Assembly: GCA_017084465.1 (NCBI GenBank) | Contig: CP070896.1 | Coordinates: 3,895,501 to 3,959,500 of the forward strand | Reading direction: 5' to 3' | Length of the DNA: 64,000 bases | Source of the DNA: Lacrimispora xylanisolvens | GTDB taxonomy: Bacteria > Bacillota > Clostridia > Lachnospirales > Lachnospiraceae | Shown here: one piece after another, positions 1 to 64,000 of the stretch | How the letters are laid out: each line of letters starts with the position of its first letter | Numbering within the stretch: the stretch's first letter is position 1 | Notes under the pieces: model-generated | Databases searched by the model: none | What the model saw: only the letters and a program-made list of their open reading frames with translations | What the model was told of the DNA's origin: nothing | Position numbers and translations under genes: made by a program

Positions 1-1
1 G

Positions 2-1903
2 TTAAATATCAGCCAGGAAGATTTTATTGCCAGAAATAAGAAAATTTATGAAGGAATTGAAGCGGAAAACATAAAAGCGGATATAACCGGCGTTGACTTA
101 AAAGATGAGGAAGCAGTAGTCACTTATCAGATGAGTCTGACCAGTCTGGCAGGAGAAATCAGTTTTTCCAATCAGGCAGTATTTAAAAAAGAAAAGAAAA
201 CCGGCTATAAACTGGAATGGAATGACAGCATGATTTTTCCAGAGCTTAACAAAACCGATAAAGTCAGAGTTTCAACAGATGAGGCACAAAGAGGGTCTAT
301 TTATGACAGGAACGGTCTTATGCTGGCAGGAAAGGGAACAGCCTCCTCTGTCGGTCTTGTTCCGGGGAAAATGAGTGAGAATTCCGGTCCGGATGTGGAA
401 AAACTGGGAGAACTTCTATCCATGTCTCCAGAGAGTATACAAAAAAAGCTGTCTGCAGGCTGGGTAAAGGAAGATTCCTTTGTTCCCTTAAAAACCTTGA
501 AAAAGGTAGATGATTTTCAGCTCCACTCAGATCAGGTCAGTGAAGAAGATCAGAAAAACAAAGAGCTTCAGGACCAGCTTCTTACAATTCCCGGAGTGTT
601 AATTACAGACACTTCCGTGCGTTCCTATCCCCTGGGGGTAAAGGGCGCCCATCTCATTGGATACGTCCAGAATGTGACCAGTGAGGACTTGGAAAAACAT
701 AAAGGAGAAGATTATTTAACAGACAGCGTAATTGGAAAAAGCGGTATGGAAGGGTTGTATGAAAAGGAATTAAAGGGAACAAACGGCCATACTGTTTCCA
801 TCACAGATGCAACGGGAAACAGTAAGAAAAAGCTGGCGGTAAGGCCCAGAACTGATGGTGCTGATATCACACTTACCATTGACAGTACCCTTCAGAGTGC
901 GATTTATGATGCATTTTCAGAAGACAAAAGCTGCAGCGTTGCCATGAATCCCCATACAGGAGAGATACTGGCTCTTGTGAGTACGCCTTCCTATGATGAC
1001 AATGATTTCATTCTGGGAATGCCGTCAGAAAAATGGGATTCCTTAAATAATGATGAGCGGAAGCCTCTTTATAACCGCTTCCGTCAGAAGTTTGCACCAG
1101 GATCTTCCTTTAAGCCCATTACGGCTGTGGTTGGACTTGAAAACGGTGCCATTGATCCCAATGAGGATTATGGAAGTACCGGGTTAAGCTGGAGAAAAGA
1201 TGAGAGTTGGGGAAACTATTACATAACCACTCTTCATGACAGCAATCCCCTTAATTTAGAAAATGCTTTCATCTATTCAAATAATATTTATTTTGCTAAA
1301 GCCGCATTAAAGATTGGCTATGATGATTTTATGTCAGGGCTTAACAAGCTGGGATTTAACCAGGACCTTCCTTTTGAGATTTCCGTTGCCAAGTCCCAGT
1401 ATTCCAATTCAGACCGGATCGAAACGGAAGTACAGCTGGCTGACAGCGGTTATGGACAGGGGCAGATGCTTGTTAATCCGATTCACCTGGCTGCCCTTTA
1501 CACCATGTTTACCAACGGGGGCAATGTGATACAGCCTGTTTTAAAAGCAGAGCCAAATGCAGCACCCAAAGTATGGCTTCAGGGAGCCTGTTCTGCAGAC
1601 AATGCCAATCTGGTCCGTGAGGATTTAATTAAGGTTGTCAGCTCAGAACACGGAACCGGCCATGCCATTATGAGATCTGACCTGAACCTTGGAGGAAAGA
1701 CAGGAACTGCTGAGATCAAGGCATCCAAAGGGGATACTACCGGAACGGAGCTTGGCTGGTTTTCAGTATTTACTGCAGATCCTGATACCAGGACACCACT
1801 GCTTCTTGTTAGTATGGTAGAAGACGTTAAGAACCGGGGCGGGAGCGGATATGTTGTTCGAAAAGATAAACTGATTCTTGATTCCTATATACCGGTACAA
1901 TAA
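2..1903 (+). CDS. MecA-type class B penicillin-binding protein (5' partial)
   Basis: Transpeptidase that cross-links peptidoglycan outside the membrane. The frame is open to the left window edge, so the N-terminus (signal anchor and start of the domain) is missing. The first ~55 visible residues resemble an NTF2-like MecA_N domain, followed by a PBP dimerisation domain and a transpeptidase domain. Counting from the internal Met at 131, the motifs are S325-S-F-K328, S383-N-N385 and K523-T-G525, all intact. MecA_N PBPs are common in Gram-positives and do not by themselves mean beta-lactam resistance. It converges on a BlaR1/BlaI pair, which suggests beta-lactam-responsive control of something nearby, but its own promoter lies outside the window. 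Confidence 0.9.
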   Translation, partial: LNISQEDFIARNKKIYEGIEAENIKADITGVDLKDEEAVVTYQMSLTSLAGEISFSNQAVFKKEKKTGYKLEWNDSMIFPELNKTDKVRVSTDEAQRGSIYDRNGLMLAGKGTASSVGLVPGKMSENSGPDVEKLGELLSMSPESIQKKLSAGWVKEDSFVPLKTLKKVDDFQLHSDQVSEEDQKNKELQDQLLTIPGVLITDTSVRSYPLGVKGAHLIGYVQNVTSEDLEKHKGEDYLTDSVIGKSGMEGLYEKELKGTNGHTVSITDATGNSKKKLAVRPRTDGADITLTIDSTLQSAIYDAFSEDKSCSVAMNPHTGEILALVSTPSYDDNDFILGMPSEKWDSLNNDERKPLYNRFRQKFAPGSSFKPITAVVGLENGAIDPNEDYGSTGLSWRKDESWGNYYITTLHDSNPLNLENAFIYSNNIYFAKAALKIGYDDFMSGLNKLGFNQDLPFEISVAKSQYSNSDRIETEVQLADSGYGQGQMLVNPIHLAALYTMFTNGGNVIQPVLKAEPNAAPKVWLQGACSADNANLVREDLIKVVSSEHGTGHAIMRSDLNLGGKTGTAEIKASKGDTTGTELGWFSVFTADPDTRTPLLLVSMVEDVKNRGGSGYVVRKDKLILDSYIPVQ

Positions 1904-1912
1904 ATGAAAAAG

Positions 1913-1957
1913 ACAGAGCCTGAGGCTGGAGAGATTCTCCCGTCTCAGGCTCTGTTT
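1913..1957. terminator. Bidirectional terminator between PBP and blaR1
   Basis: Perfect 12-bp arms ACAGAGCCTGAG (1913-1924) and CTCAGGCTCTGT (1944-1955) with T-rich 3' ends in both directions, between two convergent genes. Confidence 0.85.
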
Positions 1958-3732
1958 TACTGTCTGTAGATATTCTGGCTTTCTAAAATGTCCAGTGTAA
2001 TAGCCGCGGCAGTGCGTCCGTTAGCAGATTGATCACTTTGAATATTAGTGGAGAACACATAAGTCTCATCCTGGGATTGTGCAAAACCGATAAACCAGCC
2101 GTTAACATCTTTGCCGTTTATATTGCCGGTTCCGGTTTTTCCGTATAATGAAACACCCTGGCTGTCAGAAATATAAAGGGAATCTTTAACAGCTTTGATA
2201 TGATCCGGTTGAAACGGGAGAGTTCCCTGGCAAAGCCTGGTTAAGAGCTCTACCTGTTCCACAGGAGAGATTTTTAAGGAAGACTCCAGCCAGTAGCTGC
2301 CGATTCCTCCAGATAAATCCTGATTTCCATATTCCAGTCGCCGAGTGTAGCCTTTTAATGCGGATATGCCGCTTTTTTCATCCAAAGCTTTAAAATACCA
2401 GTTAACAGAACGGCTCATGGCAGTATTCAGGTTCTGATCCTGATTCCAGGCTTCAAAGGGGAACGCTGATCCGTCCCATTTTATATAAGAGGAGTCAGGA
2501 GTAATCACTCCCTGATCCAGTGCACACAGCGCGCTGTATATCTTGTAGGTGGAGTCTGGGGAAATCCTGGTTGTGCCTGCTTTCTGATTATAAATATAAT
2601 ATTGATGGGAATTGACTCCGTAAAGTATAAAACTTCCTTCAAAACCGTAAAAACAGGTGTCTAAATCCAGCTGTTTCATATGTTCAGGATAGAAAGGGTA
2701 AAAAGAACCGCTGGATGCATTCACAGACATGACAGGTATAAATGCCAGTAGCACCAGACTGGTTGCGGTGAGTAAAAAACGGCTTTTCCATTGTTTCCAT
2801 GTGGTTTCTTTGCGGTAAGAAGCAATGCAGCGGATTCGTCTTCTGATCTCTTTTTCAGAGCCTGCGATCTGGGAGACAAAAGAAAGCCGTCTTGCCATAT
2901 TTTCTGCAAAACGAATCAGGGTTTTTCCATAATCCAGATAGCTGTTTTCTTCTAACATGGACAAAACGGACAGATCACAATATACTTCCTGGTCCTTCCT
3001 CATCTCACTTAGCCCAATCCAGACGACTGGATGATACCAGTACAGCGCCTGCATAAGAGCCAGGAAACGATTAAGAAGATCTCTGTGCTTAATATGGGTC
3101 AGTTCGTGAAGAAGAATAAAGCGAATCTCTTCTTCTGTAAACTCTGAAAGCATATGGATGGGCAGTATAATTACCGGTTTTACTAAACCGGCAGCTACGG
3201 GAGAACTTAAATATGCGCTGCTGTAAAGGGAAATTTTCTTTTTTATATTCATTTCACTGAGGCAGCAGTCAAACAGTTCTCTGATCTTCCTGTTTTGGAG
3301 AGGAAGGCTGGCCTGTCTGATTCGCCTGATTTTAATGTCGGAAATAAGATTAAGGATTGATACAGTACCAATTCCCAGTCCCCATATATAAGGCAGAAAA
3401 GCAGGAAGATGAAAGATAGGGCTGCGGCTTACGGATATGGAGAAATCCTGTATAAAGCTGGAAATACCAGCATCATTGGAAAAAGTGGGAGTCATTACTC
3501 TGACAGGTGAGACACTGCCTCCAGAAAGGCTTAATAAGCGAAGCCCTGCATGGATCATGGAGGAGGGGAGAAAAGGAAAGATCAGTACAAGCAGCAGGTA
3601 ATACCAGATTCTGTATTGGGCTTTCCAGGTAAGATGATTTTTAAACAGTTCTTTTATCAGCAGAATTATTCCGTATGACAGAATGATCACAACGCTGTTT
3701 AACATAAGACGGATCATAAGGGAAAGAAGCAT
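1957..3732 (-). CDS. blaR1: BlaR1/MecR1-type beta-lactam sensor metalloprotease
   Basis: Membrane sensor-transducer. The N-terminal part has several hydrophobic segments and an M56 peptidase domain with the zinc motif HELTH (about residues 209-213). The C-terminal extracellular part is a class D beta-lactamase-like sensor with S-T-Y-K (394-397), S-V-N (442-444) and K-T-G (532-534). In the family, acylation of the sensor Ser activates the protease and relieves BlaI repression. I chose the ATG at 3732, not 3750, because AGGAGG lies 9 nt upstream of it. It follows blaI directly in one operon. Length (591 aa) is normal for BlaR1. Confidence 0.93.
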   Translation of the reverse strand: MLLSLMIRLMLNSVVIILSYGIILLIKELFKNHLTWKAQYRIWYYLLLVLIFPFLPSSMIHAGLRLLSLSGGSVSPVRVMTPTFSNDAGISSFIQDFSISVSRSPIFHLPAFLPYIWGLGIGTVSILNLISDIKIRRIRQASLPLQNRKIRELFDCCLSEMNIKKKISLYSSAYLSSPVAAGLVKPVIILPIHMLSEFTEEEIRFILLHELTHIKHRDLLNRFLALMQALYWYHPVVWIGLSEMRKDQEVYCDLSVLSMLEENSYLDYGKTLIRFAENMARRLSFVSQIAGSEKEIRRRIRCIASYRKETTWKQWKSRFLLTATSLVLLAFIPVMSVNASSGSFYPFYPEHMKQLDLDTCFYGFEGSFILYGVNSHQYYIYNQKAGTTRISPDSTYKIYSALCALDQGVITPDSSYIKWDGSAFPFEAWNQDQNLNTAMSRSVNWYFKALDEKSGISALKGYTRRLEYGNQDLSGGIGSYWLESSLKISPVEQVELLTRLCQGTLPFQPDHIKAVKDSLYISDSQGVSLYGKTGTGNINGKDVNGWFIGFAQSQDETYVFSTNIQSDQSANGRTAAAITLDILESQNIYRQ

Positions 3733-3733
3733 A

Positions 3734-4117
3734 TTATGTTTCCTCCTCATGTTCCTTAAAAAGAAGCTTTTTCAGCTCGTCTAAGTCCTCGTTGGATATA
3801 TGATTGCTGTTCATGTAGCTTGTTACCATACCGGATATGCTGCCGTTATAAAACCGGTTTAAAAAGTGGCTGTTTTCCTTCTTCAGATAGTCGTCCTCAT
3901 TAATAAGAGGAGTATAAATAAATACACGGCTTTCCTTGGTGTAGGTAGCAGCCCCCTTTTGAACCAGTCTCTTTAACAGGGTGTGAATCGTCTTGGGATT
4001 CCAGTCGATTGTCTGGATCAGTTTTTCAGTTACCTCGTTGGTGTTAATTGGAGCATACCTCCAAAGTACCTTCATCACTTCATATTCTGCCTCAGAAATT
4101 TGCGGAAGGTGGCTCAT
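3734..4117 (-). CDS. blaI: BlaI/MecI-family transcriptional repressor
   Basis: Winged-helix dimeric repressor of 127 aa. Typical N-terminal PQISEAEYEVMKVLW helix and an HTH near NTNEVTEKL and KTIHTLLKRLVQKG. I chose the ATG at 4117 because AGGAG sits 7 nt upstream; the ATG at 4123 overlaps that site. First gene of a blaI-blaR1 operon, with a BlaI-type operator in its own leader (see 4134-4181), so autorepression is likely. Confidence 0.93.
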   Translation of the reverse strand: MSHLPQISEAEYEVMKVLWRYAPINTNEVTEKLIQTIDWNPKTIHTLLKRLVQKGAATYTKESRVFIYTPLINEDDYLKKENSHFLNRFYNGSISGMVTSYMNSNHISNEDLDELKKLLFKEHEEET

Positions 4118-4133
4118 ACTCATTCTCCTGTTC

Positions 4134-4181
4134 TTACAACTGTAATACATATATTATAAGAGCTTAGAGCCACAGTGTCAA
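4134..4181 (-). promoter_or_regulatory. blaI promoter with BlaI/MecI-type operator
   Basis: On the minus strand, TTGACA (4176-4181), 17-nt spacer, TATAAT (4153-4158): a perfect sigma-A promoter. TTACA-N2-TGTAA (4134-4145) begins at the predicted start of transcription. TACA/TGTA dyads are the known recognition core of BlaI/MecI. Confidence 0.8.
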
Positions 4182-4196
4182 GAAAGCAGAGGCTGA

Positions 4197-4523
4197 TTAT
4201 TTCAGAAGTGTGCTTAAACCAGCCACATCATTCACTGGAAGAGAAAATGCAATGGCATGTTCCCCTGTTTCTTTTAATACGGTTTCACAGATGGATTTTA
4301 ATATTGCCTGTTTATCTGCTTTAGGTACCAGCATCAGAAGAATTTCTTTTTCATTTGAGACGGTCATCCCAAACAGTTTACTGGTAGAATCTCCGCCCAG
4401 TTCTCTTGCTTTTATTAGTGTGCCGCCTTTACAGCCTGCATTTCGCGCAGATTCCATAATAGGGTTTGAAAGGTCTGTATTTATGACGGATGCAATTAAT
4501 TCATACGCGTTTGTATCTGACAT
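4197..4523 (-). CDS. PII-like (GlnB-fold) protein, second of a pair
   Basis: Protein of 108 aa with a GlnB-like pattern: AGCKGGTLIKARELGGDS at the T-loop position, then KEILLMLVPKADKQAIL and a C-terminal HAIAFSLPV strand. It belongs to the divergent PII-like proteins found beside DUF1538 membrane proteins. The ligand is unknown; control of the neighbouring transporter is an inference from PII biology. Strong ribosome site AAGGAGG 8 nt upstream of the ATG. Last gene of the DUF1538 operon. Confidence 0.8.
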   Translation of the reverse strand: MSDTNAYELIASVINTDLSNPIMESARNAGCKGGTLIKARELGGDSTSKLFGMTVSNEKEILLMLVPKADKQAILKSICETVLKETGEHAIAFSLPVNDVAGLSTLLK

Positions 4524-4585
4524 GGGATGATCCTCCTTGTGATAATCTGTAGATAAATGGTTCTCATTGCCTGCAATGCCGGAGT

Positions 4586-4915
4586 TTAGAAGATTTGAAG
4601 CTGCGGCACTGATTCCTGACAGAGAAACGGTGAATACGATACCGAATCCGGGGTTATCAAGCTCCAGTTTTTATGAAGCGCGGATATGAGGCTTTGGGAG
4701 GCTGACTGATCAACCACTCCGATTACCAGGTCCTTTTCCGGCTCATCAAGCCCAAGGCAATCTTTAATTGCAGAACTGGCTGTTCCATGTCCTCGGACAT
4801 TAAGCAGCAGTTCCTGATTGTATTCTTTAAAAACGGAAGCAGCTTTTTCGCCTTTTCCACGGTCTACAATAACCGTTATCCAGTAAACTTTATGATTGGA
4901 AGTCATCTGCTTCAT
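4586..4915 (-). CDS. PII-like protein, first of a pair (frameshifted near its 3' end)
   Basis: GlnB-like protein starting VYWITVIVDRGKGEKAASVF, with the T-loop region NVRGHGTASSAIKDCLG. The last ~26 residues as read (from ITPDSV) are out of frame. Adding one A to the A5 run at 4668-4672 (T5 on the plus strand) restores KKLELDNPGFGIVFTVSL, the expected family C-terminus. In that frame no stop occurs before the next PII-like gene, so the two might be one tandem protein, or a second indel hides a stop. The start could also be the ATG at 4906. Overlaps the DUF1538 gene end by 26 bp. Confidence 0.75.
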   Translation of the reverse strand: MKQMTSNHKVYWITVIVDRGKGEKAASVFKEYNQELLLNVRGHGTASSAIKDCLGLDEPEKDLVIGVVDQSASQSLISALHKNWSLITPDSVSYSPFLCQESVPQLQIF

Positions 4916-6432
4916 CCTTTCCTAATTCAATAAATTCCAGTTCCATATCAATTGAGGCAACCCCTGCAAAAGAACTGGATTTCTTCGTTTTGAAATGGTA
5001 TATCACACCGATCAGCTGAATGGTGATTAAGGGAGTCATGGCCACCATGGCTACAATTCCAAAGGCATCGGTCACAATGTTACCGCCCACTGCTTCACAT
5101 GCGCCCATTGCAAAGGGAAGCAGGAAAGTAGCAGTCATGGGACCGGAAGCCACACCGCCGGAGTCAAATGCGATTGATGTAAAGATGGGCGGTACAACAA
5201 AGGAAAGACCCAGTGCCAGCGCATATCCGGGAATTAAAAGTGCAAGAAGGGGGGAGGCCCGTTAAAATCCTTATGACAGATAGTCCCAAAGAAACTGACA
5301 TACCTACCGATAATCCTGTCATCATGGTTTTTTCTGAGATGGCACCACCAGTTATGTCTTCTACCTGTTTATTTAATACTAATACAGCTGGTTCTGCTTT
5401 TACAATATAATAACCGATGAGCATGGCAATGGGAATCATGATCCAGTTATAGGAAAGAGAGGCCAGCTGTTTTCCAAGATAATTGCCGGCAGGCATAAAT
5501 CCAACATTGACACCGGTTAAAAATAAAGTGAGTCCAATGTAGGAGTACAGTATTCCTATCAGTATTTTAATAATCTGTCTTTGTCTTAGTTTTAAGAAAA
5601 ATATCTGGAAAACTACAAAAAATAAAAGAATGGGAAACAAAGCCAGAAAAACTTCCTTTGCATAAACCGGAAGTTCATGCTGAAAAGCCAGCCACAGATC
5701 CTGTGAATTGGTGAAGGCAGGAATTACCGTGGGTTCATAGCTGCTGGAAGAGGAGCCATAGAGCAACCCCAGAATCATGACTGAGAGAATCGGTCCTACA
5801 GAGCAGAGGGCCACAAGACCAAAGCTGTCGCTGCCTGAATTTTTACTTCTTCCAACAGAGGAAAGACCGACACCGAGAGCCATAATGAATGGAACAGTAA
5901 TGGGTCCGGTTGTTACACCTCCGGAGTCAAAAGCCACAGCCAGAAAATCTTTTGGAACAAAAATTGCGGTAACAAAGAGTATTCCATAGAAGATCAGAAG
6001 AAGCTTTGATAAATTCCAACCCAGCAGAGTTCTTAGAAAGGCCAGGGCGAGGAAGAGTCCCACACCGGCTGCCACTGAAAGAATCAGCACCATATCAGGT
6101 ACTGCAGGGGTCTGACCAGCCAGAACCTGAAGATCTGGCTCAGCGATGGTAATAATAAAACCAATGATGAAGCAGGCAAAAACAATAATTGGTAATTTTT
6201 TTGATTTTGCCAGATGGTTTCCAACTTTTTCCCCGATGATCATCATGGACATGTCTACACCAAGTGTAAAAAATCCCATTCCCACAATAAGTAAGGTTGC
6301 ACCTACCAGAAACAGCATCAGCGGATCAAGCGGCATGGGTGTAATGGTTATACACAAAATCAGCACAATGCATGTAACGGGCAGTACAGATGAAAGGGAT
6401 TCAATAATTTTTTCCTTTAGTTTTTGATTCAA
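4890..6432 (-). CDS. DUF1538 family membrane protein (one frameshift)
   Basis: Polytopic membrane protein made of two homologous halves, each with the signature FDSGGV(T/A)(T/S)GP. One extra C in a C6 run (G6 on the plus strand, 5249-5254) breaks the frame; deleting it gives LTGLPLLALLIPGYALALG and continues into the C-terminal part ending at 4890. Corrected length is ~513 aa. Start is TTG at 6432, 6 nt after AGGAGGT. DUF1538 proteins are putative transporters of unknown substrate, often encoded with PII-like proteins, as here. Confidence 0.85.
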
Positions 6433-6471
6433 GCGAATACCTCCTGTTGTCCGTTTTTTTTGAGTCAGTGG

Positions 6472-6508
6472 TGCAAAGGCTGAGAAGAAGCAAAATCATG
6501 CCTTTGCA
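6472..6508 (-). promoter_or_regulatory. Stem-loop in the DUF1538 leader
   Basis: Perfect 9-bp arms TGCAAAGGC (6472-6480) and GCCTTTGCA (6500-6508) with a 19-nt loop, in the ~85-nt untranslated leader. No T-run follows on the transcribed strand, so it is not an obvious terminator. Role unknown. Confidence 0.4.
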
Positions 6509-6524
6509 ACTCTGACTCTATTCG

Positions 6525-6565
6525 ATTATATTAAGTGTATCACAAAATAGTTGCGATTGCAACTA
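6525..6565 (-). promoter_or_regulatory. DUF1538 operon promoter overlapped by a palindrome
   Basis: Minus-strand -10 TATAAT (6525-6530) with no good -35. Instead the perfect dyad TAGTTGC-GATT-GCAACTA (6548-6565) lies across the -35 position. It could be a regulator site; it could also help end the upstream antiporter transcript, since TTTTG follows it on the minus strand. Confidence 0.5.
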
Positions 6566-6591
6566 TAATTTTGTTAGAGCTTTGTTAACAT

Positions 6592-7833
6592 TTACCTGTA
6601 TTTGGAAACTTCTTCATAATTTTCACCCAGTCTGGTTTCTGTAAAGGGCACAGAAGGACCAATACGAAATACCGGTTTTAACACGATTGGTGTGATTATG
6701 GTGGTAATAATGACAACAAGAACCACCGGCCCCAGAAAATCACCGCTAAGAAGTCCAAGCTGTTGTCCTTTTCCTGCAACAATCAGAGCGACTTCGCCTC
6801 TGGAAATCATACCAACCCCGATTCGGATGCTCTGGTAATTTTTATAACCGCAGATCTTGGCTCCGATACCGCAGCCAATTACTTTTGTTAGTATGGCAGT
6901 AATGGTTAAAAGAAATGCAAAAAGAATAATTGCTGGTGTCATGGATGGGAGTTCCACCTTAAGTCCTATGCTTGCAAAAAATACCGGTGAGAGTAAAAGA
7001 TAGGACAGGGTGTCAAATTTAGAGGTTAGGAACTGTGATTTCTGGGTATTGGATATGATAACTCCGGCTATGTAGGCGCCTGTAATATCGGCCACGCCGA
7101 AAAAGTGTTCTGCGATGTAAGACATGAGAAGACAGAGACAAAAAGCAGCAATGGCATGGCGTTGTAAGCCACGTTCCGCGTCGTTGCTCCAACGGGAATA
7201 TGCTTTATAGATCAGAATGCCGCCAATGCCAGAAAAGACAAAGAATGCAGCAATTTTTAATAAGACAGCAAACAGATTGACATTGGGATCGGTGGTGCTG
7301 GTAATGATGGTAAGTGCGATGATTCCCAGCACATCATCAATAATGGCGGCTCCCAGGATAGCGTTGCCGGAATGGGTCTTTATCTTACCGATTTCTTTTA
7401 GGGTTTCAGCTGTGATGCTTACAGAGGTTGCGGTGAGAATGACTCCGATAAACATATTCTGAAGAAATAAAGAACAGGTGGCATCGGAAGAAATCACACC
7501 AGGGCGGTTAAAGAAAGAAGCAACAGCGAAGCCGCCGAATAAAGGCACGATGACACCGATCAGTGCAATAATAAACGCTGATTTACCACTCTTTTTTAAT
7601 TCTGCGGTATCTGTCTCCAGACCGGCGCAAAACATAAGGACAATCACACCGATTTCCGCCAGCTTGTCAAGGAATTCGGTTTCATGGAGTGTGCCCAGCA
7701 TGGCAGGGCCAAGAATCACCCCCGCTAACAGTGCTCCGACTACCTGAGGCATGTGAAATTTACGCGTTACAAGACCTAAAACCTTAGTGCTTAAAAGAAT
7801 AATTGTGAGATTTAACAAAAAACTGTAATCCAT
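6592..7833 (-). CDS. CPA2-family cation:proton antiporter
   Basis: Hydrophobic protein of 413 aa with about 12 membrane segments, of the KefB/NapA (Na_H_Exchanger) type. Typical features are FHMPQVVGALLAGVILGPA near the N-terminus, the central ATSVSITAETLKEIGK and AIIDDVLGII segments, and MISRGEVALIVA near the C-terminus. It lacks C-terminal TrkA-N/RCK domains, so it is a pore module alone. Likely exchanges Na+ or K+ for H+. Ribosome site AGGAGGGG upstream of ATG 7833. Same orientation as the DUF1538/PII operon but probably transcribed separately. Confidence 0.88.
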   Translation of the reverse strand: MDYSFLLNLTIILLSTKVLGLVTRKFHMPQVVGALLAGVILGPAMLGTLHETEFLDKLAEIGVIVLMFCAGLETDTAELKKSGKSAFIIALIGVIVPLFGGFAVASFFNRPGVISSDATCSLFLQNMFIGVILTATSVSITAETLKEIGKIKTHSGNAILGAAIIDDVLGIIALTIITSTTDPNVNLFAVLLKIAAFFVFSGIGGILIYKAYSRWSNDAERGLQRHAIAAFCLCLLMSYIAEHFFGVADITGAYIAGVIISNTQKSQFLTSKFDTLSYLLLSPVFFASIGLKVELPSMTPAIILFAFLLTITAILTKVIGCGIGAKICGYKNYQSIRIGVGMISRGEVALIVAGKGQQLGLLSGDFLGPVVLVVIITTIITPIVLKPVFRIGPSVPFTETRLGENYEEVSKYR

Positions 7834-7926
7834 ACAAACCCCTCCTTTTAATTATATAAGATCAACAAAATTTATCTTACTCCTATTGGAACTTACTGTC
7901 AATTGTTACTAATAGTTTGTCTCTTC

Positions 7927-7955
7927 TTTACATACAACGTTTTTCATGATATAGT
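7927..7955 (+). promoter_or_regulatory. Promoter of the leader-MFS transcript
   Basis: TTTACA (7927-7932), 17-nt spacer, TATAGT (7950-7955). It lies 39 nt before a short leader reading frame and 175 nt before the MFS start, leaving a long leader RNA. Confidence 0.7.
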
Positions 7956-7993
7956 GACGAAGTAATTCACTACGAAATCCGGAGGGCAGATTT

Positions 7994-8032
7994 ATGCCAT
8001 TATCTATTTTCTCATCATATGATCCCACGTAG
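7994..8032 (+). CDS. Putative 12-residue leader peptide
   Basis: Short reading frame MPLSIFSSYDPT with a good ribosome site (GGAGGG, 8 nt upstream of the ATG). It is followed 28 nt later by an intrinsic terminator and then the MFS exporter gene. This is the arrangement of translation-dependent attenuators ahead of antibiotic-resistance genes, where ribosome stalling on the leader prevents termination. Function here is inferred from layout only. Confidence 0.5.
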   Translation: MPLSIFSSYDPT

Positions 8033-8060
8033 AAAAAATTCATAAAGATTGGTATAAAAA

Positions 8061-8088
8061 AAGCACTGTGAAAACAGAGCTTATTTTT
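8061..8088 (+). terminator. Attenuator-like intrinsic terminator before the MFS gene
   Basis: Arms AAGCACTGT (8061-8069) and ACAGAGCTT (8074-8082), one A.A mismatch, GAAA loop, followed by ATTTTT. It ends 41 nt before the MFS start codon, inside the same transcript as the promoter at 7927-7955. Confidence 0.65.
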
Positions 8089-8129
8089 GGTACCTGTTAT
8101 TTTGAAAAATATGGATCATTGGAGAAAAT

Positions 8130-9287
8130 ATGAAAGATAAAAAAAATATATATTTGCTTTATGCCATTTCCTTTCTACAGGGACTGGTTTTTTATGGACC
8201 TGTGGCAACTCTCTACAGACAGGCAGCAGGTGTCAGCGTATTTCAAATTACAGTAATCGAAAGTATTTCTCTTGCTCTTTGTATCGCTTTTGAGATGCCC
8301 TGGGGACTGGTCGCGGACCGGATCGGATATAGAAAGACAATGATTATCACCTGCGGAATCTATTTTATTTCCAAGGTGGTTTTCTGGAAAGCGGACGGGT
8401 TTGGTTTATTTTTACTGGAGCGATTGCTGCTCAGTGTGGTGATGGCAGGAATGTCAGGCTGTGATTTAAGCATTCTCTATCTTTCCTGCCGGGAGGAAGA
8501 AAGCCATCAGGTATTTGGCATTTACCAGTCCTTAGGAATGGGGGGACTGCTATTTGCGTCTCTTTCCTATTCTCTGTTTATTGGGGAAAATTACAGGCTG
8601 GCAGGTTTTTTGACCATGGCTGCATATGGAGTGGCAGCTATTCTTGTCTTTGGATTAAAAGAAGTAAAAGAACCGGAGAAAGAGAAAAAAAGCAGCATGC
8701 ATTTTTTCCACACCTTTCTTGACGTGGTAAAAGACCGGTATTTTCTTCTTGGTATGGTGGGAATTACACTGCTTGAGGAGACGAATCAGACGATCACTGT
8801 GTTTTTAAACCAGCTGCAGTATGTAAAATGCGGGCTGGAGCCAAAGACAATGGGCTATGTTTTTATTATGGTCACATTGTCAGGAATTGCAGGTGGTATG
8901 TGGTCCTACCGGTTGAATAAAAAAATGGGGATTCTTCCTTTTACCATTGCCCTGTTTTTATGCGGTGGTATGTCCTGTCTGATTCTTTTCCAGACTAAAA
9001 GTGGAGTGCTTTCCGTTCTTAGCATCATCATTTTAAGGCTTGCGTCCTCTCTGTTCGGACCATTAAAGGCCAGGCTGCAAAACTGCCGGGTTACTTCCGC
9101 AGACCGGGCTACCGTACTTAGTATCTATGCAGTGATTGGGGAGGCATGCGGGACGGGAACCAATCTCATATTTGGAAAGGCTGCCGCCGCTGACCTTACC
9201 TATGCCATGCTTTGGGGCAGCCTGTTGTGTACTGTGGGCGGCGTACTTTTTGTAATTTCCCACTTAAAAATGAATAAAAACAACTAA
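8130..9287 (+). CDS. MFS transporter (probable drug exporter)
   Basis: Polytopic protein of 385 aa. The motif WGLVADRIGYRKTM after the second helix is the major-facilitator loop 2-3 signature (G-x-x-x-D-R-x-G-x-R/K). A hydrophilic KEVKEPEKEKK linker near the middle separates the two six-helix halves. Substrate cannot be read from sequence; the leader peptide and attenuator upstream favour an exporter induced by a ribosome-targeting compound. Its stop overlaps the convergent regulator gene by 4 bp. Confidence 0.85.
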   Translation: MKDKKNIYLLYAISFLQGLVFYGPVATLYRQAAGVSVFQITVIESISLALCIAFEMPWGLVADRIGYRKTMIITCGIYFISKVVFWKADGFGLFLLERLLLSVVMAGMSGCDLSILYLSCREEESHQVFGIYQSLGMGGLLFASLSYSLFIGENYRLAGFLTMAAYGVAAILVFGLKEVKEPEKEKKSSMHFFHTFLDVVKDRYFLLGMVGITLLEETNQTITVFLNQLQYVKCGLEPKTMGYVFIMVTLSGIAGGMWSYRLNKKMGILPFTIALFLCGGMSCLILFQTKSGVLSVLSIIILRLASSLFGPLKARLQNCRVTSADRATVLSIYAVIGEACGTGTNLIFGKAAAADLTYAMLWGSLLCTVGGVLFVISHLKMNKNN

Positions 9288-10261
9288 GGTGTGGTAAAGC
9301 TGACGTCTCCTGTGTGTATGGTTTCATAGCCATTAAAATGCAGGAGACTGTCTTTAAATTCCCTGGAACGGATTGTTTCAAGGAGAGCCGTAAAGGCCGG
9401 CTGTTCCATGGCAGATTTAAGTATGACCAGATCCATGGATGCATCTTTTAAAGGGATAAAATCCATATGGGGATATGCAGCCAGATGGGAGAGATCTCCC
9501 ATGCTGACATCTGAGAGCCCGGAAGCAACTCCATTGGCAGATGACATGTGAGACAGGCTTTCCTCTGTGTAGCCCCTAATAAGGGACCTGTCTATTTTTT
9601 TCTCTGTCAGTATCCGGTCTAAGTAAATCCTCAGGCCATTTCCCTTTTCCCGGTTTAAAAATTTAATCTCTGGGCGGCATAAATCCTTTGGGCTGCTTAT
9701 ATGATCTGGATTTCCTTCTTTTACATAAAAGCCTGTTTTTAACGTGCAGATATGGATGACCGCAGCTTCTTTACCCGGAAGGAAATGGCTGATCTGGCTG
9801 ATTCGCTCTTCAAACTGTTCAAAGCAAAAACAGGTCAGTGCCATATGGGTTTTCTCATAATAAAGAGAATAAAGGCTGTTGTAATCGTTCATATAAGAAT
9901 GAAGGAGTGGCAGGCTGTTATCTCTCTGACTTAACAGACTGCGCAGCAGTTCAACCGTCCTGGATTCCTGACTGTTAATAATAAGTCCGTTTGTGTGAAG
10001 AAGATAATCCATCTGTCTGCTGGCCTGATCGGCCAAAAAACGGGGGATATCCTTAACGGGAGGCAGAACATTTGTAATTCCGGCCGCCTCTTTCTTCTGA
10101 TTTGTTCTGGTGAGATACTCATCAAGCTGATCCTGGCTGATGCGGATCTGCTTCCCCACCTTTGCGGATTTTAATTCTCCCCGCTTAATTAATTCGTATA
10201 CGGTGGCTTTTTTGATTTTTAGTTGATCCGCCACTTCCTGGGGTCTGTAAATTTTTTCCAT
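9284..10261 (-). CDS. HTH regulator with a molybdate-binding-like domain
   Basis: Residues 1-50 form an excisionase/MerR-like HTH (YRPQEVADQLKIKKATVYELIKRGELKSAKVGK). The rest resembles a periplasmic-binding-protein fold (PBP_like) of the kind found in one-component regulators of molybdate uptake. I chose ATG 10261, preceded by AGAGGA; the upstream 22 codons lack a ribosome site. It is divergent from modA, so control of modABC by molybdate or tungstate is the natural reading. That is inference; no ligand residues were verified. Confidence 0.75.
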   Translation of the reverse strand: MEKIYRPQEVADQLKIKKATVYELIKRGELKSAKVGKQIRISQDQLDEYLTRTNQKKEAAGITNVLPPVKDIPRFLADQASRQMDYLLHTNGLIINSQESRTVELLRSLLSQRDNSLPLLHSYMNDYNSLYSLYYEKTHMALTCFCFEQFEERISQISHFLPGKEAAVIHICTLKTGFYVKEGNPDHISSPKDLCRPEIKFLNREKGNGLRIYLDRILTEKKIDRSLIRGYTEESLSHMSSANGVASGLSDVSMGDLSHLAAYPHMDFIPLKDASMDLVILKSAMEQPAFTALLETIRSREFKDSLLHFNGYETIHTGDVSFTTP

Positions 10262-10404
10262 GTGATATCCTCTTTCCCCTGTCTCATTATTATTTATGGT
10301 ATAACAAGGTTTATTTTTGTCAATCAAAGGTGAAAATTGATAAGTTGAAATAAATTGATTAATTAATCCAGAAAAATAAGAAATAATCTGAAGATATAGG
10401 AATA

Positions 10405-10474
10405 TTGACTTTTAATTGTGTATCATTTAAAATAAACAAATACTTACAAAACGTAACAAAACAGAACAAAACAG
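10405..10474 (+). promoter_or_regulatory. modABC promoter and downstream direct repeats
   Basis: TTGACT (10405-10410), 17-nt spacer, TAAAAT (10428-10433). Two perfect tandem copies of AACAAAACAG (10455-10464 and 10465-10474) follow just after the predicted start, with a looser third copy ahead. They are a candidate binding site for the divergent regulator. Confidence 0.6.
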
Positions 10475-10504
10475 AGCATTAATGAAAAAAGAGGAGGAAA
10501 AAAG

Positions 10505-11408
10505 ATGAAAAAAAGAAAAAGATTACTGCAAATTATGATGGCGGTATCACTCATTGGCGGATTGCTTTCAGGCTGTGGTCTGGCGGGGGTAAAAGCGGTT
10601 CCTGCCACACAGGCGGCATCATCACAAACTGAGACATCAAAGCCTGTCCAGGAGACTACAACCGCTGTTCAGACTGCAAAGGCAGAGGAAGCAAAGCCGG
10701 TTGATGTATATGTGTTCATTGCAGCAAGCCTGAAAAACACCATGGAAAAGATTAAGGAGAATTATGAAAGTACACACCCCGGTGTAACCATCATTTACAA
10801 TGCGGACAGTTCGGGTACTCTTCAAAAACAGATTGAGGAGGGCGCACAGTGCGATATTTTCTTTTCAGCAGCACCCAAGCAGATGAATGCTTTAAAGGAT
10901 GGGGGATTGGTAGAGGAGGGTTCCGATACAAATCTTCTTGTAAACAAGGTTGTGCTTATTAAACCAAAGGGGGGAAAAGACGGCAGTGACCGGATTTGAG
11001 AATATCACAGCGGCTTCCAGTCTTGCACTTGCAGGAGAAGATGTACCGGTGGGACAGTATGCCAGAAAACTCTTTACCAATATGGGAATACTGGATCAGG
11101 TTATGAAAATGGAGATTAACGAGGGAACCAACGTTACAGCAGTTTTGACCGCAGTTGCAGAAGGAAGCAATGAAGTAGGCGTGGTTTATGCAACAGATGC
11201 AGCCTCTATGCCGGAAAAAGTTGAAATTATAGCAGAGGCGGATAAAACAAAAATTGATCCCGCTGTCTATCCCGTGGGCCTGATTAAAGACAAGGAAGCC
11301 AGTGAGGATCAGAAAAAGGCAGCAGCAGAATTTAAGAAATATTTAACCGGTGATGACAGTGTAATGAAACTCTTTACAGAAGCAGGATTTACTAAATATA
11401 CAGAATAA
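10505..11408 (+). CDS. modA: Molybdate ABC transporter substrate-binding lipoprotein (one frameshift)
   Basis: Extracellular molybdate/tungstate-binding protein. Signal peptide with lipobox L-S-G-C24. The mature part begins a ModA domain (VYVFIAASLKNTMEKI, NADSSGTLQKQIEEGAQCDIFFSA). One extra G in the G6 run 10969-10974 breaks the frame; removing it gives IKPKGEKTAVTGFENITAASS and continues to 11408, for ~300 aa. First gene of modABC. Confidence 0.92.
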
Positions 11409-11434
11409 AAGACCGTACGATGGAGGTGAATGCA

Positions 11435-12133
11435 TTGGGGGAAATACTTAGAACTATGGACTGGAGTCCTCTCTATCTGTCATTGAAAACAGGAATTGTA
11501 GCCACTGTACTGACCTTCTTTCTAGGAATTGGTGCAGCCAGGCAGATTATGAAGCTTAATAATACAGCAAAAGCCATTGCGGATGGAATTCTTACACTCC
11601 CCCTTGTGCTGCCTCCAACGGTAGCAGGCTTCTTTCTCCTTTTGATTTTCAGCCTGAGAAGACCCTTTGGAAGATATCTTCTGGAAAATTTTGATATCAA
11701 GCTGGTGCAGACCTGGCTGGGATGCGTTATGGCGGCATTTGTGATAGCATTTCCCCTTATGTACCGCAATGCAAGAGCTGCATTTGAACAGGTAGATGTA
11801 ACCATGATTCAGGCAGGAAGAACGTTAGGACTGTCGGAACGTAAAATTTTCTGGAAAATTGTGGTGCCAATCGCTGCTCCGGGGCTGGCTTCCGGTACCG
11901 TACTTTCTTTTGCCAGAGCCATAGGAGAGTACGGTGCAACTACTATGCTGGCGGGAAATATTCTGGGTAAAACAAGAACGGTCTCCGTAGCCATTGCTAC
12001 GGAAGTGACTGCTGGAAACTGGGACACGGCTGGATTCTGGGTACTGGTCATTGTCCTTTTATCCTTCTTTATTGTGGCAGCAATGAACGTAATATCAGGA
12101 AAAAACAGAAAGAATGGAAGCGGGTGGGTCTGA
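11435..12133 (+). CDS. modB: Molybdate ABC transporter permease
   Basis: Inner-membrane permease with 5-6 helices and the EAA-like loop AGRTLGLSERKIFWKIVVPIAAPG that contacts ModC; FARAIGEYGATTMLAG is typical of ModB. An upstream in-frame ATG at 11420 overlaps the ribosome site GGAGGT, so the TTG at 11435, 7 nt downstream of that site, is the better start (232 aa). Confidence 0.93.
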   Translation: MGEILRTMDWSPLYLSLKTGIVATVLTFFLGIGAARQIMKLNNTAKAIADGILTLPLVLPPTVAGFFLLLIFSLRRPFGRYLLENFDIKLVQTWLGCVMAAFVIAFPLMYRNARAAFEQVDVTMIQAGRTLGLSERKIFWKIVVPIAAPGLASGTVLSFARAIGEYGATTMLAGNILGKTRTVSVAIATEVTAGNWDTAGFWVLVIVLLSFFIVAAMNVISGKNRKNGSGWV

Positions 12134-12134
12134 T

Positions 12135-13184
12135 ATGCTGGAAGCGAGGATCGTAAAAAATTTCCATGGTTTTAAACTGGATGTGGAATTTAAAACCGAC
12201 AGAGGATGTATGGGAATATTAGGGGCTTCCGGATGCGGAAAAAGCATGACTTTAAAGTGTGTGGCAGGCATTGAAAAACCGGACAGCGGAAGAATTGTTC
12301 ACAATGGAAGAGTGCTTTTTGATTCCGAAAAAGGAATTAATCTGCCTGCAAGGGAACGCCATGTGGGGTACTTGTTTCAGAACTACGCCTTGTTTCCCAC
12401 TATGACAGTGGAAGAAAATTTAAGAATATCCCTGACAGGCAGAGATAAGGATAAGCGGATTCAGGTTTTGGAACAGATCCAGCGTTTTCAGCTGCAGGGA
12501 CTGGAAAAGCGTCTTCCCTCCCAGTTATCAGGAGGCCAGCAGCAGCGGGTGGCCCTGGCACGCATGCTTTTATGTAAGCCGGAAATGATTCTGTTAGATG
12601 AGCCCTTTTCCGCTTTGGACGGATTTCTAAAGGATACTCTCCAGCTGGAGATGCTGGAACTGTTAAAGGAATTTAGTGGAGATGTGCTGTTTGTTTCTCA
12701 TTCCAGAGACGAGATCTACCGGTTCTGCGACCATATGATCCTGCTGGCCAATGGAGTAAGTGTTGTAAAGGGGCTTGCAAAGGAAATTTTTAAGAAACCT
12801 TTAAGAGTCGAAGCGGCAAGGCTGACCGGCTGCAAAAATATTTCTCCCATAGAACGGATCAGCGAATATGAACTATATGCGCTGGATTGGGGGATAAAAC
12901 TGAAAACAGCCGAACCAATTGAAGACTCCATTTGCTACATTGGAATCAGAGGTCATAATCTGGTGCCGGCTGCCAATCCTGAGGAAGAGAACACAATGAA
13001 AATCTCTCTTGCAGGAAGTGCCCATACAACCTTTCAGCGGCAATATTTAGTTCAGAATGCTTCCAATTTGTCATCCTCCAAAATCTGGTGGATCTGGGAG
13101 AAGAAAGAATATGAAGCGGAAGAAATGGAGACAATCCCATTATATATAAAATTCCCAAAGGAAGATCTGTTACTTTTGTCTTAA
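12135..13184 (+). CDS. modC: Molybdate ABC transporter ATP-binding protein
   Basis: ATPase of the ModABC importer. Walker A GASGCGKS (about 30-37), Q-loop YLFQNYALFP, signature LSGGQQQR, Walker B ILLDEPFSALD, H-loop VSHSRDE. The ~100-residue C-terminal extension fits a TOBE-type oxyanion-sensing domain, though weakly conserved. ATG 12135 lies one base after the modB stop, so the two are translationally coupled. Confidence 0.93.
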   Translation: MLEARIVKNFHGFKLDVEFKTDRGCMGILGASGCGKSMTLKCVAGIEKPDSGRIVHNGRVLFDSEKGINLPARERHVGYLFQNYALFPTMTVEENLRISLTGRDKDKRIQVLEQIQRFQLQGLEKRLPSQLSGGQQQRVALARMLLCKPEMILLDEPFSALDGFLKDTLQLEMLELLKEFSGDVLFVSHSRDEIYRFCDHMILLANGVSVVKGLAKEIFKKPLRVEAARLTGCKNISPIERISEYELYALDWGIKLKTAEPIEDSICYIGIRGHNLVPAANPEEENTMKISLAGSAHTTFQRQYLVQNASNLSSSKIWWIWEKKEYEAEEMETIPLYIKFPKEDLLLLS

Positions 13185-13209
13185 TTTTATTAGGTATTTT
13201 TGAAATAGA

Positions 13210-13238
13210 TTGACAAAAGCAGGGACAATATTTATTAT
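13210..13238 (+). promoter_or_regulatory. mop promoter
   Basis: TTGACA (13210-13215), 17-nt spacer, TATTAT (13233-13238), between modC and mop; mop can be expressed separately from modABC. Confidence 0.7.
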
Positions 13239-13275
13239 GAATAAAAATAACCGGATTAAGAGGGAGGCTGATCGT

Positions 13276-13488
13276 ATGAAAATAAGTGCCAGAAATCAGT
13301 TAAAAGGAAAGGTTGTAGAGATTGAGTCCGGCTCAGTAAATGCAATCGTAACCATAGACATCGGAGGAGGTAATTTTATATCTGCCACGATTTCCATGGC
13401 ATCAGTAAAGGATTTAAAGCTGGAAGTTGGGTCAGATGCATATGCTATCATAAAGGCGACTTCTGTAATGGTTGGAATAGATTCATAA
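13276..13488 (+). CDS. mop: Molbindin (Mop), molybdate-binding protein
   Basis: Single-domain 70-aa molbindin starting MKISARNQLKGKVVEIESGSVNA, the standard TOBE/Mop signature. Cytoplasmic molybdate storage or buffering in this family. I chose ATG 13276, 8 nt after GGGAGG. Placed between the molybdate importer and nif, it fits a role in feeding FeMo-cofactor synthesis. Confidence 0.93.
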   Translation: MKISARNQLKGKVVEIESGSVNAIVTIDIGGGNFISATISMASVKDLKLEVGSDAYAIIKATSVMVGIDS

Positions 13489-13495
13489 AACTGAC

Positions 13496-13519
13496 GGAGC
13501 CGGTAATACGGCTCCTTTT
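13496..13519 (+). terminator. Terminator after mop
   Basis: GGAGCCG (13496-13502) and CGGCTCC (13509-13515) followed by TTTT. Confidence 0.85.
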
Positions 13520-13573
13520 CTTTTACCACAGCGGCAGAACTGGCAGGCTGTTATTTTTTTAGATGGAATAATT

Positions 13574-14629
<1,056 letters not shown>

Positions 14630-14653
14630 GGGGTCAGGAGAGGAGAAAATATT

Positions 14654-14977
14654 ATGTTATTGGTGAGAGCGATTATCAGGCCGGAAAAAGCGGATTTTGT
14701 TATGAAGGAAGCATCAGAAGCAGGATTTCAGGCTGTGACAAAGATGGATGTATATGGTCGGGGCAAACAAAAGGGGATTACGGTTGGTGATGTTCACTAC
14801 GATGAAATTCCAAAAGAAATGCTGTTGTTTTTCTGCAGTGACGAAGACAAGAATGATCTGGTTAAGGTGATCATGAGAACTGCCAGAACAGGGGAAGGCA
14901 ATTACGGAGACGGACGTATCTTTGTATCTCCTGTAGAAGATGCCTACACCATCAGCACAGGAAAGCAGGGACTTTAG
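14654..14977 (+). CDS. nifI1: Nitrogen regulatory PII-like protein NifI1
   Basis: GlnB-family protein of 107 aa ([20 protein letters not shown]...; T-loop [20 protein letters not shown]-terminal [16 protein letters not shown]). Its place between nifH and nifD, followed by nifI2, is diagnostic of NifI1. In methanogens, NifI1/NifI2 complexes bind dinitrogenase and inhibit it when ammonium is available, relieved by 2-oxoglutarate; the same role is inferred here. Confidence 0.93.
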
Positions 14978-14991
14978 GAGGAACGATTGCT

Positions 14992-15376
14992 ATGAAAGAA
15001 GTAATGGCATTTATCCGGGTGAACAAAATAAACCCTACAAAGAAAGCGCTTGCAGAAGGCGGATTTCCTGCATTTACCTGCAGACCGGTATTAGGAAGAG
15101 GAAAGAAGCGGATTGATCCGGGAGCTCTTGTCTCTGGTTCTGGAAACAGGGGAGCTTCCCATGTCTCCCAAAGGAGAATATTTAACAGAATCGTTCCGCT
15201 GGATTCCAAAACGGCTGATTACGTTGATTGTAGAAGATCCCCAGGTGAAGGATGTGGTGGATATCCTGATAAAAACAAACCAGACAGGAAATCCCGGTGA
15301 CGGAAAAATATTTGTGCTTCCCATTTATGAGGCTTATACCGTCAGAAGCGGAGAAAGCACAATTGAGGCTTATTGA
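14992..15376 (+). CDS. nifI2: Nitrogen regulatory PII-like protein NifI2 (one frameshift)
   Basis: Second PII-like subunit of the nitrogenase switch-off pair ([21 protein letters not shown]-terminal [20 protein letters not shown]). An extra C at 15118-15119 breaks the frame; removal gives [20 protein letters not shown] and carries through to 15376 (~127 aa). Ribosome site TAGGAGG upstream; 14 nt after nifI1. Confidence 0.9.
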
Positions 15377-15391
15377 CAGGAGGTGAGGGAG

Positions 15392-16991
15392 ATGTCAAAG
15401 GAACGAGATTTATTACTGGATAAATATTCATCCAGAGTATTTAAAAATAGAAAAAGTCATATCACCCAGCTGGAATTCGGAGAAAATGCGGATGAAATTA
15501 CAGCAAATACCAGGGCAATACCTGGAATTATAACAGCAAGAGGCTGCTGCTATGCAGGCTGTAAAGGCGTTGTGGTAGGACCTGTTAAAGATTCTGTGGT
15601 TATCACACACGGCCCCATTGGCTGTGCCTTCTATTCCTGGGGAACCAGAAGGAATAAGGCAAAACCTTCCTATGAAGGCGAACCGAACTTTGTTCCATAT
15701 TCCTTTTGTACGGATATGAGGGCATCGGATATTGTATTTGGTGGAGAAAAGAAGCTGGAAGAGGGAATCGATGAGATCATGGAGCTGTTCCATCCCAAAT
15801 GCATTTTCATCTGCTCCACCTGCCCCATCGGTCTCATTGGTGATGACGTGCAGGCAGTGGCAAGAAGAGTGGAGGAAAAATACGGCATTACAGCCATTGG
15901 ATATTCCTGCGAAGGCTATAAGGGAGTTTCCCAGTCAGCCGGTCACCACATTGCCAACAACGGATTGATGCGTTATGTAATCGGAAAAGGAGAAGAGGCG
16001 CCAAAGGGAAAATACAGCGTCAATATCCTGGGTGAATACAACATCGGAGGTGATGGATGGGAACAGGAGCGGATCTTAAAGAAAATCGGATACGAAGTAG
16101 TTTCTGTATTTACCGGAGACGGTTCCTATGAAACCTTAAAAAATTCCCATCTGGCAGATTTAAATCTGGTCATGTGTCACCGGTCCATTAATTACATAGC
16201 GGAAATGATGAAGACAAAATATGGAGTTGACTGGCTGAAAGTGAACTTCATCGGAGTAGGGGCCACCTCAAAATCACTGCGTATGATGGCTAAATATTTT
16301 AACGATCCGGAGCTTACAAAGCGGACAGAGGAAGTGATTGCAGAGGAACTGGCAGAAATTAATGAGGATATGGAATATTACAAGTCCAAATTAAAGGGAA
16401 AAACAGCCGGAATCTTTGTAGGAGGCTCCCGTTCCCATCACTACCAGATGCTTTTAAGGGATTTTGGTATGGAAACCACCATTGCCGGTTATGAATTTGC
16501 CCACCGGGATGATTACGAAGGACGGGATGTTATACCCCAGATCAAGGCAGATGCAGATTCTAAAAACATAGAAGAAATTTCGGTGGAGAGAGCTGTTGGA
16601 TATGATGACAGATACTCTGTGGAAGAGTTAACCGGTCTGCGAAACCAGGGGGTAGAGCTGGATACCTACAATGGAATGATAAAAGATATGAAGGAAGGCT
16701 ATATGGTAGTGGACGATTACAACATGTTTGAAACCGACCAGCTGATTGAAGAGTATAAGCCAGACATTTTCTTTTCCGGAATCAAAGATAAATACGCCAT
16801 ACAGCATGGAGGAGTCGTGTCCCGCCAGATGCATTCCTATGATTACTTCCGGACCCTATGCAGGCTTTCGTGGAGCAGTAAATTTTGGAAGAGATGTAAC
16901 CATGAGCCTTTATACCAACGCCTGGTCGCTGGTAAAGCCGCCGTGGAAGACCATACCAATGTTAGAAGGAACGTTAGGAGGTGCAGGCTGA
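15392..16991 (+). CDS. nifD: Nitrogenase MoFe protein alpha chain NifD (one frameshift)
   Basis: Alpha subunit of dinitrogenase, carrying FeMo-cofactor. Likely P-cluster ligands C52, C78 and C144; cofactor ligands C262 (VMCHRS) and H481 (RQMHSYDY), by comparison with the Azotobacter enzyme. An extra T at 16847-16848 shifts the frame after HSYDY; removing it restores SGPYAGFRGAVNFGRDVTM and the stop at 16989-16991. Without correction the frame runs on into nifK and mimics a fusion. ATG 15392 lies 7 nt after AGGAGGT; corrected length ~532 aa. It is of Mo type, since no vnf/anfG delta subunit is present. Confidence 0.95.
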
Positions 16992-18364
16992 TGCTTGAAT
17001 TAACACCAAAAGAAATTATGGAAAACCGCCACATGACAATTAATCCCTGCAAAACCTGTGAGCCCGTAGGTGCTATGTTCTGCGCACTGGGTGCCGAAAA
17101 GTGTATGCCTCATTCCCATGGATCACAGGGATGCTGTTCCTATCACAGAACGGTGTTAAGCCGGCATTTTAAAGAGCCTGCCATTGCTTCCTCGAGCTCC
17201 TTTACAGAAGGTGCCTCTGTATTCGGAGGACGCAGCAATATCACCACAGCTGTGAAAAATGTGTTTGACATCTATAAACCGGATATTATGGCAATCCATA
17301 CCACCTGTCTTTCTGAAACCATTGGTGATGATGTTGGTTCCTACATTATGGATATGGAAGTGCCGGAAGGGAAAACCGTTCTTTATGCCAGTACCCCTTC
17401 CTACGAAGGCTCCCATATTCAGGGGTTCTCCAACATGATGATTGGTTTCATGCGGTATATGACAAAGAAGACCGGGACCCCCAATGGAAAAGTAGCCATC
17501 TTCCCAGGCTGGGTCAATCCCGGAGATGACAGGGAGTTAAAGAAGATTGCAGGGTTAATGGGGGCAGAATATATTTATTTTCCTGATCATGAGGGGATAC
17601 TGGATCACCCTATGGATGGAAAGAGTGAATATTTTCATGAGAATGCAGGAACCAAGGCCAAAGATATTGCGGCAATGGGAGATTGTGAAAAGCTGATCTC
17701 CATGGGAATCTACTGTTCTCTGGAACCGTCGGAGTATTTAAAAAAGGAATATAAAGTTCCTTTCTCCAATATACCAGTTCCGGTCGGCGTCAAGCTGACT
17801 GATCAGTACATATTGGAACTTCAGAAATTTACAAAGAAAGAAGTTCCGAAAGAGCTGGAAGATGAGAGGGGCAGACTGGTGGACTTAATGCTGGATTCCC
17901 ACCAGTATGTGTATAAGAAGAAAGCCGCCATTTATGGAGATCCTGATATTGTGTATGGCTTCACCGCCTTATGTCTGGAACTGGGCATGAGCCCCAAATA
18001 CATCATAACCGGTACACCAAAAGCACACTGGGAGAAAGAGATCAAAGAGCTGATGGATCAGTATGGTGTAGATGAAAGCGATTATGTGGTAAAGGCAGAT
18101 ACGGATTTGTTTTATCTCCATCAGCTGATTAAAAATGAGTCTGTAGATCTTCTTTTAGGTTCCAGCTATGGAAAGCAGATCGCAAAGGCAGAAGACATTC
18201 CTCTGGTACGTATGGGATTTCCCGTACTGGACCGTTATGGAAATCCCATACAGGCGACGGTAGGATATGCAGGTGCAATCCGGTATACGGAAAAGATCGT
18301 AGACGCCATGATGGACCGGCAGGACCGGGATGCGGCAGATGAAGATTTTGATGTAGTTATGTAA
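16991..18364 (+). CDS. nifK: Nitrogenase MoFe protein beta chain NifK
   Basis: Beta subunit of dinitrogenase, 457 aa. It begins MLELTPKEIMENRHMTINP, the short clostridial N-terminus lacking ~50 residues present in proteobacteria. Likely P-cluster ligands C23 (KTCEP), C48 (GSQGC) and the Cys of TTCLSETIGDD. Its ATG at 16991 overlaps the true nifD stop by one base (TGATG), with GGAGGT 8 nt upstream, so the two subunits are translationally coupled. Confidence 0.95.
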   Translation: MLELTPKEIMENRHMTINPCKTCEPVGAMFCALGAEKCMPHSHGSQGCCSYHRTVLSRHFKEPAIASSSSFTEGASVFGGRSNITTAVKNVFDIYKPDIMAIHTTCLSETIGDDVGSYIMDMEVPEGKTVLYASTPSYEGSHIQGFSNMMIGFMRYMTKKTGTPNGKVAIFPGWVNPGDDRELKKIAGLMGAEYIYFPDHEGILDHPMDGKSEYFHENAGTKAKDIAAMGDCEKLISMGIYCSLEPSEYLKKEYKVPFSNIPVPVGVKLTDQYILELQKFTKKEVPKELEDERGRLVDLMLDSHQYVYKKKAAIYGDPDIVYGFTALCLELGMSPKYIITGTPKAHWEKEIKELMDQYGVDESDYVVKADTDLFYLHQLIKNESVDLLLGSSYGKQIAKAEDIPLVRMGFPVLDRYGNPIQATVGYAGAIRYTEKIVDAMMDRQDRDAADEDFDVVM

Positions 18365-18384
18365 ATCAGCAGTGAAATGGAACC

Positions 18385-18407
18385 AGGGAGGGAGCCGACC
18401 CCTCCCT
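18385..18407 (+). promoter_or_regulatory. Stem-loop between nifK and nifE
   Basis: Perfect 8-bp arms AGGGAGGG (18385-18392) and CCCTCCCT (18400-18407) with a 7-nt loop, followed by ATTTCTGTTT. It could be a leaky terminator or an RNA-stability element that keeps nifHDK mRNA above the nifE-N-B part. Confidence 0.5.
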
Positions 18408-18448
18408 ATTTCTGTTTAAATTTGCGGGTCTTTGAAAGGAGTATGTTT

Positions 18449-19804
18449 ATGGAAACGGAGAACAGCAACCGGAATATATTGGACGCAAGGAAAAGTTCCA
18501 TTGTTGTAAAAGACGGGTGCAGCGGCATGGGGGGCGGAATTTCATGTGACAGCAACAGTGTATCCGGTTCCGTGTCCCAGCGGGCCTGTGTATACTGCGG
18601 AGCCAGAGTTGTTTTAAATCCCATTACCGATGCCTGGCATATTGTACATGGTCCCATCGGATGTTCCAGCTATACATGGGATATCAGGGGATCTTTAACC
18701 AGTGGGGAGGATATTTACAGAAACAGCTTTTCCACGGATTTGCAGGAAACAGATATTATATTTGGAGGAATCAGAAAGCTTGAGGCAGCAGTCGATGAGC
18801 TGATGGAGAAAGAAGACAATGTGAAGCTGATCTTTATCTATGCCACCTGTATTGTTGGTGTAATCGGAGACGATGTGGAAGCCTTGTGCAAGATGAAATC
18901 AGAGCAGTATCACATTCCAGTGATTCCGGTAAAGTCTCCCGGTTTTTCCGGGAATAAATCCACCGGCTATCGGATGGCATGTGATGCAATTATGAATGTG
19001 CTTCTGCCCCATAAAAGTGAAGAGAAGAGAACTGCCATTAACATATTAGGGGATTTTAATCTGGCAGGGGAAATGTGGATTATCAAGAATTATTTTAAGG
19101 AAATCGGCATTGATGTGATCTCAGGTTTTACCGGTGATACCTGCTATGAGGATATGATTGAAGCGCCGAAGGCTGCTTTAAATATAGTCCAGTGTGCAGG
19201 TTCCAGCACCTATCTGGCAAACCGTATGGAAGAGGAATTTGGAATTCCCTTTATCAAGGTCAGTTTTTGGAATCGAAGACACCACCAATTCCTTAATCAG
19301 GACGGCGGAAGCACTTCAAAATGAACTGGCAAGAAGAAAAGCAGTGGAATTTTGCAGGAGGAAGGCGGAAGAGCTGGATAATTTCTTAGGCCGTTACCGG
19401 AAAAACCTGGAGGGGAAAAAGGCTGCTATCTACGTAGGCGGTGGATTTAAAGCGATCTCCCTTATACGTCAGTTTCAGGCAATGGGGATGGAAACGGTGG
19501 TGGTCGGAACCCAGACAGGGAAAAAAGAAGATTATGAAGTGATTGAGAGTCTGGTGAAATCCGATACTGTAATTTTAGACGATGCCAATCCGGCAGAGTT
19601 GGAAACCTTTATGAAAGAAAAGGGAGCGGATATTCTGGTAGGAGGTGTGAAGGAAAGACCTCTTGCCTATAAGCTGGGAATTGCATTCTGTGATCACAAT
19701 CATGAGAGAAAGTTTCCTTTAGCCGGTTTTGAAGGGGGGTGGTCAATTTCACCATGGAAATCAATAAAAGCATAAACAGTCCGGTATGGGGCTATATCAG
19801 CTGA
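18449..19804 (+). CDS. nifE: FeMo-cofactor scaffold subunit NifE (two frameshifts)
   Basis: NifD paralogue; with NifN forms the scaffold on which the NifB-cofactor is matured with Mo and homocitrate. Typical sequence ACVYCGARVVLNPITDAWHI, HGPIGCSSYTWDIRGS and YATCIVGVIGDD. Break 1: extra T in T5 19264-19268 (removal gives KVSFGIEDTTNSLIRTAEAL). Break 2: the G6 run 19734-19739 is off by +1 or -2; correction restores VVNFTMEINKSINSPVWGY and a stop at 19802-19804. ATG 18449 chosen because AAGGAG is 7 nt upstream. Confidence 0.92.
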
Positions 19805-19822
19805 CAGAAAGGCGGAATGACG

Positions 19823-22456
19823 ATGAAGAGTGAAGTAAAACCTCTGGTGAATCTAAATATCAATCCCTGTAAAATGTGTATGCCCATGGGAAGTGCAACG
19901 GCATTCTACGGTCTGAAGAACTGCATGACCATCCTTCATGGTTCACAGGGGTGTGCTACCTACATCCGGCGTCATATGGCGACTCACTACAATGAACCGG
20001 TGGATATTGCTTCCTCCTCCCTGACTGAGCAGGGAACAGTCTATGGCGGCAGTGAAAATTTAAAAAAGGATTAAAAAATTTAATTGAGCTTTACCACCCT
20101 GAAATTATCGGTGTCATGACAACATGCCTGGCAGAAACCATAGGAGAGGATGTTCCGGGGATCTTGCAGTCTTTTCTGGAAGAAAATCCAGGGTATGAGG
20201 ACATTACGCTGATTCCCTGCCATTCTCCCGGATATGGTGGAAGCCAGTATGAGGGGTATTTCGCAGCTCTTTCTGCCATTGTCTCTTCCATTAAGATGGA
20301 GACAGAAAAGAATCATCTGGTAAATGTAATCACGGCACCCATAAGCCCGGCAGATACCAGATATTTAAAAAGGATGTTCTCCCTCTTTGGAATTGATGCC
20401 GTTCTCCTACCTGACTTATCCGATAATTTAGACGGAGCCCACGACCCCAGTTACAACCGCCTTCCTCATGAGGGAACGGATCTGGCACAGTTAAAGAAGA
20501 TGGGTGGAGCAAAATTTACATTAGAACTGACCGCATTTCACCATAAGAATTCTGTTGGCGAATATTTATCTGAAACATATGGAGTTCCTTACGAGCGGCT
20601 GCCCCTGCCAGTGGGATTAAGGGATACGGATGCATTTTTAAATACACTGTCCCGTATTTCCGGTAAAGAAATCCCTGATGAATTAAAGAAAGAGAGAGAG
20701 GGCGCTATTTAGATGCCATGATTGATTCTCATAAATACCATTCTTCAGGAAGAGCGGCTGTATTCGGGGAACCGGATCTGGTATACTCCACCGTGCGCAT
20801 GATGTGTGAATGCGGAGTCATGCCAGTAGTCTGTGCAGCGGGATCGGCAAGTCCGGAACTTGACGGACTGATCAGACCGGAGATTTCTGAACTTGCCGGT
20901 CTGTACCTGGTAGATGAGTATAAAATTGCAGATAAAGCGGATTTTAAGGATATTGAGGAGATGATTGTTACCTATAAGGCCAATATCCTTGCAGGCAGTT
21001 CTGACGGAAGGCGTATTGCAGAAGATTTACACCTTCCCCCTGGTTCGAAGAGGATTTCCCATACATGATCATGTAGGGGGACAGCGGCTTAAAATGCTGG
21101 GTTATGAGGGATCGGTGGAATATATGGATGAGATCGCAAATCAGCTGATCGACACGGTTGAAACTACCTTTCGGGAGACTTTATATGATACATATTATAA
21201 AGATACAGCCATTGATCAGAAAAAGGAACCACAATCTGCGGAAGAGATCATGAAGCGCAAGACAAAGGAGCACCCCTGCTATAATTGCCAGGCTCATCAG
21301 TTCGCCAGAATCCATCTTCCGGTAGCGCCTGCCTGCAACGTTCAGTGCGGCTACTGTGTAAGAAAATTTGACTGCCCCAATGAAAGCCGTCCGGGAGTCA
21401 CTTCTTCTATTCTGACGCCTGAGGAAGCACTTAACCGCTATCTGTCAGTGAAGGAGAAAATGCCCAACTTAACCGTAGTGGGGATAGCAGGACCAGGGGA
21501 AGCCCTGGAAAACTGGGAGAATGTAAGAAAGGTATTTGAACTCATAAGAGAACAGGACCCCGAAGTAACCTTCTGTCTTTCCACCAATGGACTGAAGCTT
21601 CCCCAATATGCGCTGGAACTAAAGGAACTGGGCGTTTCCCATGTAACCGTAACCATGAATGCGGTGGATCCCCATATCAGCGGACAGATGTACCAGTATA
21701 TCCGGTATATGGGCAGGGAATACACCGGTGACGCAGCAGGAGCTCTTATGGTAGCAAACCAGATTGCGGGAATCAGGCAGTTAATTGCCAATGGAATATT
21801 GGTAAAAGTTAATATTGTGACAGTGAAGGGAATCAATGACAGCCATGTGCCAGAGGTTGTAAAGACTGTCAAATCACTGGGATGCTTTATTACTAATATT
21901 ATGCAGATGATTCCGGTAAAGGGCAGCGCGCTGGAACATGTGGAGCCGGTTTCAAACAAACAGTTAAATGAGATCAGAAAGCAGTGTGAAGAGATCATGC
22001 CCCAGATGTATCACTGTCAGCACTGCCGGGCAGATGCAGTTGGAACCCTGACCGATGATAAATCCATACAGTTAAAGGGGTTTGTGGCGGAGGAAAGGCC
22101 TGTTATCGTTCCTGTTTCAAAAAACCTCCGTTTTGCAGTAGCTTCCAAAAGCGGTGTGGTAGTTGATACCCACTTTGGTCATGCAAAGGAATTTTATCTG
22201 TATGACTACCGTAACGGGGAAGTCCGGTTCGCAGGAAAACGAAATGTGGAGCAGTACTGTCAGGGGGGAAGAAGAATGCGGGGAAAAAGAGGATAAAATA
22301 GAACGGATTATAGCTGCTCTAAATGGCTGCAGCGGAGTCATTGCCATGCGTATCGGTATGGAACCAGCCAAAAAGCTGACAAAACTGGGGATTAAGCCGG
22401 TGAATACCTATGACATGATTGAAGATGCAGTAAAAAAAGCGGCGGAAGCCATGTAA
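19823..22456 (+). CDS. nifN-B: NifN-NifB fusion protein (four frameshifts)
   Basis: N-terminal half is NifN (INPCKMCMPMGSATAFYGL, GSQGCATYIRRH, MTTCLAETIGED), the partner of NifE. C-terminal half is NifB, a radical SAM enzyme building the 8Fe-9S-C NifB-cofactor, with C-N-V-Q-C-G-Y-C (CxxxCxxC) and a C-terminal NifX/NafY-like domain (FAVASKSGVVVDTHFGHA). No stop separates the halves once indels are corrected: missing A in A6 20062-20067; off-by-one or two near 20691-20702; extra C in C5 21036-21040; extra G in G6 22263-22268. Fusion of nifN and nifB is known in Clostridium pasteurianum. ATG 19823 fits the ribosome site best. Confidence 0.92.
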
Positions 22457-22469
22457 GAGGAGGAGAAAG

Positions 22470-22778
22470 ATGGTACAGCCAAAATATCATGTATTTATCT
22501 GCACAAGCTGCAGAATCAACGGGACACAAAAAGGGATGTGTTACCAGAAGGGCGCGGTTGACTTAATCCAGTCTTTTATGCAGGAGATTGAAGACAGGGA
22601 TCTATCCGGAGAGGTAGTTATAAACAATACCGGGTGCTTTGGAATCTGTGATAAAGGTCCTGTTGTTGTGGTTTATCCGGAAGGAGTCTGGTATGGCAAT
22701 GTATCAGAGGATGATGTGGAACGCATATTTGATGAGCATTTTGAAGGAGGAAATCCAGTTGGTGATTTAATGATTTAA
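22470..22778 (+). CDS. 2Fe-2S thioredoxin-like ferredoxin
   Basis: Protein of 102 aa with cysteines at 11, 14, 24, 56 and 60, the pattern of the Clostridium pasteurianum 2Fe-2S ferredoxin, which is known to interact with the MoFe protein. Sequence FICTSCRINGTQKGMC and NTGCFGICDKGPVVVVYPE. Likely an electron carrier or maturation factor for nitrogenase; its position inside the nif operon supports this. Ribosome site GAGGAGG upstream. Confidence 0.92.
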   Translation: MVQPKYHVFICTSCRINGTQKGMCYQKGAVDLIQSFMQEIEDRDLSGEVVINNTGCFGICDKGPVVVVYPEGVWYGNVSEDDVERIFDEHFEGGNPVGDLMI

Positions 22779-22826
22779 TACCTGTAATGTTGCGGAAGAA
22801 AGCACAGGAAAAAGGAGGGGCTGCTG

Positions 22827-23810
22827 TTGATTAAAATCATTGATGCCACACTGACGATGCTGGAGGAATATCCGTTAAAAAAGGAGCTGGTGTACGAATT
22901 TGCCCGGACATTAGAGAGTCTTTGCATATGGGGAGCCGTGTTAACACCAAGAGTTTATCAGCTGATGCAGGGGGATTTGCCTCAGGGAATCACCTGGTAT
23001 ATGGAACTTCCCAGTCCATCGGAAAGCGTTAAATATCCCGGGATTCATTTCTTTTTTTCCTCTTTTTGCGATGGTACAGGAAAGTTTATACGTAATATAC
23101 AAGTCAATGATGTGTCAGAGTTAAGGGGGCTGGAATGTGCCAGGCCAGATAACCGGTTAAGGCTTACGGGGCTGGACGATTTACTGATTTATGAAAGCCG
23201 TGATATTTATGAGCGGGGGATGAAGCTGTTAATCCAGGCGTCTCCCATCCTGTATCCGGAAAACTCCTGCTATTGTGCTTCTGCCATTGCGGCGGATTAT
23301 TTACAAAATCACCATAACGGAACGGTGATGACTACCTTTACCGGGATCGGAAACAAGGCGGCAACGGAACAGGTCATTCTTGCCATGAGGGTGGTGGAAC
23401 GTTATAAACCAAACAACAGCTTTGAGAAACTGGCCAACTTGCGGGATATCTTTGAAGCCATGACTAACACACAGATACTGGGTCATACCCCTGTTATTGG
23501 AAGAAAGATCTTTTATATCGAATCTGGTCTGCACGTGGATGGAGTTTTGAAAAAGCCATCTAATTATGAATCCTTTCCTCCCGAGCTTGTGGGAGCATCA
23601 AGAAAGGTGATCCTGGGAAAACATTCGGGGGGAACATCCATTCGGTATAAGCTGAAGCAGTACCAGATGGAAGACTGTTATCCGGTGGAGCATCTTTTAG
23701 AAATGGTAAAGCGTCTCAGTATTAAAAAGGGCGGGGAAGTAACTGATGAAGAGTTTTTAACAATGATGAGTGAGTGTGATAAGTATGAAAAGGCGAATCA
23801 AAATAGTTGA
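22827..23810 (+). CDS. nifV-omega: Homocitrate synthase omega subunit
   Basis: In clostridia NifV is split into two proteins that together make homocitrate, the organic ligand of FeMo-cofactor. This is the omega chain, corresponding to the C-terminal part of the HMGL-like barrel and the following domain (FTGIGNKAATEQVILAM, ESGLHVDGVLKKPSNYESFPPELVG, LGKHSGGTSIRYKL). Starts with TTG, 7 nt after AAGGAGGGG. 327 aa. Overlaps nifV-alpha by 26 bp. Confidence 0.9.
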   Translation: MIKIIDATLTMLEEYPLKKELVYEFARTLESLCIWGAVLTPRVYQLMQGDLPQGITWYMELPSPSESVKYPGIHFFFSSFCDGTGKFIRNIQVNDVSELRGLECARPDNRLRLTGLDDLLIYESRDIYERGMKLLIQASPILYPENSCYCASAIAADYLQNHHNGTVMTTFTGIGNKAATEQVILAMRVVERYKPNNSFEKLANLRDIFEAMTNTQILGHTPVIGRKIFYIESGLHVDGVLKKPSNYESFPPELVGASRKVILGKHSGGTSIRYKLKQYQMEDCYPVEHLLEMVKRLSIKKGGEVTDEEFLTMMSECDKYEKANQNS

Positions 23811-24612
23811 TACCACTCTTCGGGATGGCGAACAGTGTCCGGGTGTTGTATTCTCTCCTTCTGATAAAGTGCGTCTGGCTTTGTTTTTAGACAGCATCGG
23901 TGTTTCTGAAATCGAGGCAGGGATTTACGATGTGGGTACAGAGGGCGTCCATTATATCAGCGAAATTATGAAAAAGAAGAAACAGGCAGCTGTCTCTCTG
24001 TGGTCTAAATTAAACCCTGAAAATGTGGAAGAGTCAGCCAGACAAAAGCCGGATTTAATTCATATCGGCACTCCTGTATCTTATGCGCAGATTTATAATA
24101 AATTGGGGAAAAATAAGAAATGGATTGAGAATTCCCTTCAGGAATGTATAGAAGTCGCCAGGAACTATAACATTCCCATTACGGTAGGTCTGGAAGATGC
24201 GTCAAGGGCAGATGTGGCTTTCCTTGTATCTTTAATTCGTCTGATGCGGCAAAAGGGAGTGGAGACCATTCGCCTTGCGGATACGGTTGGGGTGCTGTTT
24301 CCCAGACGGGCAGGGGAGCTGGTGCGGGAAATAAAGCAGACAGGAATTATGATCGAGGTTCATGAACATAATGACTTTGGAATGGCAGTGGCCAATTCCA
24401 TGGTTATGGCGCTTTCCGGGGCTGATATGGTAGATGGGACACTGCTTGGAATCGGAGAGCGTGCCGGTAACTGCAACCTTTACGAATTTGTCCATAGTGC
24501 AGCCCGTAAGTTTGATTTAAATGTAAGCAGTGCAGATATTAGAAAAGGGGAAAATCTCTTAAAATCCATATTGAATGGAGGGAAGAAGAATGATTCGGAA
24601 GATCAAATTTGA
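23785..24612 (+). CDS. nifV-alpha: Homocitrate synthase alpha subunit
   Basis: Catalytic chain with the HMGL/isopropylmalate-synthase barrel: IVDTTLRDGEQCPGVVFSP near the N-terminus (catalytic Arg-Asp) and metal-binding HEHNDFGMAVANS. Condenses acetyl-CoA with 2-oxoglutarate. I chose ATG 23785; GTG codons at 23770 and 23776 are possible alternatives. Its 3' end overlaps the next gene by 23 bp. Confidence 0.92.
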   Translation: MKRRIKIVDTTLRDGEQCPGVVFSPSDKVRLALFLDSIGVSEIEAGIYDVGTEGVHYISEIMKKKKQAAVSLWSKLNPENVEESARQKPDLIHIGTPVSYAQIYNKLGKNKKWIENSLQECIEVARNYNIPITVGLEDASRADVAFLVSLIRLMRQKGVETIRLADTVGVLFPRRAGELVREIKQTGIMIEVHEHNDFGMAVANSMVMALSGADMVDGTLLGIGERAGNCNLYEFVHSAARKFDLNVSSADIRKGENLLKSILNGGKKNDSEDQI

Positions 24613-25980
24613 AGATGGCAGAAAATGGCGGAAGGAATATTAAATCTCTGCCGGGTTCTCTCCTGTGAGGGGCAGGTAATGGTAAATGGAGTTTACAGTT
24701 TTGCTGCCTCTGAGGTAGCCGGAAAGCTTGAGGGAACAGATTTGTTTTTTAACCAGGGAATCCGTCTGGCAGCCGCAGCCATTGGTGAAATCAATCAGGC
24801 AGCAGGTTGCGGAACCGGGGAGTCCGCCCGTCTGGCAGCCCAGCTTCTGGCTTACTGTGAAAGGAAATCCGCATCTGGAATCAGTCCGGTACTTCTTGCC
24901 AGGGAACTAAAAGCCGCAGCATCAGCGTTGGAAGAATTTGTTGGTAAAAATGCAATTCCCCTGCCAGACATAAACACAGATTTAATAGAAGGAATCACCA
25001 AAGACCAGAAGACTGCTCAAATGATTGTGGAAGGATCAGAGGCTGGGGAACTGGTTGTAAAAGAATCCATGTCCGGGGAAACCAGTTTTGAAATAATAAA
25101 AGGAATGCGTCTTGATGGAGGTTTGACAGTGGGAGCGGAAGGAACGGTCTGGGATTCCCTTGTTCTGATTGTAAAAACCCCCATCACTTCCTTCTCAAGC
25201 ATCTATCCCCTTCTTCAAAAGACCGGACAGCAGAATTTATTTATTCTGGCTGACGGAATAGAGGGGGAGGCCCTGACTCTTTTAAGTGCAAATGTAAAAC
25301 AGAACCGAATTCATGTAAGAGCCATGAAGGCGCCGGGAATTGGCAGGAGAAAAGAGGACCTTTTTGAGGACGCTGCGGCGTATACAGATACCATGGTTTT
25401 TGACGGTATTTATCCTTGTCAGATGGAAGAAATTTCACCGGCCATGCTGGGGCGGGTAAAAGCAGTGACAGCTGCCGGTTCTTATACAATTATAAAAGGA
25501 AATGCGGATAACAACCGGATATGCAGGCGGATTGATGGAATTAAAGAGCGGATAGGGGATCCTAAAACCAATTATTACGATAAGCAGATGCTGCGGGGCA
25601 GAATTGCAGGATTAATGGGGTGTGCGCCAGTCATCTACGCGGGTGGATATACCACGGTTCAGGCGAAGGAGGAAAAACGGAGAATTGAGTCTGCATTAGC
25701 CTATTATCAGACTGTAAAGCAGTTTGGAGTACTGAAAAAAGATGATTTAATCAATTTTCAAGCCGGATCAGAAGCAGAAAAGTTCCTGACTGAATCCATG
25801 AAGAAATGTTTTCAGAATGAGGAAATCAGTGCATACCTGATGATTCTCATGATTCAAAAGATCTGTGGGCTGATTGTCATGTGGCTGACAACCGGAGCGG
25901 TCATGGTGAGTACCGGATATGACAGAGAAGATTTAGAACTGATAAAAAGCGGAGTGGATATAGAAAGGTTAAGGAGCTGA
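24590..25980 (+). CDS. Degenerate GroEL-like (chaperonin family) protein in the nif operon (one frameshift)
   Basis: About 463 aa against ~540 for GroEL, aligning over all three domains by eye. The apical segment LFILADGIEGEALTLL ... VRAMKAPGIGRRKEDLFEDA matches GroEL LLIIAEDVEGEALATL ... VAVKAPGFGDRRKAMLEDI. NYYDKQMLRGRIAGLMG and KEEKRRIESAL match the intermediate region, and GYDREDLELIKSGV the C-terminus. ATPase residues look lost: the GDGTTT loop is GCGTGES (Asp87 to Cys), Asp398 maps to Ser, and the AGGG motif is absent. One A is missing in A4 24622-24625; correcting it joins MIRKIKFEDGRK to the rest, with start ATG 24590 behind a GGAGGG site. Cytosolic; a holdase or assembly scaffold for nitrogenase is inference. 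Confidence 0.82.
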
Positions 25981-25981
25981 T

Positions 25982-26272
25982 ATGAACATCAGAAAAGTAA
26001 AGCTGAAGCCTGGATTTGCATTAATGGAACTGGGAGGGGAATTCTGTATTTTCGATGAAAGAGACAGTCAGAATGGTTCCTTAGACGGTCTGCCATCGGT
26101 AAATGAGATCTGCATCTTCTTATGGAACAGCCTGGAGAGGGGAGCGGGGGTGGAGGAATTAATCACTCTGTTATCTGAGGAAAAAAACATTGATGAAGAA
26201 GATGCAAGGCTTGAGCTGGAGGAGTTTCTTGCAAAACTGATCCATGGTAATGTGGTTGAAATTAATGGGTAA
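25982..26272 (+). CDS. PqqD-like small protein
   Basis: A 96-aa protein with the PqqD-type layout: an N-terminal beta hairpin (GFALMELGGEFCIFDER), then NEICIFLWNSLERGAGVEELITLL and an acidic helix EEDARLELEEFLAKL. PqqD-like domains bind peptide substrates for radical SAM enzymes. No precursor peptide is visible here, and the only radical SAM protein in the operon is NifB. Starts one base after the GroEL-like gene, so it is co-translated with it. Confidence 0.75.
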   Translation: MNIRKVKLKPGFALMELGGEFCIFDERDSQNGSLDGLPSVNEICIFLWNSLERGAGVEELITLLSEEKNIDEEDARLELEEFLAKLIHGNVVEING

Positions 26273-26287
26273 AGGAGGAGCAGGCAG

Positions 26288-26900
26288 GTGGAAAAAATAG
26301 CGGTGATCAGCAAAGATCAGGAACTGGTTCCTTTTTTGTATTGCAACCTGGTGGAAATTTTTGAAAAGAAGGGGGAACAGTGGCAGGCGGTGCATACCGC
26401 TTCCTTTTCTCCCATAACAGGAAATACAATTGAAAAGCTGAGAAAAGAAACAGAAGCAATCATGTCTCTCGCGAAAGATGCAAAAGCAGTTTTATGCAGA
26501 GAGCTTTCAGGAATCCCATTTTCCGTATTCAACCAAAAAGGTTATTGCATCTTTTGTTCAGAAAAAGCGGACCAGGACACTTTAGACGGAATGATAAAGG
26601 ATATAGAAGAAAGTGATGAAAAACGAAGAAGGAAAGAAGAGATGATTCACAATGCCGGACCTGTGGAAACGCAGATACCTGGAATCTACTTTCTGGATTT
26701 GGTGCAGCTTCAAACGGAGTGCCCGGAGGTATCATCCAAAAAAGGCACTTTTGCCCTTCCTTTCCAATACTCCATTTCTCGAATTACAGCTTGTCTGTGC
26801 CCACATTCCCCCATGGCTTGAAACAGACGGTTCCTATGAAAAAAAAGTGGGTAATGGAAATGGGAAAGTACATATAACCATAACCAGAAAACAGTGTTAG
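26288..26900 (+). CDS. AnfO-like nitrogenase accessory protein (one frameshift)
   Basis: About 204 aa after correction. KIAVISKDQELVPFLYCNLVEIFEKKGEQWQAV, AVLCRELSGIPFSVFNQKGYCIFC and the C-terminal LLPFLSNTPFLELQLVCAHIPPWLE resemble the AnfO family of Fe-only nitrogenase accessory proteins, whose exact activity is unknown. Extra A in A6 26738-26743; removal joins VSSKKALLPFLSNTPF. GTG start with AAAGGAGG upstream. Unusual because the only nitrogenase here is of Mo type. Confidence 0.78.
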
Positions 26901-26914
26901 CAGGAGGTGGAAAA

Positions 26915-27902
26915 ATGCAAAATTATATGGTTTTAGACTCTGGGACACTTCAGACTCCTTATGGAATTCTGGGGGGAGTAGATTCCTTTCTCTGTCATCC
27001 AACCGGTGAGTTATCAGGAGTAACCCTGTCGGAAAAAAATATGATTGTTACCCAGGCAGGAGAATTGGTTCCGGCTTATACGGAAAACGGCAGAAGAAAA
27101 AAGAAGCCGTCTGTAGAATTTGACAAGCAGGGAATGGTGGTTAGTGTGGCGTTAGAAGAGCAGCAGGAGGTTCTTACTCCCATTGGAGAACTTCCGGTTG
27201 AACTGATTAAGTTTTACCCCACTGGAGAGCTTCACCGGATATTTATCCTGGATGGACAGATAAGCGGTTTCTGGACAGAGGAAGATGAACGGGAGCTTAA
27301 CATTTCCCTGACCTTTGATCTTGGTTTTACGGAATTTCAGGCAATGATTAATGGTCTTTGTTTTTACAAAAGCGGAGATATAAAAAGTATTACACTTTTT
27401 CCGGGGGGAAAGGACTGCCATACAGACTCCCATTGGAATGGTGGAAACCAAGGTGGGACTTTCCTTATATGAGTCGGGAAACTTAAAATCAGTAGAACCG
27501 GCAGAGCCTGTCCTGGTATCTACTCCCATTGGTAAAATAGCCGCTTACGATCCGGATCAGATCGGAATCAATGCTGACAGCAATTCTCTTTCGTTTACGG
27601 AAAGCGGAGAGATAAAAGGTCTCATCACCTGTGATTACTCCATCTATGTTCAAACTGAGGATGGAGTGATGAGAAAGTATTCTCCCCACATAAAGCCCCA
27701 TCCTCTCTATGATGAGGTACTCACTGTATCCGGGATTAAAGTGGAGTTTTTTCCTGAATCGGGAGAAGTGTTGATTGAAAATGACAGATATGACCTGGAA
27801 TCCTGCGGATTTACCATAGAACCGTTTGCACGGCCCGGAATGCACTGCAGCCCTTCTGACTGCGCAAACTGTTCCCTGTGCAACAAAGCAATGAGGGAAT
27901 AA
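26915..27902 (+). CDS. Repeat protein of unknown function with C-terminal Cys cluster (one frameshift)
   Basis: About 328 aa after removing one G from G6 27403-27408. I do not recognise a named family. It is built of beta-rich repeats alternating TP(I/Y)G units (positions near TPYGILGG, TPIGELPVE, TPIGMVETK, TPIGKIAAY) with (Y/F)xx(S/T)G(E/D/N)(L/I)K-type units (HPTGELSGV, YPTGELHRI, YKSGDIKSI, YESGNLKSV, FTESGEIKGL), somewhat like MORN or YwqK repeats. The C-terminus holds C-x5-C-x2-C-x2-C (MHCSPSDCANCSLCNKAMRE), a likely metal or Fe-S site. No signal peptide. Last gene of the nif operon; ATG 26915 behind AGGAGGT. Confidence 0.8.
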
Positions 27903-27947
27903 AGAACGAAACTGCCAAGGCTGAATCCCTTGGCAGTTTTGTTCTTT
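27901..27947. terminator. Long bidirectional terminator ending the nif operon and cstA
   Basis: Arms 27901-27920 (AAAGAACGAAACTGCCAAGG) and 27928-27947 pair over 20 bp with one mismatch/wobble; T-rich on both strands. It overlaps the last stop codon of the nif operon. Confidence 0.9.
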
Positions 27948-27953
27948 GAATGC

Positions 27954-29405
27954 CTAATCTGATTTTGCTGCAGCATACTCTGTCTCACTGGAGGAAGCAG
28001 TGGCATGCCTGCCTTTTCCAAGAACAGTCGTATAGAAAAAGGTTCCAAAACAGGCAGCTGCAAAAATTATTCCAATTGGATAAGCAATGGTGGTGGATAT
28101 CTGAAGTCCTTCCTTTGCCATCAATATGTAGGTACAGGAGACTGCGGACATAAAGGTTGCAGGAAGCACTGTAATCCAGTAAAAGCGTTTTTTACGGAAG
28201 AGATAAACGCTTGCAGTCCATAATGCGATCATAGCCAGTGTCTGGTTGCTCCAGGAGAAATACCTCCATACGATCTGTACATCAAACTGAGTCAGTACAG
28301 AGCCAACTGCCAGAAGCGGTATGGTAAGGAGCAGGCGGTTTTTCGCCGGTTTCTGGTCGAGCTTAAACCAGTCTGCCAGAGTCAGACGTGCACTCCGGTA
28401 AGCCGTATCTGCAGATGAGATGGGGCATGCAATAACTCCAATCATGGCAATAACAGCACCAACCGGTCCAAGAAGCTGAAAGCAGATTTCATAAACAACA
28501 CTGGACTGCCCATTTCCAAGAGCCGTTAAAAGACCGCCAGTTCCATCGTAAAATGCAACTCCCGCTGCAGCCCAGATGAGTGCAATCACACCTTCTGCGA
28601 CCATGGCTCCATAAAATACCTTCCGGCCGTCTGCCTCATTGGTAAGACAGCGGGCCATCAAAGGAGACTGTGTGGCATGAAATCCCGATATGGCGCCGCA
28701 GGCAACAGAGATAAACATGGTGGGCCAGATAGGTGTCCCGGCTGGGTGAAGATTGGCCAGGGTGATTTCCGGAATGTGATATCCTTTAAAAAGAATGGCT
28801 CCGCCTACACCCAGTGCCATTACTATCAGGCAGATACCAAAGAACGGATAGATTTTTCCAATCACCTTATCAATAGGGACAAAGGTGGCAATAAAATAGT
28901 AGACCAGTACAACAACAAGCCAGAATCTGGAATCCAGTACATGAGGTGTCAGCATCGCTAAGAGATTTGCTGGCCCGGTAGAAAAGGTCACCCCTACCAA
29001 TACTAGAAGAATTACTGAAAATACCCGCATGATCTGCTTCATGGCAGTGCCAAGATAGGAACCGGTCAGTTCTGATACACTGGCGCCCTTATGCCGCATG
29101 GACATCATGCCTATCATATAATCGTGTACACCACCCCCTAAAAGAGTACCGAAGGTGATCCATAAAAATACACTGGGTCCCCAGCAGGCTCCGGCAAGTG
29201 CACCAAAGATGGGCCCCAGTCCTGCAATATTTAACAGCTGGATTAAAAAAATCCGTGGGGTCCCCATGGGAACGTAGTCGTTACCATCTGTCATGGAAAG
29301 AGCTGGTGTTATTCTGTCATCAGGTCCGAAAACTTTCTCTGTGATTTTGCTGTAGAAGAAAAATCCTGCTATCAGCAGTAACAGACATAAAAAGAAACTT
29401 ATCAT
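27954..29405 (-). CDS. cstA: CstA-family carbon starvation / pyruvate transporter
   Basis: Membrane protein of 483 aa with the CstA signatures GPDDRITPALSMTDGNDYVPM, LLNIAGLGPIFGALAGACWGP and GVHDYMIGMMSMRHKGASV, and many hydrophobic helices. E. coli homologues CstA and BtsT import peptides or pyruvate. I chose ATG 29405 with AGGAGGT upstream; the upstream Met at 29441 has no such site. A LytS/LytT-type two-component system follows upstream, as BtsSR does for BtsT, so induction by external pyruvate or a similar nutrient is plausible. Confidence 0.9.
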   Translation of the reverse strand: MISFFLCLLLLIAGFFFYSKITEKVFGPDDRITPALSMTDGNDYVPMGTPRIFLIQLLNIAGLGPIFGALAGACWGPSVFLWITFGTLLGGGVHDYMIGMMSMRHKGASVSELTGSYLGTAMKQIMRVFSVILLVLVGVTFSTGPANLLAMLTPHVLDSRFWLVVVLVYYFIATFVPIDKVIGKIYPFFGICLIVMALGVGGAILFKGYHIPEITLANLHPAGTPIWPTMFISVACGAISGFHATQSPLMARCLTNEADGRKVFYGAMVAEGVIALIWAAAGVAFYDGTGGLLTALGNGQSSVVYEICFQLLGPVGAVIAMIGVIACPISSADTAYRSARLTLADWFKLDQKPAKNRLLLTIPLLAVGSVLTQFDVQIVWRYFSWSNQTLAMIALWTASVYLFRKKRFYWITVLPATFMSAVSCTYILMAKEGLQISTTIAYPIGIIFAAACFGTFFYTTVLGKGRHATASSSETEYAAAKSD

Positions 29406-29513
29406 TTGCCTACCTCCTATTATTAAACTTCTCATTACCACTAATTATAATGAAATGTGCACAATAATAAATGGAAAAGGAATAAAAAGCAGGTATTTAT
29501 GCATAAACAGCAG

Positions 29514-30235
29514 TTAAACACCAATGATCTGCTTAAACTGTTTGATCTTTTCTCTTCCTACGGGCAGAATCTCTTTTTCAAATCCCTGCATTTTAACTGC
29601 CATACTGTTATTTGCCCATGGAAACATTTCAGATATGTAATTTAAGTTGATCAGATAACTTTTGTGAATCCGGTAAAATCCACAGGAGGAAAGGCGTTTC
29701 TCATATTCACCTAACAGCTGGTTCTCCGTATAATCCCTGGAGACGGTATGAATAATGCAGCTTCGGCAGCAGGTTTCTATGTATACGATCTGTCTGATAT
29801 CAAGCAGTATAATGGTTCTGTTGACATTAATGGGAAACTTGTGTGCTGGGAGGCATAAATCATTTTCAAAGAATGATCCAAATCCTGTCTGCATTTTTCC
29901 AGAATACAGCGTAACCGTTCCGGATCAAAGGGTTTTAAAATATAGTTATTTACACCCAGTTCAAATGCCTGGACTGCATATTGGGAAAATGCGGTTGCAA
30001 AGATAATCTGGGCATGAGGCATCATTCTCCTTGCTGCAGCCGCCAGTGTGGTTCCATCCATATCATTTAAACTGATATCCAGAAAGAGAATATCAAAATA
30101 ATGATGGCCAAATAATTCAAGGGCTGCATTACCACTGTCTCCTTCCATGATTTCGCTTTCAGGCAGGAAGGATAAAATCTGGTGGATCAGTTCTTTACGT
30201 GCAGGGCGTTCATCATCAATCACAGCAATTTTCAT
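29514..30235 (-). CDS. LytTR-family response regulator (one frameshift)
   Basis: Receiver domain (IAVIDDERPARKEL, phospho-acceptor Asp in ILFLDISLNDMDG, LKPFDPERL) and a LytTR DNA-binding domain (INVNRTIILLDIRQIVYIET, GFYRIHKSYLINLNYI). One base is missing in the A4 run (T4 on plus, 29863-29866); adding it joins DHSLKNDLCLPAHKFP. Corrected length ~240 aa. Its start overlaps the kinase gene by 20 bp. Confidence 0.9.
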
Positions 30236-31938
30236 AATTCAATCCCCCTTCATATTTTGATTCTGGAGAGACCGGAATGGTAAAAAAGATGTCAGAACCG
30301 GAATCAGAACGTTCAATATGAAGCCCGTGCTCCTGTCCATAAATGCTTTTTAACCGTTTATGGACATTTTCCAGTCCTACTCCCCCGTAAGGTTCTCCTT
30401 CATACAGATGCTTTATGATTGTTTCTGGAATTCCCGGTCCTTTATCGGAAACGGAGATCCTTATAAATGCTCCCTCCATACAGGCGCAGATGGAAACATA
30501 GCGATTTGCGCTTTTATCAAAACCATAGCGGATTGCATTTTCCACCAGGGGCTGAAGGATGAACGCCGGAATCAGGCAGTTTGTTTTTTCGTCCGTTATT
30601 ATTTCGATATGAAGCTTTTCTTCAAATCTTGCTTTTTCCAATTCCCAGATATCTGGTAATATGCATAAGCTCTGTCTTAAGTGTGTGCATGTAGGAATTA
30701 TGCTCCAGTGTCTGTCTGTAATAGGAAGACAAAGTCAGAAGCAGTTCTCTTGCTCTGTCCGGATTGTCCCGGCAGACGTAGGAGATGGTGTTAAGAGAAT
30801 TATAAAGGAAATGGGGATTGACCTGAGACTGCAGAGCTTTTAATTCTGCCTTACGCCGTAATTTTTTCTGGTATTCCAGTTCAGACAGCTCAAACTGAGT
30901 GGAAAAAAGCCTTGCAAGTTCCGAGGCAAAATTTAAATCAGACTGGGACTGTTGCCAGTGCTTTTTTACTATCATGGTCAGACTTCCCATAACCTGATTC
31001 ATTTCAATAATGGGAGCAGCCACAATAATATGGTTTTTCAAAATAGAATAAAGTGGTTCCCCTTTTCTGGCATAATGAAAAATGGTTGGTTTCCTGTCGT
31101 GGATGGACGCCAGGATTGGGAGAAGAACCGTATCTTCATTCATATCCTTCAGTTCCGGATTGGCCTTCTTGCTTATTATTTTTTCGGTATCTGTTATAAG
31201 TATTGCGGCGCAGCTGGTGGACTGAAAAATAATTTCAGCAGCAGCCTGCATATCTTTGATACTGTATAAACCTTTGCGAAGATGGGGAAGACTTTGTTCC
31301 ACGATTCCAAGAGCCAGCCGCATCCGTTCAGCAAACTGACTGTCTTCCTCCAAAAACACCATATTAAAAGTGCCCAGAAATACTAACATTCCAAGTGCGT
31401 TCATGGTCATCATGGGGAGTGAGATCAGCTTTACAAGCTGGACTGCTGCAGAAAAGGGCCGTGAAATAAGCAGAATAATCATCATCTGAAGAAATTCTAC
31501 AAAAACCGTGAGAATAAAAACACTGGAGCTGCCCATTTTTCCGGACTTAAACCGGCTGGAGAACAAGGAGCCTGCAAGCCCCTCAACCAGAGTGGAGACA
31601 GCACAGGCTGCCGCGGTAAATCCACCGATGTCAAACAGATAACGGTGAATTCCTCCAATTAAGGCTGCACCGATTCCCACATATGGGCCGCCTAAAAGGC
31701 CGGCAGCCAGCACTCCGATTACCCGGGTGTTGACAATTGCTCCCTGGGTGCGAACCCCTGTGTAGGTTGATATAATGCTGATTAAACCGAATAAGATGGC
31801 TAGCATGATTCCGCAGCCGGCGGAATGCATATCATAAAGGAGCATGCTCCTTACAATGGGGATTTTGGTAAGAAGGGTAGCGATCAGAACCAGAAGACCG
31901 ATATTTAAAAGAAGACTGAAAAACATAGCACTTGACAT
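30216..31938 (-). CDS. LytS-family sensor histidine kinase (one frameshift)
   Basis: Membrane kinase: 5TMR-LYT sensor (STYTGVRTQGAIVNTRVIGV, GGPYVGIGAALIGGIHRY), a GAF-like domain, then a His_kinase domain (LQSQVNPHFLYNSLNTI, phospho-His in NPHFLYN) and HATPase (LQPLVENAIRYGF, SDKGPGIPE). An extra G in GGG (CCC on plus, 30644-30646) breaks it; removal gives TRYLELEKARFEEKL. ATG 31938 behind AAGGGGG is the best start; ~573 aa. Pairs with the LytTR regulator. Confidence 0.9.
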
Positions 31939-32113
31939 AAGTTTCCCCCTTATACTGGCTGTTAAAATTCTGTTATAATTATAACAGATATTTGAAAGAA
32001 ATACAGTGGGAGTCATGGAAGATAGAAAGTAACTTGCATTTATAGTCAGGAATCATATATAATTTAACATCAGGAACCGATGCAGGCAAAATAGAGTTTA
32101 CTGGAGGAAAATG

Positions 32114-32446
32114 ATGAAACTATTTATAAAGTATATTTCAATTGTATTAGCCATTTATCTGATGTCGTTTATATTTAACTCGGTTTATATAGGAAGTTTA
32201 GGCGCACTGCTTATTATGGGCATGGTGCTTTTGCTTGTGAACTTAATAATAAAACCGTTTCTTATGCTCATTACCTTACCCGCCAATTTGCTGACGTTAG
32301 GCTTATTCAGCTTTATTGTAAATGCATGGACGATCATGATCGCCGATTCCCTTGTTGAAAATATAAGTATGGGCGGCTTTCTTAATTCGCTGATTGCAGC
32401 TTTCATAATTACAATTTTAAATAATCTGTTTCAGGATAAAAATTAG
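32114..32446 (+). CDS. Small membrane protein, phage-holin superfamily IV type (PF04020-like)
   Basis: About 110 aa with four hydrophobic segments and the pattern NLIIKPFLMLITLPANLLTLGLFSFIVNAW. Such proteins are widespread chromosomal membrane proteins and the holin label is by homology only; no phage genes are near. ATG 32114 is spaced better from GGAGG than ATG 32111. Function unknown. Confidence 0.8.
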   Translation: MKLFIKYISIVLAIYLMSFIFNSVYIGSLGALLIMGMVLLLVNLIIKPFLMLITLPANLLTLGLFSFIVNAWTIMIADSLVENISMGGFLNSLIAAFIITILNNLFQDKN

Positions 32447-32456
32447 GCAACAGGAT

Positions 32457-32502
32457 AAAAGCATGACCGGAATCCACGAGTATGGGTTCCGGTCATGCTT
32501 TT
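32457..32502. terminator. Bidirectional terminator between holin-like gene and asrC
   Basis: 19-bp arms 32457-32475 and 32484-32502 (AAAAGCATGACCGGA... with its complement, one G.T pair), 8-nt loop, A/T tails on both sides. Confidence 0.9.
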
Positions 32503-32510
32503 ATTGTTTT

Positions 32511-33473
32511 CTAATATTTGACGCCCTTCCAGTAAAGCGGTTTATAAACATCTGCTTCTTCCGGCAATGTCACATCCTTCATAGCCCAACGGTAGAATTC
32601 CTCAAATCCGGTCCGGTCCACAATATATCCGATATGTTCCTTTCCGCCGGGAGCTGTGGTATCAATGTATTTTGCCACATAATCATATGTGTTTAAAATA
32701 ATTTTAAAGATACTGTCCTCATCTGCCCATTTGATAAAATCCTCGCCCAAACGGGGATTTTTCTTTCCGGTACGTCCAAGCAGGGTAAGGCGGTAAAACT
32801 TCTCCTGACTTCTGGTCCATGCTCTGGTGGGGCAGGCAAGTACACATTCCCCGCAGCCGATGCAGGTTTCATGATTGCGGGTTACCTTACAGTTTACTGT
32901 TTCCAGAGCCCCGGTAGATTTCCGCTTGCATGCTTTCACACAGGCGCCGCAGTTGACACAGCGGTCTGCATCGTAGTGGGGGAGTGTCATTCCCATAATA
33001 CCGAAATCATGCATCCGCACCTTGGCACAGTCGTTGGGGCATCCGGTTAATGCTACCTTAAAATGGAGATTGTTTGGGAAAATGGCTTTCTCTATTTTCT
33101 TTGCAAAATCCGCCGTATTATAGCAGGCATAAGGGCAGACGTTGTTGCCGATGCATGCGGTTATATTTCTTGTTCCGGCAGCGCTGTAGCCCTCTCCCGA
33201 TTTTTCCTGGTTAATACCCAGTCCTTCAATAATCGGCTGCAGGAGGGCATTGACCTTTGGAATATCCTCAAATGGGATTCCAGGGATCTCAAAACCCTGT
33301 CTGGAGGTAATGTGTACAGTGCCATTGCCGTAAGTATCGGCAATATTCTGAATCATAGATAAAAATCTGGCTTCCAGATAACCGCCTGGAATCCGGACGC
33401 GGGAGGCTGTAAGACCTCTGTGTTTCGTAATCCGGAAAGCATTTTTTTTCAGTTCCTTTGTGTTAATATCCAT
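32511..33473 (-). CDS. asrC: Anaerobic sulfite reductase subunit C
   Basis: Siroheme/4Fe-4S subunit that reduces sulfite to sulfide. Nitrite/sulfite reductase pattern: ITSRQGFEIPGIPFED, SGEGYSAAGTRNITACIGNNVCPYACYNT, ALTGCPNDCAKVRMHDFGIMG, then two 4Fe-4S ferredoxin motifs (CVNCGACVKACKRK, CIGCGECVLACPTRAW). 320 aa, family length. Last gene of the asr operon. Confidence 0.94.
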   Translation of the reverse strand: MDINTKELKKNAFRITKHRGLTASRVRIPGGYLEARFLSMIQNIADTYGNGTVHITSRQGFEIPGIPFEDIPKVNALLQPIIEGLGINQEKSGEGYSAAGTRNITACIGNNVCPYACYNTADFAKKIEKAIFPNNLHFKVALTGCPNDCAKVRMHDFGIMGMTLPHYDADRCVNCGACVKACKRKSTGALETVNCKVTRNHETCIGCGECVLACPTRAWTRSQEKFYRLTLLGRTGKKNPRLGEDFIKWADEDSIFKIILNTYDYVAKYIDTTAPGGKEHIGYIVDRTGFEEFYRWAMKDVTLPEEADVYKPLYWKGVKY

Positions 33474-33488
33474 TAGACGTTCCCCTTT

Positions 33489-34289
33489 CTAATCCAAGAG
33501 TTTGCGGCCTTTGGTAAATGGAAAGACAGGTCCGTCCAGGCACACATAGGTGTCATCAATTTTACAGTGTCCGCATTTGCCGATTCCGCAGCACATTTTC
33601 CGTTCATGGGATATCCAGATATTTTCTTCCTTCAGTCCAATATCAAGAAGTCCCTGAGTGGTAAACCGCATCATGGCTGGAGGCCCCACCACAATTGCAG
33701 TGGTTTCTTCTTTGTTTTTCAGCTTTAATTTTGGTATATACTGGGTGACCAGTCCGATCTGGCAGGCCGTGTCATCATCTGCACAATCGACAGTCAGAAT
33801 GACTTCCATCGCCTGCTTCCATTTGCCGAAGTCCTCCAGAAAGAGAATGTCTTTGGGTGTCTTAAATCCGGCGATGAGTGTCATGCCCTTTGTTTCTTCC
33901 ATATGACTGGAAAAATAATCAACTACACCCTTTACAGGAGAAAGTCCGGTTCCGCCTGCTATGACCAGAAGCTCTTTTCCCCGGAAATTCTCCATATCAA
34001 ATCCATTGCCGTAAGGTCCTCTTAAAAACAGGCTGTCTCCCTGATAACGTTCAAAGATTTCTCCTGTCACCTTACCTACCCGGCGAATGGTTAAATCCAC
34101 GGAATCCTCCCGGATGCCACTGACAGAGATGGGCGCTTCTCCGAACTTTGGAATGGAAACCTCGAAAAACTGACCCGGTTTTACGTCTCCATGATAAGCC
34201 ATGCGGAATGTGTATTCAATGTCCGTATGACGGATTACCTCCTTGATTTCAGAACGGAAAGGAAGATATTCATTATGATTCATTTCCAT
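33489..34289 (-). CDS. asrB: Anaerobic sulfite reductase subunit B
   Basis: FAD/NAD-binding, PyrK-like electron-transfer subunit of 266 aa. Features: FEVSIPKFGEAPISVSG and LTIRRVGKVTG (flavin binding), VIAGGTGLSPVKGVVDYF (nucleotide binding), and a C-terminal 2Fe-2S motif C-C-G-I-G-K-C-G-H-C. Passes electrons from NAD(P)H toward AsrC. Confidence 0.93.
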   Translation of the reverse strand: MEMNHNEYLPFRSEIKEVIRHTDIEYTFRMAYHGDVKPGQFFEVSIPKFGEAPISVSGIREDSVDLTIRRVGKVTGEIFERYQGDSLFLRGPYGNGFDMENFRGKELLVIAGGTGLSPVKGVVDYFSSHMEETKGMTLIAGFKTPKDILFLEDFGKWKQAMEVILTVDCADDDTACQIGLVTQYIPKLKLKNKEETTAIVVGPPAMMRFTTQGLLDIGLKEENIWISHERKMCCGIGKCGHCKIDDTYVCLDGPVFPFTKGRKLLD

Positions 34290-35291
34290 TTACCTCCTTC
34301 ATGGCATCCTCCAGCTGATTGATACAGTGGGAAAATGAGATGTACTCCGGGGCACGTCGTCGCACCGGCCGCAGCCTACGCACATAGGAATACCATTGCG
34401 CTTCTTGTAGTCATACACTTTGTGAAGAACCTTAAAGCGCATGCGCTGTCCGTTATTCTGGCGATAGCTTCCGCCTCCTGCTACATCAGTAAAACCATCT
34501 GTCATACAGGAAGCCCATACTCTGCGGCGTTCTCCGACTTTACCGTTATCGGTATAGAAAATATCCTGCATGGTAAAACAGGTACAGGTTGGACATACAA
34601 AATTACACCGTCCGCAGTTGATGCAGCGGCTGTCATATTGTTTCCACATGGATGACTTCATAACATCTAAGGAAAGAGAATCAGGGATGTTGACCTGTGT
34701 CTCAGTCTCGGTTACGTAAGAAGGGGTTACATCTGCCTGTTTTGAACAGTTGGCAGCAAATAACTCATCCCATTCCGGATTTTTATTATCAACTCTTACT
34801 CCGTCTTCCCACAGTTCCATGGAAGCATGGTAGTCGTCTGAACGATTGGTACCCATATCAACACAGAAACAGCTCTCAAAGGAGTCTTTACACCCCATAA
34901 GTATGAATTTTACCCGGTCCCGAAGACGTTTATAATAAGGGTCTTCAGCCCCGTTATGGAGATACATGGTATCTAAGCGTTTCACTGCGTGAAGATCGCA
35001 GCTGCGCAGAAAAATAATTGCCTGCTTCACAGGGGCTTCCGGTTCCTTTACCGAATCTTCCGTAAAATAAAATAAGGTCTCCGAGATGGGAAGAAGTATT
35101 TCTTTAAAAGAAAAGTCTGACTTCTGGTCAAATACGATTTCGTTAATGGACTGGATTTCTCCATAGTGAACAGAGTCCGTATCGGAAAAAGCACCTCCAT
35201 TTTTTATCAGCACGGGAGCATAGATGACGGAATCCTTTTTCCAGTTTTGAAATACTTCATTAACCTCTTTTGTATTAAGGATATATCCCAT
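34273..35291 (-). CDS. asrA: Anaerobic sulfite reductase subunit A (frameshift near 3' end)
   Basis: Iron-sulfur subunit with two 4Fe-4S motifs: CINCGRCNFVCPTCTCF and CVGCGRCDD(V/I)CP. The second is hit by a net one-base loss near 34348-34358, which removes the Cys after DDV and ends the frame early with DVPRSTSHFP. In the restored frame the protein ends ISFSHCINQLEDAMKEVNGNES, overlapping the asrB start by 17 bp. Corrected length ~339 aa. Confidence 0.9.
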
Positions 35292-35292
35292 G

Positions 35293-36061
35293 CTAAGCCT
35301 CCTTTTTTCCGGAAATCAGATAATAGGGAACAGCAGTAAATAAAATTCCGCCTGCCATATTGCCAAGAGTTACAACCAGAATATTATAAAAATATCCGGA
35401 AAGGGAAACAGCCGCACCGTTAGGGCTTAAGACTCCTACCGTGAGCAGAGTCATGTTTGCAATGCTGTGCTCATAGCCGCTTGTTATAAACGCAAAAAGA
35501 CACCAGAACACCATGATTAATTTTCCGCTCTCTGATTTGCAGCGGAAGCTGCACCAGATAGCAAGACAAACTAAGATGTTGCAAAGTACCGCTCTGAAAA
35601 AGAGAGGAATGAAGGGGATTGCCATTTTTTGCAGCAGCAGCATTTGCCATGAATTCCCCTACTGGTCCCTTTGCCAGCCCGGCACCCCAGAAAATAAGAG
35701 CAAGGAGAATGGAACCGGCCCAGTTTCCAAGTAAACAGACCACCCAAAGTTTGACAGCCTCCCCAAGTGTGACGGTACCGCTGAACATTCCGCCTGCCAT
35801 TACTAAATTATTGCCGGTAAACAGTTCTGCTCCTGCCATTACAACAAGACTGAGGGCGATGCCAAAGGATGCACCCATAATAATCTTGACGTAGGGCTGA
35901 CTGGAAATCATCCCTCCGGCAGAGAAGATCAATAGAATTCCAAAACCCACATAAATACCTGCCAGCATGGCCGCAACCCAGTATCCAACAGGATTCTTTT
36001 TCAGAAACTTTGATTTGTTTTCTGCCGCTTTTGCTAACATTGAATATTCTTCCTGAAACAT
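35293..36061 (-). CDS. Formate/nitrite transporter family channel, sulfite-reductase type (one frameshift)
   Basis: About 256 aa and six helices of the FNT fold (KNPVGYWVAAMLAGIYVGFG, GAELFTGNNLVMAGG, GNWAGSILLALIFWGAGL). Extra A in A6 (T6 on plus, 35625-35630); removal joins ANAAAAKMAIPFIPLFFRAVLCNILVC. In Clostridioides difficile the FNT protein next to asrABC is a hydrosulfide channel; the same role (HS- export, possibly sulfite or nitrite entry) is inferred. ATG 36061 behind AAAGGAGG. First gene of the asr operon. Confidence 0.88.
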
Positions 36062-36106
36062 AAACAACCTCCTTTGTTTATTTTTTATCAAACTAACCAC
36101 AAAACA

Positions 36107-36151
36107 AGTATAATCAATAAATAAAAAAAATACCGTGATCTAAATCACGGT
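36107..36151 (-). promoter_or_regulatory. asr operon promoter with CRP/FNR-type palindrome
   Basis: Minus-strand -10 TATACT (36107-36112). The perfect 20-bp palindrome ACCGTGATCTAAATCACGGT (36132-36151) contains the TGAT-N4-ATCA core of the CRP/FNR family. Its centre lies at -41.5 from the predicted start, the classic class II activator position; the -35 element is poor, as expected for an activated promoter. Confidence 0.7.
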
Positions 36152-36177
36152 GACAGGTTATTTTAATACAAGTCTCG

Positions 36178-36226
36178 TTGACCTTATGGATACTTAATGT
36201 TAAAATTAATCTGATTTTAATTAAAA
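36178..36226 (+). promoter_or_regulatory. Promoter and candidate operator of the lacI pair
   Basis: TTGACC (36178-36183), 17-nt spacer, TAAAAT (36201-36206), then the 12-bp palindrome TTTTAATTAAAA (36215-36226) overlapping the predicted start. Possible autoregulatory LacI-family site. Confidence 0.55.
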
Positions 36227-36250
36227 TTAAGTATAGAAGCAGGTAGTTAA

Positions 36251-37262
36251 ATGGAGAAGAAAGTTACAATGCAAATGATTGCTCAGCGGGCTGGTGTTAG
36301 TGTAGTAACTGTGTCAAATGTGCTCTCAGGAAAGAAAGGCGCAAGTGATCAGGTACGCAATCTGATTTTTGCTTTGGCAGAGGAAACCGGCTATCGCAGG
36401 AGTGCGCCGAAAGCAAAGGATGATGGGCAGTCATTTCGTTTCGGAGTTTTGATTGCAGAACGCTATGTAAAAGAATATCCATCGTTTTATATGTATATAT
36501 ACAAAGAAATTGCGCAGGAAGCGTCTAAACGAGGCTGTATCACAATTTTGGATGTAATAGATGAAGCTAGTGAACGCATTGCAGATCCGGCTTATATATT
36601 TCCAGATGCAGAGATCGATGGACTTTTAATTATTGGTGAGATGTCCTCTTTGTTCGTGGATTTAGTCATGGAAAATTCTAAGGTGCCTGTAGTGGGTGTG
36701 GACTTTTATGATGTGGACAAAGATATGGATTTTATCATTGCAGACAGTTTCAGGGGAATGCAGAAGGTAACGGAAAGATTAATTGAATGCGGTCATAAGG
36801 ATATTGTATTTCTTGGAACACCTGGGGCGACCAACAGTATTATGGACCGGTATATGGGCTATTGCAAAGCACTGTTACTGAACCATATTAATCATACCAG
36901 CCTGATTTGTGACCGCGGTGTGGGCGAATATGGCTCTGTGATTGAATTTGATCTTCCTTCAGAGCTGCCAACCGCATTTGTTTGTAATTGTGAAAGAAGT
37001 ACTGCCTTACTAATTGAGAAACTGAGGGAAAAAGGTGTGAGAATTCCCGGAGGATGTATCAATTGTAGCATTTGACCGTTTTTTGGCTGAATATCCAGAT
37101 GGGCTGAAGGTGACAACGTATGAAATTGATGAGAATCTATTGGCACGGATCAGTGTTAACTCCCTTTTAAAAAAAATCAAAGGGAATAGTAAGCGCTTTG
37201 GTATCCGAATGGTGGATGGTATTATAAAAGAAGGAAATACCGTAAAAAGAAGGGATAGGTAA
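36251..37262 (+). CDS. LacI-family transcriptional regulator 1 (one frameshift)
   Basis: N-terminal HTH (VTMQMIAQRAGVSVVTVSNVLSGKKGASD) with the hinge region, then a periplasmic-binding-like sugar sensor. An extra G at 37049-37050 ends the frame early; removal gives GVRIPEDVSIVAFDRFLAEYPDGL and the stop at 37260-37262 (~336 aa). Four bases upstream of a second LacI gene and just before a mannan-sugar locus, so likely its local regulator. Confidence 0.87.
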
Positions 37263-37266
37263 ATCT

Positions 37267-38274
37267 TTGGCAAGAACAGTGACATTAAAGGATATTGCAA
37301 ACGAGTTAGGGACAAGTATTGTTACGGTATCAAATGCTCTTTCCGGAAAAAAGGGAGTCAGCGAAGCTGTTAGAACTCAGGTTATTGAAAAAGCAGGAGA
37401 GCTGGGCTATGACAATGCAAAGCAGAATAAAATCCCACAAGGAAAAGTTACAATAGGGGTGATTGTATCAGAGCAGTATATTGGTATTGGAACCTCCTTT
37501 TATTGGACAATGTATCAGCAGGCAGTCTGGGCTGCTTCCACATACAAAGCACTTACAACGCTTGAGATTATCAGTATTGACCAGGAAAAACAGCTTGAAC
37601 CGCCGCGCCTGGCTGCAGACGAAGCAATTGACGGTCTTATTGTGATTGGAAAACTGGAAAAAACATATCTGGATTGTATACTTAAAGTGCTAAAGGTTCC
37701 AGTGGTTCTGCTGGATTTCAGATGTGAGGAATCCGGCTGTTCCTCTGTTATGTCCAACAATTATATAGGTATGTATAAAATGACACGGTATCTGTTAAAG
37801 AAGGGACACCGCAGCATCGGATATGTGGGGGAAATAGAAACAAATGAAAACCTGTGTGACCGTTATTTCGGATATCGAAAAGTAATGGAAGAATGGGGAG
37901 TTCCAGTGAATCAGGATTGGGTGATTGCAGATCCGCAGGTTGTCAGCCAAAAGGCAGCGATATCCCTGCCAAAAACCCTGCCCACGGCATTTGTGTGCTG
38001 CAATGATTACGTCGCAGGTTTTCTCTATGACAGGCTTTCCCAGTTGGGATATCGCGTTCCCGAAGATATATCACTGGTAGGATACGATAATTACTTATAC
38101 GGGCATTCCCTGGCAAAGAAGCTTACAACTTATAATGTAGATATGAAAGAGATGGCCTCTGCCGCAGTAAAAATGCTTTTAAAAAAAGCAAATGGAAAGT
38201 CGGATTATCATAAAATGGTATATTTGGACAGCCAAATCGTGGAAAGGGACAGTGTAAAAAGCATAACAGTATAA
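37267..38274 (+). CDS. LacI-family transcriptional regulator 2
   Basis: 335 aa: HTH VTLKDIANELGTSIVTVSNALSGKKGVSEAVR, then ligand domain with LPTAFVCCNDYVAGFLYDRL and VPEDISLVGYDNYLY. Start is TTG 37267. Resembles regulator 1 along its length, so the two are probably duplicates that may form different homodimers or a heterodimer. Confidence 0.88.
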   Translation: MARTVTLKDIANELGTSIVTVSNALSGKKGVSEAVRTQVIEKAGELGYDNAKQNKIPQGKVTIGVIVSEQYIGIGTSFYWTMYQQAVWAASTYKALTTLEIISIDQEKQLEPPRLAADEAIDGLIVIGKLEKTYLDCILKVLKVPVVLLDFRCEESGCSSVMSNNYIGMYKMTRYLLKKGHRSIGYVGEIETNENLCDRYFGYRKVMEEWGVPVNQDWVIADPQVVSQKAAISLPKTLPTAFVCCNDYVAGFLYDRLSQLGYRVPEDISLVGYDNYLYGHSLAKKLTTYNVDMKEMASAAVKMLLKKANGKSDYHKMVYLDSQIVERDSVKSITV

Positions 38275-38285
38275 TTCTAAAATGG

Positions 38286-38310
38286 GTGGCAGTGTGCCAC
38301 TCTTTTTTTT
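38286..38310 (+). terminator. Terminator after the lacI pair
   Basis: GTGGCA (38286-38291), GTG loop, TGCCAC (38295-38300), then a T8 run (38303-38310). Confidence 0.88.
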
Positions 38311-38345
38311 GCCTGAATATTAAAATTAAACTAATATTAATTTAA

Positions 38346-38500
38346 CTTAAATTTAAGCTGTGGTGTGTAAAGAGTAAAAGAATTTTAAATAATAAAACTA
38401 GGTGTTGTGCATATGTTTAATAGATATAAATGTGAAATATAAACAAAAAAGCATGATAAAATAAAATAAACTTGTGATTAAAATATAAATATGCTAAGAT
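38346..38500 (+). promoter_or_regulatory. Promoter of the mannan ABC/GH130 operon and AT-rich palindromes
   Basis: TTGTGA (38472-38477), 17-nt spacer, TAAGAT (38495-38500). The 12-bp palindrome CTTAAATTTAAG (38346-38357) lies 126 nt upstream of the -35, and TTAA-rich repeats follow the -10. They resemble the site at 36215-36226 and are candidate LacI operators. Confidence 0.5.
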
Positions 38501-38541
38501 TAAATTAAGTTAAAAAAGATTAAAAACAGGAGGGTTTTATC

Positions 38542-39908
38542 ATGAGGGTAAGATATGGGAAACGAATTCTGGCAGTTGTTCTTGCCGGAACATTAACAGC
38601 TTCACTGGCAGCCTGCAATAAAAAAGTGGAGAGCGCTTCAGAAAAGGCAGGAACAGCTGTTACATTTGATCAGGTTAAGCTGGGAGAGCATACAGACTTA
38701 AAGGCAAATTTAAAATTTCTGACCCATAAAACAGACATTGTTGACACGACGTTTAAAGAGTATGTTTCAGAGTTTCAAAAAATGTATCCAAACATTAGTA
38801 TTGAATATGAGGGGATTACCAATTATGCCAATGATATCACTACCCGGCTGACTACGGGAGACTGGGGAGATATCTGTATGATTCCGGTCACGGTAGATAA
38901 GAATGAACTTAAGAATTATTTTGTCACCTTTGGGAATTTAGATGACATGTCAAAAGAATATACCATGCTGTTTAATTACAGCTATGACAACAAGGTATAT
39001 GGACTTCCATCCATGGGTAATACTCAGGGGATTGTTTATAACAAGAGAATATTTGAAGAGGCTGGGGTGAAAGAGACTCCTAAAACCCCGGATGAATTTT
39101 TGGACGCTCTTTCGAAGATAAAAGAACATACAGATGCAATTCCGCTGTATACGAATTTTGCAGCCGGATGGACCATGACAGCCTGGGATGCTTACATAGA
39201 TGCATGTGCTACCGGGCAGGCGGATTTTGCTCATGAAGGCCGTGTTAAGGGAAAAAATCCTTTTGCCGACAGGGGGACCAGACCGGACCTTACGCAGTAT
39301 ATAACCTGCTTTACGAGGCAGTTTCAAGAGGGCTTACAGAGGAAGATCCCACCACTACAGACTGGGAAGGAAGCAAGGCCCGTTTAAACAGGGGAGAAAT
39401 TGCCTGTATGGCACTGGGCTCATGGTCCATTGCCCAGATGAAGTCTGCGGCAGAGCATGGAGATGATGTGGCATATATGCCATTCCCGATTTCTGTTAAC
39501 GGAAAACAGTATACTTCTGTATCACCCGATTATAATTACGGGATCAACTGCAACAGTTCAGCAGACAATCAGCTTGCCGCAATGCTGTATGTCAAATGGC
39601 TCATAGATAAGTCAGGCTTTGAAGTGAGCCAGGGTGGAATTCCGATCAAAGTAAATGCCCAGTTGCCGGACTTTTTGAAAACCTTTGAAGGAGTGGGGCT
39701 TCTATATGATTTACCCACACCGGCAGGTGAGGAAACCCTGGGGAATGATGTGAACAATGAATCAGAGCTGGGAGTGAATGTATCCGGCGGTTTGGCTAAA
39801 GCTGTGGTAGAAGCAGCAATTAATGGTCAGCCAGGAATGAAAGAGCTGGCTGCGGAGTGGGATGAAAAATGGACTGCTGCACAGGAGAAATGCGGAATTA
39901 CTCATTGA
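38542..39908 (+). CDS. ABC sugar transporter substrate-binding lipoprotein (one frameshift)
   Basis: Extracellular solute-binding protein family 1. Lipobox L-A-A-C25. Family features: DTTFKEYVSEFQKMYPNISIEYEG, NKRIFEEAGVKETPKTPDEFLDAL. One G is missing in G5 39272-39276; adding it gives ADRGDQTGPYAVYNLLYEAV and continues to 39908 (~455 aa). With the two permeases it probably takes up beta-manno-oligosaccharides; no ATPase is encoded here, so a shared MsmK-like ATPase elsewhere is likely. Confidence 0.9.
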
Positions 39909-39931
39909 CAGACAGCAAAAGGGGAGATGAT

Positions 39932-40916
39932 ATGAACACAAAAAGAGCACCATTTAATTTTTTTAAGTGGATTCAGTCGGGAAAAGTAAACCGCAGGCTG
40001 TGTATGGTTACGTTCATGCTCACACCGCTCTTATTACTTCTGGTTTTTTACATATATTCCTTTTATAAAGATGTTTCAATTCAGCTTTTATGATATGAAA
40101 TACATCGGAGAACGGAAATTCGTAGGTCTGAAGAATTATTCAGAAGTATTTTCCAGAAAGGATTGCTTTCAGGCATTAAAGCTGAGTGGTTACTATATAG
40201 CTGCCTCCTTCTTACAGCTGGGAATTGCTTTGTGGTTCGCCTCTATTTTAAGCTTCCGGGTAAAAGGCGGCAGTCTGTATAAAGGATTTCTGTTTTTTCC
40301 ATACCTTGTTTGCGGAATCGCAGTAGGCTTTATATTCAAATTCTTCTATACCAGGGGATTTGTGCTGGACACAGTTCTTCAGTGGATCGGATTTGATCTG
40401 CAATCTCTGCCTTATTGGCTGAAGGATAAAAAAATCAATAACATTTCAATTACCGCCACCTCTGTGTGGCGGTACACGGGGCAGAACATGGTTCTGTTTA
40501 TCGGTGCCATTATGTCTGTTGACAGTACACTTTACGAGGCGGCGGCGATTGATGGAGCAACAGGGTGGAATAAGTTCCGATATATTATTTTACCCAGTAT
40601 AAAAACAATTATTGTTCTGAATATGATACTGTCGATTACCGGTTCACTCAGTGTTTTTGAACCTCCTTATGTTATTACGGGAGGTGAGTTTGGAACCGGG
40701 ACCTATTTTGTTATTATGAATAAGCTGGCCCATGAAAGCCAGAAAGTAGGTCTGGCTTCCGCTATGGCAATCGTACTGTTTGTATTAATTCTGGTGGCAA
40801 CGCTGCTTCAGAAAGCGGGAGAGTGGTATTTTCTGGGAGTTGGTGATCAGGAGCCAATACGGAACATAAGAAGGCAGAAGCGGATAGCAAAGCAGGCAGA
40901 GGAGGGCGGCAGATGA
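39932..40916 (+). CDS. ABC sugar transporter permease 1 (one frameshift)
   Basis: MalF/UgpA-type permease, ~327 aa. N-terminal helix LLLLLVFYIYSF; EAA loop YEAAAIDGATGWNKFRYIILPSI. An extra A in AAA 40067-40069 ends the frame after the first helix; removal gives SFYKMFQFSFYDMKYIGERKF. Overlaps permease 2 by 4 bp. Confidence 0.9.
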
Positions 40917-41758
40917 GGAAGTTCAATTTAAAGAAAATTGTTTGGACAATTGTAATATATACAACATTGATTCTGGGTTCTGTCATTTCCGTGCTTCCGG
41001 TTATTGTTTGTGTAATCACCGCTTTCAAAAAGCCGGAAGAATATGCGACCACCAGTGTTATGACTCTTCCGGACAGCTGGCTCTATCTAAATAATTTCAC
41101 AGAGGCATGGCAGAAAGCAAATATGGGAGTGGCTTTTCGGAATTCGCTAATCATTCTGGTGTGCGTGCTGGCTGGTTCTGTGCTGACCGGATCTATGCTG
41201 GCTTATATTTTAAGCCGGTTCAAATTTCCCGGCAACGGTTTAATCCGCAGCTTTTTTTTGTTTGCTTCCCTGCTTCCCGGAATTGCCATGCAGGTATCCG
41301 TATATCACATTATGTACAGCCTGGGCTGGATTAACAGCCTGACGGGATACATGATTCTGATGTGCGGTACTGATGTCATGTCCATTTATATTTTCATTCA
41401 GTACTTTGAAAATATACCCGTATCTTTGGATGAATCGGCTATTATGGATGGCTGCACCTATTTTGGAGTGTTTTTTCGGGTGCTTCTGCCTCTGCTGAAA
41501 CCGGCGATCATTACCGTGATGATTTTAAAAGGGGTGGGAACTTATAATGAATACTATGCAGCAAATCTTTATCTTCAGGATAAAAACAGGCTGGTGACAG
41601 TGGCGACGTCTCTGTTTAAATTCACGGGACCTCTTGGAAACCAGTACAATTATATTTGCGCAGGAGTCATCATAACGATGATCCCTGCTTTGACTGTCTT
41701 TATCCTGTGTCAAAAACAGATTTACAGTGGCCTGACCCAGGGAGCAGTCAAGGCATAA
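40913..41758 (+). CDS. ABC sugar transporter permease 2
   Basis: MalG/UgpE-type permease of 281 aa with six helices and an EAA-like loop (SLDESAIMDGCTYFGVFFRVLLPLLKP). ATG overlaps the stop of permease 1 (ATGA). Partner of the preceding binding protein and permease. Confidence 0.92.
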   Translation: MRKFNLKKIVWTIVIYTTLILGSVISVLPVIVCVITAFKKPEEYATTSVMTLPDSWLYLNNFTEAWQKANMGVAFRNSLIILVCVLAGSVLTGSMLAYILSRFKFPGNGLIRSFFLFASLLPGIAMQVSVYHIMYSLGWINSLTGYMILMCGTDVMSIYIFIQYFENIPVSLDESAIMDGCTYFGVFFRVLLPLLKPAIITVMILKGVGTYNEYYAANLYLQDKNRLVTVATSLFKFTGPLGNQYNYICAGVIITMIPALTVFILCQKQIYSGLTQGAVKA

Positions 41759-41802
41759 ACAGGAACTGGAATCATTGCAATACATAAATGGAGGAAACGA
41801 TC

Positions 41803-42831
41803 ATGAGTGAAGTAAGAATAATTGGATCACACGTTCCGAATATGCCGTGGCAGGAAAGACCGGAGGGAGCAAAAAAGTGGATGCCTGTTTGGAGATATGA
41901 GAATAATCCCATCATTGAGCGGAATCCTCTGGAGGGGGTAGCCCGTATTTTCAACAGTGCCGTGATTCCTTATGAGGATGAATTTATGGGAGTATTCAGG
42001 GGAGAACAGACAAATGGAGTTCCATCTATATATCTGGGACACAGCTTAGATGGGATTACCTGGGAGTTTGAACGGGAAAAAATACAGTTTGTGGATGAGA
42101 ATGGAGAACCGTTCATGCCTGTTTACGCATATGACCCACGGCTTGTAAAAGTAGAAGAAACTTATTATCTCATGTGGTGTCAGGACTGTTACGGCGCTTC
42201 CATTGGAATGGCACGGACCAGGGATTTTAAGACATTTACAAGAATTGAGAATCCTTTTTTGCCTTTTAACAGAAATGCAGTCCTTTTCCCCAGAAAGATC
42301 AGAGGGAACTTCATGATGCTTTCCAGACCCAGTGACAGCGGGCATACCCCCTTTGGTGATATTTACATTTCGGAGAGTCCCGATCTGATCTATTGGGGAA
42401 AACACAGGCATGTCATGGGGAAAACAGGAGACTGCTGGTGGGAGAATGTGAAGATTGGGGGCGGAGCAGCTCCGATTGAAACCACAGAGGGCTGGTTATT
42501 GCTTTATCATGGAGTAACAGGGACCTGCAATGGTTTTGTGTACAGCATAGGCGGAGCAATTCTTGATATTGACAATCCCTCCATTGTGAAATACCGCTGC
42601 AGGGACTTTCTTCTCACACCGGAAGAATGGTATGAGGAGCGGGGATTTGTACCCAATGTGACCTTCCCCTGTGCAACCATACATGATTCAGAAACCGGCA
42701 GGATTGCAATTTATTACGGAGCGGCTGACAGCTACGTAGGTCTGGCATTTACAACAGTACAGGAAGTGGCGGCCTATATAAAAGAACATAGTTCGGTTAC
42801 GGAAAGTGATACAGAAATAGGATTGCGCTAG
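41803..42831 (+). CDS. GH130 phosphorylase, beta-1,4-manno-oligosaccharide phosphorylase type
   Basis: Five-bladed propeller enzyme of 342 aa. NPIIERNPLEGVARIFNSAVIPYEDEFMGVFR, YAYDPRLVKVEETYYLMWC, WENVKIGGGAAPI and YHGV are GH130 motifs. The N-terminal style (VPNMPWQERP) resembles the Ruminococcus albus RaMP2 subgroup acting on manno-oligosaccharides rather than the RaMP1 subgroup. Releases mannose-1-phosphate in the cytosol. ATG 41803 behind GGAGG. Confidence 0.85.
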   Translation: MSEVRIIGSHVPNMPWQERPEGAKKWMPVWRYENNPIIERNPLEGVARIFNSAVIPYEDEFMGVFRGEQTNGVPSIYLGHSLDGITWEFEREKIQFVDENGEPFMPVYAYDPRLVKVEETYYLMWCQDCYGASIGMARTRDFKTFTRIENPFLPFNRNAVLFPRKIRGNFMMLSRPSDSGHTPFGDIYISESPDLIYWGKHRHVMGKTGDCWWENVKIGGGAAPIETTEGWLLLYHGVTGTCNGFVYSIGGAILDIDNPSIVKYRCRDFLLTPEEWYEERGFVPNVTFPCATIHDSETGRIAIYYGAADSYVGLAFTTVQEVAAYIKEHSSVTESDTEIGLR

Positions 42832-42844
42832 AGGGGATAAACAT

Positions 42845-44018
42845 ATGTTAGCGGAGGAAATAAAACAGCATCTCACAAGGGATATCATTCCCTTCTGGGA
42901 AAACTTGAGGATGAGGAGTTTGGTGGTTTTTACGGATATATGGGATATGATTTAAAGGTCCATAAGAAGGCGGTAAAGGGTTGTATTTTAAACAGCCGTA
43001 TCCTCTGGTTCTTTTCAAATGCGTATCTGCTTTTGAAAGAAGACAGTCTCCTTTTTTATGCCCGCCATGCCTATTCATTTCTCAAAGATCATTGTCTGGA
43101 TAAAGAAAACGGTGGGTTATACTGGTCCGTGACATTTGACGGACATCCGGAAGAAAAAGTGAAGCACACATATAATCAGGCATTTGGGATTTATGCACTG
43201 TCGTCCTTCTATGATGCTTCGGGAGACGAAGAGGCGCTGGATCTTGCAAAGGCTCTCTTTGAATTGGTAGAGACGAAATGCGCCGATGAATACGGTTATC
43301 AGGAGGCCTTTGATGAAGCATTTCATATTATTGATAACGAAAAACTTTCGGAAAATGGAATTGTTGCAGAAAAGACAATGAATACGTTGCTTCATGTATT
43401 TGAAGCTTACACGGAGCTTTTCCGGGTGAGTAAAGATCGATATGTAGCAGAGCGGTTGCGTTTTATTCTCGATACATTTGCAGATTATGTCTATAACCGG
43501 GAGACTGGACATCAGGAGGTGTTTTTTTTGACCGGAAGTGGAATTCTTTAATTGACCTTTATTCATACGGTCATGATATTGAGACTGCATGGCTGATTGA
43601 CAGGGGCTGTGAGATTCTGGGAGATGTCAATTACAAAGATAAACTGGGGGTAATCACAAAAGAGATAACTGCAAATATTTATAACAGAGCCTATGTGGAC
43701 TCTTCGCTTATGAACGAGTGCTTAAACGGGATAAATGATACCACAAGAATCTGGTGGGTTCAGGCGGAGGCTGTAGTTGGTTTTTTAAATGGATATGAAA
43801 AGAACCATAAGGAACACCGGTATTTGGAAGCTGCAAACTCTGTATGGAACTATATAAAAACGTATTTGATTGATAGGCGTACCGGTTCGGAATGGTATTG
43901 GGCACTTAATCAGGATAGAATTCCATTAAACAGGCCCATTGTGGAGCCGTGGAAGTGTCCGTACCATAATGGAAGAATGTGTTTTGAGGTAATAAGGAGG
44001 GCGAAGCATGATTCATAG
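42845..44018 (+). CDS. Cellobiose 2-epimerase (AGE superfamily; two frameshifts)
   Basis: (alpha/alpha)6-barrel enzyme that epimerises the reducing-end sugar of beta-1,4-disaccharides; in mannan users it turns mannobiose into mannosylglucose. Signature parts: [79 protein letters not shown] with the catalytic histidines. Break 1: missing A in A4 42900-42903 (gives [16 protein letters not shown]). Break 2: T8 run 43522-43529 out of register (correct frame [19 protein letters not shown]). Corrected length ~390 aa. Close to the R. albus enzyme by eye. Confidence 0.9.
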
Positions 44019-45217
44019 CAGATACTATACAGAGCTGGACAAATACAACCAGCTGATCAGGAAGAAAAACAAAAAATGTGGATTTTATAATGGAATTATT
44101 GACCGATATGAAAATCCGGTACTGACTAGAAATCATGCACCACTTATCTGGAGATACGATCTTGATGCAGAAAGAAATCCTTTTTTTATGGAACGTCTTG
44201 GCATAAATGCAGTGATGAATTCTGGTGCAATTGAAATAAATAATAAGTTTTATCTCGTAGCACGGGTTGAAGGAAATGACAGAAAATCTTTTTTTGCTGT
44301 GGCAGAAAGTACCAGCGGAATTGATGAATTCCAATTTTGGGATTATCCTGTTTTACTTCCTGATACCTGTCCCGAAGAAACCAATGTTTACGATATGCGG
44401 CTGACAAAGCACCAGGATGGTTTTATTTACGGCGTCTTCTGCTCCGAAAGTAAGGACACAAAAAGCGGTGATTTGTCTGCGGCAGTGGCAGTGGCTGGAA
44501 TTGTAAGAACTAAAGATCTAAAAACCTGGGAACGCCTTGATAACCTGACCACCCTTCATTCGCCGCAGCAGAGAAATGTAGTTTTGCATCCGGAATTTGT
44601 AGACGGAAAATATGCATTTTATACCAGACCAATGGATGGCTTTATTGAGACGGGCAGCGGTGGTGGAATCGGGTTCGGACTCTGTGAAAATATAGCACAT
44701 GCAGTGATTGATGAGGAGAGAATTATCAGCCGTCGGGTCTACCATACGTTGACAGAAGTGAAAAACGGCGCTGGTGCAGTTCCCATTAAGGGTAAGAAAA
44801 GCTGGATTCATATTGCTCATGGAGTTCGCAATACAGCAGCAGGACTTCGTTACGTTCTTTATGTTTTTTGCAACGGATTTAAAAGACCCTTCCAAAGTAA
44901 TTGCCCAACCATCTGGTCTGTTTCTGGCACCGTTAGGAATGGAACGGGTGGGGGATGTATCGAATGTAGTGTTTACAAATGGTGCAATTGCCAGGGAAAA
45001 TGGTGAAGTTTACCTGTATTATGCTTCCTGCGACACCCGTATGCATGTGGCAACTACTACAGTTGATCAATTAGAGGATTATGCGTTTCATACGCCAGAG
45101 GATCCCCTTCGCTCCTCAGAATGCGTATTGCAAAGGTACCGGATCATACAGGACAATTTGGAATTATTAGAAGATAAAGCTGGAAAGGAAGCCGTCTATG
45201 AAAATCAATTTAGATGA
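44008..45217 (+). CDS. GH130 phosphorylase, 4-O-beta-D-mannosyl-D-glucose phosphorylase type (one frameshift)
   Basis: About 402 aa. [53 protein letters not shown] and [16 protein letters not shown] are typical of the GH130_1 subgroup (RaMP1-like), which phosphorolyses mannosylglucose to mannose-1-phosphate and glucose. Extra T in T6 44864-44869; removal gives [20 protein letters not shown]. Overlaps the epimerase gene end by 11 bp, consistent with consecutive steps. Confidence 0.9.
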
Positions 45218-46240
45218 TCGTAAGCTCCAGTACAGCGGACGAATCGACAATTCGGATCCCAGCCGCCCGGTATTTATCTTTCCAGCCAGCTCACTGTCTT
45301 TTTCCTTTATAGGAACAGGGGCATCGGTTGTCATAGATAATCATAGAGCCTATTGGGATAACTATATAGGAATCATTGTGGATGGAGTACAAAGAAAAGA
45401 ACGGCTTGCGGATACAGGAAGCAGAAAAATCATTCTGGCTGAGAACCTGGAGGAGAAGGAACACCGTATTATAATATTCAAACGTCAGGATTCCTGCCAT
45501 ATATTTACAATCCAGGAACTTACTCTGACCGGAGCAGGAAACTTGACGGATAGTCTGGTAAGACCAGAGCGCAGGATTGAAGTCTACGGAGATTCCGTCT
45601 CTGCGGGAGAGGTGTCAGAGGCAACCGCATATGCCGGAAAGGCAGACCCCCTGGCACAACGGAGAGTACTCTAACAGCTGGTATTCATATGGCTGGATAG
45701 CAGCCAGAAAATTAAAGGCTGAAATCCATATTATAGCCCAGGGAGGAATTGCCCTGCAAAACGGAACCGGCTGGTTCTTAGCACCTCAGTATCTGGGTAT
45801 GGAAGATGTCTGGGATAAAGTACATTATAATCCTCAGCTTGGAGCCGTCACGGATTGGGATTTCCATAAGTACATTCCCCATGTGGTAATTGTCGCAATC
45901 GGACAAAATGACAATAATCCTAAGGATTACATGAAAGCGGATATAGAAGGGGAGAAAGCTCAGCTCTGGCGGTTAACTTATAAAACCTGGATACAGAAAA
46001 TCCGGGAAAAGTATCCGAAGGCGCTCATTATCCTTTCAACTACCATATTAGAGCATAATGGGAATTGGGATGCTTCTATTGGCAGGGTGTGCCGTGAACT
46101 TAAGGATGACAAAATTGTTCATTTTCTATACTCAAAACGGTGTGGGGACTCCTGGTCACATACGTATCATGGAGGCAGAGCAAATGGCAGATGAGCTATG
46201 TGCATTTATAGAAAGTGTATCGGAGGGTGTCTGGGAATGA
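45198..46240 (+). CDS. SGNH carbohydrate esterase, CE2-like (two frameshifts)
   Basis: N-terminal jelly-roll-like domain (about 1-120) followed by an SGNH hydrolase domain with the nucleophile motif [20 protein letters not shown], and the catalytic His in [17 protein letters not shown]. Layout matches CE2 acetyl esterases. Break 1: extra C in C5 45647-45651 (gives [19 protein letters not shown]). Break 2: extra T in T4 46122-46125 (gives [14 protein letters not shown]). No signal peptide, so it acts on imported oligosaccharides. Overlaps the next gene (ATGA). Confidence 0.82.
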
Positions 46241-47434
46241 ATGGGAAATTAATTCATGATGAAACTCTAATATCCGGCATGGAGGCTGTGACGGATCAGG
46301 AAATAGCAGATAACAGTGTGTACAGTAAGGGAAATCTGTCGCGTCTCATAAAAGTTTTTAAGAAAGCAAATAGAGGGGAGTCAGTGACAATTTCCTATCT
46401 GGGCGGTTCTATTACCAATGGTTCCAGTGCAGATCCCAAGGAGACCAATTGTTTCCCATTCCAAACTACTCAGTGGTGGAAGAAAACGTTTCCTGATGCA
46501 AAGATTAACTATGTCAATGCCGGCATTGGAGCCACGGATTCCTACCTTGGTGTCCATCGCGTTGCGCAAGATGTACTTCTTAAGAATCCTGATCTGGTGG
46601 TTGTAGAATTTAGTGTAAACGACTATCGTAGCCATAATCAGGAGAGCTATGAAAGTTTATTGCGGAGAATACTTAAGTACAAGACAAAGCCTGCAGTAGT
46701 GGTATTGTGCCTGACCCAGTTTTCACAGAAAGGCCAATGCATTGATTACAGCCGGTACCATAAAATAATTGCAGATCACTATAACGTACCTGTAATCAGC
46801 TATGGAGACGTAGTGGGGCCAAGGCTTGAAAACGGGACGTTACAGTGGAACCAGATAGGTTCTTCCAATGACTTCACACACCCCAATAATGCTGGACATA
46901 AGATCATATCACGGTGTTTGAACTGCTTTTACGAAAAGGTGCTGGAGGATAAAAAGAGTCATGGTGACGGCGATACCAATATCGATGTAATGCCGAAAGA
47001 TACTCTGACTGAATCCAGATATGAAAATGGCAAAATTCTGGATCACCGTTCCGGCAGCAAGGATGGCATTTTCATATCAGGCAGCAATGTGTACAAGGTC
47101 ACGGTAGAAAATGCTCAGTTTCCATATGGGTGGCAGACCGACACGGGGGCAGATATTACATTTACCATTGAAAATGCCGCCAACATTGGACTGATTTATT
47201 ATGGAGGAATGGAAAAGAGCTATGGGATTTTTTGATGTGTATGTGGATGACCGGTATATCCATACGATCGATACCTATTTTTATGGAAGCTGGGGAAGCC
47301 ATGCGGATTACAAGCTGCTTCTGACAAATGGAACCACAGGTCATCATACGGTACGTATCATGAAAAATGTGTACAGCCAGGGAAATAAATTTATTATTCT
47401 GGGATTTACCGTATCAAGTGGCTGTTACAAATAA
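46237..47434 (+). CDS. SGNH carbohydrate esterase, CE17-like (one frameshift)
   Basis: SGNH domain with nucleophile Ser in YLGGSITNGS, GIGATDSYLG, VVVEFSVNDYRSH and catalytic DFTHPNNAGH; then a C-terminal beta-rich domain (~120 aa) that fits a CBM35-like module. Extra T in T6 47228-47233; removal gives EKSYGIFDVYVDDRYIHTID and an end at 47434 (~398 aa). In Roseburia intestinalis a CE2 and a CE17 next to GH130 and epimerase genes jointly deacetylate mannan oligosaccharides; the same is inferred. ATG 46237. Confidence 0.78.
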
Positions 47435-47463
47435 GCGCCAGAAAGAGAGCGTGAGAATATAAG

Positions 47464-49190
47464 ATGGAAGCCAGAAAAGAATATGAATCATGGTGTAAAA
47501 ATCCGTATTTTGATGAGAGGATTAAAAAGGAACTGCTTGCCATTAAGGATAATGAGACGGAGATTCAGGACCGTTTTTATAAAGAACTGGAATTTGGAAC
47601 CGGAGGACTAAGAGGAATAATGGGAGCAGGTACAAACCGAATGAATATCTATACGGTGCGCAGGGCAACCCAGGGGCTGGCTAATTATATCATCAGGGAA
47701 AAGGGAGAAAAAAAAGGTGCAGCCATCGCCTATGATTCCAGAAATCATTCCGCAGAGTTTGCTCAGGAGGTGGCTCTTTGCCTGGCAGCAAACGGAATCG
47801 TCTCTTACATATTTGATTCATTGAAACCGACACCTATGCTTTCTTTTGCGGTTCGAAGGCTGGGGTGCATTGCAGGAGTCGTAATTACAGCCAGCCATAA
47901 TCCGCCTGAATACAATGGTTATAAGGTATATTGGGAAGATGGTGCACAAATCACTGCTCCCAAAGACAAGGAAATAATCGGAGAGGTTAAGAAAGTTACG
48001 GATTACTCACAGGTCAGGACCATGAAATTGAATGAAGCAATAAAAAAGGGTTTTTACCACGTAATTGAAAAGAAATTAGAGGACAGCTATATGGAGGAAT
48101 TAAAAAAGCTGGTAATTCACCCGGAAATTATTCTTAAACAGCAAAAAAATCTGAAAATAGTCTATACCCCTCTTCATGGAGCCGGTAATTTACCGGTACG
48201 CCGTATCTTAAAAGAACTTGGCTTTGAACAGGTTTATGTAGTGCCTGAGCAGGAAATCCCGGATGGAAATTTCCCTACTGTAAATTATCCCAATCCGGAG
48301 GACAGTAACGCTTTTTCCCTGGCAATTAAGCTGGCAAAAGAAGTAGATGCAGATATTATTCTTGCTACGGATCCGGATGCAGACCGCCTGGGAGTTCATG
48401 TAAAGAACGGCGAAAGAGGAGAATATGTATCCTTTACTGGAAATATGTCGGGAATGATTATCCTGGAGTATATCCTATCACAGAAAAAAGAAAATTATGA
48501 GCTTCTTAAGAATGGGGCAGTGGTAACAACCATAGTATCCGGCAAGATGTCAAAGGTGATCACACAAGCTTATGGAGTGGAATTAATAGAAACTCTGACT
48601 GGTTTTAAATACATTGGAGAGCAGATGAAACTCTTTGAAGAAAGCGGCAGCCATAACTTTTTATTTGGTTATGAGGAAAGCTATGGCTGCCTTGAGGGAA
48701 CCCATGCCAGGGATAAGGATGCGGTAGTCACAGCAATGGTACTATGTGAAGCGGCAGCTTATTATCAGACACTGGGAAGAAATCTTTGTCAGCAGATGGA
48801 GCATTTATACAAGAAATATGGTTACTATAGAGAAAATCTCAGCACCATCATTTTTAAGGGAATGGATGGAGCAGAAAAAATAAATGGAATAATGGAAGCG
48901 ATCAGAAAAAATCCCCGTCCTGCATCGGGACTTTTCCAGTGATAAAATTTCGTGATTACCAAACCGGTGTGGTAAAAGATTTGGAAAGCAGGAAAGAGTA
49001 TCCTACATACCTTCCGCTTTCCAATGTTTTGTATTTTGATTTGGCTGACGAAGCATGGTGTTGTGTCCGTCCGTCAGGAACTGAGCCGAAGATAAAATGC
49101 TATATCGGCGTAAAAGGCTCCGATAGCTGTGATGCAGCGGAAAAGCTAACTGGTCTTACAGCCGCGGTAACAGTCTTAATCAGTAATTAA
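47464..49190 (+). CDS. Alpha-D-phosphohexomutase (phosphomanno/glucomutase; one frameshift)
   Basis: About 575 aa. Phosphoserine loop TASHNPPEYNGYKVYW, metal loop ATDPDADRLGVHV, substrate loop GYEESYGCLEGTHARDKD, and phosphate-binding RPSGTEPKIKCYI near the C-terminus. One G missing in GGG 48927-48929; adding it gives ASGTFPVIKFRDYQTG. In this operon it most likely converts mannose-1-phosphate to mannose-6-phosphate, though glucose phosphates are also possible. Its stop overlaps the convergent Crp/Fnr gene. Confidence 0.9.
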
Positions 49191-49872
49191 TTCCCTTAAA
49201 AAATGAAGACAGGGCATCTCTGTCAGGAATGATGATTTTACCTCTTAGAATACGGACCAGTCCCTGATCGGTTAAATGCTTTAACTGACGGGATACGGTT
49301 TCCCGTCTGGATCCCAGCATATCAGCCAGATAAGTAATGCTTAAATCCATATTAATTAAGGTCCCCTCCTCATCGGGTATGCCGTAATCCTTGGAAAGCC
49401 GCCACAGCTTTGCTGCGATCTTCTTTTCCCCATGTATGGAGTTGGAAGTATTTTTTAACTGGCGGTATAAGCGGCGGTTTTTTAAAGCGAGGGAATCAAG
49501 AATCAGTTTTGTCAGTTCAAAATCATGGCGCATGACCTCTAAAAAATCCATCTTTCCAAAGCACAGAACTACAGATGGTTCAAAGGCTTCGCAGTTAATG
49601 GAGGCGGGCATATTCTGCAAAACTTCTTCATTCACCATTTCCCCTTTCCCCAATAGAAAAATGGTTTTTCTCTCTCCCTGGGAATTAATCTTATAAAGGG
49701 ATACGAAACCGGTTACTACTATATAAAGCGTCTGGTTCATTTCTTTATCCCAAAACAGATGTGATCCTTTGGGAAAACGCCTCAGGCTTCCACAGGCCAT
49801 CAGTGCCGCCGCTGATTTTTCAGATATGTTTTGAAAAAGCTGGGTACAGGAACAGGCTTCTTTTATATTCAT
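49180..49872 (-). CDS. Crp/Fnr-family transcriptional regulator
   Basis: 230 aa: N-terminal cyclic-nucleotide-binding-like beta roll (FPKGSHLFWDKEMNQTLYIVVTGFVSLYK) and C-terminal HTH with recognition helix GSRRETVSRQLKHL. The R-E-T-V-S-R pattern is FNR-like (E-x-x-S-R). Cysteines C7 and C9 are close to the N-terminus but do not form the full FNR Fe-S motif, so the effector is unclear. It is a candidate, unproven, for the palindrome at 36132-36151. Confidence 0.88.
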   Translation of the reverse strand: MNIKEACSCTQLFQNISEKSAAALMACGSLRRFPKGSHLFWDKEMNQTLYIVVTGFVSLYKINSQGERKTIFLLGKGEMVNEEVLQNMPASINCEAFEPSVVLCFGKMDFLEVMRHDFELTKLILDSLALKNRRLYRQLKNTSNSIHGEKKIAAKLWRLSKDYGIPDEEGTLINMDLSITYLADMLGSRRETVSRQLKHLTDQGLVRILRGKIIIPDRDALSSFFKGINY

Positions 49873-50000
49873 GGGAACCGTATTCTCCTTTTGTATCTTT
49901 GTTTTGCCAGTGAATTGATTTCAGTGAGATCTATGTATACAAGTATTATACTATGCCATGAAATTCAACGCAAGGAGTAGGAAAACAGTACTTTATGCAT

Positions 50001-51542
50001 TTATTCTTCACCGTGCTTCATAATGTGGGCTCCAAACAGCAGTACCAGGTAAAAGATACTTAAAATCAAGATATGTAATGCCGTTTTAATAAACAAAGGA
50101 AGGCCTCCAAATGGATCTATAAAGGAAAAGGCTGCGTAATAGATTCCAATCGCCAGTATCATGAGTGCCGATGGCTTTGCAATCATATCCCATGCATTCC
50201 ACACAAACTCCACCATTTTCTTCAAAGTCAGCACATGCATGAAAGCCAGCAGCAGTTCACTTGCAAGAGCCCCCACCAGATATGCAAATATTCCCAGCCG
50301 GGGAATACCAAAGCACAAACAGGAGCCGGAGTGTCATGGCAATGACGTTCTGGGTGAACGTGATGGAGGTTTTCCCCAGTCCGTTTAAGATACTACCCAT
50401 GGTGGTAGCCATGTAAAGGAATGGGCAGAGCCATGCCAGCACAGTCATATATTGTCCGGCAGAACTGTCTTTAAACACACTGACTCCTAAATCATTGCCG
50501 AATAAAGTAAATATACCGATGCAAAGAATTCCTACATACATACAGTAACGAAGGGACATGGAAATCGCCGTTCCGATCCGTTGTTCATTCCCCTCTCAGA
50601 CTGGGCCTCTGCCACAGTAGGAAGTAATAGTACAGCAAGGGAATTAAATACAGTGGAAGGGAACAGAATAAAGGGCAGTGCCATTCCGGTTAAAACACCG
50701 TATACAGAAAATGCGGCCGAATCCGAAAGACCGGACATCTGCAGTCTGCTTGGAATGAGTATGGCCTCTGCACTGGCAAGAATATTTAATACCAGCCGGT
50801 TTCCCATAAGCGGAACTGCCAGGTGAAGGAGTCCCGGAGCCGTTTCGCTGAAATGGGAGGAATCATAAGCAAAATCTTTTGCCATTTTTGGCGGGAAAAA
50901 GCGGTAGGCAAAAACCGTAAAAAGAGAAGAGGCAATCTCTCCGATTAAATGGCCCATAACCGCCAGCTGGACAGTAATGGTAATTCCTGACTGGATCATA
51001 ATGTCAGCAATGAGGAAAACAGCGCCGATTCTTATGATCTGTTCCATGATCTGTGCCAATGCCGGAACAGAGGGACGCTGCATACCATAATAGTAACCGT
51101 TGATACAGGCATGAATCGCCGCGCAGGGAACAGATACAGCAAGAAACGTAAGTAATGGTGCGCAGCGCGGTTCCATCAAAATAGAACTGGCAATAAAATC
51201 CTTAAACTGAATAATAAGATAAGCTAGGATCATGGAAATAGCCACTGAAATGATGAGACCGCTGCGAAAAACAGAACGGCCCTTCTTCACATTAGCGGCT
51301 ACGGACTGGGAGATGGCGGTCTGAATGGACCCTGCACAAAGGGCAAAGCAGATTCCAAATACCGGATGAATCAGATTAAAAATACCCAGACCCTCAGCTC
51401 CAATGGTACGGGAGAGAAAGATCCGGTAAAAAAAGCCCAGCACCCGCGTGATGAGCCCGGCCGATGTCAGAAGAAGGGTGCCGGTTAAAAGCGCATATTT
51501 TCTTTTTGATAGTTTTCTGGGGATCTTTAGAGAATCATTCAT
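50001..51542 (-). CDS. SpoVB/MurJ-like polysaccharide (lipid-linked) flippase (two frameshifts)
   Basis: MOP-superfamily membrane protein with about 14 helices, ~513 aa. KYALLTGTLLLTSAGLITRVLGFFYRIFLSRTIGAEGLGIFNL is the typical SpoVB N-terminus. Breaks: one base missing near 50579-50584 (restores RIGTAISMSLRYCMYVGILC) and an extra base in the AAA run 50310-50312 (restores LLFVLGIPRLGIFAYLVG). SpoVB-type proteins move lipid-linked precursors during spore cortex synthesis. Confidence 0.87.
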
Positions 51543-51606
51543 GAAATCTCCTGAAAAAGAGAATTATTATAAATATATGGAAATTGTTCTTTCTTCATGA
51601 CACAAT

Positions 51607-51654
51607 CATAATGAGAATCATTCCTATTGAATTTCTAGGAAATGTGTGTATAAT
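51607..51654 (+). promoter_or_regulatory. nifS promoter with Fur-box-like site
   Basis: TTGAAT (51627-51632), 16-nt spacer, TATAAT (51649-51654). Directly upstream, CATAATGAGAATCATTCCT (51607-51625) matches 14 of 19 positions of the classical Fur box, with a core AATGA-GAA-TCATT dyad. Confidence 0.6.
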
Positions 51655-51711
51655 AGGAAATGTAGATGAAGCTTTTAACTTTAGAACTACAGAAAGGCGG
51701 AACTAACAAAT

Positions 51712-52896
51712 ATGAAGCAACTGATTTATTTAGACAACGCAGCGACGACCAAAACCAGACCAGAGGTCGTAGAAGCCATGCTGCCTTACTTTACGGAATA
51801 TTATGGTAATCCATCTTCCGTATACGAATTTTCCGGTATTTCAAAGAAAGCGGTTCAGGATTCCAGAGAGATTATTGCAGGTTCTCTTGGAGCCAAGACC
51901 AACGAGATTTATTTCACGGCCGGCGGTTCTGAATCCGACAACTGGGCTCTCATTGCAACAGCAGAAGCCTATGCAGACAAAGGAAAACACATCATTACCA
52001 GTAAAATCGAGCATCATGCCGTGCTTCACACCTGTGAATATCTGGAGAAACGCGGTTTTGATATCACTTATCTGAATGTAGATGAGAATGGTTCCATAAA
52101 GTTAGACGAGCTGAAAAAAGCCATTCGTCCTGACACCATCCTCATTTCTATCATGTTTGCCAATAACGAAATCGGCACCATTGAACCCATTAAGGAAATT
52201 GGTGAGATAGCAAAAGAGCATAAGATCTTATTCCATACCGATGCAGTTCAGGCATTCGGTCATATGCCCATTAACGTAGATGAATACCACATTGATATGT
52301 TAAGTGCCAGCGGTCATAAGATTAACGGACCAAAGGGAATTGGATTTTTATATATCAGAACAGGCGTTAAGTCCCGTTCCTTTGTTCATGGCGGCGGTCA
52401 GGAAAGAAAGCGCCGTGCAGGAACAGAGAATGTAACAGGAATTGTAGGTTTCGGAAAAGCGGTAGAGCTTGCAGTAGCAGGAATGGAAGAGAGAACCCGC
52501 AAAGAGACCGAACTTCGTGAATATTTAATGGAACGTGTCATGAAAGAAGTTCCATACACCAGAATTAACGGCAGCAGAAAGAGCCGCCTTTCCAATAACG
52601 TAAATTTTGCCTTCCAGTTTATTGAGGGTGAATCCCTACTGATCATGCTGGATATGAAAGGAATCTGCGGATCCAGCGGTTCAGCATGTACTTCCGGTTC
52701 CTTAGATCCGTCTCATGTACTTCTGGCAATTGGTCTTCCTCATGAGATTGCACACGGTTCTCTCCGTCTGACTCTTGATGAGGTAAATACCAGAGAAGAG
52801 ATGGATTATGTGGTGGAAGCCATTAAAGAGATCGTAGCAAAACTGCGCAGTATGTCACCTCTTTACGAGGATTATATCAGACATCAGGGAAACTAG
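51712..52896 (+). CDS. nifS: Cysteine desulfurase, NifS/IscS type
   Basis: PLP enzyme that takes sulfur from cysteine for Fe-S clusters and tRNA thiolation. 394 aa. N-terminal YLDNAATTKTRPEVVEAM; PLP lysine K203 in SASGHKINGPKG; catalytic C326 in GSSGSACTSGSLDP on a long loop. It is followed by an IscU-type scaffold and mnmA, so it can serve both general Fe-S assembly and MnmA; nitrogenase lies elsewhere in the window and has no nifS of its own. Confidence 0.94.
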   Translation: MKQLIYLDNAATTKTRPEVVEAMLPYFTEYYGNPSSVYEFSGISKKAVQDSREIIAGSLGAKTNEIYFTAGGSESDNWALIATAEAYADKGKHIITSKIEHHAVLHTCEYLEKRGFDITYLNVDENGSIKLDELKKAIRPDTILISIMFANNEIGTIEPIKEIGEIAKEHKILFHTDAVQAFGHMPINVDEYHIDMLSASGHKINGPKGIGFLYIRTGVKSRSFVHGGGQERKRRAGTENVTGIVGFGKAVELAVAGMEERTRKETELREYLMERVMKEVPYTRINGSRKSRLSNNVNFAFQFIEGESLLIMLDMKGICGSSGSACTSGSLDPSHVLLAIGLPHEIAHGSLRLTLDEVNTREEMDYVVEAIKEIVAKLRSMSPLYEDYIRHQGN

Positions 52897-52937
52897 TACA
52901 GGGTAGAAGAATTACCAGAAAGTGGAGAATATAGAAT

Positions 52938-53375
52938 ATGTATACAGAGAAAGTTATGGATCATTTTGAACACCCGAGAAATGTGGGTGAAATAGAGAAC
53001 GCCAGCGGCATGGGTACAGTTGGTAATGCAAAATGCGGCGATATTATGAGAATTTATCTGGACATCGATGACAACCAGATTATTCAGGATGTAAAGTTTA
53101 AAACATTTGGCTGCGGTGCGGCAGTTGCTACCAGCAGCATGGCAACAGAGATGGTAAAAGGAAAATCAGTTCAGGAAGCTATGGAGGTTACCAATAAGGC
53201 TGTATGTGAAGCACTTGATGGTCTGCCCCCTGTAAAAGTTCACTGCTCCTTACTGGCCGAAGAAGCAATCCATGCTGCGTTGTGGGATTATGCAACCAAG
53301 CATGACATTAAGATTGAAGGCTTGGAGAAGCCAAAGTCTGATATCGGCGAGGAAGAAGTAGAAGAAGAATATTAA
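52938..53375 (+). CDS. nifU: Fe-S scaffold protein, IscU/NifU N-terminal type
   Basis: 145 aa, with the three scaffold cysteines C33 (AKCGD), C59 (FGCGAA) and C103 (VHCSLL) and D35. It lacks the NifU central 2Fe-2S and C-terminal Nfu domains, so it is the short clostridial form. Has an acidic tail EEEVEEEY. Pairs with the cysteine desulfurase upstream. Confidence 0.93.
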   Translation: MYTEKVMDHFEHPRNVGEIENASGMGTVGNAKCGDIMRIYLDIDDNQIIQDVKFKTFGCGAAVATSSMATEMVKGKSVQEAMEVTNKAVCEALDGLPPVKVHCSLLAEEAIHAALWDYATKHDIKIEGLEKPKSDIGEEEVEEEY

Positions 53376-53390
53376 TGGAAATGGAATACT

Positions 53391-54470
53391 ATGAGTAAAG
53401 CGAAAGTAGTAGTTGGAATGTCAGGCGGCGTGGATTCTTCCGTTGCAGCCTGGCTGTTAAAGGAACAGGGCTATGACGTAATCGGCGTGACCATGCAGAT
53501 CTGGCAGGACGAGGATAACGTGACCCAGGAAGAGAACGGAGGCTGCTGCGGTCTCAGTGCCGTGGATGATGCCAGAAGAGTTGCCTGGGATCTTGGAATT
53601 CCTTATTATGTTATGAATTTTAAAGAAGAATTTAAATCACAGGTTATCGATTACTTTGTAGAGGAATACCAGAGAGGACGGACTCCCAATCCCTGTATCG
53701 CCTGCAACCGCTATGTCAAGTGGAGTCTCTTTTAAAGCGGAGTTTAGATATTGGAGCGGATTATATTGCCACAGGTCATTACGCCCAGATCGACCGGCTT
53801 CCAAACGGCAGATATGCCCTTAAAAAGTCAGTGACTGCTGCGAAAGACCAGACCTATGCTCTTTATAACTTAACCCAGGACCAGCTGGCCTGTACTCTGA
53901 TGCCGGTAGGTGCCTATTCCAAGGATCAGATCAGGGCAATTGCGGATCAGATCAATCTAAACGTTGCTCATAAACCGGACAGCCAGGAGATCTGCTTTAT
54001 TCCAGATCATGATTATGCCGGTTTTATTGAAGAGAACGCAGGAGAGCGAGCCCCGGAAGGTAATTTTGTGGATCTGGATGGCCAGGTCATTGGACGCCAC
54101 AAAGGAATCACTCATTACACCGTAGGGCAGAGAAAGGGACTTAATCTGTCCCTTGGCTACCCGGTTTTTTGTTGTGGAGATACGCCCTGAGACAAACGAA
54201 GTGGTGATTGGAACGGGAGAGGATGTCTATTCGGACACCCTTCGCGCCGGTCATTTAAACTGGATGGCAGTTGACGGTCTTCATGGAGAAGAGATGGAAA
54301 TAATGGCAAAGATCCGTTACAGCCACAAAGGCGCACCCTGTACCATAAAAGAGGTGGAGGACGGCGTGGTGGAATGCAGATTTGAGGAGCCGCAAAGAGC
54401 GATCACTCCCGGACAGGCTGTGGTATTTTACCAGGGCGAGTATGTAGTGGGAGGAGGAACCATACTGTGA
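53391..54470 (+). CDS. mnmA: tRNA-specific 2-thiouridylase MnmA (two frameshifts)
   Basis: Adds sulfur to U34 of Glu, Gln and Lys tRNAs. PP-loop [18 protein letters not shown], catalytic Cys in [12 protein letters not shown], and [12 protein letters not shown]. Break 1: missing G at 53722-53723 (gives [20 protein letters not shown]). Break 2: extra T in T6 54165-54170 (gives [19 protein letters not shown]). Corrected length ~360 aa. Directly downstream of nifS-nifU, the sulfur source. Confidence 0.93.
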
Positions 54471-55591
54471 TAATCAGAAAAAAATCAATCAGATGGATCG
54501 TTCCTGCAGTCCTGCTTTTTTTGTCTGTTTCTGCTTTCCGGCTGCGGGAAAAAAATATGAAGCCATACAGACTCCTGCAGTGGAAGAAGCCAAAGGAGAA
54601 TTATCCCAGGAGGCTGAAAGTGCTCCTGTAACCATTGAAGACGATACGGAAAAGACGGCGGAAAAAAGCTCTCACGAAGCTTCTGTGACGAAGGAGACAG
54701 CTCCTGAGTTTCAAAAAGCAGATGAGACGGTTTATGTGACAGGCAGCGGAGTGAATGTCAGAACACAGCCATCTTCTTCCGGCCAGATAGCAGCCACTCT
54801 TAATCAGGGGACGGCTCTGAAGCGGACCGGATACAGCCAGAACTGGAGCCGTGTTCTTTATGAGAACAAAGAATGCTATGTGTCTTCCCGTTATTTATCC
54901 AAGGACAAGCCGGCGGATAAGGCGGCAGTCACTCCTTCCGTATCAGGAAGCGGTAACGGAAAGCTCATTGCCATTGATCCGGGACACCAGGGAAAGGGGA
55001 ACTCACAAAAGGAACCCATCGGACCAGGATCCTCTCAGATGAAACCCAAGGTGGCTTCCGGAACCCAGGGTGTGGCTACGGGCATACCAGAATATAAGCT
55101 GACTCTGGATGTCTCCCTTAAATTAAAGCAGGAGCTGCTGAACCGGGGGTATCGTGTTTATATGATCCGCGAGACCCATGATGTGAATATCAGCAATGCA
55201 GAGCGTGCCAATATGGCAAACGAAAGCGGAGCGGATATTTTTGTAAGGGTTCATGCTAATTCATTAAACGACAGCTCTGTGGCCGGAGTCCTGACTATGT
55301 GTCAGACTTCTAAGAATCCTTATAACGGCAATCTGTACGGTAAAAGTTCAGCTCTTTCTAAAACAGTGGTAAACGGTATCAGCAGCCAGACCGGATTTAA
55401 AAACCGGGGGGTACAGGAGACCGATTCCATGAGCGGAATTAACTGGTGTAAAATACCGGTAACCATTGTGGAGATGGGCTTTATGAGTAATGCAGAAGAA
55501 GATAAAAAAGATGGCCACCGATGAATATCGGGACAAGATTGTAAAAGGAATTGCAGATGGAATCGATGCCTATTATGCAGGCGGGAATTAA
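54467..55591 (+). CDS. N-acetylmuramoyl-L-alanine amidase with SH3 domain (three frameshifts)
   Basis: Predicted lipoprotein: with one T removed from T7 54515-54521 and one A from A7 54549-54555, the N-terminus reads VPAVLLFCLFLLSGCGKKYEA with a lipobox. An acidic linker follows, then a bacterial SH3 domain (VYVTGSGVNVRTQPSSSGQI) and an Amidase_3 domain (LIAIDPGHQGKGN, VRVHANSLNDSS, VEMGFMSNAEEDKKMATDEY). Extra A in A6 55504-55509 near the end. GTG 54467 overlaps the mnmA stop, with GAGGAGG upstream. Cuts peptidoglycan stem peptides outside the cell. Confidence 0.88.
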
Positions 55592-55604
55592 AACCATATA
55601 AGAT

Positions 55605-55646
55605 GCCGGAAAGTGAGAGGGAAGACCCTGTTGCTTTCCGGCTTTT
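55605..55646 (+). terminator. Terminator after the amidase
   Basis: GCCGGAAAG (55605-55613) and CTTTCCGGC (55634-55642), followed by TTTT. Confidence 0.85.
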
Positions 55647-55736
55647 GCTGTCTGCCTTACTCCTGTCAGGTCATAAATGAACGGAAAAAAGCATACATTT
55701 TCCTGAAACGTTTCTTCCAGGCAAGGAGAAGAAAAC

Positions 55737-56626
55737 ATGGCAGATTATGGGCTTGCGTTAGCAGGAGGGGGAACCAGAGGAGCGGTTCATGTAGGCGTTC
55801 TTACGGCATTAGAAGAAAACGGTCTTTTGCCCACCCAGGTTGCAGGTGCCAGTGCAGGAAGTATTGTAGCTGGATTATACGCATCCGGAATGGATATTGG
55901 AAAGATGAGAGACACGGTGAGATGGCTGGTAGCCCACGGAGAAAATTATATTGATCCTAATATAATTGGTGTCATTTTATTTCTGCCCCAGGTGCTGCTT
56001 CATAGAAAGACATCTTTAATGGGTTTAATCAAGGGAAACCGGCTTTCTGACTTTCTCTGCGATTTAACAGAAGGGATAGAAATACAGGATTGTAAGAAGG
56101 GGCTGTTAATTCCGGCAGTGGATATCAACAGCGGGAACACGGTTGTATTTACAAATCTCTTTCAGGAAAAGGTTCCAATGTCAGCACTTCGGGAAGAGAA
56201 TGTGAGGTGGCAGAAAAATGGGCTATTATGTGACATTATGATGGCAAGCTCTTCTGTTCCGGCGGTATTCTGCCCAAGGCAGATTAATGGCTTTTTGCTG
56301 GTGGATGGGGGAGTGACCAACAATCTTCCGGTAGACTTACTGATTTCAACGGGAGTATCAAACGTTATTGCAGTTGATATTGGGGAAGCATATGAAATGC
56401 CAAAGGATCATTCCATCATGGAGATTTCGTTCCACTCATTTTCCATTATGAGCAGGGAGTTAAAGGACTGCCGTTCCAGCGGTGAGATTCTTCTGTTAAA
56501 GCCACCGATTCCCAAAGGGTCAGGGCTTTTAACCTTTGAATATATGGAGGAATGCATGGAAAGCGGATATCTGTATACGAAAAAATGATGCCGCGGATTA
56601 AGCATGTTCTGGAAAAAACAAAATAA
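55737..56626 (+). CDS. Patatin-like phospholipase (possible frameshift at C-terminus)
   Basis: Ser-Asp dyad lipid hydrolase of the RssA/YlbK type. Oxyanion GGGTRG near residue 10, nucleophile in G-A-S-A-G-S, catalytic Asp in VDGGVTNNLPVDLL. As read it ends at 56588; adding one A to A6 56580-56585 extends it by 13 residues (MMPRIKHVLEKTK) to 56626, which looks natural. ~296 aa. Confidence 0.88.
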
Positions 56627-56671
56627 ATACGGTATACTGTATAAAAATACATTTACATGAGGAGAAATAAA

Positions 56672-57157
56672 ATGGAACTGACCTTTCGATACGCACAGGA
56701 ATCAGATACGGCTCTGATTCTGGAATTCATTAAAGCGCTGGCAGATTACGAGAAAATGCTGGATGATGTGGTTGCTACAGAAGAACTTTTAAAAGAATGG
56801 CTGTTCAAGCAGAAAAAAGCAGAAGTGATCTTCGCGCTTGCAGACGGGAAAGAAGTAGGGTTTGCATTATTTTTCCATAATTTTTCCACATTCCTGGGCA
56901 GAGGCGGGATCTATCTGGAAGACCTGTTTGTAAAGTCTGAATACAGAGGTAAGGGAATTGGAAAAGCCATTTTTAAGAAGTTATGTGCCATTGCAAGAGA
57001 ACGTGGCTGTGGAAGACTGGAGTGGTGGTGTCTGGACTGGAATCAGCCCAGCATCGACTTTTATCGTTCCATGGGAGCAGAGGCAATGGATGAATGGACC
57101 GTATACCGCATTGCCGGTGAGGGCCTGAAGCAACTGGCAGATAGTGGTGAAAAATAA
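56672..57157 (+). CDS. GNAT-family N-acetyltransferase
   Basis: 161 aa. Acetyl-CoA-binding segment YLEDLFVKSEYRGKGIGKAIFKKLCAIARERGCGRLEW, then WNQPSIDFYRSMGAEAMDEW. This resembles the spermidine/diamine acetyltransferase-like branch; the substrate cannot be fixed. ATG 56672 behind GAGGAGA. Confidence 0.9.
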   Translation: MELTFRYAQESDTALILEFIKALADYEKMLDDVVATEELLKEWLFKQKKAEVIFALADGKEVGFALFFHNFSTFLGRGGIYLEDLFVKSEYRGKGIGKAIFKKLCAIARERGCGRLEWWCLDWNQPSIDFYRSMGAEAMDEWTVYRIAGEGLKQLADSGEK

Positions 57158-57184
57158 AGGGATCAGAATACAGGAAACAGACAT

Positions 57185-57206
57185 GGGGGCTTATTGATAA
57201 GCCCCC
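57185..57206 (+). terminator. Terminator after the GNAT gene
   Basis: Perfect hairpin GGGGGCTTA-TTGA-TAAGCCCCC followed by TTCTTTATT. Confidence 0.88.
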
Positions 57207-57233
57207 TTCTTTATTAGGAAAAGAATCATGAAA

Positions 57234-57278
57234 TTGTAATGTCTTTGTAACCAATTTTATTTCATTACGGGTTATACT
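57234..57278 (+). promoter_or_regulatory. Promoter with TTGTAA direct repeats
   Basis: TTGTAA at 57234-57239 and 57245-57250, 11 bp apart, the period typical of OmpR/PhoB-family sites. A -10 TATACT (57273-57278) follows, without a good -35. The operon downstream encodes an OmpR-type regulator. Confidence 0.5.
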
Positions 57279-57312
57279 GCTATTGTAAGAAATAAATTCC
57301 AAGGAGGATATC

Positions 57313-57916
57313 ATGAGACGTATCATGGGAAAATAATAAAAAATACAGCAGGGGGCTGCTGGCTGCACTACTGATTTTCAGTATGTTAGAAATAAGCGGC
57401 TGTAGTATAAAAGAAACAGACAGGACAGCTGGCAGTACAAAAGAATCCACAGCTCCTTCCATAACCCAGACTGAGGCTGCAAAGGAAAGCTCTACGGCAG
57501 AAGCAATCACTACAGAAGAAGCAATCACTACGGCAACAGAAAATGAGTCAGCCCGGTTAGACGGCTATATTGGTCTGCTGGGTCTTACAAAAGAGGAACT
57601 GGTGAAAAATTTAGGCGAGGAGCCAGAGAAGATTGACGAGGGGGGTCTGGAATTTAAAAAAGCCGGAATCCGCATCTGGTTCGATCAGACAAATTACAAG
57701 ACAGTCGAGCAGATTTTTGTAATGAATCCGGATTTTGACATTCATGGCGTGAAACTGGGAGAAAAAATTGACAAATTTAAAGAAGTGTTAAAAGATCCGG
57801 TCAGCGACCGGAACGGCGATGCTCATTTTAAATATAACGATATCTATCTGTCCATTAACTACGATACAAACACCCAGGTTACCTATGGATTGTATCTGTT
57901 GAAGAATGATTTTTAA
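57313..57916 (+). CDS. Lipoprotein of unknown function (one frameshift)
   Basis: With one A added to A4 57330-57333 the N-terminus reads MRRIMGKNNKKYSRGLLAAL and continues to a lipobox I-S-G-C. A Thr/Ser/Glu-rich linker of ~50 residues follows (TTEEAITTATENES), then a ~115-aa domain (LDGYIGLLGLTKEELVKNLGEEPEKIDEGGLEFKKAGIRIWF) like a repeat in other clostridial surface proteins. I cannot name the family. First gene of an operon with a second lipoprotein and a two-component system. Confidence 0.78.
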
Positions 57917-57958
57917 CGGCAGAAACGCAGCAGCTTCTAAAGAGACGGAGAGACAGAC

Positions 57959-59242
57959 ATGAAAAGAATAAATAAAAATATCCTGTTACAGGCAGCGGCC
58001 GCAGCTGCAATGACCGCGTACTTATCCGGATGCAGTTATTCCGGCAATCAGGCGGGGTTCATACAGCAACCCAAAGCGGACAATTCTAAAGAAGAGGATC
58101 TTACACAGAAAATAAAAGGTATCCTGCCTGCAGGTGCCGAATATTTAACGGCCGATCATTCAGATCAGAAACAAAGCATCATTCTTGATGATATCAATCA
58201 GGACGGGAAACAGGAAGCCCTGGTTTTATATCGGGATACCAGGGATAATAAGCAGGCACATTTCCTGATGTTACAGGAAAAGGACGGAAGTTACGAAAAA
58301 ATATGGGATCAGGAGACCGGATTCTCCTCGTTTGATTCATTTGAAGTGGTTGATTTAGATGGAGACGGAAAAAAGGAGATCATAGCAGGCGGACAGATTT
58401 CCGGTCCGGAAAGCCCAAAGCAGCTTTTCATCTATGAGCTTAATCAGGGTCAGTTAGTACAAAAGGAAAACCGCAGTTATGAAAAGCTTTTAATCAGGCA
58501 GTTTGGAGACAACCAGGCCCCTTCTATATTTTTATTAGACGGAAAAATAGAGGAAGAGCAGAAAGCAGAACTGTTTTCCTATGAGGCAGGTCAGTTAATA
58601 TCCCGTTCCAGCGTGGAGTTAAATCCACAGGCAGTTCCGGAACAAATAACAGCAGGACTTCTGGCAGATGGGGCAGATGCCATCTTTGTTGACAGCGGAC
58701 TGGGTGCCCATTCCATGTTAACGGAAATTTTTGGAGTGAAAGACGGAAAACTGATAAAAATCGGAGATGAAAACGACAATACCCTGATGAAGGAATATCC
58801 TCTTTACAGCAGAGATTTAAATGGAGACGGTGTGATTGAGGCAGGGGGAATGTATATACCATACGGGTATGAAGATGCTGCTATGGCTGAGATTCCATTT
58901 ATCCAGGTTTTTTATGACTATAAGCTGGATGGATCCAAAACGGTTGTTGAGGAACGTTATGCAGAGGAAGGTCAGCATTTTTATATTTCCATCCCAGCCG
59001 ATTTACATGGTAAGATCACGGTAAAGCCACTGGATCAGGGCGTACAGCTTGTAACCGTTTCAGGTGGAAAGACTGTGTTTGAAGTGAAATGGGCGAAGAT
59101 AGATGAGGCTGGTGAGCACGGCACCATATTGGGCAAGACAAACGATACCATCTATTATACTGAGTTGAAAGATGAACTGCCTATATCCAGAGACCAGTTT
59201 CACCTGATGGGGGAGGAAAATGAAAGTAATACTGGTAGTTGA
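57959..59242 (+). CDS. Lipoprotein with EF-hand/FG-GAP-like repeats
   Basis: 427 aa. Lipobox L-S-G-C after an Ala-rich signal peptide. Acidic calcium-type loops DINQDGKQE, DLDGDGKKE and DLNGDGVIE sit in a beta-propeller-like region of VCBS/FG-GAP type. Surface-anchored; ligand unknown. Its 3' end overlaps the response regulator gene by 23 bp, so the lipoprotein may be an accessory sensor of that system. Confidence 0.82.
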   Translation: MKRINKNILLQAAAAAAMTAYLSGCSYSGNQAGFIQQPKADNSKEEDLTQKIKGILPAGAEYLTADHSDQKQSIILDDINQDGKQEALVLYRDTRDNKQAHFLMLQEKDGSYEKIWDQETGFSSFDSFEVVDLDGDGKKEIIAGGQISGPESPKQLFIYELNQGQLVQKENRSYEKLLIRQFGDNQAPSIFLLDGKIEEEQKAELFSYEAGQLISRSSVELNPQAVPEQITAGLLADGADAIFVDSGLGAHSMLTEIFGVKDGKLIKIGDENDNTLMKEYPLYSRDLNGDGVIEAGGMYIPYGYEDAAMAEIPFIQVFYDYKLDGSKTVVEERYAEEGQHFYISIPADLHGKITVKPLDQGVQLVTVSGGKTVFEVKWAKIDEAGEHGTILGKTNDTIYYTELKDELPISRDQFHLMGEENESNTGS

Positions 59243-59907
59243 GGATGAGCTTTCCATCAGAAGCTTTATCTGCCTGAATTTAAGGAGAAAGAAGTATGAG
59301 GTACTGGAAGCAGAAACCGGCGAGAAAGCACTGGAACTGTTTGCTTCCAACCCGGTGGATGTAGTGCTGCTTGACCTCATGCTTCCAGGTATGGATGGAT
59401 TTGCTGTCTGTGAGAAAATGAGAGATTTAAGCCCTCTGGCAGGAATTGTTATGTTAACTGCACGTTCCCAGGAAGAGGATAAAATCAAGGGACTGATTCA
59501 GGGAGCCGATGACTATATCACAAAACCATTCAGTATGACTGAGCTGGAAGCCAGAATTATTTCTCTTCTGCGCCGTATGGACTTAAGATCCTCTGACCAG
59601 AATGGGACAAGGCTTTGTTCCGGACCTTATGAGCTGGATTTTGAAAAGAACCAGTTATTACGGAAGGGTGTTGCCGTGAAGGTGACACCTACGGAGTTCA
59701 GCCTCATTCAATTCTTTATCAGAAACAAAAAACAGAGTTTTTACCAGAAACCAGATTTTAGATCAGGTATGGGGAGAAAATTATGTGGGAGATCTAAAGG
59801 TGGTTGACGTAAACATCAGGCGGATCCGTAGAAAGATTGAAGATGACCCGGCAAATCCAACGTACCTGTGTACGGAATGGGGATATGGATATATTTGGAA
59901 GGAGTGA
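59220..59907 (+). CDS. OmpR-family response regulator (one frameshift)
   Basis: Receiver domain (ILVVEDELSIRSFICLNLRR, phospho-Asp in VVLLDLMLPGMDG, TKPF) and winged-helix domain. Extra A in A6 59727-59732; removal gives IRNKNRVFTRNQILDQVWGE and VDVNIRRIRRKIEDD through to 59907, ~228 aa. Partner of the kinase that starts 4 bp later. Confidence 0.92.
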
Positions 59908-59911
59908 TTGA

Positions 59912-61297
59912 TTGAAACGGAAAGTAATGGCCTATTTTATGATAATCATCCTTCTTACACTGGGGCTTGTACTGGCTAGTTTTGGTATTGGGGTAAAAAA
60001 GTATCTGTACCAGGAAATATCTGATACCTTTGAACATTATGCTCAGGCGGTTGTTCCCATTTGGGATGGGCAGTCTGATTCCCGCTCGTTCCGGCTCTCG
60101 GATCACAGTGACCAGATCATTAAAAACTATACGTTCCAGGGTGCAGATTTAGAGCTGTTAAGCAGGAGTGGAAAGTTGATCCAGTCTTCAACCGGCTTTT
60201 ACAAGGACCGAAGTTACTGGATCGATCCCCAGGTGCCTGTCGGAAAAACTGTTTACAGGGTGGAAAAAAATGGCCAGGCAAAAGAACGGATTATGGCTGT
60301 ATACACGCCTCTTTTGTATGAAGAACAGGTGGTAGGAATTTTAAGATATACCACCTCTTTAAAGCCGGCGGACAGCACTATTTTAAGGATTTTCTCCTAT
60401 GCACTGCTTACCTGCACTGTAATTGCAGCCATTACTTTCTTTGTCAGTCTTCATCTTGGAAATTCCATTGTAAAACCACTGGAAGACATTATCTCTTTAA
60501 CAAGAAAAATGGCTGAGGGTAATTACCGGGAAAAAATTAAGAAGCAGTATCCTTATGAAGCGGGAGAACTGGTTTCCATATTAAATCATATGGGAGATGA
60601 AATTGGAAAAGCGGATCAGTTGAAAAATGATTTCATCTCTTCCATATCCCATGAGCTTCGAACTCCTCTGACCGGAATTAAGGGCTGGGTGGAAACCATG
60701 AGGGAGCCTGAGGGGTTACAGGAAGAGGAGTTGGAGTTTGGTCTTAAAATTATAGAGCATGAAACCGAGCGTTTAATCACTATGGTAGAAACTCTGCTTG
60801 ACTTTTCCAGATACCAGTCGGACCGGGTGACTGTTTCATTTGGGCAGGTTAATATAGAAGAACTGGTTTTGGAAGCTGTGTTTCAATTACAGAAAAAAGC
60901 AGAAAAGAAGGACATACAGCTTGTGACCAGCACTGCTTTTTTAGAAGTTTACGGAGATGGAGATAAACTGAAACAGGTACTGTTAAATGTAATAGATAAT
61001 AGCATTAAATTCTCAAATGAGCACAGCACCATTTTTGTGGATCAGAAAAAGGAATCGGATTGGGTTAAAATTACAATCCGTGATTCTGGAACAGGCATCA
61101 AACCCGAAGATCTTTCTTATGTGACCAGATCCTTTTATAAAGGAGAGGATCAATCAGCTGGAGAAGGGATTGGCTTATCCATCTCCCAGAAGATAATGGA
61201 ATTGCATGGGGGAGAACTTCAAATAGAAAGTGAATATGGAACAGGGACGACGGTTACCATTTTTATTCCCGTAAATCATTCCGTCGACCACTCATAA
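59912..61297 (+). CDS. Sensor histidine kinase
   Basis: 461 aa. N-terminal helix, extracellular sensor (~35-155), second helix (ALLTCTVIAAITFFVSLHLG), HAMP, HisKA with phospho-His in SSISHELRTPLTGIKGW, and HATPase (VLLNVIDNSIKFSN, RDSGTGIKPEDLSYV, GEGIGLSISQKI). TTG start behind AAGGAG. Confidence 0.92.
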   Translation: MKRKVMAYFMIIILLTLGLVLASFGIGVKKYLYQEISDTFEHYAQAVVPIWDGQSDSRSFRLSDHSDQIIKNYTFQGADLELLSRSGKLIQSSTGFYKDRSYWIDPQVPVGKTVYRVEKNGQAKERIMAVYTPLLYEEQVVGILRYTTSLKPADSTILRIFSYALLTCTVIAAITFFVSLHLGNSIVKPLEDIISLTRKMAEGNYREKIKKQYPYEAGELVSILNHMGDEIGKADQLKNDFISSISHELRTPLTGIKGWVETMREPEGLQEEELEFGLKIIEHETERLITMVETLLDFSRYQSDRVTVSFGQVNIEELVLEAVFQLQKKAEKKDIQLVTSTAFLEVYGDGDKLKQVLLNVIDNSIKFSNEHSTIFVDQKKESDWVKITIRDSGTGIKPEDLSYVTRSFYKGEDQSAGEGIGLSISQKIMELHGGELQIESEYGTGTTVTIFIPVNHSVDHS

Positions 61298-61299
61298 AG

Positions 61300-61338
61300 T
61301 AAGATACCGCAGACCTTTTATTGGGCTGCGGTATCTTA
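61300..61338. terminator. Bidirectional terminator between kinase and chemoreceptor
   Basis: Arms TAAGATACCGCAG (61300-61312) and CTGCGGTATCTTA (61326-61338), perfect over 13 bp. Confidence 0.85.
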
Positions 61339-61342
61339 TCTA

Positions 61343-63466
61343 TTAATATTTATCTGTTAAAATGGGAGCTTCCATAAAATCTGTTTCTTCTGCTGTAACT
61401 GGTATTTCTATTACTTCATTAATCGGTTCGCTGATCTTTTTTTCAGAAACAGTATCACCCATCAGCTGAATCCAGCTGATCTCATCTTTCATTGCCTGGG
61501 CCTGGGCTGCTAACTCCTCGCTGGAAGCAGAGCTTTCTTCTGCAGTAGCGGCATTGGTCTGAACTACAGAGGATACCTGGGTTAAGCCTGTGTTGATCTG
61601 CTGGATGGCATCTACCTGCTCTGCAGATGCACTGCGGATTTTTTCCATGGATTCACCCAGAAAGTCTGCTTTGTCAGCAAGACCTTTCAGTATTTCTACT
61701 GTTTCCCTGGATAAATTTTCTCCATTCTCAACAAGGGAAGAAGAGTGTGCCAGAAGGGAAGAAGTTTTTCCGGCTGCTTCCGTTACCTTTTCAGCCAGAT
61801 TACGGACTTCATCTGCAACCACAGCAAAGCCTTTTCCCGCTTCCCCGGCCCTTGCGGCTTCAATGGCGGCATTCAGTGCCAGAATGTTGGTCTGAAATGC
61901 GATGTCTTCAATCACTTTGGTGATATTTGTAATTTTCTTTGATGCGTCTCCGATCTCACTCATTGCCTGATTTAAATTCTGTATGTAAGAATTACCTTTT
62001 GTAAGCTCTATTCCTGTCTGTTTTACATACTCATTTACGGTTGATACAGTAACAACATTTTCCTCGGAATGATGGGCTACATTGGAAATGGAAGCATTTA
62101 GTTCCTCAACGGTAGCTGCCTGCTCTGTTGTACCGGAAGCTAAAAGCTGGGCTCCGGAGGAGATCTGGTCTGCTCCGCTTGAGATCTGATTAATGGAGCT
62201 TCTGAAATTACCGAAAATGGTATTTAAATTGGTAATAATTCCATTTATCGAAGTTTTAAGCAGTATAAAATCTGCTTTGTATTCCGATTCAATGGTTAAA
62301 GTACAGTCTCCTTTTTCCACACCGTCTAAAACAGTTGTGGCATCATTGATGATGGATCGGAGAGAAGAAACGGTATACTTTAAGGATTTGGAAAGAGTGC
62401 CGATCTCATCCTCGCTTACATACTCCGGAACTTCAGAGTGAAGATCTCCCTGAGAGAGTAGTTCCAGTCTGTCCACCATTTTAATGATGGGGTTAACGAT
62501 AGGAGAGGCAATCCTTACTGCACTGATCAAAGCAATTATTAGAAATACAGCTACGAAAAGTGCCATAACAATAAGTGAGAGATAGAAACCTCCCATAAGC
62601 TCAGAGGTTTTCGCTGAAACTCCCAAAGACCAGCCGTCTGTATTAGGAATAGGGGTATAGCCAACGGTAAGGTAATTTCCTTTATATTGAATGGACTCAA
62701 TACTGGATTTACCTGCTGTCATGTTCTGCACCATTTTCCCAGCCTGTGAAACGGATGAATCTGTTTTGGCAGCTTCGATGTAATTTAACTGCTGGTTCAC
62801 ATTATCCTGATTCTTATGAGCCACAACGGTTCCTGTTTTATCCACGATAAAACCGTAGCCTGATTTTCCCAGGGAAATGTCATTGATCATTTTGCTGAAA
62901 GAGTCACAGGAAAGCCTTGCAAATACGATGCCTTTGCTTCCATCGCCATTTACAGGCGCTGAGAGAATCATAATCATTGTATTGGTTGTCTTACTTAAAA
63001 GGGGAGAGGAGATATAGGTTTCCCCGTTTGTAGACTTCTGAAAATATTCCCTGTCTTTGACGTCGGTTCCGTCGGAGGTAATACCCTGGGTGTTACAAAC
63101 CACTATGGAATCAAATCCGTACTCCTTCGCCAGCTGGGTCAGGTTCTTCTGAAGCTGTTCCGATGAACCGGATGAGTTCCCGATTCTGTTATCTTTTGAG
63201 ATTGATTCTATCTTAGTCTTATAGATAAGAATGGCATTCTCTACAGAGTGGCTGTATGCGTTGGTGTTTTCCTGGATTCTGAGCTGCATGTTATTCCTTG
63301 CATCCCGATAGATAATAATGGAATTGACGGTACCGAAAAGTAATGTGATGACTGTTGACAATGCTGCGATACTGATTTGAAGCTTGCGTTTGATTGATTT
63401 TTTACTCATGATTTTACCCATCTGCTTTTTGGTGTCCTGATTGGGCATTTGTTTTTCCTGCGACAT
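61343..63466 (-). CDS. Methyl-accepting chemotaxis protein
   Basis: 707 aa. First helix ([20 protein letters not shown]), a dCache-type extracellular sensor (about 60-330), second helix, HAMP, and a long cytoplasmic signalling domain with the hairpin tip [36 protein letters not shown]. No CheR-tethering pentapeptide at the C-terminus. Start set at ATG 63466 behind CCAGGAGA; the upstream Met at 63547 lies ahead of the predicted start of transcription. Ligand unknown. Confidence 0.93.
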
Positions 63467-63535
63467 TTTTTTCTCCTGGTTTGGTTTTATTCTTTTTACT
63501 ATTCTGCTAAAATTTCCTGTTATGTAATCAGAGCA

Positions 63536-63564
63536 ATTATAAATCAACGGTATCGGGCTGTCAA
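63536..63564 (-). promoter_or_regulatory. Consensus promoter of the chemoreceptor gene
   Basis: Minus strand TTGACA (63559-63564), 17-nt spacer, TATAAT (63536-63541): a perfect sigma-A promoter rather than the sigma-D type often seen for chemotaxis genes. Confidence 0.82.
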
Positions 63565-63658
63565 TTGTACAGGAGAAGAAAATAAAGTTTAAACATTATG
63601 TAGGATTTTCCATGGGTTCATACCCGATTATTGTGAATAATGATCTGATTTCAGACAG

Positions 63659-63704
63659 AAAAACAGGAATTGGGACTGAATTTCAGTATCCTCAATTCCT
63701 GTTT
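63659..63704 (-). terminator. Terminator after argG
   Basis: Arms AAACAGGAATTG (63661-63672) and CAATTCCTGTTT (63693-63704); on the minus strand the hairpin ends in a T5 run. Confidence 0.85.
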
Positions 63705-63717
63705 TATTTAGAAATGA

Positions 63718-63999
63718 TTATTTTTTAAGTTCCTGCATCTTCATGGCACGAACCTTTAACGGAAGACCGAAAAGTGTGATGAAGCCTTCTGCGTCGTGAT
63801 GATCATAGAGATCACCAGTGGTGAAGGAAGCAAGAGATTCGCTGTATAAGGAGTAAGGGGAAGTGGTTCCTGCTTTGATGATGTTGCCCTTATAAAGTTT
63901 GAACTTTACTTCTCCGGTTACATATTCCTGTGTGGAAGTAACAAATGCCTGAACTGCTTCACGAAGGGGTGTAAACCATTTACCTTCGTATACGATCTG
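63718..63999 (-). CDS. argG: Argininosuccinate synthase, C-terminal part (cut by window edge)
   Basis: The last 93 codons, running in from the right edge, read QIVYEGKWFTPLREAVQAF and TGEVKFKLYKGNIIKAG, then SPYSLYSESLASF and DAEGFITLFGLPLKV before the stop at 63718-63720. This is the conserved C-terminus of ArgG, which joins citrulline and aspartate in arginine synthesis. Confidence 0.93.
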   Translation of the reverse strand, partial: QIVYEGKWFTPLREAVQAFVTSTQEYVTGEVKFKLYKGNIIKAGTTSPYSLYSESLASFTTGDLYDHHDAEGFITLFGLPLKVRAMKMQELKK

Positions 64000-64000
64000 C

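Follow-up and report, generated by a model that had tools for sequence, protein, structure and literature searches.

A GroEL-like protein, altered or deleted at the key positions of the ATP site, is encoded within the nif operon of Lacrimispora, at a fixed place and in a form shared by all relatives that carry this operon. The gene, here called nif-CPN, lies in a stretch of 64,000 nucleotides of Lacrimispora xylanisolvens, indicated below as the window. We give about even odds to the reading that nif-CPN is a group I chaperonin paralogue, turned into an ATP-independent nitrogenase assembly factor, which would hold an immature component during cofactor delivery. The localization of the operon genes, and of the relevant features within nif-CPN, is reported in Table 1.

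Table 1. Genes of the nif operon and features of nif-CPN, in coordinates of the window.
Feature	Position	Strand	Remarks
nifH, nifI1, nifI2	13810..15376	+	nifH and nifI2 each frame-broken once
nifD + nifK	15383..18364	+	nifK by TIGR01286, 409 bits, under the curated cut-off of 427
nifE	18377..19801	+	name from sequence reading and position; frame-broken twice
nifN-nifB fusion	19817..22456	+	name from sequence reading and position; frame-broken four times
ferredoxin-like protein	22470..22778	+	name from place and Cys pattern
nifVomega (homocitrate synthase, C-terminal half)	22827..23810	+	
nifValpha (homocitrate synthase, N-terminal half)	23770..24612	+	
nif-CPN (GroEL-like, without key ATP residues)	24590..25980	+	464 aa in close relatives
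GCGTGES replacing GroEL GDGTTT	24805..24825	+	from sequence and alignment columns
Ser codon at the GroEL Asp398 place	25690..25692	+	from sequence and alignment
nif-CPN C-terminal tail GYDREDLELIKSGVDIERLRS	25915..25977	+	last helix and tail are better conserved than any other part
PqqD-like protein	25982..26272	+	present with nif-CPN in 17 of 18 clusters
AnfO-like protein	26288..26900	+	Pfam AnfO; frame-broken in the window
331-aa protein, no known family, four-Cys tail	26894..27902	+	frame-broken in the window

The nif-CPN frame opens with an ATG at 24590 and its stop codon ends at 25980. In the window assembly it is broken near the start, at about 24620, where a run of four A is found, versus eight in each of four relatives compared; because of this break, the longest open frame in the window is limited to 451 aa, starting from 24625. 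The same assembly is also frame-broken in nifH, nifI2, nifD, nifE, nifNB and in the AnfO-like and 331-aa genes (in nifD a single break generates one false ORF of 993 aa, extending over nifD and nifK), so that the break in nif-CPN is most likely an assembly error. The gene is intact in all 17 relatives from the genus, with a length of 464 aa in 16 of them and of 468 aa in one. The earlier note, which had described a chaperonin relative of about 463 aa, had both its coordinates and its reading right.

Homology to GroEL was evaluated against several collections. The open part of the window protein scores, at best, an E-value of 4e-42 (144 bits) against the NCBIfam GroEL chaperonins; against TIGR02348 the values are 1.3e-41 and 143 bits, far from the equivalog cut-off of 582 bits, which is reached in none of the 18 genomes with nif-CPN (136–166 bits). 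E-values are 5.9e-34, at best, against PDB chaperonins and 3e-31 against the PHROG GroEL family, and the homology spans approximately positions 52–412 of the GroEL profile. In Pfam, Cpn60 (PF00118) included, neither the window protein, at E-values up to 1, nor an intact relative, at E-values up to 10, matches any family, in searches where the HMMER filters drop most weak matches. Despite the Pfam miss, NCBIfam, PDB, PHROGs and the predicted fold all agree, and the absence of any relation to Cpn60 can be ruled out. The signatures EGEAL, VRAMKAPGIGRRKEDLFEDA and YYDKQMLRGRIAGLMG, on which the relation had originally been proposed, are all found in the sequence. A phylogenetic tree groups the nine nif-CPN members used on a single branch, 4.4 changes per site long and facing another of 3.1; long-branch warnings were issued, and the bootstrap did not settle.

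An AlphaFold2 model (pLDDT 85, pTM 0.78), built on 15 family members for a relative sharing 95% identity with the window protein, predicts a three-domain GroEL fold. When the model is used as a Foldseek query, GroEL structures rank first among PDB folds, with an E-value of 1.2e-27 and TMq up to 0.79. Among the 50 matches listed, TMq is 0.70–0.79 to 13 chains from complexes closed by a GroES-type lid, and 0.45–0.55 to the remaining 37, at least one of which also comes from such a complex. The higher values for chains from lidded complexes suggest an open-like shape for nif-CPN, although one predicted state proves little.

The gene order nifH-I1-I2-D-K-E-NB-ferredoxin-like-Vomega-Valpha-CPN-(pqqD)-anfO-331aa is shared by the window and by the loci of all 17 relatives, where one contig begins within nifE and one cluster is devoid of pqqD. 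nif-CPN overlaps nifValpha by 23 bases in the window, and by 17 or 23 bases in all 17 relatives. The PqqD-like frame starts one base past the nif-CPN stop in the window; the same one-base gap is found in 15 of the 17 relatives, while in one the two genes overlap, and in the cluster lacking pqqD anfO begins 7 bases after nif-CPN. Both junctions had been pointed out in the earlier note as signs of membership in the nif operon, and this conclusion gains from the conserved order of overlapping or nearly abutting genes in all relatives. A scan of positions 22700–28200 detected one promoter-like site, versus 7.3 expected from shuffled sequences, and 8 terminator-like stems, versus 4.8 expected: five of them are on the + strand, all within genes, and two of the stems sit within nif-CPN. 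Given this outcome, it is from the overlap of the genes that nif-CPN is taken to be probably cotranscribed with the nif genes. No groES is present among the neighbouring genes in the gene listings of the loci.

Some of the labels used for the neighbours deserve comment. In five genomes of the genus, NifK proteins reach 400–411 bits, slightly below the curated threshold of 427, so that this label owes as much to the operon as a whole as to the NifK model. The product of the gene downstream of pqqD matches Pfam AnfO with an E-value of 2e-22 in the window and of 4.8e-38 for an intact relative (130.9 bits, cut-off 30.3), whereas it scores 81.7 bits against the NCBIfam AnfO equivalog, below the cut-off of 129: it is therefore called AnfO-like. 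The AnfG/VnfG subunit of alternative nitrogenases has no match in any of 25 genomes of the genus. The structure model obtained for the 331-aa protein is poor (pLDDT 45).

The ATP site was analyzed in a residue alignment of 18 nif-CPN members with 17 canonical-type GroELs from Lachnospiraceae, one of which is a second copy; two divergent GroEL paralogues were kept apart, and the D495 column, variable among the canonical GroELs themselves, was left unused, as were the columns labelled V263, V264 and N265, whose numbering is shifted by one residue towards the C-terminus. The roles of the named ATP-site and apical residues are those established for GroEL. In all 18 members, P33 and K34 are deleted from the LGPKG loop, D87 is replaced by Cys (codon TGC, 24808–24810 in the window), T90 by Gly, Arg or Lys, T91 by Glu, and the GGG stretch is gone, in agreement with the lack of an AGGG motif in the window protein. 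D52 is replaced by Ser in 13 members and by Ala in 5; at the D398 place Ser is found in 10, Tyr in 6 and Cys in 2. All the named ATP-site residues are, by contrast, intact in the 17 canonical sequences. The loss of nucleotide residues, originally noticed in the window copy (GCGTGES, Ser at Asp398), thus extends to all close relatives and strongly argues, at the sequence level, for a loss of the ATPase. G86, G88 and T89 are retained in all 18 members, and nif-CPN may therefore still be able to bind nucleotides to some extent.

The loss of key ATP residues, along with the frameshift in the window copy, could be seen as the mark of a duplicate decaying without function. This explanation is hardly credible: the frameshift belongs to an assembly with many broken nif genes, the 17 relatives are intact, the tail is invariant, and dN/dS, as determined by the Nei-Gojobori method on 34 pairs with dS of 0.05–1, which share genomes and are not independent, has a median of 0.135 (range 0.075–0.165). 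With values well below 1, a pseudogene can be largely ruled out. nif-CPN is under purifying selection, constrained in the manner of an accessory factor. Its dN/dS is about sixfold that of nifD and nifK (0.023 for both), which weighs against the assembly-factor reading; the corresponding values are 0.050 for pqqD, 0.064 for the 331-aa gene and 0.177 for the anfO-like gene.

A different use of the altered nucleotide pocket is also conceivable. C22, C75 and E79 are invariant among 16 members aligned, and nif-CPN comes right after the two homocitrate synthase genes: a metal, homocitrate or a cluster might be bound through the invariant Cys found in place of D87 and a second Cys. Invariant Cys may, on the other hand, be structural, and we regard this function as very improbable.

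In the apical domain, Y203 and F204 are deleted in all 18 members (position 204 is Met in 16 of the 17 canonical GroELs aligned) and L234 is replaced by Tyr in 16; P235 and L237 are retained in all 18, and L259 in 16. The groove that in GroEL accommodates GroES and clients is thus partly kept and partly lost, and departs from the canonical pattern. Given the changes at Y203, F204 and L234, homology alone gives no ground for assuming that nif-CPN binds clients.

Compared with GroEL, nif-CPN lacks about 75 residues (464 vs about 540 aa), mostly in the C-terminal equatorial part. One MAFFT alignment places the lost block before the last helix, another one partly after it: since the two disagree at the C-terminal end, what is certain is a net loss within the last 130 residues or so of GroEL. 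This bears on whether nif-CPN could enter mixed rings with normal GroEL, as a regulatory subunit making such rings dedicated to nitrogenase, or slowed. One canonical GroEL is kept in all 25 genomes of the genus, and thus beside nif-CPN in each of the 18 carrying it. Of the GroEL parts making inter-subunit contacts, namely the N-terminal segment, the last helix and the last strand, the first can be aligned with its nif-CPN counterpart, and in one alignment the other two as well. The contacts between GroEL rings, however, lie before the last helix, where one of the alignments locates the loss of about 75 residues, although in the other this falls partly after, leaving the end uncertain; in addition, the model has low confidence over its first five residues, and shows the N-terminal segment as a helix. 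Mixed rings seem, on the whole, unlikely.

The C-terminal helix and tail (residues 416–462) have a mean pairwise identity of 75%, versus 49–59% elsewhere, among nine representative members. Canonical GroEL is the reverse, with a loose GGM tail. The maximum of hydropathy, determined over 19 residues, falls in this helix in 15 of the 18 members, with values of 1.74–2.11, while the maxima of the 17 canonical GroELs are of 1.13–1.56 and found at other places in the protein. Such a conserved and hydrophobic end might tether nif-CPN to a partner or to the membrane, in place of a chaperone role. An invariant Lys is however present within the helix (16-member alignment), the model sets the helix inside the predicted three-domain fold, three members have their maximum elsewhere (1.43–1.60), and maxima of 1.62 and 1.78 occur in two further paralogues of GroEL, all of which makes a tether improbable.

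Within the genus, nif-CPN was found, at an E-value limit of 1e-50, in 18 of 25 genomes, and its presence tracks that of the nif operon, carried by all 18 and by none of the other seven, one of which is only 67% complete. In these seven, nifK never scores above 77 bits, versus 400–411 in three genomes with nif-CPN, and the GroEL model detects no second chaperonin. NifH is found above the family cut-off in four of the seven, at loci where the NifD-, NifK- and NifE-like proteins share 21–27% identity with their nif-operon counterparts. More generally, 12 stretches of 14–19.5 kb, containing second nifH loci (L066–L077), were considered as further nif operons and rejected: nifH relatives share 71–83% identity, NifD-, NifK- and NifE-like proteins 21–27%, a NifNB-like match (42–43% over 262 aa) is present in four of them, and no nif-CPN match occurs in any. 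A gene found in one genus only, and linked to nitrogenase by its genomic context, might serve some unrelated role and merely travel in the operon; we consider this rather improbable in view of its fixed place within the operon and of its co-occurrence with the nif genes (18 of 18 genomes versus 0 of 7), as assessed within this one genus.

Outside the genus, nif-CPN was not found in the samples searched. In 299 genomes of the family, each from a different genus, matches outside this genus do not exceed 129 bits, the best lying in frames of about 540 aa, and five genomes have none. In a class-wide sample of 391 genomes, the family profile gave two matches at an E-value of 1e-65, both from this genus. 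A motif scan of 84,980 species genomes, which relies on exact short motifs and may miss distant members, detected 15 members with at least 53% identity, from records entitled Lacrimispora (6), Clostridium (5), Paenibacillaceae MAG (3) and Hungatella MAG (1), plus one match at 27% (L093), whose frame is absent from the corresponding ORF list. Among 72,556 plasmid records, 1278 match, all below 60% identity; the 25 GroELs listed among them, many of them rhizobial, are 27.7–30.4% identical to nif-CPN.

By searching nifK in 397 genomes of the family and 391 of the class, 35 nif loci of other taxa were identified, 11 from other Lachnospiraceae and 24 from other Clostridia, on stretches of 13.9–19.9 kb. 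Neither nif-CPN (0 of 11 and 0 of 24) nor the PqqD-like gene (0 of 35) is present in them. With all 11 loci from other Lachnospiraceae genera devoid of it, nif-CPN is not a standard component of nif clusters. The 11 genomes were also searched as a whole with the GroEL model: a second GroEL, scoring 521–786 bits, is present in three, and none comes near the 136–166 bits of nif-CPN. The absence elsewhere looks like the result of an insertion of the chaperonin and PqqD-like genes early in the genus. As other Lachnospiraceae nif operons do without it, nif-CPN cannot be indispensable for this kind of nitrogenase, and would rather improve or adapt the process.

In only one of the 35 loci does a GroEL paralogue, of 537 aa, end the nif operon (L096:3590-5203, genome G324). 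It comes from the same bacterial family and shares the same operon tail (nifValpha, anfO, 331-aa gene), but lies beyond the 331-aa gene, with a 175-aa ORF in between, and, unlike nif-CPN, keeps T30, LGPKG, D52, D87, D398 and GGG; it is 52% identical to the main GroEL of its genome. A chaperonin may thus have been recruited twice to the nif operon; the tree places neither nif-CPN nor this paralogue.

Compared to known systems, nif-CPN resembles canonical GroEL/Cpn60 in sequence and in the predicted three-domain fold; it differs by its shorter length, by the lack of key ATP residues and of part of the apical site for clients and GroES, and by a distinct, highly conserved C-terminal tail. BBS6, BBS10 and BBS12 of eukaryotes are also degenerate chaperonin relatives, devoted to the assembly of a specific complex, but belong to group II. 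For the chlamydial paralogues GroEL2 and GroEL3 we know of no link to nif genes, and against GroEL3 nif-CPN scores 48 bits, versus 144 for general GroEL models. These chlamydial proteins are described as differing in their ATP- and GroES-binding regions (PMC1892554). Rhizobial groESL3 includes a GroEL copy regulated together with genes for nitrogen fixation; GroEL copies of Bradyrhizobium are needed for functional nitrogenase, groEL3 and groEL4 jointly (PMC6604987). These are described as groESL operons, comprising groES, and are set apart from nif-CPN on this basis. A parallel in genomic terms is offered by MmoG and its kin, GroEL paralogues encoded within the operon of a single complex metalloenzyme, a location shared by nif-CPN, by gene order, in the window and in all 17 relatives. 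Chaperonin-like genes are cited as necessary for the activity of several soluble di-iron monooxygenases (PMC11057499; also PMC9324122). They serve a different enzyme, and a loss of the ATP site does not figure in the descriptions consulted. Since operon-dedicated GroEL paralogues of the MmoG type are known, the suggestion of the earlier note, that a non-ATPase chaperonin dedicated to nitrogenase would be new, stands only in part: "dedicated" alone is not new, while a chaperonin without an ATP site, in a nif operon, seems to be. No description of one was found in searches of the open-licence PMC literature.

The assembly factor proposed at the outset would have been stripped of its nucleotide cycle during the conversion. 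It would, most likely, keep a nitrogenase component that is still immature, either apo-NifDK or the NifEN scaffold, open and receptive while the cofactor is delivered; that it contacts nitrogenase proteins, and when it does so, is what we infer. This would be a late maturation step, as for GroEL, but nif-CPN would be passive there, a holder or scaffold that needs no ATP. In other diazotrophs, the same step is served by ordinary, ATP-driven GroEL, which Ribbe and Burgess reportedly found in 2001 to be required for final MoFe assembly. The AnfO-like neighbour speaks for this reading. In Azotobacter, one domain of AnfO binds the apo-FeFe protein, while the other captures FeMo-cofactor (PMC11938142), and AnfO has been compared with NafY, the protein that brings FeMo-cofactor to the apo-MoFe protein (PMC11938142, PMC9310841). 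In a more detailed version, nif-CPN might be an ATP-free, non-cycling maturase, as an open-state subunit or ring, holding apo-nitrogenase for cofactor insertion together with the AnfO-like protein, as cofactor catcher, and the PqqD-like protein, as peptide binder; to this version we assign somewhat less than even probability.

If the proposed function is true, nif-CPN would be a chaperonin that needs no nucleotide, and would represent a new class of nitrogenase assembly factors. GroEL does not normally act apart from its ATP cycle; a conserved chaperonin family without an ATP site, tied to the operon of a single metalloenzyme, would show which parts of the fold are able to assist assembly without energy. 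It would also offer nitrogenase engineering a new accessory factor to try, and a new setting for testing the old claim that the last step of MoFe protein assembly requires a chaperonin.

The product of the last gene of the nif order, a 331-aa protein, finds no family match in Pfam or NCBIfam; its tail carries a C-x4-C-x2-C-x2-C pattern, invariant in all 15 aligned members. It accompanies nif in Lachnospiraceae: present in 11 of 397 genomes, it occurs in ten cases within the 13 of the same set that bear nifK. In one of these ten (G368), the 331-aa gene is distant from nifK.

Location of the features discussed (L-numbers: stretches of other genomes)
Feature	Location	Remark
Frame-broken part of nif operon	window 13810-27902	nifH, nifI2, nifD, nifE, nifNB, nif-CPN, anfO-like and 331-aa genes broken
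PqqD-like gene	window 25982-26272	adjoins nif-CPN
AnfO-like gene	window 26288-26900	
331-aa protein gene	window 26894-27902	also L080:12321-13313
Second GroEL + 175-aa ORF	L096:3590-5756	end of nif operon, another genus
Divergent second GroEL	L133:7820-9442	contig separate from nif contig

A PqqD-like gene adjoins nif-CPN, the GroEL-like gene whose product lacks key ATP residues, in 17 of the 18 clusters (the window and 17 same-genus relatives), and is found in none of the 35 other nif loci read. PqqD is a peptide-binding family: the protein could serve the NifB portion, a radical-SAM one, or bind a peptide tail.

Other GroEL paralogues are found in nif-bearing genomes. The one in L096 has intact ATP residues, and may possibly represent a second recruitment of a chaperonin to a nif operon; the 175-aa ORF beside it belongs to no clear family. 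The paralogue in L133 (genome G295) adjoins dehydrogenase-like genes; D52 and K34 are altered, while D87, D398 and GGG are retained.

Small frame shifts, judged against close relatives, break many genes of the window operon, and a false 993-aa ORF is nifD and nifK read as one. These shifts are likely assembly errors; the listed completeness of the genome is 89.5%.

Within the genus, second nifH loci (L066-L077) encode distant NifDK-like proteins, and would be nitrogenase-like systems; transporter genes adjoin one of the loci printed (L076).

The AnfO-like gene is also present in 7 of the 11 nif loci of other Lachnospiraceae. Since AnfG/VnfG has no match in any of the 25 genomes of the genus, its AnfO relatives seem to serve the Mo nitrogenase.
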